From Nitrospira sp. (lineage in GTDB: Bacteria > Nitrospirota > Nitrospiria > Nitrospirales > Nitrospiraceae): DNA of 44,337 nucleotides. The stretch spans positions 1 through 44,337 of the forward strand of contig VGXC01000028.1 in the NCBI GenBank assembly GCA_016873495.1, given 5' to 3'. Numbering within the stretch: the stretch's first letter is position 1; every line of letters starts with the position of its first letter. This document shows, one piece after another, positions 1-44,337 of the stretch. A model generated the notes under the pieces. It was given only the letters and a program-made list of their open reading frames with translations, had not been told where the DNA came from and did not search any database. The position numbers were made by a program, and so were the translations under genes.

Positions 1-45
1 GATCACATAGACGATCTGCTCCTCGGAGAATTTCGACCGCTTCAT
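1..45 (-). CDS. IS3-family transposase OrfA, N-terminal fragment
   Basis: Fifteen codons read MKRSKFSEEQIVYVI, the typical beginning of the small DNA-binding helix-turn-helix subunit (OrfA) of IS3-family transposases. A GGAGGG Shine-Dalgarno sequence lies just upstream of the ATG. The rest lies beyond the window. In this family OrfA and OrfB are joined by programmed -1 frameshifting to make the active transposase; the matching OrfB tail is seen at the right edge of the window. Confidence 0.8.
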   Translation of the reverse strand, partial: MKRSKFSEEQIVYVI

Positions 46-82
46 GGGTCCCTCCTTTCGCACAGGACCGTCGAAGCCGTCA
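1..82 (-). mobile_element. 5' end of an IS3-family insertion sequence (window edge)
   Basis: The minus strand carries the first codons of an IS3-type OrfA (start at 45) and about 37 bases of leader. Position 82 is my proposed outer end, because from there the minus strand reads TGACGGCTTCGACGGTCC, which agrees at about 11 of 17 positions with the IS end at 44161 (TGACGTTGGCCCCGTTCT). Imperfect terminal inverted repeats beginning TGA are usual for this family. The element is cut by the window edge. That both edges belong to the same IS is inference. Confidence 0.6.
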
Positions 83-84
83 GT

Positions 85-561
85 CTACTCTAGTTTTGAG
101 TTGCCGTCGTTTTCCGGGGAGACGTCATAGCCAATGCTCAAGCTGTTGGTGAGCGTACCAACCCCAAGTTCCACTCCTACCTCTTTCCGAAATAGTAATC
201 CTGCTCGTTTGGAAACATCGTCACAGGCTCTAAAAGTTCCTTCCGACGGCTTCCCCGTACATCCCCCTAGAGCGCACGGTTGAACAGCGATATACCTTCT
301 GTAGCCAATGGCCAGACCACCGTCCTCTGACATGGCCCGAATATTCAGCCCCCATGCTGTCTGAGCAAAGATCCTCGCACTCTGTGTTTCTACAATTGAG
401 TAGGAGAGTGCTCCAATGCTCTGGATGTTCCCTTCGCTATCTCTCCATTGAAACGAGACGCAGCCCATGACCGAAGTCGCAAGATAGAACCCCAAAAGGC
501 ACAAAGCAATTTGCCTGCTACTTAAGGTAGTTGCTCGCTGTTTTGCATTAATGAACTGCAT
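85..561 (-). CDS. predicted lipoprotein of unknown function
   Basis: A 158-residue protein with an N-terminal hydrophobic segment (about residues 18-33) ending in a lipobox (SVMGC, cysteine at about 34), so it is probably lipidated and exported. The mature part has several cysteines (CALGGC, later RACDD) and no family I recognise. No Shine-Dalgarno sequence precedes the ATG. Its stop lies 3 bases from the proposed IS end, and the surrounding DNA is clearly more AT-rich than the rest of the window, so it may be acquired DNA or lie at a disturbed junction. The reading frame is open and not obviously truncated. Confidence 0.5.
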   Translation of the reverse strand: MQFINAKQRATTLSSRQIALCLLGFYLATSVMGCVSFQWRDSEGNIQSIGALSYSIVETQSARIFAQTAWGLNIRAMSEDGGLAIGYRRYIAVQPCALGGCTGKPSEGTFRACDDVSKRAGLLFRKEVGVELGVGTLTNSLSIGYDVSPENDGNSKLE

Positions 562-830
562 GCGTCAATGATTTCACACTGTAACGGCTGCGTATTTACC
601 ACCGTTGAAAAATGTGTCAATGAGTACAAGTACTCTTGGGTGGGTGAGGGGTGGCTGGAATTTGACGCAAACAACTAGATTTTGAGGGGGCAGGCCGCGA
701 AGGCCACTATAAATTGTGTCGAGAAATAATTTGCCCCGGCTGGTCCGAATGATCGGGACCAGGCAAAGGCAATGGAGAGGCAGGACAGAACTCTATAGAA
801 ATCTGGCGATGATCTTGATGGTTTCCCGCT
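562..830. other. non-coding stretch between lipoprotein and pal
   Basis: About 270 bases with no convincing gene, RNA or strong terminator. It is AT-richer than the genes to the right. It should hold the promoter of the lipoprotein gene (reading left) and the 3' end of the pal transcript, but I could not identify either. Confidence 0.4.
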
Positions 831-1446
831 CTACTGCACCCGGACGTGCGCCCGGCGGTTCTTTTGCCAGCAGGCCTTGTTGTGGTCGGTGCAGACCGGC
901 CGTTCCTTGCCGAAGCTGGTGGTCTGGATCTGGGCCGCCAGGGCGCCCTGGCTTTCTAGGTATTGCTTCGCCGCCTTGGCCCGCCTCTCGCCGAGCGCCA
1001 GGTTGTAGGCGCTGGTGCCGCGCTCGTCGCAATGGCCCTCGATGGCCACCACCCGCTCGGCGCTCGTCTTGAGCAGTTCTGCAATCTCGCCCAGTGCGAT
1101 TTTATCGGCGTCGCTCAGCTTGAGCTGGTACCGGTCATAGTCGAAATAGAGGTCCAGCGGCTCCGGCAGTTGCACCACGGGAGGCGGAGGAGGGGGTGGG
1201 GGGGGGTGGAGGCGGCGGGGGAGGAGGAGCTTCGGCTTCCGCCACGCGTGTCTCTTCAACCGGCACCGGCGGCGCCTGGGCTTCCATCTGCTTCTCCTGC
1301 ACCTTGGGCGCTTCGACAGGCGGTGCGGCAACGGACACATCGGCTTGATTTTCGCTTGAGGCGCACCCGGCGATCAGAAACAAGAGCAGGCAGACCGGCA
1401 GGCTCAGACGCATGAGACTAACCAGGAGCCCTCTTGCTTTCGGCAT
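831..1446 (-). CDS. pal: peptidoglycan-associated lipoprotein Pal, frameshifted in a G run
   Basis: Outer-membrane lipoprotein of the Tol-Pal envelope system. The N-terminal part starts at 1446 (GAGG 6-7 bases upstream) and shows a signal peptide with lipobox LIAGC, then an acidic linker and a polyproline stretch. The C-terminal part is a full OmpA-like peptidoglycan-binding domain with LYFDYDRYQL, GHCDERGTSAYNLALGERRA and the C-terminal RAHVRV segment. The two parts are in different frames; they switch within a nine-G run at 1198-1206 in the polyproline region, and the total length is one base over a multiple of three. Either a homopolymer sequencing error or a real slippage site. If corrected the product has about 204 residues, normal for Pal. 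Confidence 0.85.
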
Positions 1447-1576
1447 CGTATACCTCATCATCAAGCCGGCCGTGGAGGACAAGCGTTGCTGTAGTGAACC
1501 ATATCTACCACAGGCCTCCGTTGGTCGCTAGCGGAAAGTATCCCTGTCCGTTGAGTTGGCCATGGGAGTCGGTTCC

Positions 1577-1605
1577 TTGACGCGCCTGGGCGATTCCCGT
1601 ACCCT
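1577..1605 (+). promoter_or_regulatory. possible sigma-70 promoter for rmuC
   Basis: TTGACG (1577-1582), a 17-base spacer and TACCCT (1600-1605) lie 37 bases before the rmuC start. The -35 matches 5 of 6 positions; the -10 keeps only the key T, A and T positions. Confidence 0.35.
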
Positions 1606-1641
1606 TGCCTCCAGCTTCGGTGAGCGTCTGAGGAGCAGGCG

Positions 1642-3036
1642 ATGACGGACTTTTCGATGATCGCGACGGCCGCAGCCGGACTCGTGACCGGCCTGCTTCT
1701 GGGCGGGCTGCTGGCCTGGCTCTGGAGCAGCGTGCGCCTCCGGGCCGAAACGCAAGTCAAGCTGATCGATGCCGCCGAGCGGACGCAACGAGCCGAAGCT
1801 TCCCTCGCGGAACTCCGGAAGCAGACGGAAGAGGAGCGGACGGAACTGACCAAGCTGCGCGACCAGCTCGCAAGCGCCCAGCAGGCGCGCGCGGCGGCGG
1901 ACACCCGCAGCGAAGAGGCGCTCAAGAGTTTGCAGGAGCAGAAGGCGCTGCTCTCCCAAGCCCGCAGCGAAATGGCCGAGGCCTTCAAGGCCCTGTCTGG
2001 CGAGGCCCTGAAGACCAACAACGAAGCCTTCCTCTCCCTCGCCCGAACGTCGTTCGAGCGGCTGCATGCCGAGGCGAAGGGCGACCTGTCGCAACGCCAG
2101 CAGGCCATTGATGAGATGGTGAAGCCGCTGCAAGAAGCCTTGTTGCGTTACGAGTCGCAGATTCATCTCTTGGAGCAATCACGTCAGTCAGCCTATGGCG
2201 GGCTGGACCAGCACTTGAAGAGCCTGGCCGACTCCCACCAGAAGCTCCAGCAGGAAACCGGCAACCTGGTGAAGGCGTTACGCGCCCCGACGGTCAGGGG
2301 CCGCTGGGGCGAGATCACGCTCAAGCGGGTGGCGGAGCTGGCCGGCATGGTCGAACATTGCGATTTCACCGAGCAAGTGAGCGTCGAGGGAGAGGAGGGG
2401 CGGCTCAGACCCGACATGGTGGTGCACCTTCCGGGCGATCGCCAGATCATCGTGGACGCCAAAGCGGTCCTGTCCGCGTATTTGGAAGCCCACGCCGCTC
2501 AAGACGAGACCCAACGGCTGGCCTTTCTGCGGCAGCACGCGGTGCAAGTGCGGTCGCGCATGGAGGACTTGAGCGCCAAATCCTACTGGTCGCAATTTCC
2601 CCAGGCACCGAAGTACGTCGTTCTCTTCCTGCCGGGCGAGCAGTACTTGGGGGCGGCGCTCGAACAGGATCCCAAACTGATCGAGGACGGGCTGTCTCGC
2701 AGCGTTCTGATCGCTACCCCCACCACGCTAATCGCGCTGCTGCACGCCGGCGCCTACGGGTGGCGGCAAGAACAACTGAGCGAGCATGCGCAGCAGGCGG
2801 GCCGATTGGGCAAAGACTTGTACGACCGGATGGCGGTCCTGACCGAGCATTTAGACGATATCGGACAATCGCTCGCCAAGAGCGTGCTGGCGTACAACAA
2901 GGCAGTGGGCTCGATCGAGACCCGCGTCCTGCCGGCGGCGCGCAAGTTCAAGGAGCTGGGGATCGCCGCCGACAAGGACCTGCCCCGACTCGAACCTATT
3001 GAGTCAGCTCCAAGACCCGCACCGTCTTCAGAATAA
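1642..3036 (+). CDS. rmuC: DNA recombination protein RmuC
   Basis: A 464-residue RmuC homologue; the family limits DNA rearrangement at inverted repeats and has a nuclease-like fold, though its biochemistry is poorly defined. Residues about 6-28 form one membrane-spanning segment, residues 30-200 are a long coiled coil rich in Glu, Gln and Arg, and the conserved RmuC domain follows with RGRWGEITLKRV (about 218-229), VDAKAVL (about 271) and FLPGEQYLGAAL (about 328). A GAGGAG ribosome binding site precedes the ATG. The next gene begins 29 bases downstream on the same strand and may be co-transcribed. Confidence 0.92.
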   Translation: MTDFSMIATAAAGLVTGLLLGGLLAWLWSSVRLRAETQVKLIDAAERTQRAEASLAELRKQTEEERTELTKLRDQLASAQQARAAADTRSEEALKSLQEQKALLSQARSEMAEAFKALSGEALKTNNEAFLSLARTSFERLHAEAKGDLSQRQQAIDEMVKPLQEALLRYESQIHLLEQSRQSAYGGLDQHLKSLADSHQKLQQETGNLVKALRAPTVRGRWGEITLKRVAELAGMVEHCDFTEQVSVEGEEGRLRPDMVVHLPGDRQIIVDAKAVLSAYLEAHAAQDETQRLAFLRQHAVQVRSRMEDLSAKSYWSQFPQAPKYVVLFLPGEQYLGAALEQDPKLIEDGLSRSVLIATPTTLIALLHAGAYGWRQEQLSEHAQQAGRLGKDLYDRMAVLTEHLDDIGQSLAKSVLAYNKAVGSIETRVLPAARKFKELGIAADKDLPRLEPIESAPRPAPSSE

Positions 3037-3065
3037 CAAGTATCTTATGAAAGGAAGGACCGCGC

Positions 3066-3455
3066 ATGACCGAGGCGCAGCGAATGGTCGAGGAGTTTCA
3101 TCGCCGGTTCGAGATCACGATCGGAGCAGCCCCGGCCCTACCCGACGAGGCCACGCGCTCGCTCCGCCTCCGGCTGATTCAAGAAGAGTTCGATGAGCTG
3201 CGCGAGGCGCTGAGCCGGCCGGACGTTTCCAACGTGGCCAAGGAGCTGGCGGACCTGCTGTACGTGGTATACGGCACGGCCGTGTCCTGCGGCATCGACA
3301 TGGAGCCGGTCTTCCGGGAAGTCCACCGGTCGAACATGAGCAAAGTCGGGGGGCACAAGCGGGCGGACGGCAAGTGGGTCAAGCCGCCAACCTATTCGCC
3401 CGCCGATCTGCAGCCGATCCTCGCCGTCCAGCAGACCGCCGAGCGATCGCCCTAA
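3066..3455 (+). CDS. MazG/HisE-type nucleoside triphosphate pyrophosphohydrolase
   Basis: A 129-residue all-alpha NTP pyrophosphohydrolase-like protein. The metal-binding pattern EExxE (Glu40, Glu41, Glu44) followed by ExxD (Glu60, Asp63) is intact, in QEEFDELREAL and KELADLLYVVYG. Such single-domain enzymes hydrolyse (d)NTPs or phosphoribosyl-ATP to the monophosphate plus pyrophosphate; the substrate here is unknown. It ends with a lysine-rich GGHKRADGKWVKPPTY segment typical of the phosphoribosyl-ATP pyrophosphohydrolase-like group. AAGGAAGG precedes the ATG. It lies 29 bases after rmuC, suggesting a small operon, possibly for nucleotide pool cleaning. Confidence 0.8.
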   Translation: MTEAQRMVEEFHRRFEITIGAAPALPDEATRSLRLRLIQEEFDELREALSRPDVSNVAKELADLLYVVYGTAVSCGIDMEPVFREVHRSNMSKVGGHKRADGKWVKPPTYSPADLQPILAVQQTAERSP

Positions 3456-3475
3456 GAGATGGCGTCAGGAGCCGC

Positions 3476-3979
3476 ATGGATCGACGGTGCCCGAACTGCG
3501 ATGAATCCCATGTGCAGCGAGCGAATCGCGAAGGGCCGCTCGACCGGATCTTGAGCGTCTGCTACATCTACCCTTTTCGCTGCCAACTCTGCTCCCACCG
3601 GTTCCGCGCGATGGAGTGGGGGCGACGCTATGCGCACGAACATCGCGACCAACGCCAGCTCGAACGGTTTCCGGTCAACTGTCCAGCTTGGTTTTCCGTC
3701 CGTCAGGCCCAGGGACCGGATCTGGGAGGAGAAGCCACCGTCGTGGACCTTTCGATGGGGGGCTGCGGGTTGGACACGCGGTTCTTTTTCGAGCCGGGGA
3801 TGCTGCTACGCTTACAAATTCAGACGTGGGAAGATCAACTGCCGGTTAAGGTGGGGTCTGCCGTCGTGCGTGTCGTTCGGCCTCGGACGGCCGGGGTGGA
3901 GTTTCTGGACATCGCGCCGGCGGACAAGCAGCGCCTCAGTCAGTTCGTCAAGGGACTTCGGCTCCTCAACCGACGCTGA
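3476..3979 (+). CDS. zinc-ribbon PilZ-domain protein (c-di-GMP receptor)
   Basis: A 167-residue protein. Two CxxC pairs (CPNC at 5-8, CQLC at 36-39) form a probable N-terminal zinc ribbon. A PilZ domain follows with both c-di-GMP signatures, RxxxR (Arg60 to Arg64, RQLER) and DxSxxG (Asp91, Ser93, Gly96, in DLSMGG), so binding of cyclic di-GMP is likely. The start at 3476 is chosen because AGGAG sits 6 bases upstream; a longer reading would overlap the preceding gene. Its target is unknown. A decayed copy of the same gene follows directly, which shows a tandem duplication. Confidence 0.85.
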   Translation: MDRRCPNCDESHVQRANREGPLDRILSVCYIYPFRCQLCSHRFRAMEWGRRYAHEHRDQRQLERFPVNCPAWFSVRQAQGPDLGGEATVVDLSMGGCGLDTRFFFEPGMLLRLQIQTWEDQLPVKVGSAVVRVVRPRTAGVEFLDIAPADKQRLSQFVKGLRLLNRR

Positions 3980-3982
3980 GCT

Positions 3983-4336
3983 GCAGCTCCCTCCGATCGG
4001 TGCGAAGCCTGCAGTTCCCGCTTCCGCAGCCTGGAATGGGGGCGTCGTTATACGAAAGAGGCGCGGGCCGACGAACGCCGACAGAGTGAAGCGGTCCTCA
4101 CGGACCTGTCCTTGGGCGGGTGCGGGCTGGAAACCGACGCGCACCTGGCGTAAGGGATGGTCCTGCGGTTGCAGACCCAGACCTGGGAAAACCAATTGCC
4201 GATCCTGGTGGACCGCGCCGTGGTCCGTTCGATCCGGCCGCGCATCGCGGGGTTGGAGTTCATCCGGTTTGAGCCGAGCGCAAAACATCGCCTCGGCCAG
4301 TGCGTGAAAGGCCTCCTGGCCGTGGGCCGCTGCTGA
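3983..4336 (+). pseudogene. decayed tandem copy of the zinc-ribbon PilZ gene
   Basis: In one frame the DNA encodes a second version of the preceding protein: CEACSSRFRSLEWGRRYT, then VLTDLSLGGCGLETD, then LRLQTQTWENQLPILVDRAV and KHRLGQCVKGLL, each matching the upstream gene. It lacks the N-terminal CPNC segment and a start codon, has lost about 25 residues between the zinc ribbon and the DxSxxG motif, and carries an in-frame TAA at 4151-4153. It therefore cannot make a whole PilZ protein. An ATG lies two codons after the stop, so a short fragment could in principle be made, but nothing supports this. Confidence 0.85.
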
Positions 4337-4443
4337 GCCTCACCCAGCCCGCTTGGCTCTATCCGCAAAGTCTTCCGGTCATGCCCCGGCCGAAGAGGCG
4401 ATTCATCGCCGGAGCGGGAAGGGCGCCGGTTCCGCGCCGCCGG

Positions 4444-5190
4444 TCACGGCCGGCCGTTCCGATGCGTTCGGTCCTCGCGGAGCAGGGGCACAAAGCGCAC
4501 GGGAACCAGCTCGGTCCGCTCGTACCCGTCTCCGGTGCGGCGGTACAGGGTCAGGGTCTGGAAGGAACCTCCGAGGGGAAGGATCAGACGTCCTCCGATC
4601 GCCAGCTGGTCGAGGAGCGGCGGCGGGACATGGTCCGTGGCGGCCGTGACGATGATGGCGTCGAACGGTGCCTCTTCCGGCCAGCCGCGATAGCCGTCAC
4701 CAGCGCGTACCGTCACGTTCGCGTAGCCGAGTTCCGCCAGCAGACCCGCCGCCTGCTTCGCCAGGGGTTCCACCACGTCGACCGTCAGGACCCTGGAGGC
4801 GAGCTCCGCCAGCACGGCGGCCTGGTATCCGGAGCCGGTTCCGATCTCGAGCACCTTCTCCCGGCCCTGTAACGCAAGCGCTTCGGTCATGAACGCGACG
4901 ATGAAGGGCTGGGAAATCGTCTGCCCGTGCCCGATCGGGAGAGGGCCGTCGGCGTAGGCGAACCGGGCGTACGACCCCGGAACGAAGCGATGGCGGGGGA
5001 CGCGGCGCATGGCGGCGAGCACGCCGGGATCCGTGACGCCGCGCGCGACGAGCTGGTCGGCGACCATGCGATCCCGTTCGGCCTGGCGGGCTTGGTCCTC
5101 CGCCGGCGCACCGTCCTGGGAGCTCGCGCCGCAGCCGAGGAGCAGGAGCGCGAAACCAGCCAGGGCGACGGTCCGGCGCCGACATGTCAC
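4444..5190 (-). CDS. pcm: protein-L-isoaspartate O-methyltransferase, lipoprotein form
   Basis: A 248-residue PIMT, which methylates isoaspartyl residues of aged proteins to start their repair, using S-adenosylmethionine. The family signature PLPIGHGQTISQPFIVAFM and SAM motif I VLEIGTGSGYQAAV (about 113-126) are intact. The unusual part is the N-terminus: basic residues, a hydrophobic run and a lipobox LLLLGC with Cys20, so the enzyme is predicted to be exported and lipid-anchored, whereas the classical enzyme is cytoplasmic. The start is a GTG at 5190 with GGAGG 9 bases upstream. It follows pncB on the same strand after a gap of 117 bases. Confidence 0.9.
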   Translation of the reverse strand: MTCRRRTVALAGFALLLLGCGASSQDGAPAEDQARQAERDRMVADQLVARGVTDPGVLAAMRRVPRHRFVPGSYARFAYADGPLPIGHGQTISQPFIVAFMTEALALQGREKVLEIGTGSGYQAAVLAELASRVLTVDVVEPLAKQAAGLLAELGYANVTVRAGDGYRGWPEEAPFDAIIVTAATDHVPPPLLDQLAIGGRLILPLGGSFQTLTLYRRTGDGYERTELVPVRFVPLLREDRTHRNGRP

Positions 5191-5307
5191 GATGCTGGCC
5201 CTCCAAGTCGTCGGGCGGCCGGATCCCGTCGCTGAGGCAGGCGGTCGCCCAGCCGCGAGTTCGATCGGGAACTGTTGGAACGCGTGACTCGCGCCGGCCG
5301 GCGGACG

Positions 5308-6654
5308 CTAGCGGCTCCGGTCCACCGATCCGGCCAGGTCCAGCAAGGCCTGCGAGATGCGGACCGGGTAGGGCGCGCCGTCCTGCAGCGTCCGCAGCGG
5401 CTCCGGCAGGCGCGACAGCTCCCCGGCGATCGCGGCCCGGACGTCGGCCAGCGGGCGCGGAGCCGCCAGCCGCTTACCGGCTTGCATGACCGGCTGCAGC
5501 AGCGCCGCGCCCTCCTGCCGGTCGCTCTCCAGCGTGATGACATCGCCGGCCATCCGGCCGTCCGGCCCATGCGTCCGATACACCTGTTTTCTCCCCGGCC
5601 AGGTGGCTTTGCCTTCCGACCGCTTCCGACAGGGCCGCCCCGCGTACTCCTGCAATTTGTAGGCGCAGTCCATGTACGGCGCATCGGAGGACGTCGTGAC
5701 ATGCGTGCCCACCGCGAAGGTGTCGATCGGAGCCTCCGCCTCGACGAGCCGTCGCAGCGCCGCCTCGTCGATATTGCCGCTGGCGATGATCTTCACCTGA
5801 CTCAGGCCGCCGTCATCCAGGATGCGGCGGACCTGCCGCGCGTGGGCGGCGAGGTCGCCGCTGTCCAGGCGCACGCCGCCGATCGCGATGCCCCGCCCTT
5901 TCAAACGAGACGCCAGGGCCACGACCTTGGCGGCGGCGGCTTCCGTGTCGTAAGTGTCGAGCAGCAGGACGACGTTGTCGGGATGCGACCGGGCGAACCG
6001 CTCGAACGCGTCGGCCTCGTCGGTGTGGGCCTGCACGAACGAATGGGCCATCGTGCCGTAGAGAGGGATGCCGAACTGCACGCCGGCCACCACCGTCGCC
6101 GTGCCGGCAAAGCCGGCCAGATAGCTGGCCCGCGCGGCGAGCAGGCCGGCCTCCGCACCGTGGGCGCGGCGCAGCCCGAAATCGATGAGCGGGGCGCCCT
6201 TCGCCAGCAACACGAGCCGGGCCGCCTTCGAGGCGACCATCGTCTGGAAATGCAGGAGATTGATCAAGCGGGTTTCGACGAGTTGCGCCTGGGGCAGCGG
6301 CGCGATCAGGCGCAGGACCGGCTCGTTGGGGAAAAACAGAGTGCCTTCCGGCATCGCCTGAACGTCTCCCCCGAAGCGGAGGCGCGCCAGGTACTCCACG
6401 AACGACGCGGGCATCTTTCCGTGCGCGGCCAGCCACTCCAGCTCCCGGTCCGAGAAGCGGAGCGTTTCGAGGTACTCGAGCGCCTGCTCCAGGCCGGCCG
6501 CCAGCAAAAATCCGCGGTGGGCGGGCAGCTTGCGGACAAAGAATTCAAACACCGCCGGCTCCTCCATACCCCGTTCGACGTAGGTCTGGAGCATGGTGAG
6601 TTGATAGAGGTCCGTCAGGAGGGCGCTCGACGGGGGCGGCGGCGGGGCGGTCAC
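5308..6654 (-). CDS. pncB: nicotinate phosphoribosyltransferase
   Basis: A 448-residue enzyme of NAD salvage that joins nicotinate and phosphoribosyl pyrophosphate to give nicotinate mononucleotide. Recognisable stretches are LLTDLYQLTMLQTY near the N-terminus, FFVRKLPAHRGFLLAAGLE, YGTMAHSFVQAH, LLLDTYDT and VRLDSGDL, followed by KIIASGNIDE, all typical of the NAPRTase family. Its start codon overlaps the stop of the nicotinamidase gene by 4 bases, so the two steps of the salvage route are translationally coupled. The length fits the shorter bacterial class. Confidence 0.93.
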   Translation of the reverse strand: MTAPPPPPSSALLTDLYQLTMLQTYVERGMEEPAVFEFFVRKLPAHRGFLLAAGLEQALEYLETLRFSDRELEWLAAHGKMPASFVEYLARLRFGGDVQAMPEGTLFFPNEPVLRLIAPLPQAQLVETRLINLLHFQTMVASKAARLVLLAKGAPLIDFGLRRAHGAEAGLLAARASYLAGFAGTATVVAGVQFGIPLYGTMAHSFVQAHTDEADAFERFARSHPDNVVLLLDTYDTEAAAAKVVALASRLKGRGIAIGGVRLDSGDLAAHARQVRRILDDGGLSQVKIIASGNIDEAALRRLVEAEAPIDTFAVGTHVTTSSDAPYMDCAYKLQEYAGRPCRKRSEGKATWPGRKQVYRTHGPDGRMAGDVITLESDRQEGAALLQPVMQAGKRLAAPRPLADVRAAIAGELSRLPEPLRTLQDGAPYPVRISQALLDLAGSVDRSR

Positions 6655-7229
6655 GAGGCCAGATCCCCGAAGCGAGCCGGCCCGGCCCCCAGGCCCAGCA
6701 TCTCCGCTTCCGCGTTCGCGCCGTCGTCTGGCCGGACGTTCACGGCCCGGATCGCGTCGGTCAGCAGCACAACCGCGTAGCCGAGCTTCCGGGCGTCCTT
6801 GACCGTATTCAGGACGCAGTAGTCCGTGGCCAGGCCGCCGACGAACAGGCGCCGCACCCCGACGGCGCGCAGGGCCTCATCCAGGTTGGTGCCTTCGAAG
6901 GCGGAATAGGCCTCTTTATCGGGGGCCGTGGCTTTGTGCACCATGACGACGGAGGGCGGCAGGGGAAAATCGTGAGGCGCCTCCGCGCCGATGGAGCCGG
7001 CGATGCAGTGCGGCGGCCAGATGCCCCCCTGGTCGCGGAACGAACAGTGGTTGGCCGGATGCCAGTCGCGGCAGGTGAAGATCGGCAGGGCGCGCGACTG
7101 AAAGAGGGCGAGATAGTCGCGCAAGACCGGCACGATCTCATCCCCCCGAGGGACCGCGAGGCTTCCGCCGGGCAAAAAATCGTTCTGGATGTCCGCGATG
7201 AAGAGCGCGTCGCCTCGCTCGAGTTTCAC
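6651..7229 (-). CDS. pncA: nicotinamidase
   Basis: A 192-residue isochorismatase-fold amidase converting nicotinamide to nicotinate and ammonia. The catalytic triad is visible: Asp13 (IADIQNDF), Lys99 (VHKA) and Cys138 (ATDYCV). Metal ligands Asp55, His57 and His61 are in CRDWHPANHCSF. The product feeds the overlapping pncB gene. Located downstream of folK and panC in the same direction, with a 44-base gap from panC, which suggests one cofactor-biosynthesis transcript. Confidence 0.93.
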   Translation of the reverse strand: MKLERGDALFIADIQNDFLPGGSLAVPRGDEIVPVLRDYLALFQSRALPIFTCRDWHPANHCSFRDQGGIWPPHCIAGSIGAEAPHDFPLPPSVVMVHKATAPDKEAYSAFEGTNLDEALRAVGVRRLFVGGLATDYCVLNTVKDARKLGYAVVLLTDAIRAVNVRPDDGANAEAEMLGLGAGPARFGDLAS

Positions 7230-7273
7230 GGGGCACCTCCGTGCGCGTCAGCGAACCAGCCGCGGGCGGCGCC

Positions 7274-8119
7274 TCACAGCCTGACGAGGAGATTGTCGAT
7301 CAGCCGGACACGGCCGAGCTGGATTGCGCCGAGGAGTACGGCCGGCTTGGTGATGCGTGCCAGCGGCTCCAACGTCCGGGGATCGCAGCAGGCCAGATAG
7401 TCCACCGTGACACCCGGCTCCTGCTCGACGACGCGCTGCATCGCGCGCGCGACCTGCGCCCCGAACCGGATGCCGCGCAGGATGGCGGTCCGGCCTGCCT
7501 GGAGCGCCTCGTGGAGCACGGGCGCGACCCGACGCTGCACCGGGGTCAGGTACCGGTTCCGCGAGCTCATCGCCAGCCCGTCGGCTTCGCGCACCGTCGG
7601 ACAGACGAGGATCTTCACCCCCAGGCTCAGGTCCTCCGCCAACCGCCGCACGATCACCGACTGTTGGAAGTCTTTCTGCCCGAAGTAGGCCCGATCAGGC
7701 CGGACGATCGAGAAGAGTTTCGTCACGACCGTCGCCACGCCGTCGAAGTGGCCCGGCCGGATCATCCCTTCCCACCGCTGCGCCAGGTTGCCGACGGTCA
7801 CCGACACGTGAGCGCCTGCCGGGTACATCGCGGCGGCTGAAGGAGCGAAGAGCACATCGACCCCCGCCGCACGGCAGAGCGCCGCGTCGTCCTTCAATGT
7901 CCGGGGATATGTGGCGTAATCCTCACCCGGACCGAACTGAGTCGGGTTCACGAAGAGGCTGACCACGACGGCGTCGCAGGCCAGACGGGCCTTGCGGATG
8001 AGCGACCGGTGGCCCTCATGCAACGCCCCCATCGTGGGCACGAAGCCGATGCCAACCCCTTCTCGCCGGAGCCCGCTGGTCCAGACGGTCATGGCCGGCA
8101 CTGACCGGATAATGCGCAT
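7274..8119 (-). CDS. panC: pantothenate synthetase
   Basis: A 281-residue pantoate-beta-alanine ligase, which uses ATP to condense pantoate and beta-alanine, the last step to pantothenate and coenzyme A. Diagnostic motifs are FVPTMGALHEGH (nucleotide-binding HIGH-like), VVSLFVNPTQFGPGEDY, YFGQKDFQQ and GLAMSSRN. The ATG at 8119 overlaps the TGA of folK by one base, which fixes the start and indicates coupling. The gene therefore does not extend upstream although the frame stays open. Confidence 0.94.
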   Translation of the reverse strand: MRIIRSVPAMTVWTSGLRREGVGIGFVPTMGALHEGHRSLIRKARLACDAVVVSLFVNPTQFGPGEDYATYPRTLKDDAALCRAAGVDVLFAPSAAAMYPAGAHVSVTVGNLAQRWEGMIRPGHFDGVATVVTKLFSIVRPDRAYFGQKDFQQSVIVRRLAEDLSLGVKILVCPTVREADGLAMSSRNRYLTPVQRRVAPVLHEALQAGRTAILRGIRFGAQVARAMQRVVEQEPGVTVDYLACCDPRTLEPLARITKPAVLLGAIQLGRVRLIDNLLVRL

Positions 8120-8685
8120 CAGGCTGAATCCCGAGCCGTGGCTGCCGGGCTGCAGGAGGGACGGCTCCCGTAGCGCGAGCTGGGTTGAGGATCGAGAAGG
8201 CGCACGGCCGACCGGTCTGTGAGCTGAGCGAGCAATTCCCGCACCATCTTGTTCAATAGAGGGTGCCGCAGATCGGGCGCCAGCTCGGCCAGCGGCTCCA
8301 GAACGAACCGCCGCAGATGCAGGCGGGGATGGGGGACGATCAAGCCTGGTTCGTTGATGACCCTGGTTCCATAGAGGAGGATGTCGAGATCCAACGTCCT
8401 GGGTCCATCCCGATGGTCCGGATCGCGTCCCAGCGACTTCTCCACTTCTCGGCACACGTCCAACAAACTCCGCGGCGTGAGGTCGGTTTCGAGACGAACG
8501 ACGCCGTTCAGAAACCAGCCGGGCCCGGGGCTGTGCTCGGGCAGGGGCTCCGTTTCGTAGAGGGACGAGACCCCCGTCATCTGGGTGTGCGGCAGGAGGC
8601 TCAAGAGCGTGACCGCGCGATCGCAAAAATCCAGCCGGTTGTCCAAATTGGACCCGAAACCGATGTAGACGATCTCGCGCGGCAT
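8119..8685 (-). CDS. folK: 2-amino-4-hydroxy-6-hydroxymethyldihydropteridine pyrophosphokinase
   Basis: A 188-residue HPPK, which transfers pyrophosphate from ATP to the pterin precursor of folate. Conserved parts are YIGFGSNLDNR at the N-terminus, the substrate loop with FLNGVVRLET and the active-site segment RDGPRTLDLDILLYG followed by VPHPRLHLRRFVL. First gene of a minus-strand set folK-panC-pncA-pncB. The Shine-Dalgarno sequence is weak. The C-terminal 30 residues beyond the usual HPPK core are unremarkable. Confidence 0.93.
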   Translation of the reverse strand: MPREIVYIGFGSNLDNRLDFCDRAVTLLSLLPHTQMTGVSSLYETEPLPEHSPGPGWFLNGVVRLETDLTPRSLLDVCREVEKSLGRDPDHRDGPRTLDLDILLYGTRVINEPGLIVPHPRLHLRRFVLEPLAELAPDLRHPLLNKMVRELLAQLTDRSAVRLLDPQPSSRYGSRPSCSPAATARDSA

Positions 8686-8855
8686 CTTTTGTCAAAGCCT
8701 ATGGTTGATGGCCTATCGCAAGCCCCCGGCGCTGTTCTCGCCGTTCAGTGTAGAGGCCATTGACATCTCGGTGCTCTCTATCTAGGGTTCAGACGCAATG
8801 TTGGAAAACGATACGCCAGTTCGGGCATCCACTTCAAGTTAGTCAAGGAGATGTA

Positions 8856-9542
8856 ATGCAGGCCGATGAGTCCGTTGACTACTATCATGTCAATCGACGT
8901 GTGAGTTGGTCGCCGTTCGGGTTGCTGTCGCCGGGCGCTGTTCTAGATGTAGGCGGTGCAAGCAATCCCTACTTTCGTTTCTTTGAGAATTATAAAAAAA
9001 CGTATCCCGTCACACAGAATGATGGAGTTGTTCTGCAGGTTCCAGGAGTGCGCTTTCTAGGGGCTGTAGCAGCAGGCCAAGTAAACACTTCAAATCTTGC
9101 TGGCACGGCGCATGATCTCGCCCGCCACTTAATAGCCTACTTGCGAGAACTCATTTGGGAAGACGTGCGCCGCAGGGAGTTTCCACACCTTCCTTCACGA
9201 CAACGATGCATCTGGCTTATCCCTACGCTTTCTGGCATAGGATTTTGGCTCAAGCGCATGAGTGTCGAAGGCGACTATCAGGTTCTTCGTTTGAGAGTTC
9301 AAGGCAGGATGCATAAGGCCAGTGAAACCCATCTTCTCGGAGACGCGGAGCCCCTAGCTAAAGCGATCGAGATGGCTCGACAGTACTGGCTAGGCATCGT
9401 CGAGGATGTCTCAACTCAGGAAGTTCTCTTTGAGGGACGGATACGAGTGGTTGGTGTTCTTTCCGAGACGGAGTATGCCCAACAAGGCGATCAAGACAGC
9501 TTACCCTCGTCTCCCGGACCTGGAATGCCCGGCCACAAATAG
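8856..9542 (+). CDS. DUF2441-like protein
   Basis: A 228-residue protein beginning at an ATG with AAGGAG 5 bases upstream (8845-8850). It starts with VDYYHVNRRVSWSPFGLLSPGAVLDVGG, which resembles the opening of DUF2441 proteins; a histidine in such an opening is reminiscent of ADP-ribosyltransferase-like folds, but this is only suggestive. No membrane segment or signal peptide. Codon use and base composition are visibly less GC-rich than the neighbours, consistent with recent acquisition. Its 3' end runs through the remains of a PIN toxin gene on the other strand, so the last residues may be derived from that DNA. Confidence 0.5.
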   Translation: MQADESVDYYHVNRRVSWSPFGLLSPGAVLDVGGASNPYFRFFENYKKTYPVTQNDGVVLQVPGVRFLGAVAAGQVNTSNLAGTAHDLARHLIAYLRELIWEDVRRREFPHLPSRQRCIWLIPTLSGIGFWLKRMSVEGDYQVLRLRVQGRMHKASETHLLGDAEPLAKAIEMARQYWLGIVEDVSTQEVLFEGRIRVVGVLSETEYAQQGDQDSLPSSPGPGMPGHK

Positions 9543-9592
9543 GCGGAGATCAGAACGTTGGTGTCAAAGACCGCGCGCTGAATCGTGGCCAT
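9491..9592 (-). pseudogene. truncated PIN-domain (VapC-type) toxin
   Basis: The ATG at 9592 overlaps the end of the upstream antitoxin gene, as in VapBC pairs. The first residues read MATIQRAVFDTNVLISAYLW, the standard start of PIN ribonuclease toxins with the first catalytic aspartate (FDTNVLIS). After about 24 residues the similarity ends and a stop follows at codon 34. The remaining acidic residues of the active site are missing, so no active toxin can be made. The DUF2441-like gene occupies the DNA where the rest of the toxin should be. Confidence 0.75.
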
Positions 9593-9821
9593 GCCGGACT
9601 TGGCGAACAATGGCGGCTATCTTGGCGAGCGAGAGCTTCTTGAGGCGCTTCCGCTTGACGACCGTCGCAGTGTAGTCGTAAACGGCCGGTTCCTTGCCTC
9701 GCTGTGATCGGGCTGATCCGAGCGACTCGACGAAATTCAATACCGCAGCCTGCTTTCCGGCGGGGAGTCTCTGCAACTTTTCCCAGATCACGCTCGTGAC
9801 GGTTTGGGCGTTTCGGCTCAT
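9564..9821 (-). CDS. VapB-like antitoxin (DUF2281-type), partner toxin broken
   Basis: An 85-residue protein with VIWEKLQRLPAGKQAAVLNFVESL, the pattern of DUF2281 antitoxins that precede PIN toxins. The C-terminal half is basic, as expected for a toxin-binding tail. Its 3' end overlaps the start of the truncated PIN gene. A TATAAT -10 hexamer lies 30 bases upstream on the minus strand (9851-9856). With the toxin gone it is an orphan antitoxin or a relic. Confidence 0.65.
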   Translation of the reverse strand: MSRNAQTVTSVIWEKLQRLPAGKQAAVLNFVESLGSARSQRGKEPAVYDYTATVVKRKRLKKLSLAKIAAIVRQVRHGHDSARGL

Positions 9822-9850
9822 AGGACACCTGCGTTGAACAATGTTACCGC

Positions 9851-9856
9851 ATTATA
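9851..9856 (-). promoter_or_regulatory. -10 hexamer of the antitoxin promoter
   Basis: Minus strand reads TATAAT, a perfect -10, 30 bases before the antitoxin ATG. No good -35 is present at the usual distance. Autoregulated VapB-type promoters commonly lie here. Confidence 0.4.
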
Positions 9857-9958
9857 CGCCCGGGCTTATGCATCTAGTGATTCCATGCACGCCGCCTCAA
9901 CTTGTGTTCTAAGGCGAGGTGAAAGGCGCGGAACCTTTTTCTCACCTTATCATTCCGA

Positions 9959-10007
9959 GCGGGGACAGGCCTACAAGCGGCCTGTCCCCGCCCACCCTCT
10001 CTTTCTT
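9959..10007. repeat. stem-loop repeat copy 1 (13-bp perfect arms plus fixed tail)
   Basis: GCGGGGACAGGCC (9959-9971) and its exact reverse complement GGCCTGTCCCCGC (9979-9991) enclose a 7-base loop. The 16-base tail CCACCCTCTCTTTCTT follows. Two more copies with the same tail but different, still complementary arms are at 33504-33551 and 33612-33660. It lies between the antitoxin and the 3' end of dapL, where it may also act as a transcription barrier. Confidence 0.75.
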
Positions 10008-10125
10008 CGAGCGGCGGGACGGTCTGCCTTCGACTGCGCGCATCGAACGAGCACCCTTCCGAGGTGTGCGCGTTCTGCGAGCACGGAAGGTAGCCCGGCC
10101 CGCTGCGCTAGCTCTTCTCGCTCGG

Positions 10126-11301
10126 CTACCAACCGGCATTCTTGATCCGTTCCACCGCCTCCGCCAGCCGTTCCTTGGTCGTGCACACGGTCATGCGGAT
10201 GTAGCCCTCGCCCGGCGCCCCGAACCCGTTGCCCGGTGTAGTCACGATCCCGGCCTTTTCCAGCAAGTGCGCGGTGAATGAAGCGGAGGTATAGCCCTTG
10301 GGTACCGTCACCCAGACGTAGAAGGCCGCCGGGGGGGGATCCACCTCTAGCCCGAGCTTCTTGAGCCCCGGCACCAGCACGTCCCGGCGCTCTTGATAAA
10401 TCTTCCGCAGCCCGTCGGTGACGCTGTCGTCCAACTGCAGCGCCGCGATACCCGCTTCCTGGACCGCCTGAAAGACGCCCGAGTCCAGGTTGCTCTTCAC
10501 CTTCCCCAACCCGGCCAGGACTTGCTTGTGGCCTACGGCGAAGCCCAGGCGCCAGCCGGTCATGTTGTAGGTTTTGGAGAGGGAATGGAACTCGATGCCG
10601 ACCTCCTTGGCGCCTTCGACTTCCAGGAAACTAGCCGGCCGCGTGCCGTCGTAGAAGATCTCCGAATAGGCCGCGTCATGACAGACGATGACCTGATGTT
10701 CCTGTGCAAAGGCCACGGCCTGTTTGAAATACTCCTTGCTCATGACCACGGAGGTCGGATTGTTCGGCGAGTTCAGGAACATGAGCTTGGCCTTCTTGGC
10801 CACGTCCTTAGGGACCGCGTTGAGGTCGGGGAGAAACCCATTCTTCTTTTCCAGCGGCATAAAGTACGACTGCCCGCCGGCAAAGCTGGTCCCAACCGGA
10901 TAGACCGGGTACCCGGGGCTCGGCACCAGGACAATATCGCCCGAATCCACGAAGGCCAGGGGAATATGGCCGATGCCTTCCTTGGACCCGATCAACGTCA
11001 AAACCTCGGAGGCCGGGTCCAGCGTGACATTGAACCGCCGTTTGTACCAAGCGGCGACTTCCTTCCTGAAGGAGAGCATGCCTTCGTAAGACGGGTATTG
11101 ATGGTTCTTGGGATCGGCCGCGGCGCGGCTGAGCGCATCGATAATCGGCTTCGGAGTCGGCAGATCCGGGTCGCCGATCCCCAGGTTGATGATGTCCACG
11201 CCCCGCGCGATCGCTTTCTGCTTCATCTCGTCGATCGCGGCAAACAAATAGGGCGGCAGGGTCTTGATCCGTCCCGCGAACTCAATCGGAAATCCGGCCA
11301 T
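10126..11301 (-). CDS. dapL: LL-diaminopimelate aminotransferase
   Basis: A 391-residue PLP-dependent class I/II aminotransferase. It probably converts tetrahydrodipicolinate directly to LL-diaminopimelate for lysine and peptidoglycan synthesis, as expected in Nitrospirota. Visible features: NLGIGDPDLPTP, the PNNPTS loop (179-184), HDAAYSEI, and the Schiff-base lysine Lys243 in SLSKTYNMTGWRLG. The start at 11301 has AAGGAG upstream; a longer frame lacks such support. The GDPDLPTP form differs from plant-type DapL, so an alanine or other transaminase remains possible. The upstream DNA holds a CATCAGC-type repeat. Confidence 0.8.
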   Translation of the reverse strand: MAGFPIEFAGRIKTLPPYLFAAIDEMKQKAIARGVDIINLGIGDPDLPTPKPIIDALSRAAADPKNHQYPSYEGMLSFRKEVAAWYKRRFNVTLDPASEVLTLIGSKEGIGHIPLAFVDSGDIVLVPSPGYPVYPVGTSFAGGQSYFMPLEKKNGFLPDLNAVPKDVAKKAKLMFLNSPNNPTSVVMSKEYFKQAVAFAQEHQVIVCHDAAYSEIFYDGTRPASFLEVEGAKEVGIEFHSLSKTYNMTGWRLGFAVGHKQVLAGLGKVKSNLDSGVFQAVQEAGIAALQLDDSVTDGLRKIYQERRDVLVPGLKKLGLEVDPPPAAFYVWVTVPKGYTSASFTAHLLEKAGIVTTPGNGFGAPGEGYIRMTVCTTKERLAEAVERIKNAGW

Positions 11302-11391
11302 TCTTGCTCCTTTTGTTAGCTTGCTATCTGCCATCAGCCATCAGCTCTTGGCTGCTGGAGCGTCTAGGTTACTTCAGGAGGAGGGCCGCAA
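11302..11391. repeat. short CCATCAGC-type intergenic repeat
   Basis: GCCATCAGCCATCAGC (about 11331-11346) followed by a small inverted copy, CTTGGCTGCTG. The same low-complexity motif recurs between gyrA and gyrB (37580-37662). Confidence 0.5.
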
Positions 11392-12078
11392 TCAATGGAC
11401 AGGGGCCGTGAGGTGGGCGATAAGCTGATCGGCGACCATATGCAGGCGCGGCAGGTGCGGTTCGGCACGATGGAGCAACGCAGATGGGTTCTGGCCGGCC
11501 TTGGACACGTCCTCCAGACATTCCCGGCAGAGGGCTTCGATCCCCTCCCGCTGTACCTCCAAGTGGAACAAGACTCCGTACGCGTTCGATCCGAACCGGA
11601 AGGCCTGCAAGGGGAATAGGTCCGAAGAGGCCAGGGGTACGGCCCCGTCGGGCAGACCGAAGGCCTCGCCATGCCATTGAAAGACCTCGAAGGATTCGGG
11701 GAGCGTCCGGAACACCGGGTCCTCGCGGCCTTGGTCGGTCACACGGATCGGCGTCATTCCGATCTCCAGGCCTGGCCCTGGCGCCACTTGCGCGCCGAGC
11801 GCCTTGGCCAGCAACTGTGCCCCGAGACAGACGCCGAGCACCGGCCTTCCCCGTTCTACCGCCGCTCGAATGAAGGCCAGCTCCGCCTCGATCCACCGGT
11901 CCGGATCGTTGACCGACATGGGCCCGCCCATCACCAACAGCAGATCTCCAGGATCGGGCGGCAAGCCCACCTTGGGCACCAGATGCTTGGCAATAACGAA
12001 GCCTCGGCTGCCCAGCAAATCCGCAAAGGCTCCCGGCCCCTCGAAGGCCACATGTTGTAGGCAGATCGCCCGCTTCAC
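11392..12078 (-). CDS. class I glutamine amidotransferase (GMP synthase-like)
   Basis: A 228-residue single-domain glutamine amidotransferase. The catalytic triad is present: nucleophile Cys84 in GVCLGAQLL, and His172 and Glu174 in LFHLEVQ. Stand-alone proteins of this kind, resembling the amidotransferase half of GMP synthase, act on diverse or unknown substrates. I place the start at a GTG (12078) because homologues begin close to this VKRAICLQHV segment and a GGGGAA sequence lies just upstream; the open frame continues further but without protein-like features. Alone on its strand here; its acceptor is unknown. Confidence 0.8.
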   Translation of the reverse strand: MKRAICLQHVAFEGPGAFADLLGSRGFVIAKHLVPKVGLPPDPGDLLLVMGGPMSVNDPDRWIEAELAFIRAAVERGRPVLGVCLGAQLLAKALGAQVAPGPGLEIGMTPIRVTDQGREDPVFRTLPESFEVFQWHGEAFGLPDGAVPLASSDLFPLQAFRFGSNAYGVLFHLEVQREGIEALCRECLEDVSKAGQNPSALLHRAEPHLPRLHMVADQLIAHLTAPVH

Positions 12079-12301
12079 GAGTTCCCCGCAAAAAGAGTAC
12101 GGGTAACAGAACACAGAGGAAGATCGAGCGTCAATAGCAAGGGCCGTCCGATAGGATGGATGCCGACGGAACCGCCTACGTGCCAATGACCATTTCACGC
12201 GATCACTGAGTACGACCACGCATTGACTAAGTGACCTGTGTCGTCTACCTTTTGCCCAACCCGAGAGCGACATCCCGTCCGAACATCAGAGGGAGGCTGT
12301 C

Positions 12302-13870
12302 ATGGCGAACCCCACCGCTCCTTTTCATCCGATCATCTATGTGCGCGGCTATGCGATGACGCAGGGAGAAATCGACGAGACCACGGCCGATCCCTTCTGC
12401 GGGTTCAACCTGGGCTCCACGGTCTACCGCGCGACGCCGGAGAAGAACAGGCCAGCGAAAAAGTTTATCTTCGAATCTCCCGTGCTGCGATTGGGATCGG
12501 ATTTCGGCTATGCCGACGTCTTCAAGAACGGGCTGGACATCATGGACCCGGACTGGACCGGCAGCATCCCCGCCAAATCGATCGTCATCTACCATTACTA
12601 TGAACAGGCCTCGACTCTCTTGGGCAGCGGCAAGACGCCCAAGATCCCCGTCTTTGCCAAAGGCTTGAGCGATTTGATCCTCCGCGTGCGGACGCTTGTC
12701 TGCCTGGACCCGCACAACAAGATCGCCGTCAGAGATTTCCGCTGCTATTTGGTGGCCCATTCGATGGGGGGCTTGGTCTGTCGCGCCTTCTTGCAGAACC
12801 CGGCCCTCGGCGAGGCCGAAGCCCGAGCCTGCGTGGACAAGGTCTTCACCTACGCCACGCCCCACAATGGAATCGAGATGGTCGGTCTCAATGTGCCGAG
12901 CTGGCTCAGCCTGGCGGATGTGACGAATTTCAATCGGCATGAGATGGCGAAATACCTCAATCTAGAGGCCCTGTATAAAAAGGAAGACCGGGTGGACTTC
13001 CTCCCGGAAAAGGCGTTTTCCTCCGACCGGTTTTTCTGCATGATCGGGACCAACCGGGCGGATTATGAAGTCGCGATGGGCGCCTCGCGCACGTTTGCCG
13101 GCCATGGCAGCGATGGCTTGGTCAGGATCGAAAACGCCTCCGTGCAAGGAGTGAATGCCAAGGGTCAGATGACCGAGCCCTGCGCCAAGGCCTTTGCGTA
13201 TCGCTCGCACTCGGGGTTTTTCGGCATCGTCAACAGCGAAGAGGCGTACCAAAACTTGACCCGGTTCCTGTTCGGGGATGTGCGCGTGGACATCTGGGTG
13301 GACGTGCACGAAGTCCGTTTGCCCAAGGGCCTTGAGAAGGCCACCGGCGTCAATGCCCTGTACCAATTTGAGGTGCTCGCGTCGCCTCGCGGCAAGCGGT
13401 GGTATCTTACGAGACGCGTGGCGGAGGAGGACTCGGTCGCCTGTTGCAGCCACGAAGACTTGGCGGGGGTCTCAAAAGACCGGCCCAAGAGCCTCTATCT
13501 TTCCAGCGTGTTTTTGGATCGGGCCCAGCGGGTGGATCCGCACCGGGAATCGCTGGCCTACAGTCTGACGTTGGGCGTGCGGGTGCCGGATTACGAGGTG
13601 GACCAAAAATTCTGGCCAAATCAGCACTACGAGGGCGGATACCTGTTCCGAGATGCGGTGGCCGTTGAGATCGTTCCCCCGCAGGAGGAAGAGGGAAATT
13701 GGCACGTGACGTACGACTGGCAGAGCGACAATCTCGGCCTCGCGAGTACGCCGCTGCATCCACGGGCGCTCAAAAGCGGGAAGGTGGAGCTCCCCGTTCC
13801 GTTCGAAAGCGCGACGACTCCCGGCATCCGGGGCAAGCTGCGGTTCGTGGTTTCCGCGTGGAATGTCTAA
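12302..13870 (+). CDS. alpha/beta-hydrolase (lipase/esterase-like) with a C-terminal domain
   Basis: A 522-residue protein with HPIIYVRGYAM at the start and a nucleophile elbow VAHSMGG (Ser154), followed by YATPHNG, the pattern of PGAP1/lipase-like serine hydrolases. No signal peptide is seen. The last 200 residues form a separate beta-rich region with no family I recognise; it holds repeated VxVHEVRLP and SLTLGVRVPDYEV segments. GGGAGG precedes the ATG. The next item downstream, a carbonic anhydrase remnant, begins only about 15 bases after the stop. Confidence 0.75.
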   Translation: MANPTAPFHPIIYVRGYAMTQGEIDETTADPFCGFNLGSTVYRATPEKNRPAKKFIFESPVLRLGSDFGYADVFKNGLDIMDPDWTGSIPAKSIVIYHYYEQASTLLGSGKTPKIPVFAKGLSDLILRVRTLVCLDPHNKIAVRDFRCYLVAHSMGGLVCRAFLQNPALGEAEARACVDKVFTYATPHNGIEMVGLNVPSWLSLADVTNFNRHEMAKYLNLEALYKKEDRVDFLPEKAFSSDRFFCMIGTNRADYEVAMGASRTFAGHGSDGLVRIENASVQGVNAKGQMTEPCAKAFAYRSHSGFFGIVNSEEAYQNLTRFLFGDVRVDIWVDVHEVRLPKGLEKATGVNALYQFEVLASPRGKRWYLTRRVAEEDSVACCSHEDLAGVSKDRPKSLYLSSVFLDRAQRVDPHRESLAYSLTLGVRVPDYEVDQKFWPNQHYEGGYLFRDAVAVEIVPPQEEEGNWHVTYDWQSDNLGLASTPLHPRALKSGKVELPVPFESATTPGIRGKLRFVVSAWNV

Positions 13871-13885
13871 GCGGACCGGCGAGAC

Positions 13886-14346
13886 GCGGTGGTGCAGGGC
13901 GCACATCCCTATGCGGCGGTGCTTTGTTGTTCCGAGACGCGGGTTCACCGGAAATCGTGTTCGACGAAGGCTTGAACGATCTCTTCGTAGTACGCAACGC
14001 CGGCAACGTCGTAACCAACGGGGTCTTGGGCAGCCTCGAGCATAGCCTCCTCGAATTGGGCGTGAATCTGGTCATGGTGCTCGGGCACGAGGATTGCGGT
14101 GCGGTGAAGGCGGCGCTTCATACGGACAAGCATGCGGCAGCGAGCAAAGATTACCTCGAGGCCTTGATCAGGCCGATTGGACCGGCCATTCGGCGGGCCA
14201 AGCAGCTTCCTGGCGCCCTCCTGGAAAACGCGGTGCGGGAAAACGTCCGATTGATGGTGGGCAAGATCCGCTCGGCCCCGTTCGTCACCCGCGCGGGACG
14301 ACCTATTACCGTCGCGGGGGGCATCTACCGCCTTCGAACCGGTTAG
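13886..14346 (+). pseudogene. beta-carbonic anhydrase, truncated and frameshifted
   Basis: The first frame gives VVQGAHPYAAVLCCSETRV, then a one-base loss near 13942-13948, after which another frame gives PEIVFDEGLNDLFVVRNAGNVV, ELGVNLVMVLGHEDCGAVKA and a normal C-terminus ending at 14346. Zinc ligands of the family are visible (CCSETR, HEDCG), but the usual D-S-R of the first site has become E-T-R. About 40 N-terminal residues and any start codon are missing. The gene is therefore dead: N-terminal truncation, frameshift and an altered active site. Confidence 0.85.
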
Positions 14347-14535
14347 CTCGAACTGCTGGGCGTCTGATGACTATTTCTCTTGAACTCGATGCTCCAGAAA
14401 CATGGTATCAGGCGAGTCAAAATCGTCATCCAACGAGGCTGTAGGGAGTCCGGCGACTGAGGCGTACACGATGAGGGTACGTCGCAAGGAGACGGACGAC
14501 CGAGAACAACGTGGGGGGCGATTTTCAGTAGCCTG

Positions 14536-15495
14536 CTAGGGAAGCAGGACGATCTTTCCATAGGCCCCCGCCTCCATCACCGCCTTGTGCGCCTGCGGAG
14601 CTTCAGCCAGCGGCAACTCTCGGCCCGTAACGGGGCGCAGGGTGCCGTTCTCCAGACCGGCCACCAGGGCTGCATGGATGCTTGCGGTTTCCGGAGGCGT
14701 GGCGTTGAAGAGGACCATGCCGAGGACGGTGACGTCCCGCACCATGAGTTCCCGCGGGCTGACTTCGACCGAGCCTCGGCTCCCGATCACGACTATGCGG
14801 CCGCCCGGCGCCATGATCATCAGGTCTTTCCCCAAATTGACGTTGGCCAACATCTCCAGGACGATGTCCACTCCGCGCCCGTCCGACAGACCGATCACCT
14901 GGGTCAGGTAGTCCGGCTTCCGGTGGTCCAGCACATGGTGGGCGCCCTGCTCCTTGACAAGCGCCAGCCCCTTGTCGGACCCGGCGGTGCCGATCACGAT
15001 CAGGCCGGCGGCCCGCGCGATCTGCACGGCGGCCACTCCGACCCCGCCGCTCGCCCCGTGGATGAGGACGACCTCTCCGCCTTTGGCCTGCGCTTTCTGG
15101 AACAGCGAGCGGTGGGCCGTCGCATAGGGCACGTTCATCCCGGCCCCTTGCGCAAAGGTCGCCTGGTCCGGAAGCCGATGCACCTGCTCGATCTTGCAGA
15201 GAGCTTTTTCCGCATAGGCGCCGGTGAGGGTGCCCGACGTATAGACCCGGTCGCCTACCTTAAAGACCTTCACGCCCACGCCGACTGCCTCCACCGTCCC
15301 CGCCGCATCCAGGCCCGGCGTATAGGGCATCGGCAACTTCCCATAGGAGCCGGCCCGGATGTAGGTGTCCACGGGATTCACCCCGGCGGCCTTGACCCGT
15401 AGAACCACTTCGCCGGGACCCGGCGACGGATCCGGCACGGTTTCCAGCTTCATGACGTCCGGTTCACCGAATTGATGGACTCTGATCGCCTTCAT
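14536..15495 (-). CDS. zinc-independent quinone oxidoreductase (MDR family)
   Basis: A 319-residue NADPH:quinone reductase-like protein. It begins MKAIRVHQFGEPDVMKLE, has the GroES-like N-terminal domain (AAGVNPVDTYIRAG, YTPGLDAAGTVEAVG) and a Rossmann domain with HGASGGVGVAAVQIARAAG. Zinc-binding cysteines of true alcohol dehydrogenases are absent, as in the quinone reductase group. The start is fixed by GAGGAGG just upstream. Last gene of a six-gene minus-strand set that starts with pirin; expected role is detoxification of quinones or unsaturated carbonyls. Confidence 0.88.
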   Translation of the reverse strand: MKAIRVHQFGEPDVMKLETVPDPSPGPGEVVLRVKAAGVNPVDTYIRAGSYGKLPMPYTPGLDAAGTVEAVGVGVKVFKVGDRVYTSGTLTGAYAEKALCKIEQVHRLPDQATFAQGAGMNVPYATAHRSLFQKAQAKGGEVVLIHGASGGVGVAAVQIARAAGLIVIGTAGSDKGLALVKEQGAHHVLDHRKPDYLTQVIGLSDGRGVDIVLEMLANVNLGKDLMIMAPGGRIVVIGSRGSVEVSPRELMVRDVTVLGMVLFNATPPETASIHAALVAGLENGTLRPVTGRELPLAEAPQAHKAVMEAGAYGKIVLLP

Positions 15496-15535
15496 GCATT
15501 CCTCCTCAGGCTTCTGTCTAAGACATTCCCAATGA

Positions 15536-16393
15536 TTATTCCCTGGCCCAGTCGGCCGAAGCAATCACTTCCGTAAATTTCGTCAACGGGATGCCATAGC
15601 GCCGCTCAATCCCAGGGATGTCCCCATTGTACCCTTGTTCGTTGAACCACCGGAACATCGCGGCCAAATCGTCCCCGAACGCAACCGGGGCCTGGTCGTC
15701 CGGGACTTGCTGAAATCGAATCGGACGCCCCATGGTGCGCGACAGATGCGCCACCACCTCTGTCATGGTCAGCTCGTCTCCCGCCAGCTCGATCGCTTGG
15801 CCGAGAAAATCGTCGGGACGGACGAAGGCCGAGGCCCCGAACTCTCCGATGTCCTGGAGTGCGATCATCTGCAGCTTACGGTCGGGTGGCAACGGGAGCG
15901 CGAGCGTGCCCTGCAGGATGAAGGGGCGGCAAAAGGTACCGAAGTTTTCCATGAACCAGACAGGCCGGAGAATGGTGGCGGGGAGGCCGATCTTCCGGAT
16001 GTGCTGCTCGACCTGCCACTTGGTGTCGAAATGGGGGATGCCGGTGTTCCGCTCGGCCCCGCCGACCGAGGTATAAATATAGTGATGGACCCCGGCCTGC
16101 TTGGCCAGATCGGCCAGCATCGTGCCTTGCGCGACCTCTTCGTCCACCCCGGCTTCGAAGGGCGTGGACATGGCGAACACACCCCGCACCCCTTGCAACG
16201 CCGCCCGGAGGGAAGCGGGATCGGTGAGATCGCCCTGCGCCACCTCGGCGCCGGCTTTTGCCAGCCCGGCCGCTTTGGCCGGATTGCGGGCGAGGGCGCG
16301 GACCTTCTGGCCCCGGCGCAGCAGGCTCCTGGCGACCGCTCCTCCCTGTTGTCCCGTGGCCCCCGTGACCAGAATGATCTGCGTCTCGCTCAT
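15536..16393 (-). CDS. NmrA-like NAD(P)-binding protein
   Basis: A 285-residue protein of the atypical short-chain dehydrogenase type. The NAD(P)-binding motif is at the N-terminus (ILVTGATGQQGGAVARSLL), followed by RALARNPAKA. YIYTSVGGAE and ILRPVWFMENF are typical of NmrA-like redox sensors and of NAD(P)H:quinone oxidoreductase 2-like proteins. GGAGGA lies before the ATG at 16393. Forty bases separate it from the quinone reductase downstream. Function is probably quinone reduction or redox sensing. Confidence 0.85.
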   Translation of the reverse strand: MSETQIILVTGATGQQGGAVARSLLRRGQKVRALARNPAKAAGLAKAGAEVAQGDLTDPASLRAALQGVRGVFAMSTPFEAGVDEEVAQGTMLADLAKQAGVHHYIYTSVGGAERNTGIPHFDTKWQVEQHIRKIGLPATILRPVWFMENFGTFCRPFILQGTLALPLPPDRKLQMIALQDIGEFGASAFVRPDDFLGQAIELAGDELTMTEVVAHLSRTMGRPIRFQQVPDDQAPVAFGDDLAAMFRWFNEQGYNGDIPGIERRYGIPLTKFTEVIASADWARE

Positions 16394-16436
16394 GGGGCGT
16401 CCTCCTGCCTGCAACCGCGCCGTCGCGGTGCGGCCA

Positions 16437-17408
16437 TCAGCCGCGTATCGCTGCCGTGGGGGCGGCGGCCGTCGCCGGCCGGGCTTCGACCGGATAGTTG
16501 CGCTCGCGCCACGCGTCGATGCCGCCTTCCAGGGGCCGGACCCGCGTAACGCCTTTCCGTTTCAACATGAGCGCCGTCCTGGCGCTGGTCACTTCATTGG
16601 GGCAGGCGCAGTAGAGCACGATGTCCCGATCTCGCGGAATCTCATGGTGGCGCTGATCGAGCTCCTCCATCGGCATGTGCCGGGCGCCGGGGATCATGTG
16701 CGGATCGACCTCCAGGTCCATGGGGTGCCGCAAATCCACAATGGCCACCTCGTCGCCTGCCTCCAGCCGTTTCCGGAGTTCGTCCACCGTGATGCGCGCC
16801 ATCCGCAGTTCCCGCAAGAACAACTGCCGCTGAAACACCTTGTAGCCCAGGTACACGACAAAGGAGCCGACGAGCACTTGCAGGAAGGCGGCGCCCGCCT
16901 GGGCCAGGAGCAGGGCGAGCCGCTCCAACTGGCTGCTGAACAGATACCCGAGGCCGGCGCAGACGCCCGCCCAGAGGAGCGCGCCCAGGCCGTCGTAGAG
17001 CAGGAAGCGCCGCAGACTCATGTTGAACATGCCGGCGAGCGGCGGTGTGACCGTGCTCAAACCCGGCACGAACTTGGCGATGATAAGGGTGCGGACACCG
17101 TGCAGAAAGAACATCTGTTCCGTCCGGCGCACGCAGGAATCCGGCTCCAGCGAGATGCGGCAGAGGAAGCTCAGCACCCGGCCGCCTCGGTGGCGGCCCA
17201 GGTAATACCAAAACAGATCGGGCCCGAGCGACGCGAGGATCGGGAGGCCGACGGCGGCCCAGACGCTCATTTTTCCGGCGCCGGCCAACGCGCCGGCCGC
17301 GATGAGCAAGGGAATGGCGGGGATCGGCAGCCCGATCTGCTCGGCAAAGACCACCCAGAACAGGACGGACTCGCCATGGTATATCAGAAACTCGGTGGCT
17401 TCGTTCAT
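16437..17408 (-). CDS. DedA-family membrane protein fused to a rhodanese domain
   Basis: A 323-residue fusion. Residues 1 to about 200 form a DedA/SNARE-associated membrane domain with several hydrophobic segments, including FAEQIGLPIPAIPLLIAAGALAG and FVPGLSTVTPPLAGMF. Residues about 210-310 form a rhodanese domain with VDLRHPMDLEV, PGARHMPMEEL and the active-site loop YCACPNEVTSA, whose first cysteine is the likely sulfur carrier. DedA proteins are linked to lipid flipping and proton-motive force; the rhodanese part faces the cytoplasm by prediction. It lies in the redox gene set between NmrA-like and VOC genes. Confidence 0.9.
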   Translation of the reverse strand: MNEATEFLIYHGESVLFWVVFAEQIGLPIPAIPLLIAAGALAGAGKMSVWAAVGLPILASLGPDLFWYYLGRHRGGRVLSFLCRISLEPDSCVRRTEQMFFLHGVRTLIIAKFVPGLSTVTPPLAGMFNMSLRRFLLYDGLGALLWAGVCAGLGYLFSSQLERLALLLAQAGAAFLQVLVGSFVVYLGYKVFQRQLFLRELRMARITVDELRKRLEAGDEVAIVDLRHPMDLEVDPHMIPGARHMPMEELDQRHHEIPRDRDIVLYCACPNEVTSARTALMLKRKGVTRVRPLEGGIDAWRERNYPVEARPATAAAPTAAIRG

Positions 17409-17482
17409 GGAACATTCCCCAACGCTCCAGGACCGGCTGCATCATCCCATAGGCGAGGGCCGAGGGCAAACCGACGTGTTCC

Positions 17483-17929
17483 TTAAAGTCGGAGCGGCTT
17501 GATCGGCGATAAGACGGCTTCCGGATTATTTCTCCACACAGCCGCGTCGGCGTCCACATAGAGTTCCACCTCATTGCCGTCCGGATCGTGGAGATAGAGA
17601 CTCTGACTCACCGTATGATCGCTCATGCCGCCGATGGCAATACCCGCAGCGTCGAGTTCTTTCTTCGCAGCCCGAAGCTCGTCCAAGCTGTCGCCGACCT
17701 TAATGCCGATATGGTAGAGCCCCCGACGCCTTCCGGCTGCAGGGCCCGGTGCGTCTCCGACCTGGATCAGGAGCAGCTCATGGTGCGTCCGGCCTGACGT
17801 GAGCGCCGCCGCCGCGCCATTGAAGATCCGTCCGACTTCTTGGAATCCCAACACATCACGATAGAAGGCCAGCGACCGTTCGAGGTCCCTGACGTAGAAC
17901 ACCACATGGCCGAGATAATGGGCCTTCAT
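17483..17929 (-). CDS. VOC-family protein (glyoxalase/dioxygenase-like)
   Basis: A 148-residue vicinal-oxygen-chelate protein with two beta-alpha-beta repeats. Possible metal ligands are His in LGHVVFYVRDLE, His in RTHHELLLI, His in LYHIGIKV and Glu in NEVELYVD, so it may be catalytic, like catechol dioxygenase or glyoxalase relatives. Substrate unknown. Start chosen at 17929, where GGAGG lies 7 bases upstream. Part of the minus-strand redox set. Confidence 0.82.
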   Translation of the reverse strand: MKAHYLGHVVFYVRDLERSLAFYRDVLGFQEVGRIFNGAAAALTSGRTHHELLLIQVGDAPGPAAGRRRGLYHIGIKVGDSLDELRAAKKELDAAGIAIGGMSDHTVSQSLYLHDPDGNEVELYVDADAAVWRNNPEAVLSPIKPLRL

Positions 17930-18000
17930 GACGCCCTCCTTGCGTGGTGCCGCGAAACCATGTCCGCCCTTCCGCGCCGCACAGACCGGCATGTGGAGCG

Positions 18001-18411
18001 TTATGGTACGAACGTGATCCCGGCCTTCTGGACCTCCTGGTAGGGGAGGAGCCAGACCAGCGATTCATCGGACAGGTCGCCGACTTGAATCCGGTTGCCC
18101 CAGGGATCGCGGAAGTCGCAGCGGAAGTGCGGCTCGACTTTCAGCCCATACTTCTTGGTAATTTTTCTCCTGACCTCCTTGATTTGCTTCTCGTCGCGAA
18201 CCATCAACCCGAAGTGTTTCACCCGGTCAGGCTGAAGCTTTTCTACTTCGAAAATCGCCATGAACTGATGTTCGCCCAGCTTGCACCAGGCCGCGCCTTC
18301 GCCGCCCCGGAGCATCTTCAACCCAAAGACGTCCGCATAGAACTTCACGGCCTTTTTGGCATCCGTGACCTCGATCACGATGTGGTTGCAACCGTAGACG
18401 TGAACCGCCAT
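18001..18411 (-). CDS. VOC-family protein, second paralogue
   Basis: A 136-residue VOC-fold protein. It begins with YGCNHIVIEVTDAKKAVKFYADVFGLKM and has KHFGLMVRDEK in the second half and DPWGNRIQVGDL near the end. The usual final metal-binding glutamate appears to be replaced by Gln, so enzymatic activity is less certain than for its neighbour. AAGGAGG lies upstream of the ATG. It is 25 bases after the pirin gene, so the two are probably co-transcribed. Confidence 0.82.
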   Translation of the reverse strand: MAVHVYGCNHIVIEVTDAKKAVKFYADVFGLKMLRGGEGAAWCKLGEHQFMAIFEVEKLQPDRVKHFGLMVRDEKQIKEVRRKITKKYGLKVEPHFRCDFRDPWGNRIQVGDLSDESLVWLLPYQEVQKAGITFVP

Positions 18412-18436
18412 CAGCGCACCTCCTTCGCCGCCTCCG

Positions 18437-19345
18437 TCAAATCGCCAGACGCCCCATCTTGCCCGCCTGATAGTCCTGCACCGCCTGGACCAGTTCGTCT
18501 TTCGTGTTCATCACAAACGGGCCATACCGGGCGATCGGCTCGCGGATCGGCTCCCCCGCCATCATTAGAATCGTTGCCTCTTGTTGCGCCTCCACGAGGA
18601 TCGGCGCACCGGAGCTTCCGACCACCGCCACCTGCGCCTCGGTCACCGGCTCCGATCCGTTCACCGTCACCCGCCCCTCGAGCACGAACAGGGCCACATT
18701 CCACCCGGTCGCAAATCCGAGCGTCGTACCATGTCGAGCCTTCACGCGCAGGTCATGGAGTTGTACCGGCGTGAACGTCGTGGCCGGACCCTTCACTCCC
18801 TTGAACTCGCCCGCGATCACTCGAACCGACCCGGCACCTCCGTCCAGCGGAATGACGGGAATCCGATCCTTCACCAGCGTCTGATATCGCGGGGCCGTCA
18901 TCTTGAACGCGGCGGGCAAGTTGACCCAGAGTTGGATTGCCTGCAAGGTCCCCCCTCGTTTCGCCCACTCCCGCTCGTGCAGTTCCTCGTGGACGACCCC
19001 GGAGGCGGCCGTCATCCACTGCACATCGCCCGGACCGATGACGCCAGCATTCCCCGCTGAATCGCGATGCGCCACCATCCCTTGATAGACGATGGTCACC
19101 GTCTCGAATCCGCGGTGGGGATGCTCTCCGACCCCGCGCGGATGATCCGTCGGCGGATAGTGCGTCGGCCCCGCATAGTCCAACATCAAGAAGGGACTGA
19201 CGTCCCGGTCGAGGTCATGGCTCGGAAACAGATTGCGGACGTGGAAGCCGTCTCCGACGACGTGGGTCGAGCCCGGCGAATAGATCCGGGGCTGAACGCC
19301 GATCGCAGTCTCTTTCGCTGCCGCCTGCCAGCCTGATTGAGTCAT
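18437..19345 (-). CDS. pirin-family protein
   Basis: A 302-residue bicupin. The metal site of pirin is visible: HPHRGFETVT (two histidines) and SGVVHEE (His and Glu). Pirins act as iron-dependent redox-sensitive co-regulators or as quercetin 2,3-dioxygenases. The C-terminal cupin contains GWNVALFVLEGRVTVNG. The start at 19345 has a GGTGGAG sequence upstream. The leader has a clear sigma-70 promoter with an internal palindrome (19404-19432), so this gene leads the redox set. Confidence 0.9.
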   Translation of the reverse strand: MTQSGWQAAAKETAIGVQPRIYSPGSTHVVGDGFHVRNLFPSHDLDRDVSPFLMLDYAGPTHYPPTDHPRGVGEHPHRGFETVTIVYQGMVAHRDSAGNAGVIGPGDVQWMTAASGVVHEELHEREWAKRGGTLQAIQLWVNLPAAFKMTAPRYQTLVKDRIPVIPLDGGAGSVRVIAGEFKGVKGPATTFTPVQLHDLRVKARHGTTLGFATGWNVALFVLEGRVTVNGSEPVTEAQVAVVGSSGAPILVEAQQEATILMMAGEPIREPIARYGPFVMNTKDELVQAVQDYQAGKMGRLAI

Positions 19346-19403
19346 GCTCCACCTACCTTCCTGTTCGCGCCGCCTGCCGCGGCCGTATCCGATCACGAGG
19401 CTC

Positions 19404-19432
19404 ATAATAGTCCTAGCTAGAACTAAAGTCAA
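19404..19432 (-). promoter_or_regulatory. sigma-70 promoter with palindromic operator, pirin operon
   Basis: Minus strand: TTGACT (19432-19427), exactly 17 bases, TATTAT (19409-19404), ending 58 bases before the pirin start. The spacer contains AGTTCTAGCTAGGACT (19424-19409), a 16-base palindrome with one mismatch. A regulator bound there would block RNA polymerase, so repression by a dimeric helix-turn-helix protein is likely. No regulator gene is adjacent. Confidence 0.75.
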
Positions 19433-19501
19433 GGGCCGGGCTTACCGGGGCCGAACCGGCGCGTTTTCATTGCTTTGTGGCTCTCGAGACGGCAATTCCG
19501 C

Positions 19502-19507
19502 TAGAAT
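19502..19507 (+). promoter_or_regulatory. -10 hexamer six bases before a start codon
   Basis: TAGAAT, then ACCGCC, then the ATG at 19514. With the usual distance from -10 to transcription start, the mRNA would begin at or beside the ATG. No clear -35 and no Shine-Dalgarno sequence are present. Confidence 0.45.
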
Positions 19508-19513
19508 ACCGCC

Positions 19514-20416
19514 ATGAAATACCGGATCAAGACCGGCGAGGAGTTGGCCTGGCTGCTGGACCATACCCACGCCTTTCAGGGGGGCCAGGTAACCGATTTG
19601 CACGTCCGCAAGCAGCGGCTCTTTGACGAGTCCACGGGACAGCACATCACGGCAGGCACCACCATCACCGCCATCATCCGCTACGACCTGGCGGTCCGGG
19701 GCGACGCCGGACTCTATCCCCTTACGCGCGTGGCCAAGCTGACGATGGCCGGGGCCACGGACTTCTCGATTTTCGAGCAAGAAGGGGCGGACTGTTCCGA
19801 GATCGGAACCATCCATGCCGAAACGTCCGGGGGCCGGCTCCGGTTCTGGTTCGATCCGCACGGCGAGCTGTACGTCATTTGCGATGAAGCGATGCTGGAA
19901 GAAGTCTCCGTGCCGGGTGCCGGCCGACCCAGCCGCACCGGGATGACCGAATGGACCTTTCAGGCCTCCGCCGGCGGCCTCCCAACCGTGAAATGGCTCT
20001 TGGACCACTTGGATCGGACCGGGGTGCCTTGCACCTGGCAGGCGGGAAAGCGCTCGTCCGGGGCGCACCAAACGTTGCGGTGGGAAGGCCGCCTGGTGTC
20101 GGCACCCTACCGGCCCCGCGGGAGCCAAGGCCAGCCCCGGAGCGGCGGCGTGCTCGTCCAGGCCTACGGGCCGCTCGACGGTTGCGCCTTCGTAATCGCG
20201 CTCCGCGCCGCCTCCCCCCAGGACGGTGCGACCGGCCGGCTGTTCATCGCCCTGGCCGACCTCATCGCCCGCAGCTTTCCGGGCATGTGCCTCACCGGCG
20301 ATCAGGTGATGGACGGGGAGGAATGGCTGGGACACGGACTGGACGGGAAACCGGCCCCGCGGGGCGCGCCGGATCAGGCCGGAGAAGTCATTCGTCGGAT
20401 GCAACCGGCGGAGTGA
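19514..20416 (+). CDS. conserved-looking protein of unknown function
   Basis: A 300-residue soluble protein with no signal peptide, membrane segment or motif I recognise. The N-terminal part (RIKTGEELAWLLDHTHAFQGGQV) and the middle (GGLPTVKWLLDHLDRTGVPCTW) share a LLDH pattern, perhaps a weak internal repeat. The frame is long, uninterrupted and follows the local GC-rich codon use, so it is a real gene. It stands alone on the plus strand, divergent from the pirin operon, and has a -10 element directly before the ATG without a ribosome binding site, so a leaderless mRNA is likely. Confidence 0.7.
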   Translation: MKYRIKTGEELAWLLDHTHAFQGGQVTDLHVRKQRLFDESTGQHITAGTTITAIIRYDLAVRGDAGLYPLTRVAKLTMAGATDFSIFEQEGADCSEIGTIHAETSGGRLRFWFDPHGELYVICDEAMLEEVSVPGAGRPSRTGMTEWTFQASAGGLPTVKWLLDHLDRTGVPCTWQAGKRSSGAHQTLRWEGRLVSAPYRPRGSQGQPRSGGVLVQAYGPLDGCAFVIALRAASPQDGATGRLFIALADLIARSFPGMCLTGDQVMDGEEWLGHGLDGKPAPRGAPDQAGEVIRRMQPAE

Positions 20417-20425
20417 CGAGACGTG

Positions 20426-21115
20426 CTAGTGAGAGACGGTTCCGTTCCCGTTTCCAGATCCGTGGCCGTTCCCATGGCCGTTCCCGGATCCGTTCCCGTT
20501 CTTCCGATTCACGCACTCCACAAGGTGCCAGAACCGCAGCGGGTTGACCTTCTCCTTCCTCGCCACCAGCAACGACGTGCCCTCCAGCACATGATTCAGC
20601 GAGAGGTCGGTCCGGAACCCGATGTGCTTGCAGAGCGGGGAGATCACTTTTTCCACTGCGGCGATCAGCTTGTTCCCGTTGCTGAAGTGGTTCAGCATGA
20701 TGATCCGCCCCCCAGGCCGGCACACCCGGATCATCTCGGTCACCACCTTGCGATAGTCGGGAACCGCCGTCACCACGTAGGCGGCCATGACCGTGTCGAA
20801 GCTGTCGTCCGGAAACTCCATCTGCCCCGCGTCCATGCGGGACAGCTCGACATGCTCCAACCCATACATCCGCACCCGCTCCCGCGCCTTCTCCAGCATA
20901 CCGTCGGAGAGGTCGATGCCCACCAGGCGGCAATGTCTGGGGTAAAGCGGCAGCGACAGGCCGGTGCCCACCCCGACCTCGAGGATTCGCTCCCCATGAG
21001 CGACGGGCAGCCGGCGGACCGTGGTTTCGCGCGACTCGTGGAAAATCCTGCCGAAAATCTGATCGTAGACCCCTGCGTAGTTCGAGTAAACCCGTTCGAC
21101 TTTGTCCAGATCCAT
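20426..21115 (-). CDS. class I SAM methyltransferase with a Gly/Asn-rich tail
   Basis: A 229-residue UbiE/PmtA-like methyltransferase. SAM motif I is ILEVGVGTGLSLPLYP, motif II region GIDLSDGMLEKARERV, then RMDAGQMEFPDDSFDTV and RVCRPGGRIIMLNHFS. The resemblance to bacterial phosphatidylethanolamine N-methyltransferases (PmtA) suggests a lipid substrate, but ubiquinone-type methylation is equally possible. After the fold comes a tail of about 20 residues made almost only of Gly, Asn, His and Ser, encoded by near-perfect six-base repeats. The ATG at 21115 has GGAGG upstream. Confidence 0.82.
   Translation of the reverse strand: MDLDKVERVYSNYAGVYDQIFGRIFHESRETTVRRLPVAHGERILEVGVGTGLSLPLYPRHCRLVGIDLSDGMLEKARERVRMYGLEHVELSRMDAGQMEFPDDSFDTVMAAYVVTAVPDYRKVVTEMIRVCRPGGRIIMLNHFSNGNKLIAAVEKVISPLCKHIGFRTDLSLNHVLEGTSLLVARKEKVNPLRFWHLVECVNRKNGNGSGNGHGNGHGSGNGNGTVSH
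20430..20505 (-). repeat. hexanucleotide-like repeat encoding the Gly/Asn tail
   Basis: Repeats of CCGTTCC with CCGTGGCC and CCATGGCC variants on the plus strand give alternating GlyAsn, GlySer and GlyHis pairs on the minus strand. The tract is prone to slippage and could vary in length between strains. Confidence 0.6.
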
Positions 21116-21467
21116 GCATCCTCCGTCCCCGCTTAATCGGGTCCCAGGACTCGACTCCCGGACGAAGCTCGCCGGGACCGGCCCCGAGGCCTTGAACCGA
21201 GACAGCGCGGGGGTGTAACCGAGGCGGGAAACCGAGTGCGTACCGCTGAACGATAAGGCCCGCCTGAACAAGAAAACGGGCCTACTCTAACCAAGTTACG
21301 GAGAAGAGTCAACCGCGCCACAGGCGCAGGCCTGCGACACCTTGCATGCGGTCGGCATATGATCGGATAGCGGAAAATCGCGCCCTCGCCCTCGCGCCGC
21401 GGCCCCCTACCTTTCGATCTCTTGATCGGTGTGGTATCGTGCGCGGCTTGAGGGGAGGGGGCTGGCT

Positions 21468-22094
21468 ATGGTCCTGGCGGGATTGTTCGGGGCACTGCTA
21501 TTTCTGGCCCTGGTGGCTGGGGACTGGTTCTACTTCTCCAGCCAGTCGGCGAAGGCCGGCACCTACGGATGCAGGATTGCGGGAGCGCCGGACCAGGCTC
21601 CCTGGCCCTCCCTGGCGGAGATCGGCTCACGCTTCGACGCCGATGGCCGGCTCAGGCTGCCGAACGGCTTCGCTCATTTCTTCCCGACGGAACGACGGAT
21701 TGTCCTGCGTTCGCAGCAGGGCTTCCTCCCTAGCCGGTTTCGGACCGCCTGGCCACTGAAGGCCTCGTTGGAACTTGCGCCCGAGGAACGGACCACCCGC
21801 GTCACCTGCATCAAGCGGATTCCCTGGTGCTCCGCCATCCTGACCTCCCTGTGGTTCCTCACGGTGGGGGCCGGCACGCTGACCTTCGTCATCTTATACC
21901 TGGCCGACGGGGGCCTGGCCTCGCTCAGCACCATCTTGATGGGGCTGGGCATCCTGGGCATCGGCTTGTTGGTGCTGGCCTTCGGCCTCGTCACCATCGC
22001 CTTTGCCTACCGGCTGGAGAACCACCGGCTGAATCTGGCCTATCAGGACTTGCGAGCCGCGCTGGAGAAGGCGCCGGACCATCAAGACAAATAG
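21468..22094 (+). CDS. membrane protein of unknown function
   Basis: A 208-residue protein with one N-terminal transmembrane segment (LAGLFGALLFLALVAGDWFY), a central soluble part of about 90 residues with a cysteine pair region, and two further hydrophobic segments near the C-terminus (LWFLTVGAGTLTFVILYLAD and LGILGIGLLVLAFGLVTIAF). GGGAGGGGG precedes the ATG at 21468. A TGTGGTATCGT sequence about 30 bases further up resembles an extended -10. No family recognised. The stop codon region overlaps the convergent gene below by 13 bases. Confidence 0.65.
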   Translation: MVLAGLFGALLFLALVAGDWFYFSSQSAKAGTYGCRIAGAPDQAPWPSLAEIGSRFDADGRLRLPNGFAHFFPTERRIVLRSQQGFLPSRFRTAWPLKASLELAPEERTTRVTCIKRIPWCSAILTSLWFLTVGAGTLTFVILYLADGGLASLSTILMGLGILGIGLLVLAFGLVTIAFAYRLENHRLNLAYQDLRAALEKAPDHQDK

Positions 22095-22411
22095 ACGTCT
22101 AAGAATGCCTGGTACTCGGCGGGGAGGCCGGTCTGGCCGGAGCGGGCCAGGCCGGCGATGATGCCTCGGTGTTTCTGGCTCAAGCCGGACTCGACGAAGG
22201 CGACCTTATACTGGGCCCAGCGCCGCGCCGGATTTGCGGCCACCAGTGCCCGATCCTCCGGAGCCATGGCCTTGAGCGAAGCGGTTAGGTGCGCGATGGC
22301 TTTTTCCACGCTGTGGTAAGGGGGCGCGAGCTTCAGCATCGCGTAGAACTGTTCCAGATGCCCCCGGAACTCGTCCCTTAACGCAACGATCTCTGAATTC
22401 TCTCCGGCCAT
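22082..22411 (-). CDS. small soluble protein of unknown function
   Basis: A 109-residue, mostly helical protein (NSEIVALRDEFRGHLEQFYAML, KAIAHLTASLKAMAPEDRAL). I do not recognise a family. The start at 22411 is preferred because of a GAGGT sequence nearby; a longer version begins 16 codons earlier. It converges with and slightly overlaps the membrane protein gene. Confidence 0.55.
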   Translation of the reverse strand: MAGENSEIVALRDEFRGHLEQFYAMLKLAPPYHSVEKAIAHLTASLKAMAPEDRALVAANPARRWAQYKVAFVESGLSQKHRGIIAGLARSGQTGLPAEYQAFLDVYLS

Positions 22412-22555
22412 CTCGACCTCGTCCTGTCGCAAGATAATGGATCGATCAATGGGCCGCAACCTTTTCCTGCTCAGTCCTTTAAACGCACGTGATACGGGTT
22501 CGCGACCGTCGGTCGTGGGATGGCCACTGTAGGACTAAGGAGCGAGAAAGGGATG

Positions 22556-22564
22556 TGGTATGAT
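22556..22564 (+). promoter_or_regulatory. extended -10 directly before the IMPase start
   Basis: TGG plus TATGAT (22559-22564) form an extended -10. Six bases (CCGCGC) separate it from the ATG at 22571, predicting a leaderless transcript. No convincing -35. Confidence 0.5.
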
Positions 22565-22570
22565 CCGCGC

Positions 22571-23380
22571 ATGCCGACTCCTATTCTTCCCTCACCGTCT
22601 GTTCGCGCGAAACTCAAGGCCACGGCCCTGGAAGCGGCCAGGGTGGCCGGTTCCATCCTGACCGACGCGGCCAGCAACGGATTCCACGTCGAATACAAAG
22701 ACTCGGTCAACCTGGTCACGGACGCGGACCGGCGGTCGGAGCAGGCCGTGATCGAGGTAATCCGCAAGACCTTTCCGGAGCATCGGATTTTAGCCGAGGA
22801 AGGCGGCGCGCAAGCGGGCGGCGATCCGGATTACCGGTGGGTGATCGATCCGCTGGACGGCACGACCAACTTCGCCCACGGGTTTCCCGCCTACTGTGTG
22901 TCCATCGGCGTGGAATACCGGGGCCACTGCATCTTCGGCGTCGTGCTGGACCCGACGCGGCAAGAGCTCTTCACCGCGGAGACGGGGAGCGGAGCCTTCC
23001 TGAACGGGAGCGCTCTGCATGTCTCCCGCACTCCGAGGCTGGACCAGGCGTTATTAGTCACCGGATTCGCCTACGACATCCGCGTCAGCGCCCAGAACAA
23101 CCTGGACAACTTTTCGCGCTTTGCCCTCACGGCGCAAGGCGTTCGCCGTACTGGGACGGCGGCCCTGGACATGTGCTACGTGGCCGCCGGCCGTTTCGAC
23201 GGCTTCTGGGAACTCAAGCTGCACCCCTGGGACACGGCGGCCGGCCTGGTCATCCTGCGCGAGGCGGGCGGGCGCGTCACCGACTTCAAAGGCACGCCCT
23301 ATTCCATCTACGAACCGTCCATCGTGGCCAGCAACGGCCTGATCCACGAGGAAATGTTGGAGATCCTTCGCCGCACGTGA
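22571..23380 (+). CDS. suhB: inositol-1-monophosphatase family protein
   Basis: A 269-residue member of the magnesium-dependent inositol monophosphatase family. The metal-binding signatures are complete: ILAEEGG, WVIDPLDGTTNFAHGFP and, near the end, HPWDTAAGLVILREAGG. It removes phosphate from inositol-1-phosphate or related sugar phosphates; a role in ribosomal RNA processing as in Escherichia coli SuhB is possible. The start at 22571 is chosen for the -10 placed six bases upstream; an in-frame ATG at 22553 has AAGGAG at a long spacing and is the alternative. The next gene overlaps its stop by 4 bases. Confidence 0.88.
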   Translation: MPTPILPSPSVRAKLKATALEAARVAGSILTDAASNGFHVEYKDSVNLVTDADRRSEQAVIEVIRKTFPEHRILAEEGGAQAGGDPDYRWVIDPLDGTTNFAHGFPAYCVSIGVEYRGHCIFGVVLDPTRQELFTAETGSGAFLNGSALHVSRTPRLDQALLVTGFAYDIRVSAQNNLDNFSRFALTAQGVRRTGTAALDMCYVAAGRFDGFWELKLHPWDTAAGLVILREAGGRVTDFKGTPYSIYEPSIVASNGLIHEEMLEILRRT

Positions 23381-24009
23381 TCAGGCATCGGGCAGGCATC
23401 CTGATTTTCCCGGACGTCGAGGTCCTGGATTTCTGCGGGCCCTACGAAGTCTTCTCCCTCACACGCCTCCATGAAGAGCGCCGCCGCGAAGAACCGTCAC
23501 CGTTCGAGGTCTTGCTGATCGCCGAACGGGAAGGTCCCGTGACGGCCACCGGCGGCCTACGAGTGCTGCCCGACCATCGGCTGACGACCTGTCCGCCGCT
23601 CGACATTCTCGTCGTACCTGGGGGCTGGGGCACGAGGACCGAGATCGACAATGAGCGGCTCCTCGCCTGGATCGCCGAGCGGAGCCGACAGGTCAAGACC
23701 CTCGCCTCGGTCTGTACCGGTTCGATGCTGCTGGGGCAGGCCGGTCTGCTCGACGGCCGCAAGGCCACCACCCACTGGCAATCCCTGGACCGGATGCGCA
23801 AGGCCTTCCCCTCGGTCGCGGTGGACGACGCACAACGCGTGGTCGAGGACGGGCACATCCTCACCTCGGCGGGCATTTCCGCGGGAATCGACCTGGCTCT
23901 CGCGGTCGTGACCCGCTATTGCGGCAAAGAGGTGGCGCGGGCCACAGCCCGCCACATGGAGTATCCGTTTCCCGAGAGCAACCGACGCGGGTTTAGCCCC
24001 GTGCAGTAG
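23377..24009 (+). CDS. DJ-1/PfpI family protein (isonitrile hydratase-like)
   Basis: A 210-residue DJ-1/PfpI-superfamily protein starting with a GTG inside GTGA, so coupled to the phosphatase gene. FPDVEVLDFCGPYEVFS at the N-terminus and VPGGWGTRTE in the middle are typical. The nucleophile elbow is SVCTGSMLLGQAGLLDGRKATTHW, with the reactive cysteine in VCTGS; this form is that of isonitrile hydratases and of the amidase-like half of AraC-type regulators. The DNA-binding half of the latter is absent. Reaction unknown. Confidence 0.85.
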   Translation: MIRHRAGILIFPDVEVLDFCGPYEVFSLTRLHEERRREEPSPFEVLLIAEREGPVTATGGLRVLPDHRLTTCPPLDILVVPGGWGTRTEIDNERLLAWIAERSRQVKTLASVCTGSMLLGQAGLLDGRKATTHWQSLDRMRKAFPSVAVDDAQRVVEDGHILTSAGISAGIDLALAVVTRYCGKEVARATARHMEYPFPESNRRGFSPVQ

Positions 24010-24061
24010 ACCGTCGGATGCGGTATGATGGCCCGCCGATTCACCGTTGAAGAGGAACGAT

Positions 24062-24352
24062 ATGGCGACACAAACTCCCGGAAAGCCGCCCGGCGGAAAA
24101 CCAGGGCAACCGGGCCCGGCCGGTCAGCCTTCCCCCTCTGCGCGCGACGTCGAGCTGCTCAAAGTCGTCGTATCCCGAGCCGGCAAGCAAGTGAACGCCC
24201 AGTGGGCGCTCCATCCCCAGATCAAACACGACCTCAAGCCGGAGGAATGGAAAGAAATCTCGGACCTGCTGACCAAGGTGACCGGCATCGTCGGGACCAG
24301 GTTTTCCCAGGTCCTGGCCGAGGCGGAGCCGGACCAGCCGGGAACAGCGTAA
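24062..24352 (+). CDS. small protein of unknown function
   Basis: A 96-residue protein. The first 27 residues are a disordered Pro/Gly-rich leader (GKPPGGKPGQPGPAGQ); the rest is charged and helical with WALHPQIKHDLKPEEWKEIS. AGAGGAACG precedes the ATG, and a TATGAT -10-like hexamer lies about 35 bases upstream. No family recognised. It lies between a DJ-1-like gene and a peroxidase-like gene on the same strand. Confidence 0.6.
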   Translation: MATQTPGKPPGGKPGQPGPAGQPSPSARDVELLKVVVSRAGKQVNAQWALHPQIKHDLKPEEWKEISDLLTKVTGIVGTRFSQVLAEAEPDQPGTA

Positions 24353-24432
24353 TCTGTGATGGGTCTGCAACTCCGCTTTCCGATCAGATCGCCCATTACT
24401 CATCACCCATCACTCATCACCGGGAGTTGACT
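24353..24432. repeat. low-complexity CATCAC-type intergenic repeat
   Basis: Around 24393-24421 the sequence is a run of ATCACCCATCACTCATCACC units. A related ACTCATCACTCATAACCCATCAG stretch separates gyrB and dnaN (40153-40210). Confidence 0.5.
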
Positions 24433-24765
24433 ATGGACACCTACTACCATCCCAAGGACCTGGGCAAGTTCGTCGACATGGGCAAGGGGAACAAGGACCT
24501 CTGGGACAAGTTCATGAGCTACTACAGTGCGGTCTTCGCCGAAGGGGCCCTGACCGAGCGGGAGAAGGCCCTGATCGCGCTCGGCGTCGCCCACGGAGTC
24601 CAGTGCCCCTACTGCATTGACGCCTACACGCAGGCCTGTCTGGAAAAGGGGTCGAGCGTCGAGGAGATGACCGAAGCGGTCCACGTAGCCTGCGCCATAC
24701 GCGGCGGCGCCTCGTTGGTCCACGGCGTCCAGATGCGCAACGTGGTTGAGAAGCTGTCGATGTAG
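24433..24765 (+). CDS. AhpD-like peroxidase-related protein (arsenosugar-associated type)
   Basis: A 110-residue protein of the AhpD/carboxymuconolactone decarboxylase fold. It has the CxxC redox pair with downstream histidine pattern QCPYCIDAYTQAC. The opening MDTYYHPKDLGKFVDMGKG resembles the peroxidase-like proteins annotated with arsenosugar biosynthesis genes; this assignment is from memory of the family and no ArsM or ArsS gene is visible here. Likely a thiol peroxidase partner or disulfide reductant. A GGGAG sequence lies just before the ATG. A methyltransferase follows 68 bases later. Confidence 0.72.
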   Translation: MDTYYHPKDLGKFVDMGKGNKDLWDKFMSYYSAVFAEGALTEREKALIALGVAHGVQCPYCIDAYTQACLEKGSSVEEMTEAVHVACAIRGGASLVHGVQMRNVVEKLSM

Positions 24766-24833
24766 CCGGATACCTTGGTGCAGAACCTTCGAGGTGGGAG
24801 TCGATTTCCCGCTGAATAGAAAAGGGGATATCC

Positions 24834-25466
24834 ATGTCCCTCTCGTTCAGCATAGTCGCTCTTTTCATCGTCGCCACCGTTGTGTGGCTCGTGGCGTCGC
24901 GCCGCCAGTCGTTGCCTTGCCCGGTCTGGTTACGCTGGTGCGTCGAGCTCGACAATCCCTTCGCGAGAAACAACCGCGCAGCGGTCATCCTTGACCATCT
25001 CGATCTTGAGCCAGGCATGACGGTCCTGGATCTTGGCTGCGGTCCCGGCAGGCTCACGGTACCTGCTGCGCAGCGGGTCGGCCCTGCCGGTCGAGTGGTT
25101 TCGGTGGACCTGCAAGCGGGCATGCTCGCCCGAGCGAAGGAAAAGGCTCGCGCGGCTGATCTCTCCAATATCGAGTTCGTCCAGGCCGGAGCCGGCGAAG
25201 GGAAATTAGGTCGTGATCGGTTCGACCGGGCGCTGCTCGTCACGGTTTTGGGTGAGATTCCGGATCGTCCCGGGGCGCTGAAAGAGATTTTTGACGCCCT
25301 GAAACCGGGCGGCATCCTGTCCGTAACCGAAACCCTGTTCGACCCCCATTACCAGAGCCGTCAGACTGTCGCGCGGCTTGCCGCTGAAGTCGGCTTCCGG
25401 GAGCGAGGCTTCTTCGGCAATCGCCTGGCCTTCACCGTGCATTTGGAGAAACCCGTCGGCGGATAA
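24834..25466 (+). CDS. membrane-anchored class I SAM methyltransferase
   Basis: A 210-residue methyltransferase. The first 21 residues form a transmembrane or signal-anchor helix (SLSFSIVALFIVATVVWLVA). The catalytic fold follows with VLDLGCGPGRLTVPAAQ (motif I), VSVDLQAGMLARAKEKA and DALKPGGILSVTETLFDP. UbiE-like; substrate unknown. It does not show the cysteine set of arsenite methyltransferase ArsM, although the preceding gene is of an arsenosugar-associated type. AAGGGG lies upstream. Confidence 0.75.
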   Translation: MSLSFSIVALFIVATVVWLVASRRQSLPCPVWLRWCVELDNPFARNNRAAVILDHLDLEPGMTVLDLGCGPGRLTVPAAQRVGPAGRVVSVDLQAGMLARAKEKARAADLSNIEFVQAGAGEGKLGRDRFDRALLVTVLGEIPDRPGALKEIFDALKPGGILSVTETLFDPHYQSRQTVARLAAEVGFRERGFFGNRLAFTVHLEKPVGG

Positions 25467-25511
25467 CACGCCAATTCATTTGCTCGCCTCGCTCGCAGGG
25501 AGGTCGGGTCT

Positions 25512-25859
25512 CTACCCGACGACGCGAAACGCTTCAAACGCCCGGTCGGCCTTGGCGGCCATGTAAAAATCGCTCTCGGTCAGCCCGTTGATCTTGTGCG
25601 TCCAGAGCTCGACCTTGCACTTGCCCCAGGCCAGCAGCAGGTCCGGATGATGGCCTTCTTCCTCGGCCACCGCGCCCACCTTGTTCACGAAGGCCAGGGC
25701 TTCGGCAAAATCCTTGAACGTGTAGAGGCGCTCAATGTGACCCGCCTGGTTCAGCGACCAGCCCCGCCCCAGTTGCTTCAGCAGGTCTTGAATCCGGCCC
25801 GGCTCCAACGGCGGCACCCCGCCTTTGCACGGCACGCATTTATTGTCCGCTAATCCCAT
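25512..25859 (-). CDS. phhB: 4a-hydroxytetrahydrobiopterin dehydratase (PCD)
   Basis: A 115-residue pterin-4a-carbinolamine dehydratase, which regenerates dihydropterin after aromatic hydroxylation or serves molybdopterin-related pterin chemistry. The family signature is present: TFKDFAEALAFVNKV, EEEGHHPDLLLAWGKCKVELWTH. It begins with a short cysteine-containing N-terminus (CVPCKGG) common to many PCD proteins. It lies 37 bases after the cyclase gene on the same strand. Confidence 0.92.
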   Translation of the reverse strand: MGLADNKCVPCKGGVPPLEPGRIQDLLKQLGRGWSLNQAGHIERLYTFKDFAEALAFVNKVGAVAEEEGHHPDLLLAWGKCKVELWTHKINGLTESDFYMAAKADRAFEAFRVVG

Positions 25860-25896
25860 ATTTCTCTCCTTTCACTTTTTACCTTTCACGTTTCGC

Positions 25897-27732
25897 TCAT
25901 TCCTTGATCCGGCACAGGGTCAACGGCTGGGCGAGCCCGCGCAGCGTCGAGGTCCATTCGGCGACGATGGGCGCCTGGCTCTCCGTCAAGACGTCGCGAA
26001 CCCGCGCGTCGTCCAAATATTCCTTCGCCAGCACCAGGTCGCCACCCAGGCTTTCGCGAAGCACGCGCGAGGCGACGTTCACCGTCCGCCCGAAGTAATC
26101 CAGCAGCCCGTTGGCATTGATGGCGATGGCCGGCCCGTGGTGCAGGCCGAGCTTGACGACCAGGGGAGGCCGGTCCGGCAGCGAGGTGTTAAAGGCCGCA
26201 AGCTCCCGCTGAATCGCCAGGCCACACCGTAATCCGTCCGCGGGTTGATGGAACACCGCCATGACGGCGTCGCCGATCGTCTTGACCACCGCGCCTTGGT
26301 GCCGGGCAATCCGTTCCTTCAGGAAATCGAAGTGCCGCCGGACGTGCCCGTAGGCCGGGGCATCTCCGGACTCCTCGTAGAGGCGCGTGGACTCTTTCAG
26401 GTCGCTGAACAGGATCGTGACGGAATCCACGCCGATCTCCACGCCCGGCGCAAGCACCTCAGAGCCGAAGAGGTCGCGGAATTCCTGGAGCGCGGCCACT
26501 TTGGCCGCGCTGACGGCCAAGTCATCCCGCCGGAGACGCTCCAGGACGACCCCGATGGTCCGTTGCGTGTCGTTCTTCCAGGCCAGCGAGAACCGCCCCG
26601 GTTGAAACGACCGATCGGCCTCCTCCCAGCCCTGCTCGCGATAGAACACCGGCCGAGAGTCGCCTCCAGCCTGGCGGCCCGGCACCAGCAGCAGGGACTC
26701 GTTGCTTCGGAGCGTCCTGATCCGATAGGCCTCATCATCAAGCATAGCTGTGCACTCACGTGTATCGCCAGGGCGCAGCAGGTGCTGGACGAGGATATGC
26801 GGGGCACTGTAGGGCCCGCCAAAACAGTAGACCCTCTCCTCCGCCGAGCGGATCGCCGAATGGACCCGGAAGCGCAGCTCTACATACCGATCTAGATTCG
26901 CATCGTAATTGATCCCGCAGGTATCGCAATGGAACTGCTTGTCCACGCCGGACAGCGTCTCCGCTTCGCCTTTCGGGATCCGGCAATTGGGGCACATGAG
27001 CTGCCACTGGAGGCTGAGCAGGCCGACCCGCGTGGCGTGCAGGAAGACGCGCAACGTTTCGTGGGGATCGGTCCGCCACCTGGCGGCCAAGGCATAGGGC
27101 TGCATGCGGATGACTTCCTCTTCGCCTGCCTCGTCCAAGTGGCGCAGCAGACAGCCGACGATCCCCCGATCCAACGACGTGACTTGCTCCAGCCGGCGGG
27201 CACATTGCCGGAGTGTCGTCCAATCGGCTTGGTTCACGCGGGCCGACATCAACGCCTTGGGGGCGACGGAAGGACCGGCATGGGAGGGCCGGAGCCGGGC
27301 GATGGCCTTGGCACAATAGGCCCTGGCCTTCTTCATGGTGTCGCGGCCCACCAGGGGGATGGCCAGTTTGCCGAGCACGTTGCGCGGCGTGAGCTCCGCG
27401 AACATCCGCACCCGGCAGCCGCTCCCGGCCGGCTCGATTTCCACGCCCCCGCGGAAGCGAGCGAGCGGGCCCTTCGTGTAGTCCCGCTGGACGGAATAGT
27501 TCGAACCCCTGATCCACTCGAAGGGGTACTCGACCCAACTTAAGGGGAGCAGTCCGTACAGGCGGGCTTGCACCGGCCGGCCGATGTCTTCGTCTTCAAA
27601 GGAACTGACCTGCACGGAGGGAAGTCCCGCATCGCGATTGAGCCGGTCCGTATGGCCGAGGACTTCCCAGACCAGTGACGCAGGCGCGTCCACGATCCAT
27701 TCCTGCTCGACGCGCTGCGGCTGAAAGGGCAT
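25897..27732 (-). CDS. SRPBCC - zinc-knuckle - class III nucleotide cyclase
   Basis: A 611-residue multidomain protein. Residues 1-150 look like an SRPBCC (START-like) ligand-binding domain (VDAPASLVWEVLGHTDRLNRD). A middle region of the DUF5939 type includes a four-cysteine knuckle (CPNC at about 247, CDTC at about 268). The C-terminal class III adenylate/guanylate cyclase domain (about 425-611) keeps both metal aspartates (ILFSDLKEST, KTIGDAVMAVF) and the DYFGRTVNVASR segment with the catalytic Asn and Arg, so it should be active. No membrane segment is seen. The ATG lies 3 bases after the ParB-like stop codon, showing coupling. Inference: a cytosolic cyclase gated by a hydrophobic ligand. 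Confidence 0.85.
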   Translation of the reverse strand: MPFQPQRVEQEWIVDAPASLVWEVLGHTDRLNRDAGLPSVQVSSFEDEDIGRPVQARLYGLLPLSWVEYPFEWIRGSNYSVQRDYTKGPLARFRGGVEIEPAGSGCRVRMFAELTPRNVLGKLAIPLVGRDTMKKARAYCAKAIARLRPSHAGPSVAPKALMSARVNQADWTTLRQCARRLEQVTSLDRGIVGCLLRHLDEAGEEEVIRMQPYALAARWRTDPHETLRVFLHATRVGLLSLQWQLMCPNCRIPKGEAETLSGVDKQFHCDTCGINYDANLDRYVELRFRVHSAIRSAEERVYCFGGPYSAPHILVQHLLRPGDTRECTAMLDDEAYRIRTLRSNESLLLVPGRQAGGDSRPVFYREQGWEEADRSFQPGRFSLAWKNDTQRTIGVVLERLRRDDLAVSAAKVAALQEFRDLFGSEVLAPGVEIGVDSVTILFSDLKESTRLYEESGDAPAYGHVRRHFDFLKERIARHQGAVVKTIGDAVMAVFHQPADGLRCGLAIQRELAAFNTSLPDRPPLVVKLGLHHGPAIAINANGLLDYFGRTVNVASRVLRESLGGDLVLAKEYLDDARVRDVLTESQAPIVAEWTSTLRGLAQPLTLCRIKE

Positions 27733-27735
27733 GAT

Positions 27736-28743
27736 CTACTCGTCGTCGGGAGCGCCGCCAGACCTAGCGAGGTCGTCCATCTTGATTTTTTCGGGATTGA
27801 ACTTGCTGGCGGCCTTCGTCATCCGGTCCAACGCGTCGTCGAAGGACAGGGGCTCCGCCTCTTTCGGACGGAACCGCACCGGGTTGATCCGCGCCACCAC
27901 GAAACTTTTCAGGTAGGGACTCGTCAGGCCCTTGGCCTTCAAGGCCTCGACTTGCCGGATCACGACATCGTCCAAGGTCAGCAAGCCCGTGGCCCGTTCC
28001 TGCCGGACTGTAAGCGCCGCGTGCAGCGGCTTTTTCAAGAAGGCCTCCACGCGCTTCAGCACCGGCTGATAAGCGCCGCCGCTGAAGCGGGGCCGCTGTT
28101 CGTAACAGAGCCCCAACGTGATGAAGGACGGCTCTTCGAACTCCAGCGCGTAGGTCTCTTCCGTCGCGCCATCCAGCCGGGCCAGTTCCTTGTACATGCG
28201 GATCACTTCCAGGGCCTTCTCTCGAAGATTGTGGGCCTTCTCGGTGTTCAGCGCCAGAATCTGATAGGCTGCCGCGGCCTCCGGTACGACGATGGCGGTG
28301 ATACTCTTGGCGCCCAGGGTGATCATGGCGGAGAGCCGATGGTGGCCGTTGGGCGTCCAGTACCTCACGTCCCCCTCCGCCCCTGCCTTGGCCCGCACCG
28401 CGATGATCGGGTCCAAAAAACGGCCGAGCTTGCCGATCACCCCTTCGAGTTTACGCACGTGGGTATCGGACAGATTTCTCTGATAGGGAGTCGGGGCCAC
28501 TTGTTCGATCGGTAGGGCTGCCAGGATCACCCAGCGACCGCCGTACGGCTCGCGATAGAGGGCCAGGACTCGGCCTCCGTCTTCGTCGATCGTCCGGTGC
28601 AACGCCGCCACCTCGCCCGGCGGGGCCGCGGCTTGCAGCTCCGTCGCGGCAAGCCCGGTGGAAGCCCCAGCCGGTTTCCTGCGGCGTCGGGGGGCCCCGG
28701 CGGTCGCTGCCTTCCTGGGTTTCCTGGACTTATTCTCCGCCAT
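27736..28743 (-). CDS. ParB/sulfiredoxin-like domain protein
   Basis: A 335-residue protein. It has a basic disordered start (residues 1-35, Lys/Arg/Pro-rich), then a ParB/Srx-like domain: QVAPTPYQRNLSDTHVRKLE (about 81-100), FLDPIIAVR and the catalytic-type box NGHHRLSAM (about 132-140), where classical ParB has GERR. The region after 160 is helical and unfamiliar. No parA gene is near, so a role in chromosome partition is unlikely. ParB-like domains can act as CTP-dependent clamps, nucleases or kinases; which applies is unknown. It is directly followed by the cyclase gene. Confidence 0.75.
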   Translation of the reverse strand: MAENKSRKPRKAATAGAPRRRRKPAGASTGLAATELQAAAPPGEVAALHRTIDEDGGRVLALYREPYGGRWVILAALPIEQVAPTPYQRNLSDTHVRKLEGVIGKLGRFLDPIIAVRAKAGAEGDVRYWTPNGHHRLSAMITLGAKSITAIVVPEAAAAYQILALNTEKAHNLREKALEVIRMYKELARLDGATEETYALEFEEPSFITLGLCYEQRPRFSGGAYQPVLKRVEAFLKKPLHAALTVRQERATGLLTLDDVVIRQVEALKAKGLTSPYLKSFVVARINPVRFRPKEAEPLSFDDALDRMTKAASKFNPEKIKMDDLARSGGAPDDE

Positions 28744-28815
28744 GACGTGGTATGGTAGGGGAGTCGGTCGACAAAAGAAAGCCCCGCGTCACTCCCAACG
28801 AAAGGCACCAGGCTA

Positions 28816-29484
28816 ATGCTCCGAATCGGACATAGAGGCGCAGCCGGCTATGCGCCGGAAAATACGCTGTCGTCCATCAAGAAGGCCGTGACGCTCAAGG
28901 TGGATTTTGTGGAGTTGGATATCCAGGCCACAAAAGACCGTCAGTTGGTGATCTTCCATGATCGCCGTGTGGACCGCCTCACGATCGGCAAGGGCGTCGT
29001 GGCGGACTTGAACCTGACCGACCTGCGACGATTGACGCTCCCCGGCGGTCACGCCATCCCGACGCTCGAGGAAGGGCTGAAAGCGGCGGAGGGCAAGGTC
29101 GGAGTGATGCTGGAGTTGAAGGTCCCCGGCCTGATGGAGCTGACCCTGGACACCCTCACGCGAAGCGGGTTTTCCAGCCCTGTGATCGTCGCGTCGTTCT
29201 TCCACGACGAGTTGCTGCACCTGCGGCGGCTACAGCCGAAGGCCCAGACGCTTGCGCTGCTTGTCGGGAACCCGATCACGCCCGCCGGGTTTGCACTCGA
29301 GGCCAAGGCCACCCACGTCGGCATCGCGTTCGACACGCTCGGCAAGGCCTACGTGGACGCCCTCCACTCAGCCGGGCTTCAGGTCTTCGCCTTTACCGTC
29401 AACGACCCAGCCGACATCCAGCGGATCGCGGCCCTCGGCGTGGACGGGATCATTTCGGATTTCCCGGATCGGATCCAGAAGTAG
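28816..29484 (+). CDS. glycerophosphodiester phosphodiesterase
   Basis: A 222-residue GDPD of the TIM-barrel family, splitting glycerophosphodiesters into glycerol-3-phosphate and an alcohol. Catalytic residues are visible: His6-Arg7 (GHRG), Glu33 and Asp35 (VELDIQATKD), and His48 (IFHD). The C-terminal VFAFTVNDPADIQRIAALGVDGIISDFPD motif is typical. No signal peptide, so cytoplasmic. Its last 35 bases overlap the end of the convergent BON lipoprotein gene. Confidence 0.92.
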   Translation: MLRIGHRGAAGYAPENTLSSIKKAVTLKVDFVELDIQATKDRQLVIFHDRRVDRLTIGKGVVADLNLTDLRRLTLPGGHAIPTLEEGLKAAEGKVGVMLELKVPGLMELTLDTLTRSGFSSPVIVASFFHDELLHLRRLQPKAQTLALLVGNPITPAGFALEAKATHVGIAFDTLGKAYVDALHSAGLQVFAFTVNDPADIQRIAALGVDGIISDFPDRIQK

Positions 29485-30181
29485 CAGGTCCTCCGTTCCT
29501 GGTCTGCGGCTGAAGCGACGAGGCGGCCGGTGTGCCCGACTTGGTGTCGTCCTTGGGCTCGTCCGGAGGAGGCGCTGGTGGCTTGATCCGGATGTGGGTG
29601 ATGAGACGCTCGACCTCGGTGATGCCGCGGACCTTGTCGTAGACCGCGTCGTATTCCTCCTCCGTCTGCGCGATGCCGAAGAGATAGACGGTCCCGTTGG
29701 TCGCCCGCCAGCGGTAGTTCGGGTACCGGAAGCCGGCGCCGGACATGACGGCGAACTTCACCTTGAGCTCGATCCCCGTATCCCGCACCGATTCGCGCAT
29801 GCCGAAATCTTCCGTGATGTGCAGCTCGTTATAGACCTGGTGGACCCCTTCGACCTTCTTCACCAGCGCTTCGGCTGTCTGATCGTCCCCCGCCGTCTTC
29901 ACCGCCCCCGTCATCAGGACGTCGCCCTGGTACACGTCCACGCTCACCGCCATGAACAGGTCTTTTCCTTCGCCGGCCAGAGTCCGCAGGATAGCGCTCT
30001 TCACCTTGAAGTCGTCGCCCATTTCCCCCAGCGTCCGTTCGTCCACGGCCATTTCTGTCGCCGTAGACGCGACCGAAAACGGTGCGGTGTAGGGGTTGGG
30101 CATGATGAAGCTGCAGCCGGCCAGGAGAGCGGCGGCCAAAAGAAGGACCGGACGAAGGGTGGAGGCCATGAAGGGAAGCAT
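29450..30181 (-). CDS. lipoprotein with two BON domains
   Basis: A protein of about 243 residues with a signal peptide and lipobox LLAGC (Cys about 23) and two BON domains (about 45-115 and 120-190), ending in a Pro/Gln/Gly-rich tail. BON lipoproteins of the OsmY/DolP type bind lipids and help envelope integrity. The start is uncertain: ATG at 30181 or 30169, neither with a ribosome binding site. An intrinsic-terminator-like hairpin with a T-rich tract lies only about 10 bases upstream of 30181, which is unusual and may mean attenuation. Confidence 0.8.
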   Translation of the reverse strand: MLPFMASTLRPVLLLAAALLAGCSFIMPNPYTAPFSVASTATEMAVDERTLGEMGDDFKVKSAILRTLAGEGKDLFMAVSVDVYQGDVLMTGAVKTAGDDQTAEALVKKVEGVHQVYNELHITEDFGMRESVRDTGIELKVKFAVMSGAGFRYPNYRWRATNGTVYLFGIAQTEEEYDAVYDKVRGITEVERLITHIRIKPPAPPPDEPKDDTKSGTPAASSLQPQTRNGGPATSGSDPGNPK

Positions 30182-30190
30182 AGGAGGAGG

Positions 30191-30232
30191 AAAGAAAAAA
30201 AGAAAGCCCCCGAGCCATTGGAAGCCGGGGGC
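30191..30232 (-). terminator. rho-independent terminator (minus strand), possible attenuator
   Basis: On the minus strand GCCCCCG and CGGGGGC (7-bp arms, 30232-30226 and 30212-30206) enclose 13 bases and are followed by TTTCTTTTTTTCTTT (30205-30191). It would end transcripts arriving from ssrA, yet it sits just before the BON lipoprotein start codon. Confidence 0.75.
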
Positions 30233-30247
30233 CTGGAGGGGTCTCTC

Positions 30248-30285
30248 CGGCGCCTCAGACTCGATCAACCGATAAAGAGGCGCCG
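30248..30285 (-). promoter_or_regulatory. leader stem-loop upstream of the terminator
   Basis: CGGCGCCTC (30248-30256) and GAGGCGCCG (30277-30285) form a perfect 9-bp stem with a 20-base loop. It lies 16 bases before the terminator hairpin on the minus strand, as in two-hairpin leaders. Confidence 0.45.
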
Positions 30286-30346
30286 ATTCAATAGAAGGTT
30301 GATAGGTACGTCGCGCCGTGTGACCCCTTATTCATGGGCCAGGAGT

Positions 30347-30684
30347 GAAGCCGAACACTGGTGGGGAAAAACCTCCCCGGTCGCATTTGATCGAAGCGAC
30401 CGGCTCAAACGAAGTTTGGTATGTAAGGCTGGCGCGTCATTGCCCGGCGGCACACAAACCGGGCATGTTCTCTCGCGCCAAGGAAAGGTGAAGCACGTCG
30501 CGTTAGCGACACCTTTTCATGGGCCGGGCAAATCATGGCCCATTGGTAGGGTTAGCGCGCCACTGCCCGCTGGCCAAGCGACCGGGTATCTTCGGTCGCG
30601 CTAAGACCCGAAGCGAGGCGGAATAGAGTCCAAAAACACTGGTGGGTTTTATCCGGCCGCCAGGAACAATAGATGGGCGGCCGG
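30347..30684. repeat. hairpin-dense non-coding array next to ssrA
   Basis: Six inverted repeats in 340 bases with no gene. Stem 1: CCGGTCGC 30377 / GCGACCGG 30396. Stem 2: TGGCGCG 30430 / CGCGCCA 30474 with inner GCCCGG / CCGGGC. Stem 3: AAAGGT 30484 / ACCTTT 30511 with inner GTCGC-GTTA-GCGAC. Stem 4: ATGGGCC 30519 / GGCCCAT 30537. Stem 5: TTAGCGCG 30552 / CGCGCTAA 30597 with inner GCCCG / CGGGT. Stem 6: CCGGCCGCC 30653 / GGCGGCCGG 30676. Stems 2 and 5 align as repeats with covarying arms; stems 1 and 6 each follow an identical AACACTGGTGGG (30354, 30635). It could be structured RNA processed from the ssrA transcript, or a repeat array at an integration site. Confidence 0.7.
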
Positions 30685-30702
30685 CACACGCCAAGCGAGG
30701 GA

Positions 30703-31053
30703 TGGTGGAGGTGGCGGGAATTGAACCCGCGTCCGAAGACCGTCAGCACAACGGATCTACGTGTGTAGCCGATCGTTTTGGTTTCGCAACCGCCCACGCC
30801 CACCGGCAGGCTTAGAACGGCCGCTAGCCCAGTATTGTCTCGTCCTCAGCCGCTGAGCACCAGCTTTGGACCAGCCCGCTGCATCGCGCCCCTTCCACCC
30901 CCGCGGGCCTCAGGCGGAGGGACGTCGCGGTCAGTTAAGCCGCGAGTGCCAGTTCTTGGTTGGCAGTTGCTAGTTTCCCGGAGGTTTAACGAGACCCCGA
31001 GAGCTCGACACGCACCGCTGGCCTCTGAATCCCCGTCGAAGCCAATCACCCCC
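30703..31053 (-). ncRNA. ssrA: transfer-messenger RNA
   Basis: On the minus strand the RNA begins GGGGGTGATTGGCTTCGACG and ends with the T-arm GGGTTCAATTCCCGCC, acceptor strand CACCTCC and an encoded ACCA. The 7-bp acceptor stem GGGGGTG / CACCTCC closes with one G-U pair. Length is about 351 bases, normal for tmRNA. The tag reading frame ends with codons for AACCAAGAACTGGCACTC followed by GCGGCTTAA, giving ...NQELALAA; the resume codon is either GCC (tag ANQELALAA) or GCA two codons earlier (ATANQELALAA). Together with SmpB, encoded 1.4 kb away on the same strand, it rescues stalled ribosomes and tags the nascent protein for proteolysis. Confidence 0.95.
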
Positions 31054-31169
31054 CTTTCATAGACTGGCTTCACTATACCCGACGAATGCCCCGCCGACAA
31101 CTAGAGAGCCTGCTTCAGACTCCAGGGTGTGGGCAGCGACGCCTGCTTGTGTTATCCTTACAACCCGGC

Positions 31170-31886
31170 ATGCAGACCATCCCCCACGATATCGCTGCAG
31201 GCTTTTTCCTCCTCCCGCTGGCCGTACTCGCTGCCCTGGCGGTCCTTCTGATCAGAAGCTTCCGCCAGCTCCGCTGGGTGGTCGCCATCATGGTCGCCTG
31301 GACGGCCCTCACCGCCGCGCTGGCCGCTTCTGGGACCCTGGCCGACTTTGAGACCGGGCATCCACGCATTCCGATCCTGGTGCTGACCCAACTGGTGTTC
31401 GTGGTTTGGCTGGCCTGGTTTTCTCGCTGGAGCGGAGACCTGGCGCAGATTCCGCAGCTGTACCTGGTCGGCCTCCAATGCTTTCGGATTCCCGTCGAAC
31501 TGATGCTGGCGGAACTGGCGGCGCGGAACCTGCTGGCGGTCGAGATGACCTTTCACGGAAAGAACTTCGACATTCTGACCGGGATCACGGCCGTCATCCT
31601 GGCGATCTGGGTACGCCGGGACGGCGAAGAGTGCATGCGACATGTCCTCATTGTGTGGAACCTGATGGGCCTGTCATTCGTGACCGCCGTGCTGGCGCAC
31701 GGCCTGCTCTCGATACCCTACCCGTTCCAGCTCTTGCACCTGTCGATCCCCACGTTCGTGATCGCCTCGTTCCCCGTCGTCTGGCTCCCGACGGTGCTTG
31801 TCCCTGTCGCCTATCTCCTGCACTTTGTCTCGCTGAAACGCTGCCTCGCGGAACGGACCGGCGCCTCCGAGGGCGTCTCGGGCTAG
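31170..31886 (+). CDS. polytopic membrane protein of unknown function
   Basis: A 238-residue, very hydrophobic protein with about seven predicted membrane segments (for example GFFLLPLAVLAALAVLLI, VVAIMVAWTALTAALAASG, ILVLTQLVFVVWLAWF, and FVIASFPVVWLPTVLVPVA). A conserved-looking loop FRIPVELMLAELAARN connects the middle segments. No Shine-Dalgarno sequence is visible before the ATG at 31170, which is placed at the first methionine that gives a sensible first helix. No family recognised. A palindromic repeat lies 50 bases after its stop. Confidence 0.65.
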   Translation: MQTIPHDIAAGFFLLPLAVLAALAVLLIRSFRQLRWVVAIMVAWTALTAALAASGTLADFETGHPRIPILVLTQLVFVVWLAWFSRWSGDLAQIPQLYLVGLQCFRIPVELMLAELAARNLLAVEMTFHGKNFDILTGITAVILAIWVRRDGEECMRHVLIVWNLMGLSFVTAVLAHGLLSIPYPFQLLHLSIPTFVIASFPVVWLPTVLVPVAYLLHFVSLKRCLAERTGASEGVSG

Positions 31887-31938
31887 CAGCCTCTGACAGT
31901 CGACGTTTGTGGGTGCCTCGGACGACCGAAACCGCCTT

Positions 31939-32073
31939 ACAGGGTGCTCAAAAAGACTGTGCGCGTATCTCGTGAAGCGTATCTCGTCGTTCGTACGAGG
32001 ACTCTTATTATCGCTTCACGCATTCACGAGCGACGCTTCACCGAAGCGCTGGCGGCTGTTTTCAACACCCTGT
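31939..32073. repeat. 135-bp palindromic MITE-like element
   Basis: Ends are imperfect inverted repeats: ACAGGGTGCTCAAAAAG at the left and TTTTCAACACCCTGT at the right (about 13 of 16 paired). Inside is a second inverted repeat, CGTGAAGCG (31971-31979) and CGCTTCACG (32012-32020), with CTCGT / ACGAG in the loop. It fills the gap between the membrane protein gene and the lipoprotein gene and ends 2 bases from the latter's stop codon. No coding capacity. Could move by a transposase in trans; could also act as a bidirectional terminator. Confidence 0.7.
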
Positions 32074-32075
32074 TA

Positions 32076-32441
32076 TTAGAGGGCGCTGCACGGTTGTCGC
32101 GTCCAATAATTCAACACCTGCTTGCTGTCGAACCTGAGGATATAGTCTATGCAAGGGGCGCCGCCCCGCATATCGCCCCGGATGCCCGGGAACGAGTTGA
32201 CTTCATACCGATAGGTCCAGACCTGGGTCTGGTCCGGGAGTGTTTGGGTCTGGTGAGGCTCTCCGAGCCGTTCCTTGATCTCCCCTTGGGTCGCATGGCC
32301 ATTGGCCTGCCCCAGATACTCATACTGTGACGGCATGCAAGCGGCCAGCGAAAGCGTCAGGCCTGCGACCACAGTGAACGCCCAACCGCTTGCCGACGAC
32401 GATCCCGATACGACGGGCCTTCCGGTCTCGGTCCCCATCAT
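32076..32441 (-). CDS. small lipoprotein, BamE/SmpA-like fold possible
   Basis: A 121-residue protein with a long N-terminal region, a hydrophobic stretch and a lipobox SLAAC (Cys about 35). The mature part (ATQGEIKERLGEPHQTQTLPDQTQVWTYRY) resembles the SmpA/BamE-type lipoproteins in pattern, but similarity is limited. Its start ATGATG overlaps the stop of smpB by 4 bases and GGGAGG lies upstream, so it is translated with smpB. The 3' end meets a palindromic element. Confidence 0.7.
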   Translation of the reverse strand: MMGTETGRPVVSGSSSASGWAFTVVAGLTLSLAACMPSQYEYLGQANGHATQGEIKERLGEPHQTQTLPDQTQVWTYRYEVNSFPGIRGDMRGGAPCIDYILRFDSKQVLNYWTRQPCSAL

Positions 32442-32935
32442 TTCCTCCCTTGGTCGCCGCGGCGATCGCTCTTCATCGCCCGCTCCACCTCGCGACTCGC
32501 TTCGCGGCCCTTGATCGCCTCACGACGGTCGTGCTGCTTCTTGCCTTTGGCCAGGGCGAGTTCCAGCTTCGCCTGGCCGCGGGGGTTGAAGTACAGCCGC
32601 AGCGGCACGAGCGTGAGGCCTTTCTGCTGAGTCTGGCCCAGCAGGCGGCTGATCTCCTTCCGGTGCAGCAAGAGCTTGCGCGGCCGGAGGGGATCGTGAT
32701 TCATGATATTCCCGTGGCTGTAGGGGCTGATGTGGCAGTGATGAAGGATCACCTCGCCGCGCTGATCCACGCTGGCGTAGCTCTCCTTCAGGTTGACCAG
32801 GCCGGCGCGTAAGGACTTGACCTCCGTGCCTTTCAGCACAATCCCGGCTTCCAATTTCTCTTCGATGTGATAGTCGTAGAAGGCCTTCCGGTTTGAGGCC
32901 ACGACCTTCTCGCCGCTTTCCTTTTCCTTCGCCAT
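32438..32935 (-). CDS. smpB: tmRNA-binding protein SmpB
   Basis: A 165-residue SmpB, the protein partner that places tmRNA in stalled ribosomes. Typical stretches are VVASNRKAFYDYHIEEKLEAGIVLKGTEVKSLR, SPYSHGNIMNHDPLRPRKLLLHRKEI and LVPLRLYFNPRGQAKLELALAKGKKQHDRRE. The basic C-terminal tail needed on the ribosome is present. It overlaps a lipoprotein gene by 4 bases and lies near ssrA in the same direction. Confidence 0.96.
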   Translation of the reverse strand: MAKEKESGEKVVASNRKAFYDYHIEEKLEAGIVLKGTEVKSLRAGLVNLKESYASVDQRGEVILHHCHISPYSHGNIMNHDPLRPRKLLLHRKEISRLLGQTQQKGLTLVPLRLYFNPRGQAKLELALAKGKKQHDRREAIKGREASREVERAMKSDRRGDQGRK

Positions 32936-33131
32936 AGGCCGTCACTATAGCATGGAGACACCGGACACCTCGAGAAAATGGCTCTCCCTTACACGATGTA
33001 TGAGCGCAAAAAACCAGGGGTTTCGATCTAATCGCGTGGAAATACCCTGGCGCTATGAGTGCTATTGCGGTAGGATGATACCTGATTGGGCTCCACCTGG
33101 CACCGCTCCTCCCAACAGGGCGCAAGGGACC

Positions 33132-33494
33132 ATGGAGTATACGATTACGACTCAGCTGCGCGACAATGTCCTTGAGATTGCGATCTCGGGGACAGGCGGC
33201 CGGGAGAAGGCCGATGTCATCGCCCTTGACGTGATCGCGGCGATCCGCGCCACGCAAGCCGTCAGGACCCTCATCGATCTCCGCCGCCTCGAAGGCCGTA
33301 TGGGCGTGGCGGACACCTTCTTCCATGTGAGGCGTTACCCGCTCGACCTGAGACACGTGAGAACTGCGATTATCGATTTGAAAGAGCACGCGGCATTTAC
33401 TTCGTTTTTCGAAACGACCGCTTCGACCCTCGGTTTTTCCATCCGCCATTTCAATGAGACCCCCGACGCCCTCGCCTGGCTTCAATCCGAATAA
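33132..33494 (+). CDS. SpoIIAA-like (STAS-related) protein
   Basis: A 120-residue protein with the alternating strand-helix pattern of the SpoIIAA-like/STAS group: TITTQLRDNVLEIAISG, TLIDLRRLEGRMGVADTFFHVRRYPLD and HVRTAIIDLKEH. In this lineage such proteins occur alone; a partner anti-sigma kinase is not visible here. The start at 33132 has AAGGGA upstream. A possible -10, TAGGAT, lies about 60 bases upstream. Confidence 0.65.
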   Translation: MEYTITTQLRDNVLEIAISGTGGREKADVIALDVIAAIRATQAVRTLIDLRRLEGRMGVADTFFHVRRYPLDLRHVRTAIIDLKEHAAFTSFFETTASTLGFSIRHFNETPDALAWLQSE

Positions 33495-33503
33495 CCGCCG
33501 ATT

Positions 33504-33551
33504 GCGGGGACAAGCCTAGAAGCGACTTGGACCCGTCACCCACTCTTTCTT
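33504..33551. repeat. stem-loop repeat copy 2 (degenerate arms)
   Basis: GCGGGGACAAGCCTAGAAGC matches copy 1 at 9959 with few changes, and the tail CACCCACTCTTTCTT is nearly identical. The right arm has decayed, so the hairpin is weaker. Confidence 0.6.
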
Positions 33552-33611
33552 ACCGCGGATGGAACGGATGGGCAGGTGGGCGGAGGACGGCGTTGATTTG
33601 ATACGGTCCGA

Positions 33612-33660
33612 GCGGGAACAGGTCCATCGGCGACGCGTTCCCGCCACCCTCTCTTTCCTT
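33612..33660. repeat. stem-loop repeat copy 3
   Basis: GCGGGAAC (33612-33619) and GTTCCCGC (33637-33644) pair perfectly, and the tail CACCCTCTCTTTCCTT follows. Compared with copy 1 both arms changed together (GGAC to GAAC, GTCC to GTTC), so pairing is kept. Confidence 0.65.
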
Positions 33661-33676
33661 AAGGCAACCGTAAAGG

Positions 33677-33848
33677 GGTAGCAGAGGCTTGAGCGGAATT
33701 CGCCGGAGGAGCGGGGCGCCCATCGAGACTTTGCCAGGAAGGAAAGCGGAAACTGACTGAGTCCGCGAGGGAATTTCCGAAAGCTTCCGCCTGGCAAAGT
33801 CCGAAAGGGCCGCTCCGGGAGGCGCTGAAGCGAAGGGCCCTGCTGCTC
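33677..33848. repeat. large imperfect inverted-repeat element
   Basis: GACTTTGCCAGG (33727-33738) and CCTGGCAAAGTC (33790-33801) are perfect 12-bp arms. Outside them the flanks (GTAGCAG...GGAGCGG and CCGCTCC...CTGCTGC) also pair imperfectly, giving arms of about 50-60 bases around a 51-base centre. Non-coding; lies just upstream of the dciA promoter. Confidence 0.6.
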
Positions 33849-33879
33849 CATCTCCATTCGTCAGCCGCTCTCTTCGCTC

Positions 33880-33908
33880 TTGACCGCTCCCTCCTTCCCG
33901 CCTACTAT
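33880..33908 (+). promoter_or_regulatory. sigma-70 promoter of dciA (leaderless arrangement)
   Basis: TTGACC (33880-33885), exactly 17 bases, TACTAT (33903-33908), then CCGTCC and the ATG at 33915. Transcription should start at or next to the ATG. No Shine-Dalgarno sequence is present. Confidence 0.7.
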
Positions 33909-33914
33909 CCGTCC

Positions 33915-34457
33915 ATGCGCAAGCCCTCGCCCTTTTCCTCTGTGTCCACGGTCCTAGCCACGGTCGCCAAGCGGATCGGGTTAGAGACCAAGCTCCTGGA
34001 GTTCCAGCTCCGCCGGGATTGGCCGAACATTGTCGGCCAGCCGATCGCCGCCCACACGAGGCCCGATCAAATCCGGTTTAAGAAGCTCTATCTGCTCGTG
34101 GAAAATTCCGTCTGGATGCAGCAGCTCACGTTTCTGAAACCGACGCTGCTGGCGAAGATCAACGAGGCGGCGGGGACTGAGCTGGTCACGGAGATCGTCC
34201 TGCGGATCGCGGAACTCGGCGGCGCGGCCGGCGGGGGCGGGCGGGAGAACGTTTTGAACGATGATGAAGGCCCTCCTCCGGAACCCACGGCTGAGGCCCT
34301 GGCGGCGGCAGCGTCCCATGCGGAATCCATCCGAGATCCGGAGCTGCGGACGCACCTGACCAAGGTCATGGCCGTGGCGATCGCGCGCGAAAGTAGACAG
34401 GGGCGGGAGATGCAGGCTCCCGTTACGGAGCCTCAGGACCGGAAGCAGTCTTCGTGA
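33915..34457 (+). CDS. dciA: DciA family helicase loader (DUF721)
   Basis: A 180-residue DciA, the ancestral loader of the DnaB helicase in bacteria without DnaC or DnaI. The N-terminal DUF721/KH-like domain is intact: EFQLRRDWPNIVGQPIAAHTRPDQI, KLYLLVENSVWMQQLTFLKPTLLAKIN. The C-terminal half is disordered and rich in Gly, Glu and Ala, which is usual. Its place close to gyrA, dnaN and dnaA fits its role in replication start. A consensus promoter lies directly before the ATG. Confidence 0.9.
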   Translation: MRKPSPFSSVSTVLATVAKRIGLETKLLEFQLRRDWPNIVGQPIAAHTRPDQIRFKKLYLLVENSVWMQQLTFLKPTLLAKINEAAGTELVTEIVLRIAELGGAAGGGGRENVLNDDEGPPPEPTAEALAAAASHAESIRDPELRTHLTKVMAVAIARESRQGREMQAPVTEPQDRKQSS

Positions 34458-34983
34458 TGGAACCCTTGAACAGAACCCGCGAGTAGGCGGCCGTCGCAGC
34501 CGTGTCCGCTCCTTTGAGAATCGGCCCGATCCGCCCTTCCTCTTCGTTCTCCTCCAGCCGGTAGAAGCCGCGCACCGCGTTCTCGAAGGCGTCGTGCAGC
34601 GCCCGGTCCTCGCCGGCCACATATTTATGCAGAATATCCGGCTCGGCCCAGGAATCGTGGGTAAAGATGTAGATGGTGATACGCCGGTATCGGCCGGCCG
34701 GATCGTCCGGCGTGGTCGGTCGGACTTTCATCTTCCCGAAGTCGTGCGTCTCGCGCCCGACTTTTCGAAACCGCTCGATCAGCGTCTCGATCTCCGGATC
34801 GCTGGTCCAGCTGGGGACGTGGACCGCCACCGCCGTTTCTTCCTGCGAACCGATGCTATAGGGCGGGATGGACCGATCGGGGCGGCTCAGGAACATGCCC
34901 CCCCAGATCAGCGCGAACGAGGTACAGAAGACGCCGAGCGCCAGCTTGACGAGCACGTCGAGTTTCTTCTTCGGCTGTGGCAT
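34423..34983 (-). CDS. membrane-anchored protein of unknown function
   Basis: A 186-residue protein with a short basic start (MPQPKKK), one transmembrane helix (LALGVFCTSFALIWGGMFL) and an exterior domain of about 150 residues with YRRITIYIFTHDSWAEPDIL. No family recognised. The start at 34983 is the first methionine that gives a normal signal anchor; there is no good ribosome binding site. The last 35 bases overlap the 3' end of dciA on the other strand. It is downstream of gyrA, 95 bases away, and could be read from the same transcript. Confidence 0.65.
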   Translation of the reverse strand: MPQPKKKLDVLVKLALGVFCTSFALIWGGMFLSRPDRSIPPYSIGSQEETAVAVHVPSWTSDPEIETLIERFRKVGRETHDFGKMKVRPTTPDDPAGRYRRITIYIFTHDSWAEPDILHKYVAGEDRALHDAFENAVRGFYRLEENEEEGRIGPILKGADTAATAAYSRVLFKGSITKTASGPEAP

Positions 34984-35078
34984 GTCGGAAGTACTGTGTT
35001 GCGCGGTACCTGGCAGGTCACTGCCGATGGCCGGGAAGCTCTCAGCCGTCAGCCTGAACAATTTGAACGACCTTCTTC

Positions 35079-37556
35079 TCAGCCCCCATCGTTGTCCGCC
35101 GCATCGCCGTTTCCGGCGTCGGCGGAGCCTTCGGCGAGTCTGGCCACGCCCACGACCCGGTCGTCCGGCGCGTCCAGATCGAGGATGCGGACCCCCTGGG
35201 TGTTCCGCCCGATCTCGCGGATGTCGTCCACCTTGCAGCGGAGGATTTTTCCCTGCGAGGCGATGAGCATGATCTCGTCGTCGTCGCGCACCTGGAGAAA
35301 GCCGACGGCGAGCCCGTTCTTCTCCGTCGTCTTGATGCTGATGATGCCTTTGCCGGCCCGCCCCTGGATGCGATATTCGCTTACCGGCGTCCGCTTGCCG
35401 TACCCGCCTTCGGTGACGGTCAGGATGGCGGCGGTGGAGTCCGCGGTGATCGTCTCCATCCCGATCACTTCGTTGCCCTCTTCCAGCGTGATGCCGCGCA
35501 CGCCGTGGGCGGTGCGGCCCATGGGCCGGGCTTCTTCTTCCTTGAAGCGGATGACGATGCCCTGCTTCGTGCCGAGCAGGATTTCCCGCTGGCCGTCGGT
35601 GATCTCCACGGCGATCAGCTTGTCCCCTTCGTCCAACGTCAGCGCGATGATCCCGCCGGCGCGCGGGTTGCCGTAGGCCGAGAGCTCAGTCTTCTTGATG
35701 ACGCCCTGCTTCGTGGCCATGACCACGAACCGGTCGTCGCGGAATTCCTTCACCGGCAACGTGGCCGTGACTTTCTCCTCGCCGGCCAGCGCCAGCAGGT
35801 TCACCATGGCCTTGCCCTTGGCGGCGCGGCCGGCCTCCGGAATCTCGTGCACCTTGAGCCAGTAGACCTTGCCCGCGTCGGTGAAGAACAACAGGTAGTC
35901 GTGCGTGGAAGCGGTGAAGAGGGTCGCTACGAAGTCTTCGTCTCGGATACCCATCCCGATCTTGCCCTTGCCGCCGCGCCGTTGCGCCCGGTAGAGGGAC
36001 ACGGGGTTGCGCTTGATATAGCCGGAATGGGAGATCGTGACGACGACTTCCTCCTGGGCGATCAGGTCCTCGATGTTGATCTCCGCTTCTTCCTTGACGA
36101 TCTGGGTCCGCCGCTCGTCCTTGTAGGCCTCCTTGATCGCCAGCAGCTCGTCCTTGATGATCTTCCGGACCAGCGCTTCGCTGGCAAGCACGGACTTGAG
36201 GTACTCCATTCGCTTGAGCACCTCCTGATATTCCTCGATCAGCTTGTTGCGCTCGAGCTGGGTCAGGCGCTGCAGCTTCATGTCCAGGATCGCGGTGGCC
36301 TGGATCTCCGTCAGCCGGAACTGCCGCATCAGGCCGGATCGCGCCACCTCGGGGGACTGGGACTTTCGGATGAGCTGGATCACCGCGTCCAGGTGGTCGA
36401 TCGCGATCTTGAGCCCTTCCAGGATATGGGCCCGTTCCTCGGCCTTGCGCAGTTCGTAGGCGGTGCGGCGGATGACCACCTCGCGCCGGTGCTCGATGAA
36501 AGCTTCCAGGATCTGCTTGAGGGTCAGCACCTCCGGTCGGTTGTGGACCAGGGCCAGCATGATCACGCCGAAGGTGGTCTGGAGCTGCGTGTGCTTGTAG
36601 AGATTGTTGAGGACGACCAGCGGGATGTCGCCCTTCTTGATCTCGATGACGACGCGGACCCCGTCCCGGTCCGACTCGTCGCGCAGGTCGGAGATGCCCT
36701 CGATCTTCTTGTCCTGGATCAATTCCGCGATCTTCTCGATCAGCCGGGCCTTGTTCACCTGGTAGGGGATCTCGGTGACGATGAGCCGGTCCCGGTCGGT
36801 CCGCTCGTCCGTCTCGATGCTCACCTTGGCGCGCAGCGTGAGCAGGCCGCGGCCGGTCGTGTAGGCATCCTTGATGCCCTGGGTGCCGTAGATGAAGCCG
36901 GCGGTGGGGAAGTCCGGGCCGGGAATGGCCTTCATGAGCTGCGGGATCGTGATCTCCGGATTGTCCAGCAGCAGGACCAGGCCGGCCACCACCTCGCCGA
37001 TGTTGTGGGTGGGGATGTTGGTGGCGTAGCCGACCGCGATGCCGCCCGCCCCGTTGACGAGCAGATTCGGCACCTTGGCGGGAAGCACCCGCGGCTCGGT
37101 GCGCGACTCGTCGTAGTTCGGGACGAAATCGACCGTTTCCTTGTCGATGTCGGCCAGCATCTCCTCGGCCAGCTTGGTCAGCCGCGCCTCGGTGTACCGC
37201 ATGGCGGCCGGCGGATCGCCGTCCACCGACCCGTAGTTGCCCTGCCCGTCCACCAGCGGATAGCGCATGTTGAAGTCCTGCGCCATCCGGACCAACGTGT
37301 CGTAAATCGCCGAGTCGCCATGGGGATGGTAGTTGCCCATGATCTCGCCGACGATCTTGGCCGACTTGCGGTAGGCCCGGTTGTGGACCAGGCCCATCTC
37401 GTTCATGCCGTAGAGGATGCGCCGGTGCACCGGCTTCATACCGTCCCGCACGTCCGGGAGGGCGCGTCCCACGATCACGCTCATCGCGTAATCCAGGTAG
37501 GACGAGCGCATCTCGTCTTCGATGGCGATCTGGGTCAGGCGTTCGTCAACGGGCAT
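35079..37556 (-). CDS. gyrA: DNA gyrase subunit A
   Basis: An 825-residue GyrA, the breaking-rejoining subunit that, with GyrB, introduces negative supercoils. The active-site tyrosine lies in [10 protein letters not shown]. The quinolone-resistance region reads [18 protein letters not shown], with Ser and Asp at the positions of Escherichia coli Ser83 and Asp87, the unmutated form. The GyrA box QRRGGKG in the C-terminal wrapping domain is present, so it is gyrase and not topoisomerase IV. Downstream of gyrB with a 106-base gap that contains a palindromic repeat. Confidence 0.98.
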
Positions 37557-37662
37557 GGGTTCTCCTCAGAAAAAGAGCCGATGGCATATGGCTAATAGCT
37601 GATGGCAGGACCATGCGTCCTGCCGTTCCGACCATCAGCCATCCGCTATCGGCCATCAGCTC
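37557..37662. repeat. palindromic CATCAGC-type repeat between gyrB and gyrA
   Basis: GGCAGGA (37604-37610) and TCCTGCC (37618-37624) form a 7-bp hairpin flanked on both sides by GATGGC / GCCATCAGC copies in inverted orientation. It may modulate transcription from gyrB into gyrA. Confidence 0.5.
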
Positions 37663-40210
<2,548 letters not shown>

Positions 40211-41353
40211 TCACACTTTGATCGGCATCACCACACAGGTGAAGCCCGCGTTGCCCGGCTCGCGGATCAGACAGGGGCTCAGCGGGTTGTCCATCTGCAT
40301 GGCGACCGCATCCCCGTCCATGACCGCCAGCACGTCCAGCAGGTACCGGGCGTTGAAGCCGGTCGTCAGGGTTTCGCCCTTGTACTGCGCGGCCAGCTCC
40401 TCGGTGGCCTCGCCGAAATCCGGATTGCTGGTGTAGAGCGTCATCTTACCCACCGAGAGGGTCACCTTCACCGCGTTGGTCTTGTCGCGGGAGAGCACCG
40501 CGACCCGGCGCAAGGCCCCTTCCAGCTCGGTCCGGGCCACGCTGACCTTCTTGTCCTGGTCTTTTTCCTTGGGAATCACCTGCTGGTAGTTCGGGTAGTT
40601 GCCCTCCATCAGACGGGAGGTCAGCAGGAGCCCGCTCTTGCGGAAGACCATGAGGTTTTTGGTGAAGCCGATGAGCGGCTCGCCGTCCCCCTCTTCCAGC
40701 AAGCGCTTCATTTCATGGGCCGCCTTCTTGGGGATGATGGCTTTGATTTCCTTCGGCCCGTCTTTGGCCGCGTCTTTGCCGCCGGCTGCCGCCGTCTCCT
40801 GCTCGGCCATCGCCAACCGGTGGCCGTCCGTGCCGACCAGGCGAAGCGTCGTCTTCTTCTCCGAGGTGATGAGCGTGACCAGGAGCCCGTTCAAAATGTA
40901 GCGGGCATCGTTGTCTCCCACCGCGAAGAGGGTCTTCCTGATCAGCTCGAGGAGCCCCGCCCCCGTCACCGGCGTGAGCCCCTCGCGTTCGATCGAAGGG
41001 AGGGCTGGGTATTCGCTGCTGGGCAGACCGACGACCTTGAACTGGCTCTTGCCCGAGCGGATGGTCGCCCAATTGTTCTCGGTGACGCTCAACTCGATCT
41101 CGCCGTCCGGCAGCTCCTTGAGAATCTCGAAGAGCTTGCGGGCCGAGAGGGTGATCGCACCCGGTTCCTGCACCGTCGCCTTGTAGAGGGCCCGCATGCC
41201 GATTTCCAAATCGGTGGCGATGACGTCCACCCCCTCCGGCTTGGCCTCCAGCAGGATATTGGAGAGTTGCGGCATGGTGTTGCGCTTCTCCACCACGCCC
41301 TGGACCCGCTGCAGGGCCATCAACATTTCGTCGCGCGCAATTCGTAGCTTCAT
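40211..41353 (-). CDS. dnaN: DNA polymerase III sliding clamp (beta subunit)
   Basis: A 380-residue beta clamp with three similar domains of about 125 residues that form the ring tethering the polymerase. Recognisable parts: MKLRIARDEMLMALQRVQGVVEKRNTMPQLSNILLEA at the start, QFKVVGLPSSEYPALP, RLVGTDGHRLAMAE and the C-terminal CLIREPGNAGFTCVVMPIKV. One insertion rich in Lys and Ala (about residue 190-200) enlarges a loop of domain 2. Located 25 bases after dnaA on the same strand, the classical order. Confidence 0.97.
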   Translation of the reverse strand: MKLRIARDEMLMALQRVQGVVEKRNTMPQLSNILLEAKPEGVDVIATDLEIGMRALYKATVQEPGAITLSARKLFEILKELPDGEIELSVTENNWATIRSGKSQFKVVGLPSSEYPALPSIEREGLTPVTGAGLLELIRKTLFAVGDNDARYILNGLLVTLITSEKKTTLRLVGTDGHRLAMAEQETAAAGGKDAAKDGPKEIKAIIPKKAAHEMKRLLEEGDGEPLIGFTKNLMVFRKSGLLLTSRLMEGNYPNYQQVIPKEKDQDKKVSVARTELEGALRRVAVLSRDKTNAVKVTLSVGKMTLYTSNPDFGEATEELAAQYKGETLTTGFNARYLLDVLAVMDGDAVAMQMDNPLSPCLIREPGNAGFTCVVMPIKV

Positions 41354-41378
41354 CGGGTGTCTCCCGGGTTCGGTCCCG

Positions 41379-42719
41379 CTACCCCTTGGTGATCTGTTCC
41401 TTCAAACTCTCCAGCGTGGCCCGTAACGTGCCGTCCGCTTCCTTGGCCTTGGCGATCTGCTTGCAGGCGTGGATGATCGTCGTGTGGTCCTTGCCCCCGA
41501 AGTGCCGGCCGATCTCCGGGAACGAGGAGTCCGTCATTTCGCGGCAGAGGTACATGGCGATCTGCCGCGGGTAGACCAGTGTCTTGCTCCGCCGCCGGCT
41601 CTTCAGCTCGGCGATCTTCACGTGGAAGCGGTTGGCCACAGCCTCCTCGATATCGTCCATCGCGATGATCTTCTTCTTCTCGCCGATGATGTCGCGCAAG
41701 ACCGTCTTGGCCATGTCCATCGTGATGGCCTGGCCGGTCAGCGAACAGTAGGCCCCCAGGCGGACGAGAGAGCCTTCCAGCTCCCGGATGTTGCTCTTCA
41801 TGTTCGCGGCGAGGAACTGCACCACGTCCTCGGGAAGCCCGATGCCTTCGTCGTCCGACTTCTTGCGCAGGATCGCGATGCGCGTTTCCACGTCCGGCGG
41901 CTGGAGGTCCGCGATCAGACCCCACTCGAAGCGGGAGCGCAGCCGCTCCTCCATGTCCGGCATTTCCTTGGGGAACCGATCGCTGGACAGGACGATCTGC
42001 TTGTGGGCCTCGTAGAGCGTGTTGAAGGTGTGAAAGAACTCCTCCTGGGTCCGTTCTTTTCCGGCGAGGAACTGCACATCGTCCACCAACAGCATGTCGA
42101 TGTTCCGATACTTTTTGCGGAGGTCCATCATCTTGTCGTAGCGGATCGAATTGATGACCTCGTTCGTGAATTGCTCCGTCGTCACATAGGCGATCTTGAC
42201 ATCGGCTTTTTCGGCGACGTGGTTCCCGATCGCGTTCAACAGATGCGTCTTGCCAAGCCCGACCCCGCCATAGATGAACAGGGGGTTGTAGGCCTCGGCC
42301 GGCCGATCCGCCACGGCCATGCAGGCCGCATGCGCGAACTGGTTGCTGGCGCCGACGACGAAAGTTTTGAAGGTGTATTTGGGATTCAGCGGATTCGCTC
42401 GCCTCGCACGGCCGGCCGATGCGGCTTTAGCCCCGGCCGACGGACCGGTTCCCCCTGAAGATTTCGCCTGCTTCTCCGCCGGCACAAATATCACGTCGGC
42501 CTTTGCGCCCCCTCGGGCTTCCGCAAGCGCCTCGGACAGGAGCCCCGGATGAGATTTTTCGACGCGCTCGCCGAAGAACTTGTTCGGGACCTCGATCCTC
42601 GCACCAGCGTCATCAATGCTCAGTAAGCGCATTGGCGCGAACCAGGTGTCGAAGTCCATCTTCGCCACCTTGGCCTCGATATACGCTAAAGCCGCATCCC
42701 AGACCGTACTACCGGACAT
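41379..42719 (-). CDS. dnaA: chromosomal replication initiator DnaA
   Basis: A 446-residue DnaA, which binds DnaA boxes in oriC and opens the duplex. Domain I is at 1-85 (VWDAALAYIEAKVAKMDFDTWFAPM), a variable Ala/Gly linker follows, the AAA+ domain has Walker A GGVGLGKTHLLNAIG (about 150-164) and Walker B LLVDDVQFLAG, and domain IV carries the box-binding helix with IGRHFGGKDHTTIIHACKQI. An AGGA sequence lies before the ATG. Several DnaA-box-like sites lie just upstream, which suggests autoregulation and an adjacent origin. Confidence 0.98.
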   Translation of the reverse strand: MSGSTVWDAALAYIEAKVAKMDFDTWFAPMRLLSIDDAGARIEVPNKFFGERVEKSHPGLLSEALAEARGGAKADVIFVPAEKQAKSSGGTGPSAGAKAASAGRARRANPLNPKYTFKTFVVGASNQFAHAACMAVADRPAEAYNPLFIYGGVGLGKTHLLNAIGNHVAEKADVKIAYVTTEQFTNEVINSIRYDKMMDLRKKYRNIDMLLVDDVQFLAGKERTQEEFFHTFNTLYEAHKQIVLSSDRFPKEMPDMEERLRSRFEWGLIADLQPPDVETRIAILRKKSDDEGIGLPEDVVQFLAANMKSNIRELEGSLVRLGAYCSLTGQAITMDMAKTVLRDIIGEKKKIIAMDDIEEAVANRFHVKIAELKSRRRSKTLVYPRQIAMYLCREMTDSSFPEIGRHFGGKDHTTIIHACKQIAKAKEADGTLRATLESLKEQITKG

Positions 42720-43084
42720 AAATTCCTAAAATCTCCAATTATTCACAACCTTATCAACAGCTGTGGATACTATTTCACTGTTATTTCATACCCTTGAGAG
42801 GCTCATATCCATTCGTCGCCATACCCTCTTATAGGGTGAAAATCACAGATATGCCTCATCGACCTCTGTCTTGCACATCCCTATCCTCTGCACAGGTTAT
42901 GTTCATGCAGTCCACCATCTATGAGATGGTTGCCACCAGTCCGGAGACTCATTGCTTCACCAAGTATCTGTTCGAGATCAACGCCTTTCCCGCTATCCCC
43001 TTCATCCACTTCCCCTACTCCGACTCCGGCTCCGACTGATTTTCTCTCTTTACACAGTGAACGAGGAATTAGAGCCCTTGTGAA
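42720..43084. other. candidate oriC region with DnaA boxes
   Basis: The 365-base gap upstream of dnaA is AT-richer than the genes. TTATTCACA (42739-42747) is a perfect consensus DnaA box. TTATCAACA (42751-42759) and, on the minus strand, GTATCCACA (42770-42762) each differ at one position. A perfect palindrome ACCATCT-ATG-AGATGGT is at 42914-42930. The cluster of boxes next to dnaA supports an origin; the exact unwinding element is not evident. The AT-rich stretch at 44040-44100 is an alternative. Confidence 0.6.
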
Positions 43085-43339
43085 TTAGAGTGCCACAACA
43101 TTGTCCGCCTCGAAAATGAGGCGCAAAAAATCGCCATAGGAGATCAACGGAAACGAGGGCGATGCCTTACGGGACGTGACATCATCGGCCAAGGCGTATA
43201 CGCGAGCCGCCGGGAATTGGGAGAGACCTACCGCGTCCTGAATGAGAACAACCGCTGTCTGATTCCCTGTTGATGGGGAAGACGGAAGTAAAGAGACGGA
43301 TGCTTGGGCGGCACCGAGGATGTACAGGATGTTGCGCAA
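43085..43339 (-). CDS. DsrH/TusB-like sulfur relay protein
   Basis: An 84-residue protein. VVLIQDAVGL and ARVYALADDVTSRK followed by LISYGDFLRLIFEADNVVAL give the pattern of DsrH/TusB, the small subunit of the DsrEFH/TusBCD hexamer that passes persulfide sulfur. The start is a TTG at 43339 with GGAGG 5 bases upstream. Third and last gene of the operon; 13 bases after the DsrF-like gene. No cysteine is seen, so it may be structural. Confidence 0.7.
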   Translation of the reverse strand: MRNILYILGAAQASVSLLPSSPSTGNQTAVVLIQDAVGLSQFPAARVYALADDVTSRKASPSFPLISYGDFLRLIFEADNVVAL

Positions 43340-43352
43340 TTAGGCCTCCGAT

Positions 43353-43697
43353 TTAAAATACCAACGTTCGGTCGGCTGCCGCCACCAGGTCTGCGACTTC
43401 TTCCGATGGGGCTTCCCGAGCTGAAAATTCGTTGTCCAGGGAGAACGTCGATCGGGCGCCGGGTGGAACAATAAAAGGAATCTTCAGATGTTTAAAGGAG
43501 GGGAGATACTTTTCAAGAATCTCCGCGTCTTGGAGATCGTCGATGTCTTCGGAGAGCAGCCGCGGAGCCTGACCGAGAAGGATGACGGTCAATGGATTCT
43601 CCCCGGTGCTGAGACCGAGCGCGATCCGTAGCGCTTCCACGGCACGAGGCGTGTCACGAGGATCTTCCCGAATCACCGTGACGATACTGGGGGCCAT
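43353..43697 (-). CDS. DsrF/TusC-like sulfur relay protein
   Basis: A 114-residue DsrE-fold protein (SIVTVIREDPRDTPRAVEALRIALGL, NPLTVILLGQAPRLL). It has no cysteine, like the non-catalytic subunits TusC/DsrF. The ATG at 43697 is chosen because GGGAGG lies upstream; it is 20 bases after the DsrE-like gene. Confidence 0.65.
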   Translation of the reverse strand: MAPSIVTVIREDPRDTPRAVEALRIALGLSTGENPLTVILLGQAPRLLSEDIDDLQDAEILEKYLPSFKHLKIPFIVPPGARSTFSLDNEFSAREAPSEEVADLVAAADRTLVF

Positions 43698-43717
43698 AGA
43701 CCTCCCCGAAGAAAGTT

Positions 43718-44038
43718 TCAATTAAACGCGACGAACCGATCACACCCGTTGATTATATTGGAGAGGACCACCAGCCCGCAGAGAGTGACGGCACTTCCAA
43801 GATCGTTCGTGGACACTTTGTGTTGTTGGCACCCGTACGCGCAGACAAACAATTTAACTCCTACTGCGGAAAGGCCCAGGAGACGATCGTCGTGAAGGTT
43901 CAACACACCTTCATCGATCAAGTACAGATAGACGTCAATATCCGATCTCAACGCCTCTTCACAGAGGCGCGAGACGGTCGTAATATTGGGATGCGCCGGG
44001 CCTGTGGACAGCAATAAACCAAGCTTCTTTTTTTCCAT
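43718..44038 (-). CDS. DsrE/TusD-like sulfur relay protein
   Basis: A 106-residue DsrE-like protein, first of three genes. LGLLLSTGPAHPNITTVSRLCEEAL and VDVYLYLIDEGVL-type strands are followed by KLFVCAYGCQQHKV, with Cys66 and Cys70; one of these is probably the persulfide-carrying cysteine of TusD/DsrE. The set resembles the DsrEFH complex of sulfur metabolism or the TusBCD complex of tRNA 2-thiolation; neither dsrAB nor tusA/tusE is visible here. It starts beside an AT-rich region with a DnaA-box-like site. Confidence 0.72.
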   Translation of the reverse strand: MEKKKLGLLLSTGPAHPNITTVSRLCEEALRSDIDVYLYLIDEGVLNLHDDRLLGLSAVGVKLFVCAYGCQQHKVSTNDLGSAVTLCGLVVLSNIINGCDRFVAFN

Positions 44039-44160
44039 CGTAATCCACAGGCTTTAACATAAATAAATAATCAATATATTCAACATCTTAAGAAGATCAA
44101 TATGCCCATGGAAATGTACCCGTTATACGATCTGAAAGTCAAATGAAAAATGTGGCAAAT
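44039..44160. other. AT-rich leader region before the DsrE-like operon
   Basis: The part 44040-44100 is very AT-rich and opens with TAATCCACA (44041-44049), one base from a consensus DnaA box. It should contain the promoter of the DsrE/F/H genes and could be an alternative DNA-unwinding element. No gene. Confidence 0.45.
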
Positions 44161-44260
44161 TGACGTTGGCCCCGTTCTGAGACAGTTCTTAACCAGAGCA
44201 GAAGACCTCTTGACGTTGGCCCCGTTCTGAGACAGTTCTTAACCAGAGCAGAAGACCTCT
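44161..44260. repeat. two tandem 50-bp copies of the IS end
   Basis: Positions 44161-44210 and 44211-44260 are identical. Each copy begins TGACGTTGGCCCCGTTCTGA, the outer end of the IS, and ends within the last codons of OrfB. Only the inner copy connects to the transposase reading frame. Confidence 0.9.
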
Positions 44261-44337
44261 TCGGCGGTCTGTTCAACCTGACGTTGCGCGACAAACTCGT
44301 TCGGGGTCAGGTGCCCGAGTGAGCTATGCGGACGGCG
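44239..44337 (-). CDS. IS3-family transposase OrfB, C-terminal fragment
   Basis: Thirty-two codons plus stop. RRPHSSLGHLTPNEFVAQRQ is the hallmark C-terminal segment of the DDE integrase-like OrfB (RPHSSLGxxTPxEF). The stop TAA is at 44241-44239. The rest lies beyond the window edge. Pairs with the OrfA start at the left edge. Confidence 0.85.
   Translation of the reverse strand, partial: RRPHSSLGHLTPNEFVAQRQVEQTAEEVFCSG

Follow-up and report, generated by a model that had tools for sequence, protein, structure and literature searches.

The hairpin array that follows the tmRNA gene (ssrA) of a Nitrospira sp. genome is likely a stack of short non-autonomous repeats, probably mobile and REP- or IS200/IS605-like, that insert 3' of the motif CCWCCA. 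The array lies in the window, which is the whole 44,337-nucleotide stretch of DNA that was analysed (contig VGXC01000028.1 of assembly GCA_016873495.1), and it is a pile of at least six units from two dispersed hairpin-repeat families. The repeats form a dispersed family with a precise left junction and orientation, a site preference, complementary variation of the stems, differences between species, and nesting; from these comparisons, we infer that the units are actively mobile. The locus is an example of a new family-restricted REP-like element, and the precision of its targeting is of more interest than its presence at ssrA. We know of no small bacterial repeat that addresses tRNA CCA ends and Shine-Dalgarno complements with single-base precision, and a literature search (tRNA-end repeats, Nitrospira repeats, rtT, and PATE) returned no precedent, which is weak evidence given that subscription papers were thinly covered.

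Nitrospira is an important nitrifier group, and the element would account for the odd trailers of many of its tRNA and tmRNA genes. With its target and left end defined and natural insertions in the hundreds, the family lends itself to clean tests of how REP-like elements pick their targets and what moves them. It is also a caution for annotators, in that such hairpins should not be labelled regulatory RNAs.

Anatomy of the array downstream of ssrA

A reading of this DNA made from its letters alone (the sequence-only reading) had placed a hairpin array at positions 30300–30702, directly downstream of ssrA. The hairpins it described were all present, on the same (minus) strand as ssrA, and on each strand the flank folded better than all but 1 of 100 dinucleotide shuffles (z −2.25 and −2.34). 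The array is real, but it reaches further than proposed, spanning 30230–30702, with one unit (30230–30304) that had been overlooked. Two types of repeat make up the array. Superfamily I units are ~75 bp long and consist of WACC, a small hairpin (4–5 bp stem, TTCG or TTGC loop), a GC-rich 8–10 bp hairpin, and then AKAAACACCTCMAGTG (the CCTCCAGTG box); the C type has the loop TTCGATCANAT in a 27-nt hairpin, and the I-b type has a loop of ~25 nt. Superfamily II units are ~112 bp long and carry three hairpins.

All of the following features are on the minus strand. The array is bounded on its left by the 3' CCA of ssrA (30703–31053), and directly after that CCA comes a superfamily I unit (30636–30702; stem CCGGCCGCC/GGCGGCCGG, 3' box CCCACCAGTGTT) that matches R2, our model of the I-b type. 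Next is a superfamily II unit of ~112 bp with its three hairpins (30493–30605; outer stem TTAGCGCG/CGCGCTAA), copies of which were found by BLAST elsewhere in the genome. A second superfamily II unit is represented by its first hairpin (30430–30482; outer stem TTGGCGCG), its right half being cut off by a C-type superfamily I unit nested in it (30352–30426; loop TTCGATCAAAT, stem CCGGTCGC/GCGACCGG), which matches R1, our model of the C type, and is among the sequences used to build that model. Comparison with L033/L052 and A4 suggests that positions 30310–30345 (GGCCCATGAATAAGGGGTC..GCGCGAC) are the right remnant of the interrupted unit, which is uninterrupted in a sister species (L033). The previously overlooked unit (30230–30304; stem TCGGCGCC/GGCGCCGG) is of the I-b type and matches R2, to which it likewise contributed as a building sequence. 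An intrinsic terminator, probably that of ssrA, follows at 30195–30226 (stem 30226–30205 plus a T tail) and is conserved in same-genus genomes. Adjoining the array, and outside the element, is what the sequence-only reading named a BON-domain lipoprotein gene (29450–30171, with a predicted start).

Two repeats within this layout had already been noticed. The identical 12 bases said to precede two of the hairpins (AACACTGGTGGG) do occur in two exact copies, at 30354–30365 and 30635–30646, and are the complement of the superfamily I 3' box CCCACCAGTGTT. The two nested hairpins taken for repeats of each other (30430–30482 and 30553–30605) are indeed homologous, each being the first hairpin of superfamily II.

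Since the array sits between ssrA and its likely terminator, it is probably transcribed within the trailer. The units at this flank would then probably be a transcribed 3' trailer that is removed by normal tmRNA maturation, and it is possible that an ssrA-derived RNA arises from it. The earlier suggestion of an RNA processed from the ssrA transcript gained no direct support: units are also found reversed, upstream of protein genes, the units turn over within the genus, and an Rfam search of the array region gave no match at E up to 5. The units themselves were rejected as intrinsic terminators, as most of them have no T run directly after the stem and a canonical terminator lies downstream.

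Distribution of the repeats and pairing of their stems

A search of the own genome (G000; 3.19 Mb, 89 contigs) with the array matched ~40 places, the stronger matches being 40–110 bp long and 76–88% identical, and the genomes of relatives contained the repeats too. What follows ssrA is thus a pile of dispersed repeats. Genome searches with models R1 and R2, together with individually examined stretches, gave 63 superfamily I units in 44 clusters, mainly intergenic, in the own genome. A model search of relatives, a check proposed with the sequence-only reading, found R2 units in 112 sampled genomes of family f1, to which the own genome belongs; the stems vary between copies and remain complementary. 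Two f2 genomes had one weak R2 match each, and the rest of the class sample had none. R1 was similarly distributed over the phylum, with one match in an incomplete genome of another family. In a pattern scan of 84,980 genomes, the named matches listed were all Nitrospira, Nitrospiraceae, or Nitrospirota. A pattern search of 2.9 million viral contigs gave no match, and carriage by phage was rejected on this ground. Superfamily I is a family-restricted repeat, previously unnamed, the family being Nitrospiraceae as judged from the names of the matches.

The C-type unit is also carried by a larger element of ~215 bp with inverted ends CAGGATGTTGAAAAAGGCC..GGCCTTTTTGAACATCCTG, seen at L061–L065, L069, L070, and L073 (about position 1400–1620). 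Several copies in the own genome lie in it, and it is the commonest carrier of this unit among the pattern-found Nitrospira copies listed, ~77 of 106 as judged by a shared stem and left flank.

Strong covariation was a property of superfamily I, the family of the two CCGG hairpins. In an alignment of 107 distinct C-type copies, which was fitted to the model structure, 98.4% of the helix 2 cells were paired, and both-side changes numbered 47, compared to 6.9 in shuffles and 1–5 in slid controls; in A2, they numbered 66 versus 25.8. The 8-bp stem of the C type occurs in several sequences with its complementarity kept, among copies found by BLAST and by pattern alike. All eight pairs form in 95 of the 106 pattern-found copies, seven in 10, and six in 1, with CCG/CGG preset and the two innermost positions restricted by the search pattern itself. 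Among 31 I-b units, helix 2 had four pairs with 7–16 both-side changes each, and helix 1 covaried too; these units were picked for having the stem, so their percentage of paired positions is biased. Across 14 copies of superfamily II, the outer stem had a single pair change, G-C to A-T (A-U), and the helices otherwise showed no covariation clearly above chance. It is to this superfamily that the outer arms quoted as covarying in the sequence-only reading belong, and they differ at just that one base pair. Taken together, the alignments support selection on structure, which would act across the dispersed superfamily I copies, but not for the pair of hairpins originally cited for it.

As a separate observation on superfamily II, repeats of this type flank an SRP RNA gene (L291:2195–2294) on either side.

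Insertion sites and turnover between genomes

In the own genome, 16 of the 44 clusters closely follow the 3' end of a same-strand tRNA or tmRNA gene: 15 start −1 to +4 nt from that end and one at +79; the chance expectation, by our estimate, is ~0.003. One cluster abuts a tRNA 5' end (divergent), and none of the 44 is convergent. Counting units of either superfamily, ~20 of the 44 tRNA genes carry a unit in the 3' flank, often in tandem.

We then examined 40 top-scoring R2 matches from more than 20 other genomes; R2 includes no base 5' of the junction. Thirty-five of these copies begin exactly after CCA (background 1.7%, P ~8e-57) and none at an offset of 1 or 2. The junction logo is CC[A/T]CCA|[T/A]ACC, which gives CCWCCA as the target, and the right end of the unit reads CCTCCA|GTG. 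Intact tRNA or tmRNA genes are abutted by 20 of the 40 copies, displaced tRNA 3' fragments precede 4, and the complement of a Shine-Dalgarno sequence precedes 8, a distribution in which the tRNA share may be inflated because these are top-scoring matches to R2, whose building sequences are mainly units next to tRNAs. Several of the non-tRNA copies in the own genome likewise start at a Shine-Dalgarno complement, 3–12 nt away from where a divergent gene begins (start codons as placed by a simple codon-usage caller), and many copies are in antisense orientation ahead of protein genes. An Rfam gathering scan beside the non-tRNA copies found SRP RNA and tRNA as the only stable RNA genes. The idea that an element integrating at ssrA had left the array came close, in that the hairpins themselves are the elements; what they favour is tRNA and tmRNA 3' ends in general. 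An element left by one integrase at ssrA was rejected, since ~20 tRNA genes and other places carry the same units.

At L451, L455, L474, and L480, units stand behind a displaced 3' fragment of a tRNA whose remainder is missing. Integration of an island at the tRNA, moving its old 3' end away together with the trailer, would give this arrangement. A further unit variant, CCCCGAGCTTGCTTGGCGGGAGCG..CGATCCGC, follows tRNA CCA ends at L144, L148, and L150 in G003 and at L116 in the own genome.

The units differ between relatives of one genus. Comparison of the ssrA 3' flank among same-genus genomes, suggested with the sequence-only reading, revealed units that differ in presence, type, and number. 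Orthologous tRNAs may have a unit in one species and none in the other (Pro-tgg and Glu-ctc), a unit of another type (Lys, Val-cac, and Ser-gct), or a different number of units (Ala-ggc and Leu-tag), and tandem unit number varies at Ala-ggc, Leu-tag, and Pro-cgg. At one Shine-Dalgarno site (L087, L425, L426, and L430), the stem is CCGACCCC in two species and CCGCCGCG in two others; the loops there are nearly identical and the complementary stems wholly different between sister species, and other Shine-Dalgarno sites are empty in sister species. Units at tRNAs are fewer in more distant genera, and one genome of another family has none.

Proposed mechanism, rival readings, and known systems

We propose that insertion takes place immediately 3' of CCWCCA and always in one orientation. 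This motif occurs at tRNA and tmRNA CCA ends and, as the Shine-Dalgarno complement, just upstream of protein genes; insertion at either kind of site would leave the gene intact. Once lodged, units could multiply or vanish in tandem and stack on one another, and tandem recombination accounts for part of the within-array variation. Under a single-strand (IS200/IS605 or REP-like) mechanism, CCWCCA would serve as the left cleavage site and the terminal CCTCCA as the right one. The right box is CCTCMA (CCTCCA or CCTCAA) whatever the left target and hence appears to belong to the unit itself and not to be a duplicated target. Mapping of the right end via empty sites yielded no clean empty site that defines it to the base, as the flanks were too diverged, and we therefore infer the absence of a target duplication rather than observe it. 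A left target motif, its echo at the right, and hairpins between them are the anatomy of IS200/IS605-type single-strand transposition. No PF01797 (Y1_Tnp) gene was found in the own genome or in G003, G007, G026, and G262, each of which has ~20 or more units, and no units were found near 20 Y1_Tnp loci in relatives; a Y1 transposase as the local mobiliser was rejected on these grounds. We tentatively raise the possibility that the units are a distinct class of hairpin mobile element, in which non-Y1 machinery would read CCWCCA, tRNA/tmRNA ends and Shine-Dalgarno complements would act as safe harbours, and the stem would vary with its pairing kept.

Alternatively, the hairpins could be functional RNA, conserved in the 3' trailers of tRNA and tmRNA precursors and selected for a part in termination, processing, or the release of small regulatory RNAs, as rtT/3'ETS-like sequences. 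This would fit the units at RNA 3' ends, which are always on the strand of the upstream RNA gene, as well as the complementary stem changes, the position of the array before the terminator, and the 3' box CCTCCA, which appears to resemble an anti-Shine-Dalgarno sequence. However, a trailer function sits poorly with a unit at fewer than half of the tRNA genes, with orthologous tRNAs of sister species that have no unit or one of another type, with the many antisense copies upstream of protein genes, and with the lack of any Rfam match, and we regard it as unlikely.

A classical MITE, in which a DDE transposase moves a terminal-inverted-repeat element and the hairpins are merely interior, would be in keeping with the copies inside the ~215-bp element, whereas units standing free at tRNA and Shine-Dalgarno sites have no such inverted ends, and their left junction is constant, with no apparent target duplication to match it. 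Such a reading fits the larger inverted-repeat element and is unlikely for the free units; as an account of the array, it is very improbable. We find it scarcely credible that no mobility is involved and that ancient trailers spread solely via tRNA gene duplication, tandem recombination, and gene conversion: the variable tandem number at Ala-ggc, Leu-tag, and Pro-cgg would follow from these processes, but copies also lie upstream of unrelated protein genes, at sites that are empty or differently filled in sister species, and units are nested within other repeats.

Read as probably mobile single-strand repeats, the units resemble several known systems in part. REPs are palindromes of 20–40 bp with a GTAG or CGTC tag, of which the CGTC class likewise has no dedicated transposase; Nitrospira goes unmentioned in the paper on these repeats (PMC3733652). 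Like REPs and REPINs (PMC3733652, PMC8266576), the units are short extragenic palindromes in high copy, with mosaic clusters, variable stems, and presumed single-strand movement. Unlike them, a superfamily I unit is ~75 bp long with two hairpins and the fixed left target CCWCCA, the own genome is without a Y1 transposase (RAYT), and a GTAG/CGTC tag is absent beside helix 2, where the bases are TGAG/GTG/GAA and AGAA/ATAA. In IS200/IS605-type transposition, a guide located beside the hairpin selects the cleavage sites through complementarity with them (PMC8266576). As in these elements and their non-autonomous derivatives (PATEs), hairpins lie just inside the ends of the units, and insertion is 3' of a short fixed motif that is echoed at the right end; in contrast to IS200/IS605, neither an accompanying transposase nor a related autonomous Y1 copy was found. 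To our knowledge, CCWCCA is not a motif of the IS200/IS605 family. The units share with MITEs their small size, non-autonomy, and intergenic location, but free units lack terminal inverted repeats and show no apparent target duplication, their right box not copying the left target.

The tyrT/rtT repeats of E. coli lie directly downstream of a tRNA gene and inside its transcript, each contains a copy of the tRNA 3' end, and they are known from one locus only. Superfamily I units also lie directly downstream of tRNA genes, but they are genome-wide, contain no tRNA sequence, and have no Rfam match. The yeast mitochondrial GC clusters, which are small GC-rich mobile palindromes with a preferred target, offer an analogy and differ in genome, size, and target.

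A different insertion of ~170 bp was observed after tRNA-Asp gtc in the own genome (L102, compared with L145). It carries the hairpins CGAAGGGG..CCCCTTCG and GAGGGGGCTGGCCCCCTC and terminates in another copy of the 3' end of the tRNA; several relatives have sequences resembling it behind their tRNAs.

Follow-up and report, generated by a model that had tools for sequence, protein, structure and literature searches.

Promoters abutting the start codon predict leaderless mRNAs for dciA and a small set of other genes in a Nitrospira genome

Introduction

Nitrospira-type bacteria include nitrite oxidisers. In the Nitrospira sp. genome studied here (3.19 Mb in 89 contigs), the promoter of dciA lies so close to the ATG that the locus raises three questions: whether the mRNA would begin with the start codon itself, whether other genes are arranged in the same way, and how large such a class would be. 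The window that we analysed is the whole stretch of 44,337 nucleotides (positions 1-44337 of contig 28). The original prediction had named three genes in it, dciA, a gene at 19514 and a phosphatase gene at 22571, and had proposed a regular class of leaderless mRNAs with a fixed spacing of six bases between the -10 element and the ATG. We compared the upstream regions of these and other genes within the family, the order and the phylum, and counted the arrangement in a genome sample.

Materials and methods

Single-genome counts were made on a sample of 844 kb, about a quarter of the genome, in which 763 genes were called and 762 were usable. The gene caller was our own coding-score model, and its start positions are rough. 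Orthologue pairs were built with G011, a relative from another genus. Of the 763 called genes, 403 had no match in the sampled part of G011 and 34 failed the coverage/uniqueness filter; the 326 pairs kept have a median protein identity of 71%, and a further 21 without a joint start were dropped, leaving 305 orthologue pairs. Starts of the pairs were picked from the coding signal, the start-codon type and the alignment, blind to the upstream motif. The syntenic G011 stretch was fetched deliberately, so 21 of the 305 pairs come from the window.

The family survey covered 60 genomes, our own included, with dciA found in 54/60, the phosphatase gene in 58/60 and the 19514 gene in 55/60. The 30 loci compared per gene are the best-scoring ones, with our own genome among them, rather than a random draw. 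Their common descent means that the counts across the family are not independent. One locus each was unusable for the 28743 gene, smpB and the pirin gene (n=29). Searching named genomes with DciA gave four loci; three belong to Nitrospiraceae, Nitrospirota or Nitrospirae metagenome genomes, and the two nearest are 90% and 84% identical. L023 and L024 share their upstream 60 bases with L048 and L049; L023-L025 were compared for the upstream region and the start and kept out of the tallies, and L026, from a Bdellovibrionales genome, was left out. For the phylum survey of dciA 100 genomes were drawn, 92 had a match, 76 of these lie outside the family, and 20 of the 76 were read.

Results

The dciA promoter

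Direct reading of the DNA gave the following features, and the promoter originally described for dciA is correct to the base:

33880-33885, plus strand: -35 element TTGACC of dciA, 17 bases before the -10 element
33903-33908, plus strand: -10 element TACTAT of dciA, 17 bases after the -35 element and 6 bases before ATG 33915
33915-34457, plus strand: dciA, predicted leaderless, with a conserved start (DciA, PF05258, E 2.3e-23)

All 30 family loci have TANNNT within the range of 5-9 bases before the dciA start, in each case at 5-7, with six the commonest spacing (27/30), and 16 five-base control windows further upstream hold the motif in 0-1 of 30 loci. The orthologous proteins in these loci go down to 49% identity. 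The DciA domain begins at residue 10, and 11 of 14 substitutions in codons 2-20 fall at third positions.

Promoter anatomy differs between these loci. A -35 hexamer matching TTGACA at five or more of six positions, with no TGn, is present in 9/30, and TGn without such a strong -35 in 18/30, two of the 18 having a four-match hexamer; the two occur together in no family locus, and 3/30 have neither. Read as promoters, these regions represent two interchangeable designs of dciA, -35 and extended -10, which swap between lineages with the predicted -10 element fixed in place.

Upstream of dciA there is an inverted repeat (33718-33810) with 21-nt arms, 81% complementary and 51 nt apart; a stretch overlapping its end (33801-33843) has a 43-nt relative on contig 8, 84% identical. 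An ORF of 120 aa (33132-33494) without an NCBIfam match lies between smpB and dciA. In some other genomes (e.g. G004, G025, G042, G045) smpB and dciA point away from each other, and only some 50-150 bp separate their matches.

The 19514 gene and the phosphatase gene

The same six-base spacing was confirmed by direct reading at the two other genes named originally:

19502-19507, plus strand: -10 element TAGAAT of the 19514 gene, 6 bases before ATG 19514
19514-20416, plus strand: 19514 gene, protein of 300 aa, predicted leaderless
22556-22564, plus strand: extended -10 element TGG-TATGAT of the phosphatase gene (TATGAT at 22559-22564), 6 bases before ATG 22571
22571-23380, plus strand: inositol-monophosphatase family protein, predicted leaderless (Inositol_P, PF00459, E 6.9e-77)

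The 300-aa protein has no Pfam or NCBIfam family match. TANNNT is present 5-9 bases before the start in 27/30 family loci of the 19514 gene and in 28/30 of the phosphatase gene, and the 16 upstream control windows hold it in 0-5 and 0-3 of 30 loci, respectively. The spacing of six accounts for 15/30 and 16/30 loci in these two genes and is the commonest one for both. Orthologous proteins in the compared loci go down to 46% identity for the 19514 gene and to 60% for the phosphatase. TGn precedes the motif in 26 of the 28 phosphatase loci having it and in 0/27 of the 19514 loci, where a -35 hexamer with at least four matches to TTGACA was found only in 4/27; TGGC, read by eye, stands about 20 bases before the -10 element in many family loci of the 19514 gene.

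As claimed originally, the ATGs of dciA, the 19514 gene and the phosphatase gene have no Shine-Dalgarno (SD) sequence, with no SD 5-mer close by. This lack is partly mechanical, because an SD sequence and the -10 element compete for the same bases. An SD-like AAGGAG ends 28 bases before ATG 22571 of the phosphatase gene and would serve the in-frame ATG 22553, 18 bases upstream of the conserved start. ATG 22553 is absent in the three genus relatives, translation from it would run through the -10 element, and it is a likely source of mis-annotation. Our own caller placed the phosphatase start these 18 bases too far upstream, an example of how genes with a promoter abutting the start codon can be mis-annotated.

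Divergent from the 19514 promoter, the pirin gene has a strong promoter, TTGACT-17-TATTAT (19390-19430, minus strand), 7 bases before GTG 19396. It was considered as a leaderless candidate and judged leadered, because TANNNT was present at 5-9 bases before the chosen start in only 4/29 usable loci and most alignments begin near residue 35; GTG 19396 is not common to most relatives. The pirin counts act as a negative control for the family comparison. The motif was also seen before GTG 42836, which opens a weakly scored ORF of 46 aa.

Minus-strand genes with the same arrangement

The original list of three genes was sound for its members and incomplete: it missed two supported genes on the minus strand, smpB and the gene at 28743, and a weaker candidate, a BON-domain gene.

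32944-32949, minus strand: extended -10 element TGC-TATAGT of smpB, 8 bases before the ATG (32935)
32438-32935, minus strand: smpB, predicted leaderless or nearly so (SmpB, PF01668)
28752-28757, minus strand: -10 element TACCAT of the 28743 gene, 8 bases before the ATG (28743)
27736-28743, minus strand: 28743 gene, protein of 335 aa, predicted leaderless or nearly so
30177-30182, minus strand: -10-like TATGCT of the BON-domain gene, 7 bases before the ATG (30169), weaker candidate

For smpB, TANNNT was detected at 5-9 in 18/29 usable family loci, 15 of the 18 with TGn; of the 11/29 loci missing the motif, 10 are the ten lowest-scoring ones. The tmRNA gene (30703-31053, minus strand, tag ANQELALAA) lies about 1.4 kb from smpB. 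The 28743 gene, whose 335-aa protein has no Pfam or NCBIfam family match, has the motif at 5-9 in 22/29 usable loci; in the seven others it stands at 11-13 in four (a short leader) and at 3 in one, and two have none. In the 22 loci neither TGn (0/22) nor a -35 with at least four matches to TTGACA (0/22) was found, and a CTTTCTTTT-like stretch, read by eye, is present upstream in most family loci. Substitutions in its codons 2-20 number 9/6/9 by codon position, with no third-position bias, in a comparison where a length change seems to have displaced one of the three sequences. The BON-domain gene has the motif in 5/6 loci checked, which are the six strongest of 30, the rest being weak BON-domain matches.

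The element GGGGCTTTCTTTT precedes both the 28743 and the 30169 genes (28773-28785 and 30198-30210, minus strand). Its 12-base core has only these two occurrences in the whole genome, and a similar stretch precedes the 28743 gene in most family loci; it is perhaps a shared regulator or sigma site. A special sigma factor acting through GGGGCTTTCTTTT was considered and rejected, with no class of genes built on it: in the window, allowing at most two mismatches, 24/100 shuffles reach two matches, and the loose form is not enriched (181 in the 844 kb sample vs 202 in the reversed sequence). The loose form followed by TANNNT and a start codon gave only these two genes, none in the reversed control and two cases of unrelated appearance in the G011 sample.

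The start codon and the base before it

Within-genus comparisons of the five window genes (14 comparisons) gave 30/12/59 substitutions at positions 1/2/3 of codons 2-20, and 36 substitutions in the last 20 upstream bases vs 241 in the 40 bases before. The start codon is also kept between genera, in agreement with the substitution pattern. The base at -1 is a pyrimidine in 113/125 loci of the five window genes, compared with 64% of SD genes and 57% of non-SD genes in the sample; the BON-domain gene fits this (5/5) and clpS fits less well, with only 18/26. In Mycobacterium tuberculosis, C is the commonest base before the transcription start, according to the text available of PMC3898074.

A -35 near TTGACA at 16-19 bp or a TGn, the features by which we recognised sigma-70-type promoters, was found for dciA, the phosphatase gene and smpB, and as a rule neither for the 19514 and 28743 genes. 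The latter two may depend on a different sigma factor or on an activator, and the stretches upstream of them may be the corresponding sites.

Genome-wide counts and orthologue pairs

The genome-wide check proposed originally, a -10 hexamer at exactly six bases against shuffled controls, gave a weak excess: 8/762 genes vs a mean of 3.9 in dinucleotide shuffles, 8/200 of which reach 8, and 8 vs 4.84 against flanking positions (p 0.12). The excess is clear at a spacing of 5-9 (40/762 vs 19.5, reached by 0/200 shuffles), and where the upstream neighbour is divergent it is 22/178 vs 5.3 (0/200 shuffles). Tandem genes with a gap have no excess over flanking positions (11 vs 11.1). A small excess over flanking positions (7 vs 2.8, p 0.024) was seen for genes that closely follow another gene on their own strand, a situation in which promoters are less to be expected.

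Among the 305 orthologue pairs, 12 have TANNNT at 5-9 here and within one base of that position in G011. Random re-pairing gives a mean of 0.82 and a maximum of 7, and 0/5000 reach 12; no conserved pair is found at 10-29, other five-base windows give 0-2, and among 13 altered hexamer patterns the count is 0-4 for all but TNNNAT, which gives 8. By this comparison, conservation of the predicted arrangement in relatives is beyond chance. Five of the 12 pairs come from the window (5/21: dciA, the 19514 gene, the phosphatase gene, smpB and the 28743 gene) and seven from outside (7/284: a DUF255/thioredoxin-like protein, a Na/Ca exchanger, ClpS, a DnaJ-domain protein, an alpha/beta hydrolase, an LPG-synthase C-terminal domain protein and a GDSL lipase). 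For clpS, TANNNT is present at 5-9 in 26/30 family loci.

The start is ATG in 12/12 of these genes here (232/305 overall) and in 11/12 in G011, with a few GTG in relatives. An SD 4-mer precedes 1/12 here, vs 150/305 overall, and 1/12 in G011. SD motifs are the chief start signal of this genome (SD 4-mer in 371/762 genes). The spacing in the conserved cases is 5-9, eight being commonest in smpB and the 28743 gene and also frequent or commonest in clpS. The original proposal of a regular leaderless class is very likely right in substance: on the 12 conserved pairs a predicted class exists, but it is small, roughly 2-4% of genes, and its spacing is 5-9 rather than a fixed six. Extrapolated very roughly, 2.5-3.9% of about 2,900 genes (763 per 844 kb) would be about 70-115 such genes.

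Reach of the arrangement in the order and the phylum

In a neighbouring family of the same order, dciA has TTGACC-17-TAGAAT eight bases before the ATG in both genomes read (2/2), and in a further family TANNNT stands nine bases before the start (two read of four listed). These four (G116, G130, G060, G069) are the ones, among the 20 stretches read outside the family, with TANNNT 8-9 bases before the dciA start. TAAGGT at 9 in G072 overlaps an SD-like AAGG and was not counted; of the other 16 stretches, G072 included, 9 have an SD 4-mer 5-10 bases upstream and 7 have neither. The predicted promoter-abutting dciA trait is not phylum-wide, because only 4/20 of the stretches read outside the family have the motif at 8-9.

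Discussion

The position of the -10-like elements and their conservation, the promoter anatomy of dciA, the phosphatase gene and smpB, the lack of an SD sequence and the support for the start codons are observed. We consider it highly likely that dciA, the 19514 gene, the phosphatase gene and a small set of others are transcribed from promoters abutting the ATG and initiate translation without a leader. According to this proposed scheme, the dciA, 19514 and inositol-monophosphatase genes would have sigma-70-type promoters whose -10 element ends six bases before the ATG, and transcription would start at the A or no more than about 3 nt from it. A start 7 bp past the -10 is preferred at other bacterial promoters where it was measured (PMC5730371, eLife 2017, in the text available), and a start seven bases past the -10 would, at a spacing of six, fall on the A of the ATG and give an mRNA without a 5' leader. 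Ribosomes would then initiate on the 5'-terminal AUG without an SD sequence. The same scheme is predicted for smpB, the 28743 gene and a small set elsewhere (e.g. clpS), with a possible leader of 0-3 nt. Where the RNA begins and how ribosomes are recruited is what we infer from these regions. Three features expected of leaderless genes are found together: a -10 spacing that would let transcription begin at the start codon or at most about 5 bp away, no SD sequence and an ATG. As a 5'-terminal codon ATG is strict in E. coli and not in M. tuberculosis, as stated in the available portion of PMC3898074.

A leader of 1-3 nt and no leader at all would look alike in the sequence, and transcription could start 1-5 bases before the ATG, giving a stub too short for an SD sequence. 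The 5-9 spread of spacings, the eight that is commonest in smpB and the 28743 gene and frequent in clpS, and the four of 29 loci of the 28743 gene at 11-13 agree with such a stub. We consider this stub unlikely: in the three genes named originally six is the commonest spacing (27/30, 15/30 and 16/30), and the pyrimidine preceding the ATG is what a transcription start at its A would lead one to expect. It also differs from a leaderless mRNA in degree only, primary starts at most 5 bp from the start codon being counted as leaderless in the text available of PMC3898074.

If the promoters are real, translation could begin at a downstream in-frame start behind an ordinary leader, as is typical of promoters generally, and the pirin gene looks like such a case. 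For the genes considered here this is very improbable: third-position substitutions dominate from codon 2 in the five pooled genes, other genera keep the same start, and residue 10 is already within the DciA domain. A reading of TANNNT as a remnant left by chance or as a conserved site for a regulator, instead of a promoter, would agree with the missing standard -35 or TGn in two of the five window genes, promoter activity here being read from the letters of the DNA. We regard it as scarcely credible, since the signal is specific to the TANNNT pattern, -35 and TGn exchange in dciA, and different hexamers (TATGAT, TACTAT, TAAGAT, TATCAT, TAGGAT) stand at the same place. For the three original genes the predicted leaderless mRNA remains the best reading, with the motif in 30/30 (dciA), 28/30 (phosphatase) and 27/30 (19514) loci.

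A more speculative suggestion, which we hold to be unlikely, is that the Nitrospirales keep an old leaderless set including replication and protein-quality-control genes (dciA, smpB, clpS and the DnaJ-domain gene), kept so for translation when 30S/SD initiation is impaired, e.g. in starvation or ribosome stress. If so, smpB, without the motif in 11/29 loci, would be a late or lost member. The conserved, predicted leaderless dciA and clpS and the partly conserved smpB form a short list for asking whether selection favours leaderless translation in a lineage with few such genes.

We found no report of leaderless genes in Nitrospirota in the open literature, subscription papers and supplements being outside the scope of the search, and by title no map of transcription starts in the Nitrospira group. 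In a Leptospirillum paper, as far as its text was available, 'leaderless' appears solely in the title of a cited work on a protein. Leaderless (TA-led) bacterial genes have been described with a Pribnow-like TANNNT about 10 bp upstream instead of an SD sequence (Zheng 2011, PMC3160421), a pattern which that article, in its available text, gives as typical of high-GC groups, with low percentages in several phyla. The genes described here are like them in having TANNNT upstream of the start in place of the SD. Nitrospirae is not among the groups named there as having leaderless genes, and Nitrospira- words are absent from its main text; its row 'Other Bacteria' (8/20), not broken down, may hold a Nitrospirae genome. 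By GeneMarkS-2, 21.6% of bacterial species were predicted to have leaderless transcription, as quoted in the text available of PMC9581028. Kasugamycin is cited as favouring the translation of leaderless over leadered mRNAs.

The arrangement resembles the leaderless transcripts of M. tuberculosis, with TANNNT promoters, a start at the start codon and C favoured at -1; there, according to the available text of PMC3898074, about a quarter of the genes with a primary start site are leaderless and RNA-mapped, whereas the set here is small and predicted from the genome. It is also like the -10-adjacent ORFs of Deinococcus-Thermus, where TANNNT stands about 6-7 bp before the ORF and is conserved between species, but in D. 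radiodurans nearly one third of genes are -10-adjacent (both from the available part of PMC12340547), compared with about 2-4% in this Nitrospira. Taken together, leaderless transcription is a known mechanism, for which Nitrospirota would, as far as we have searched, be a new lineage.
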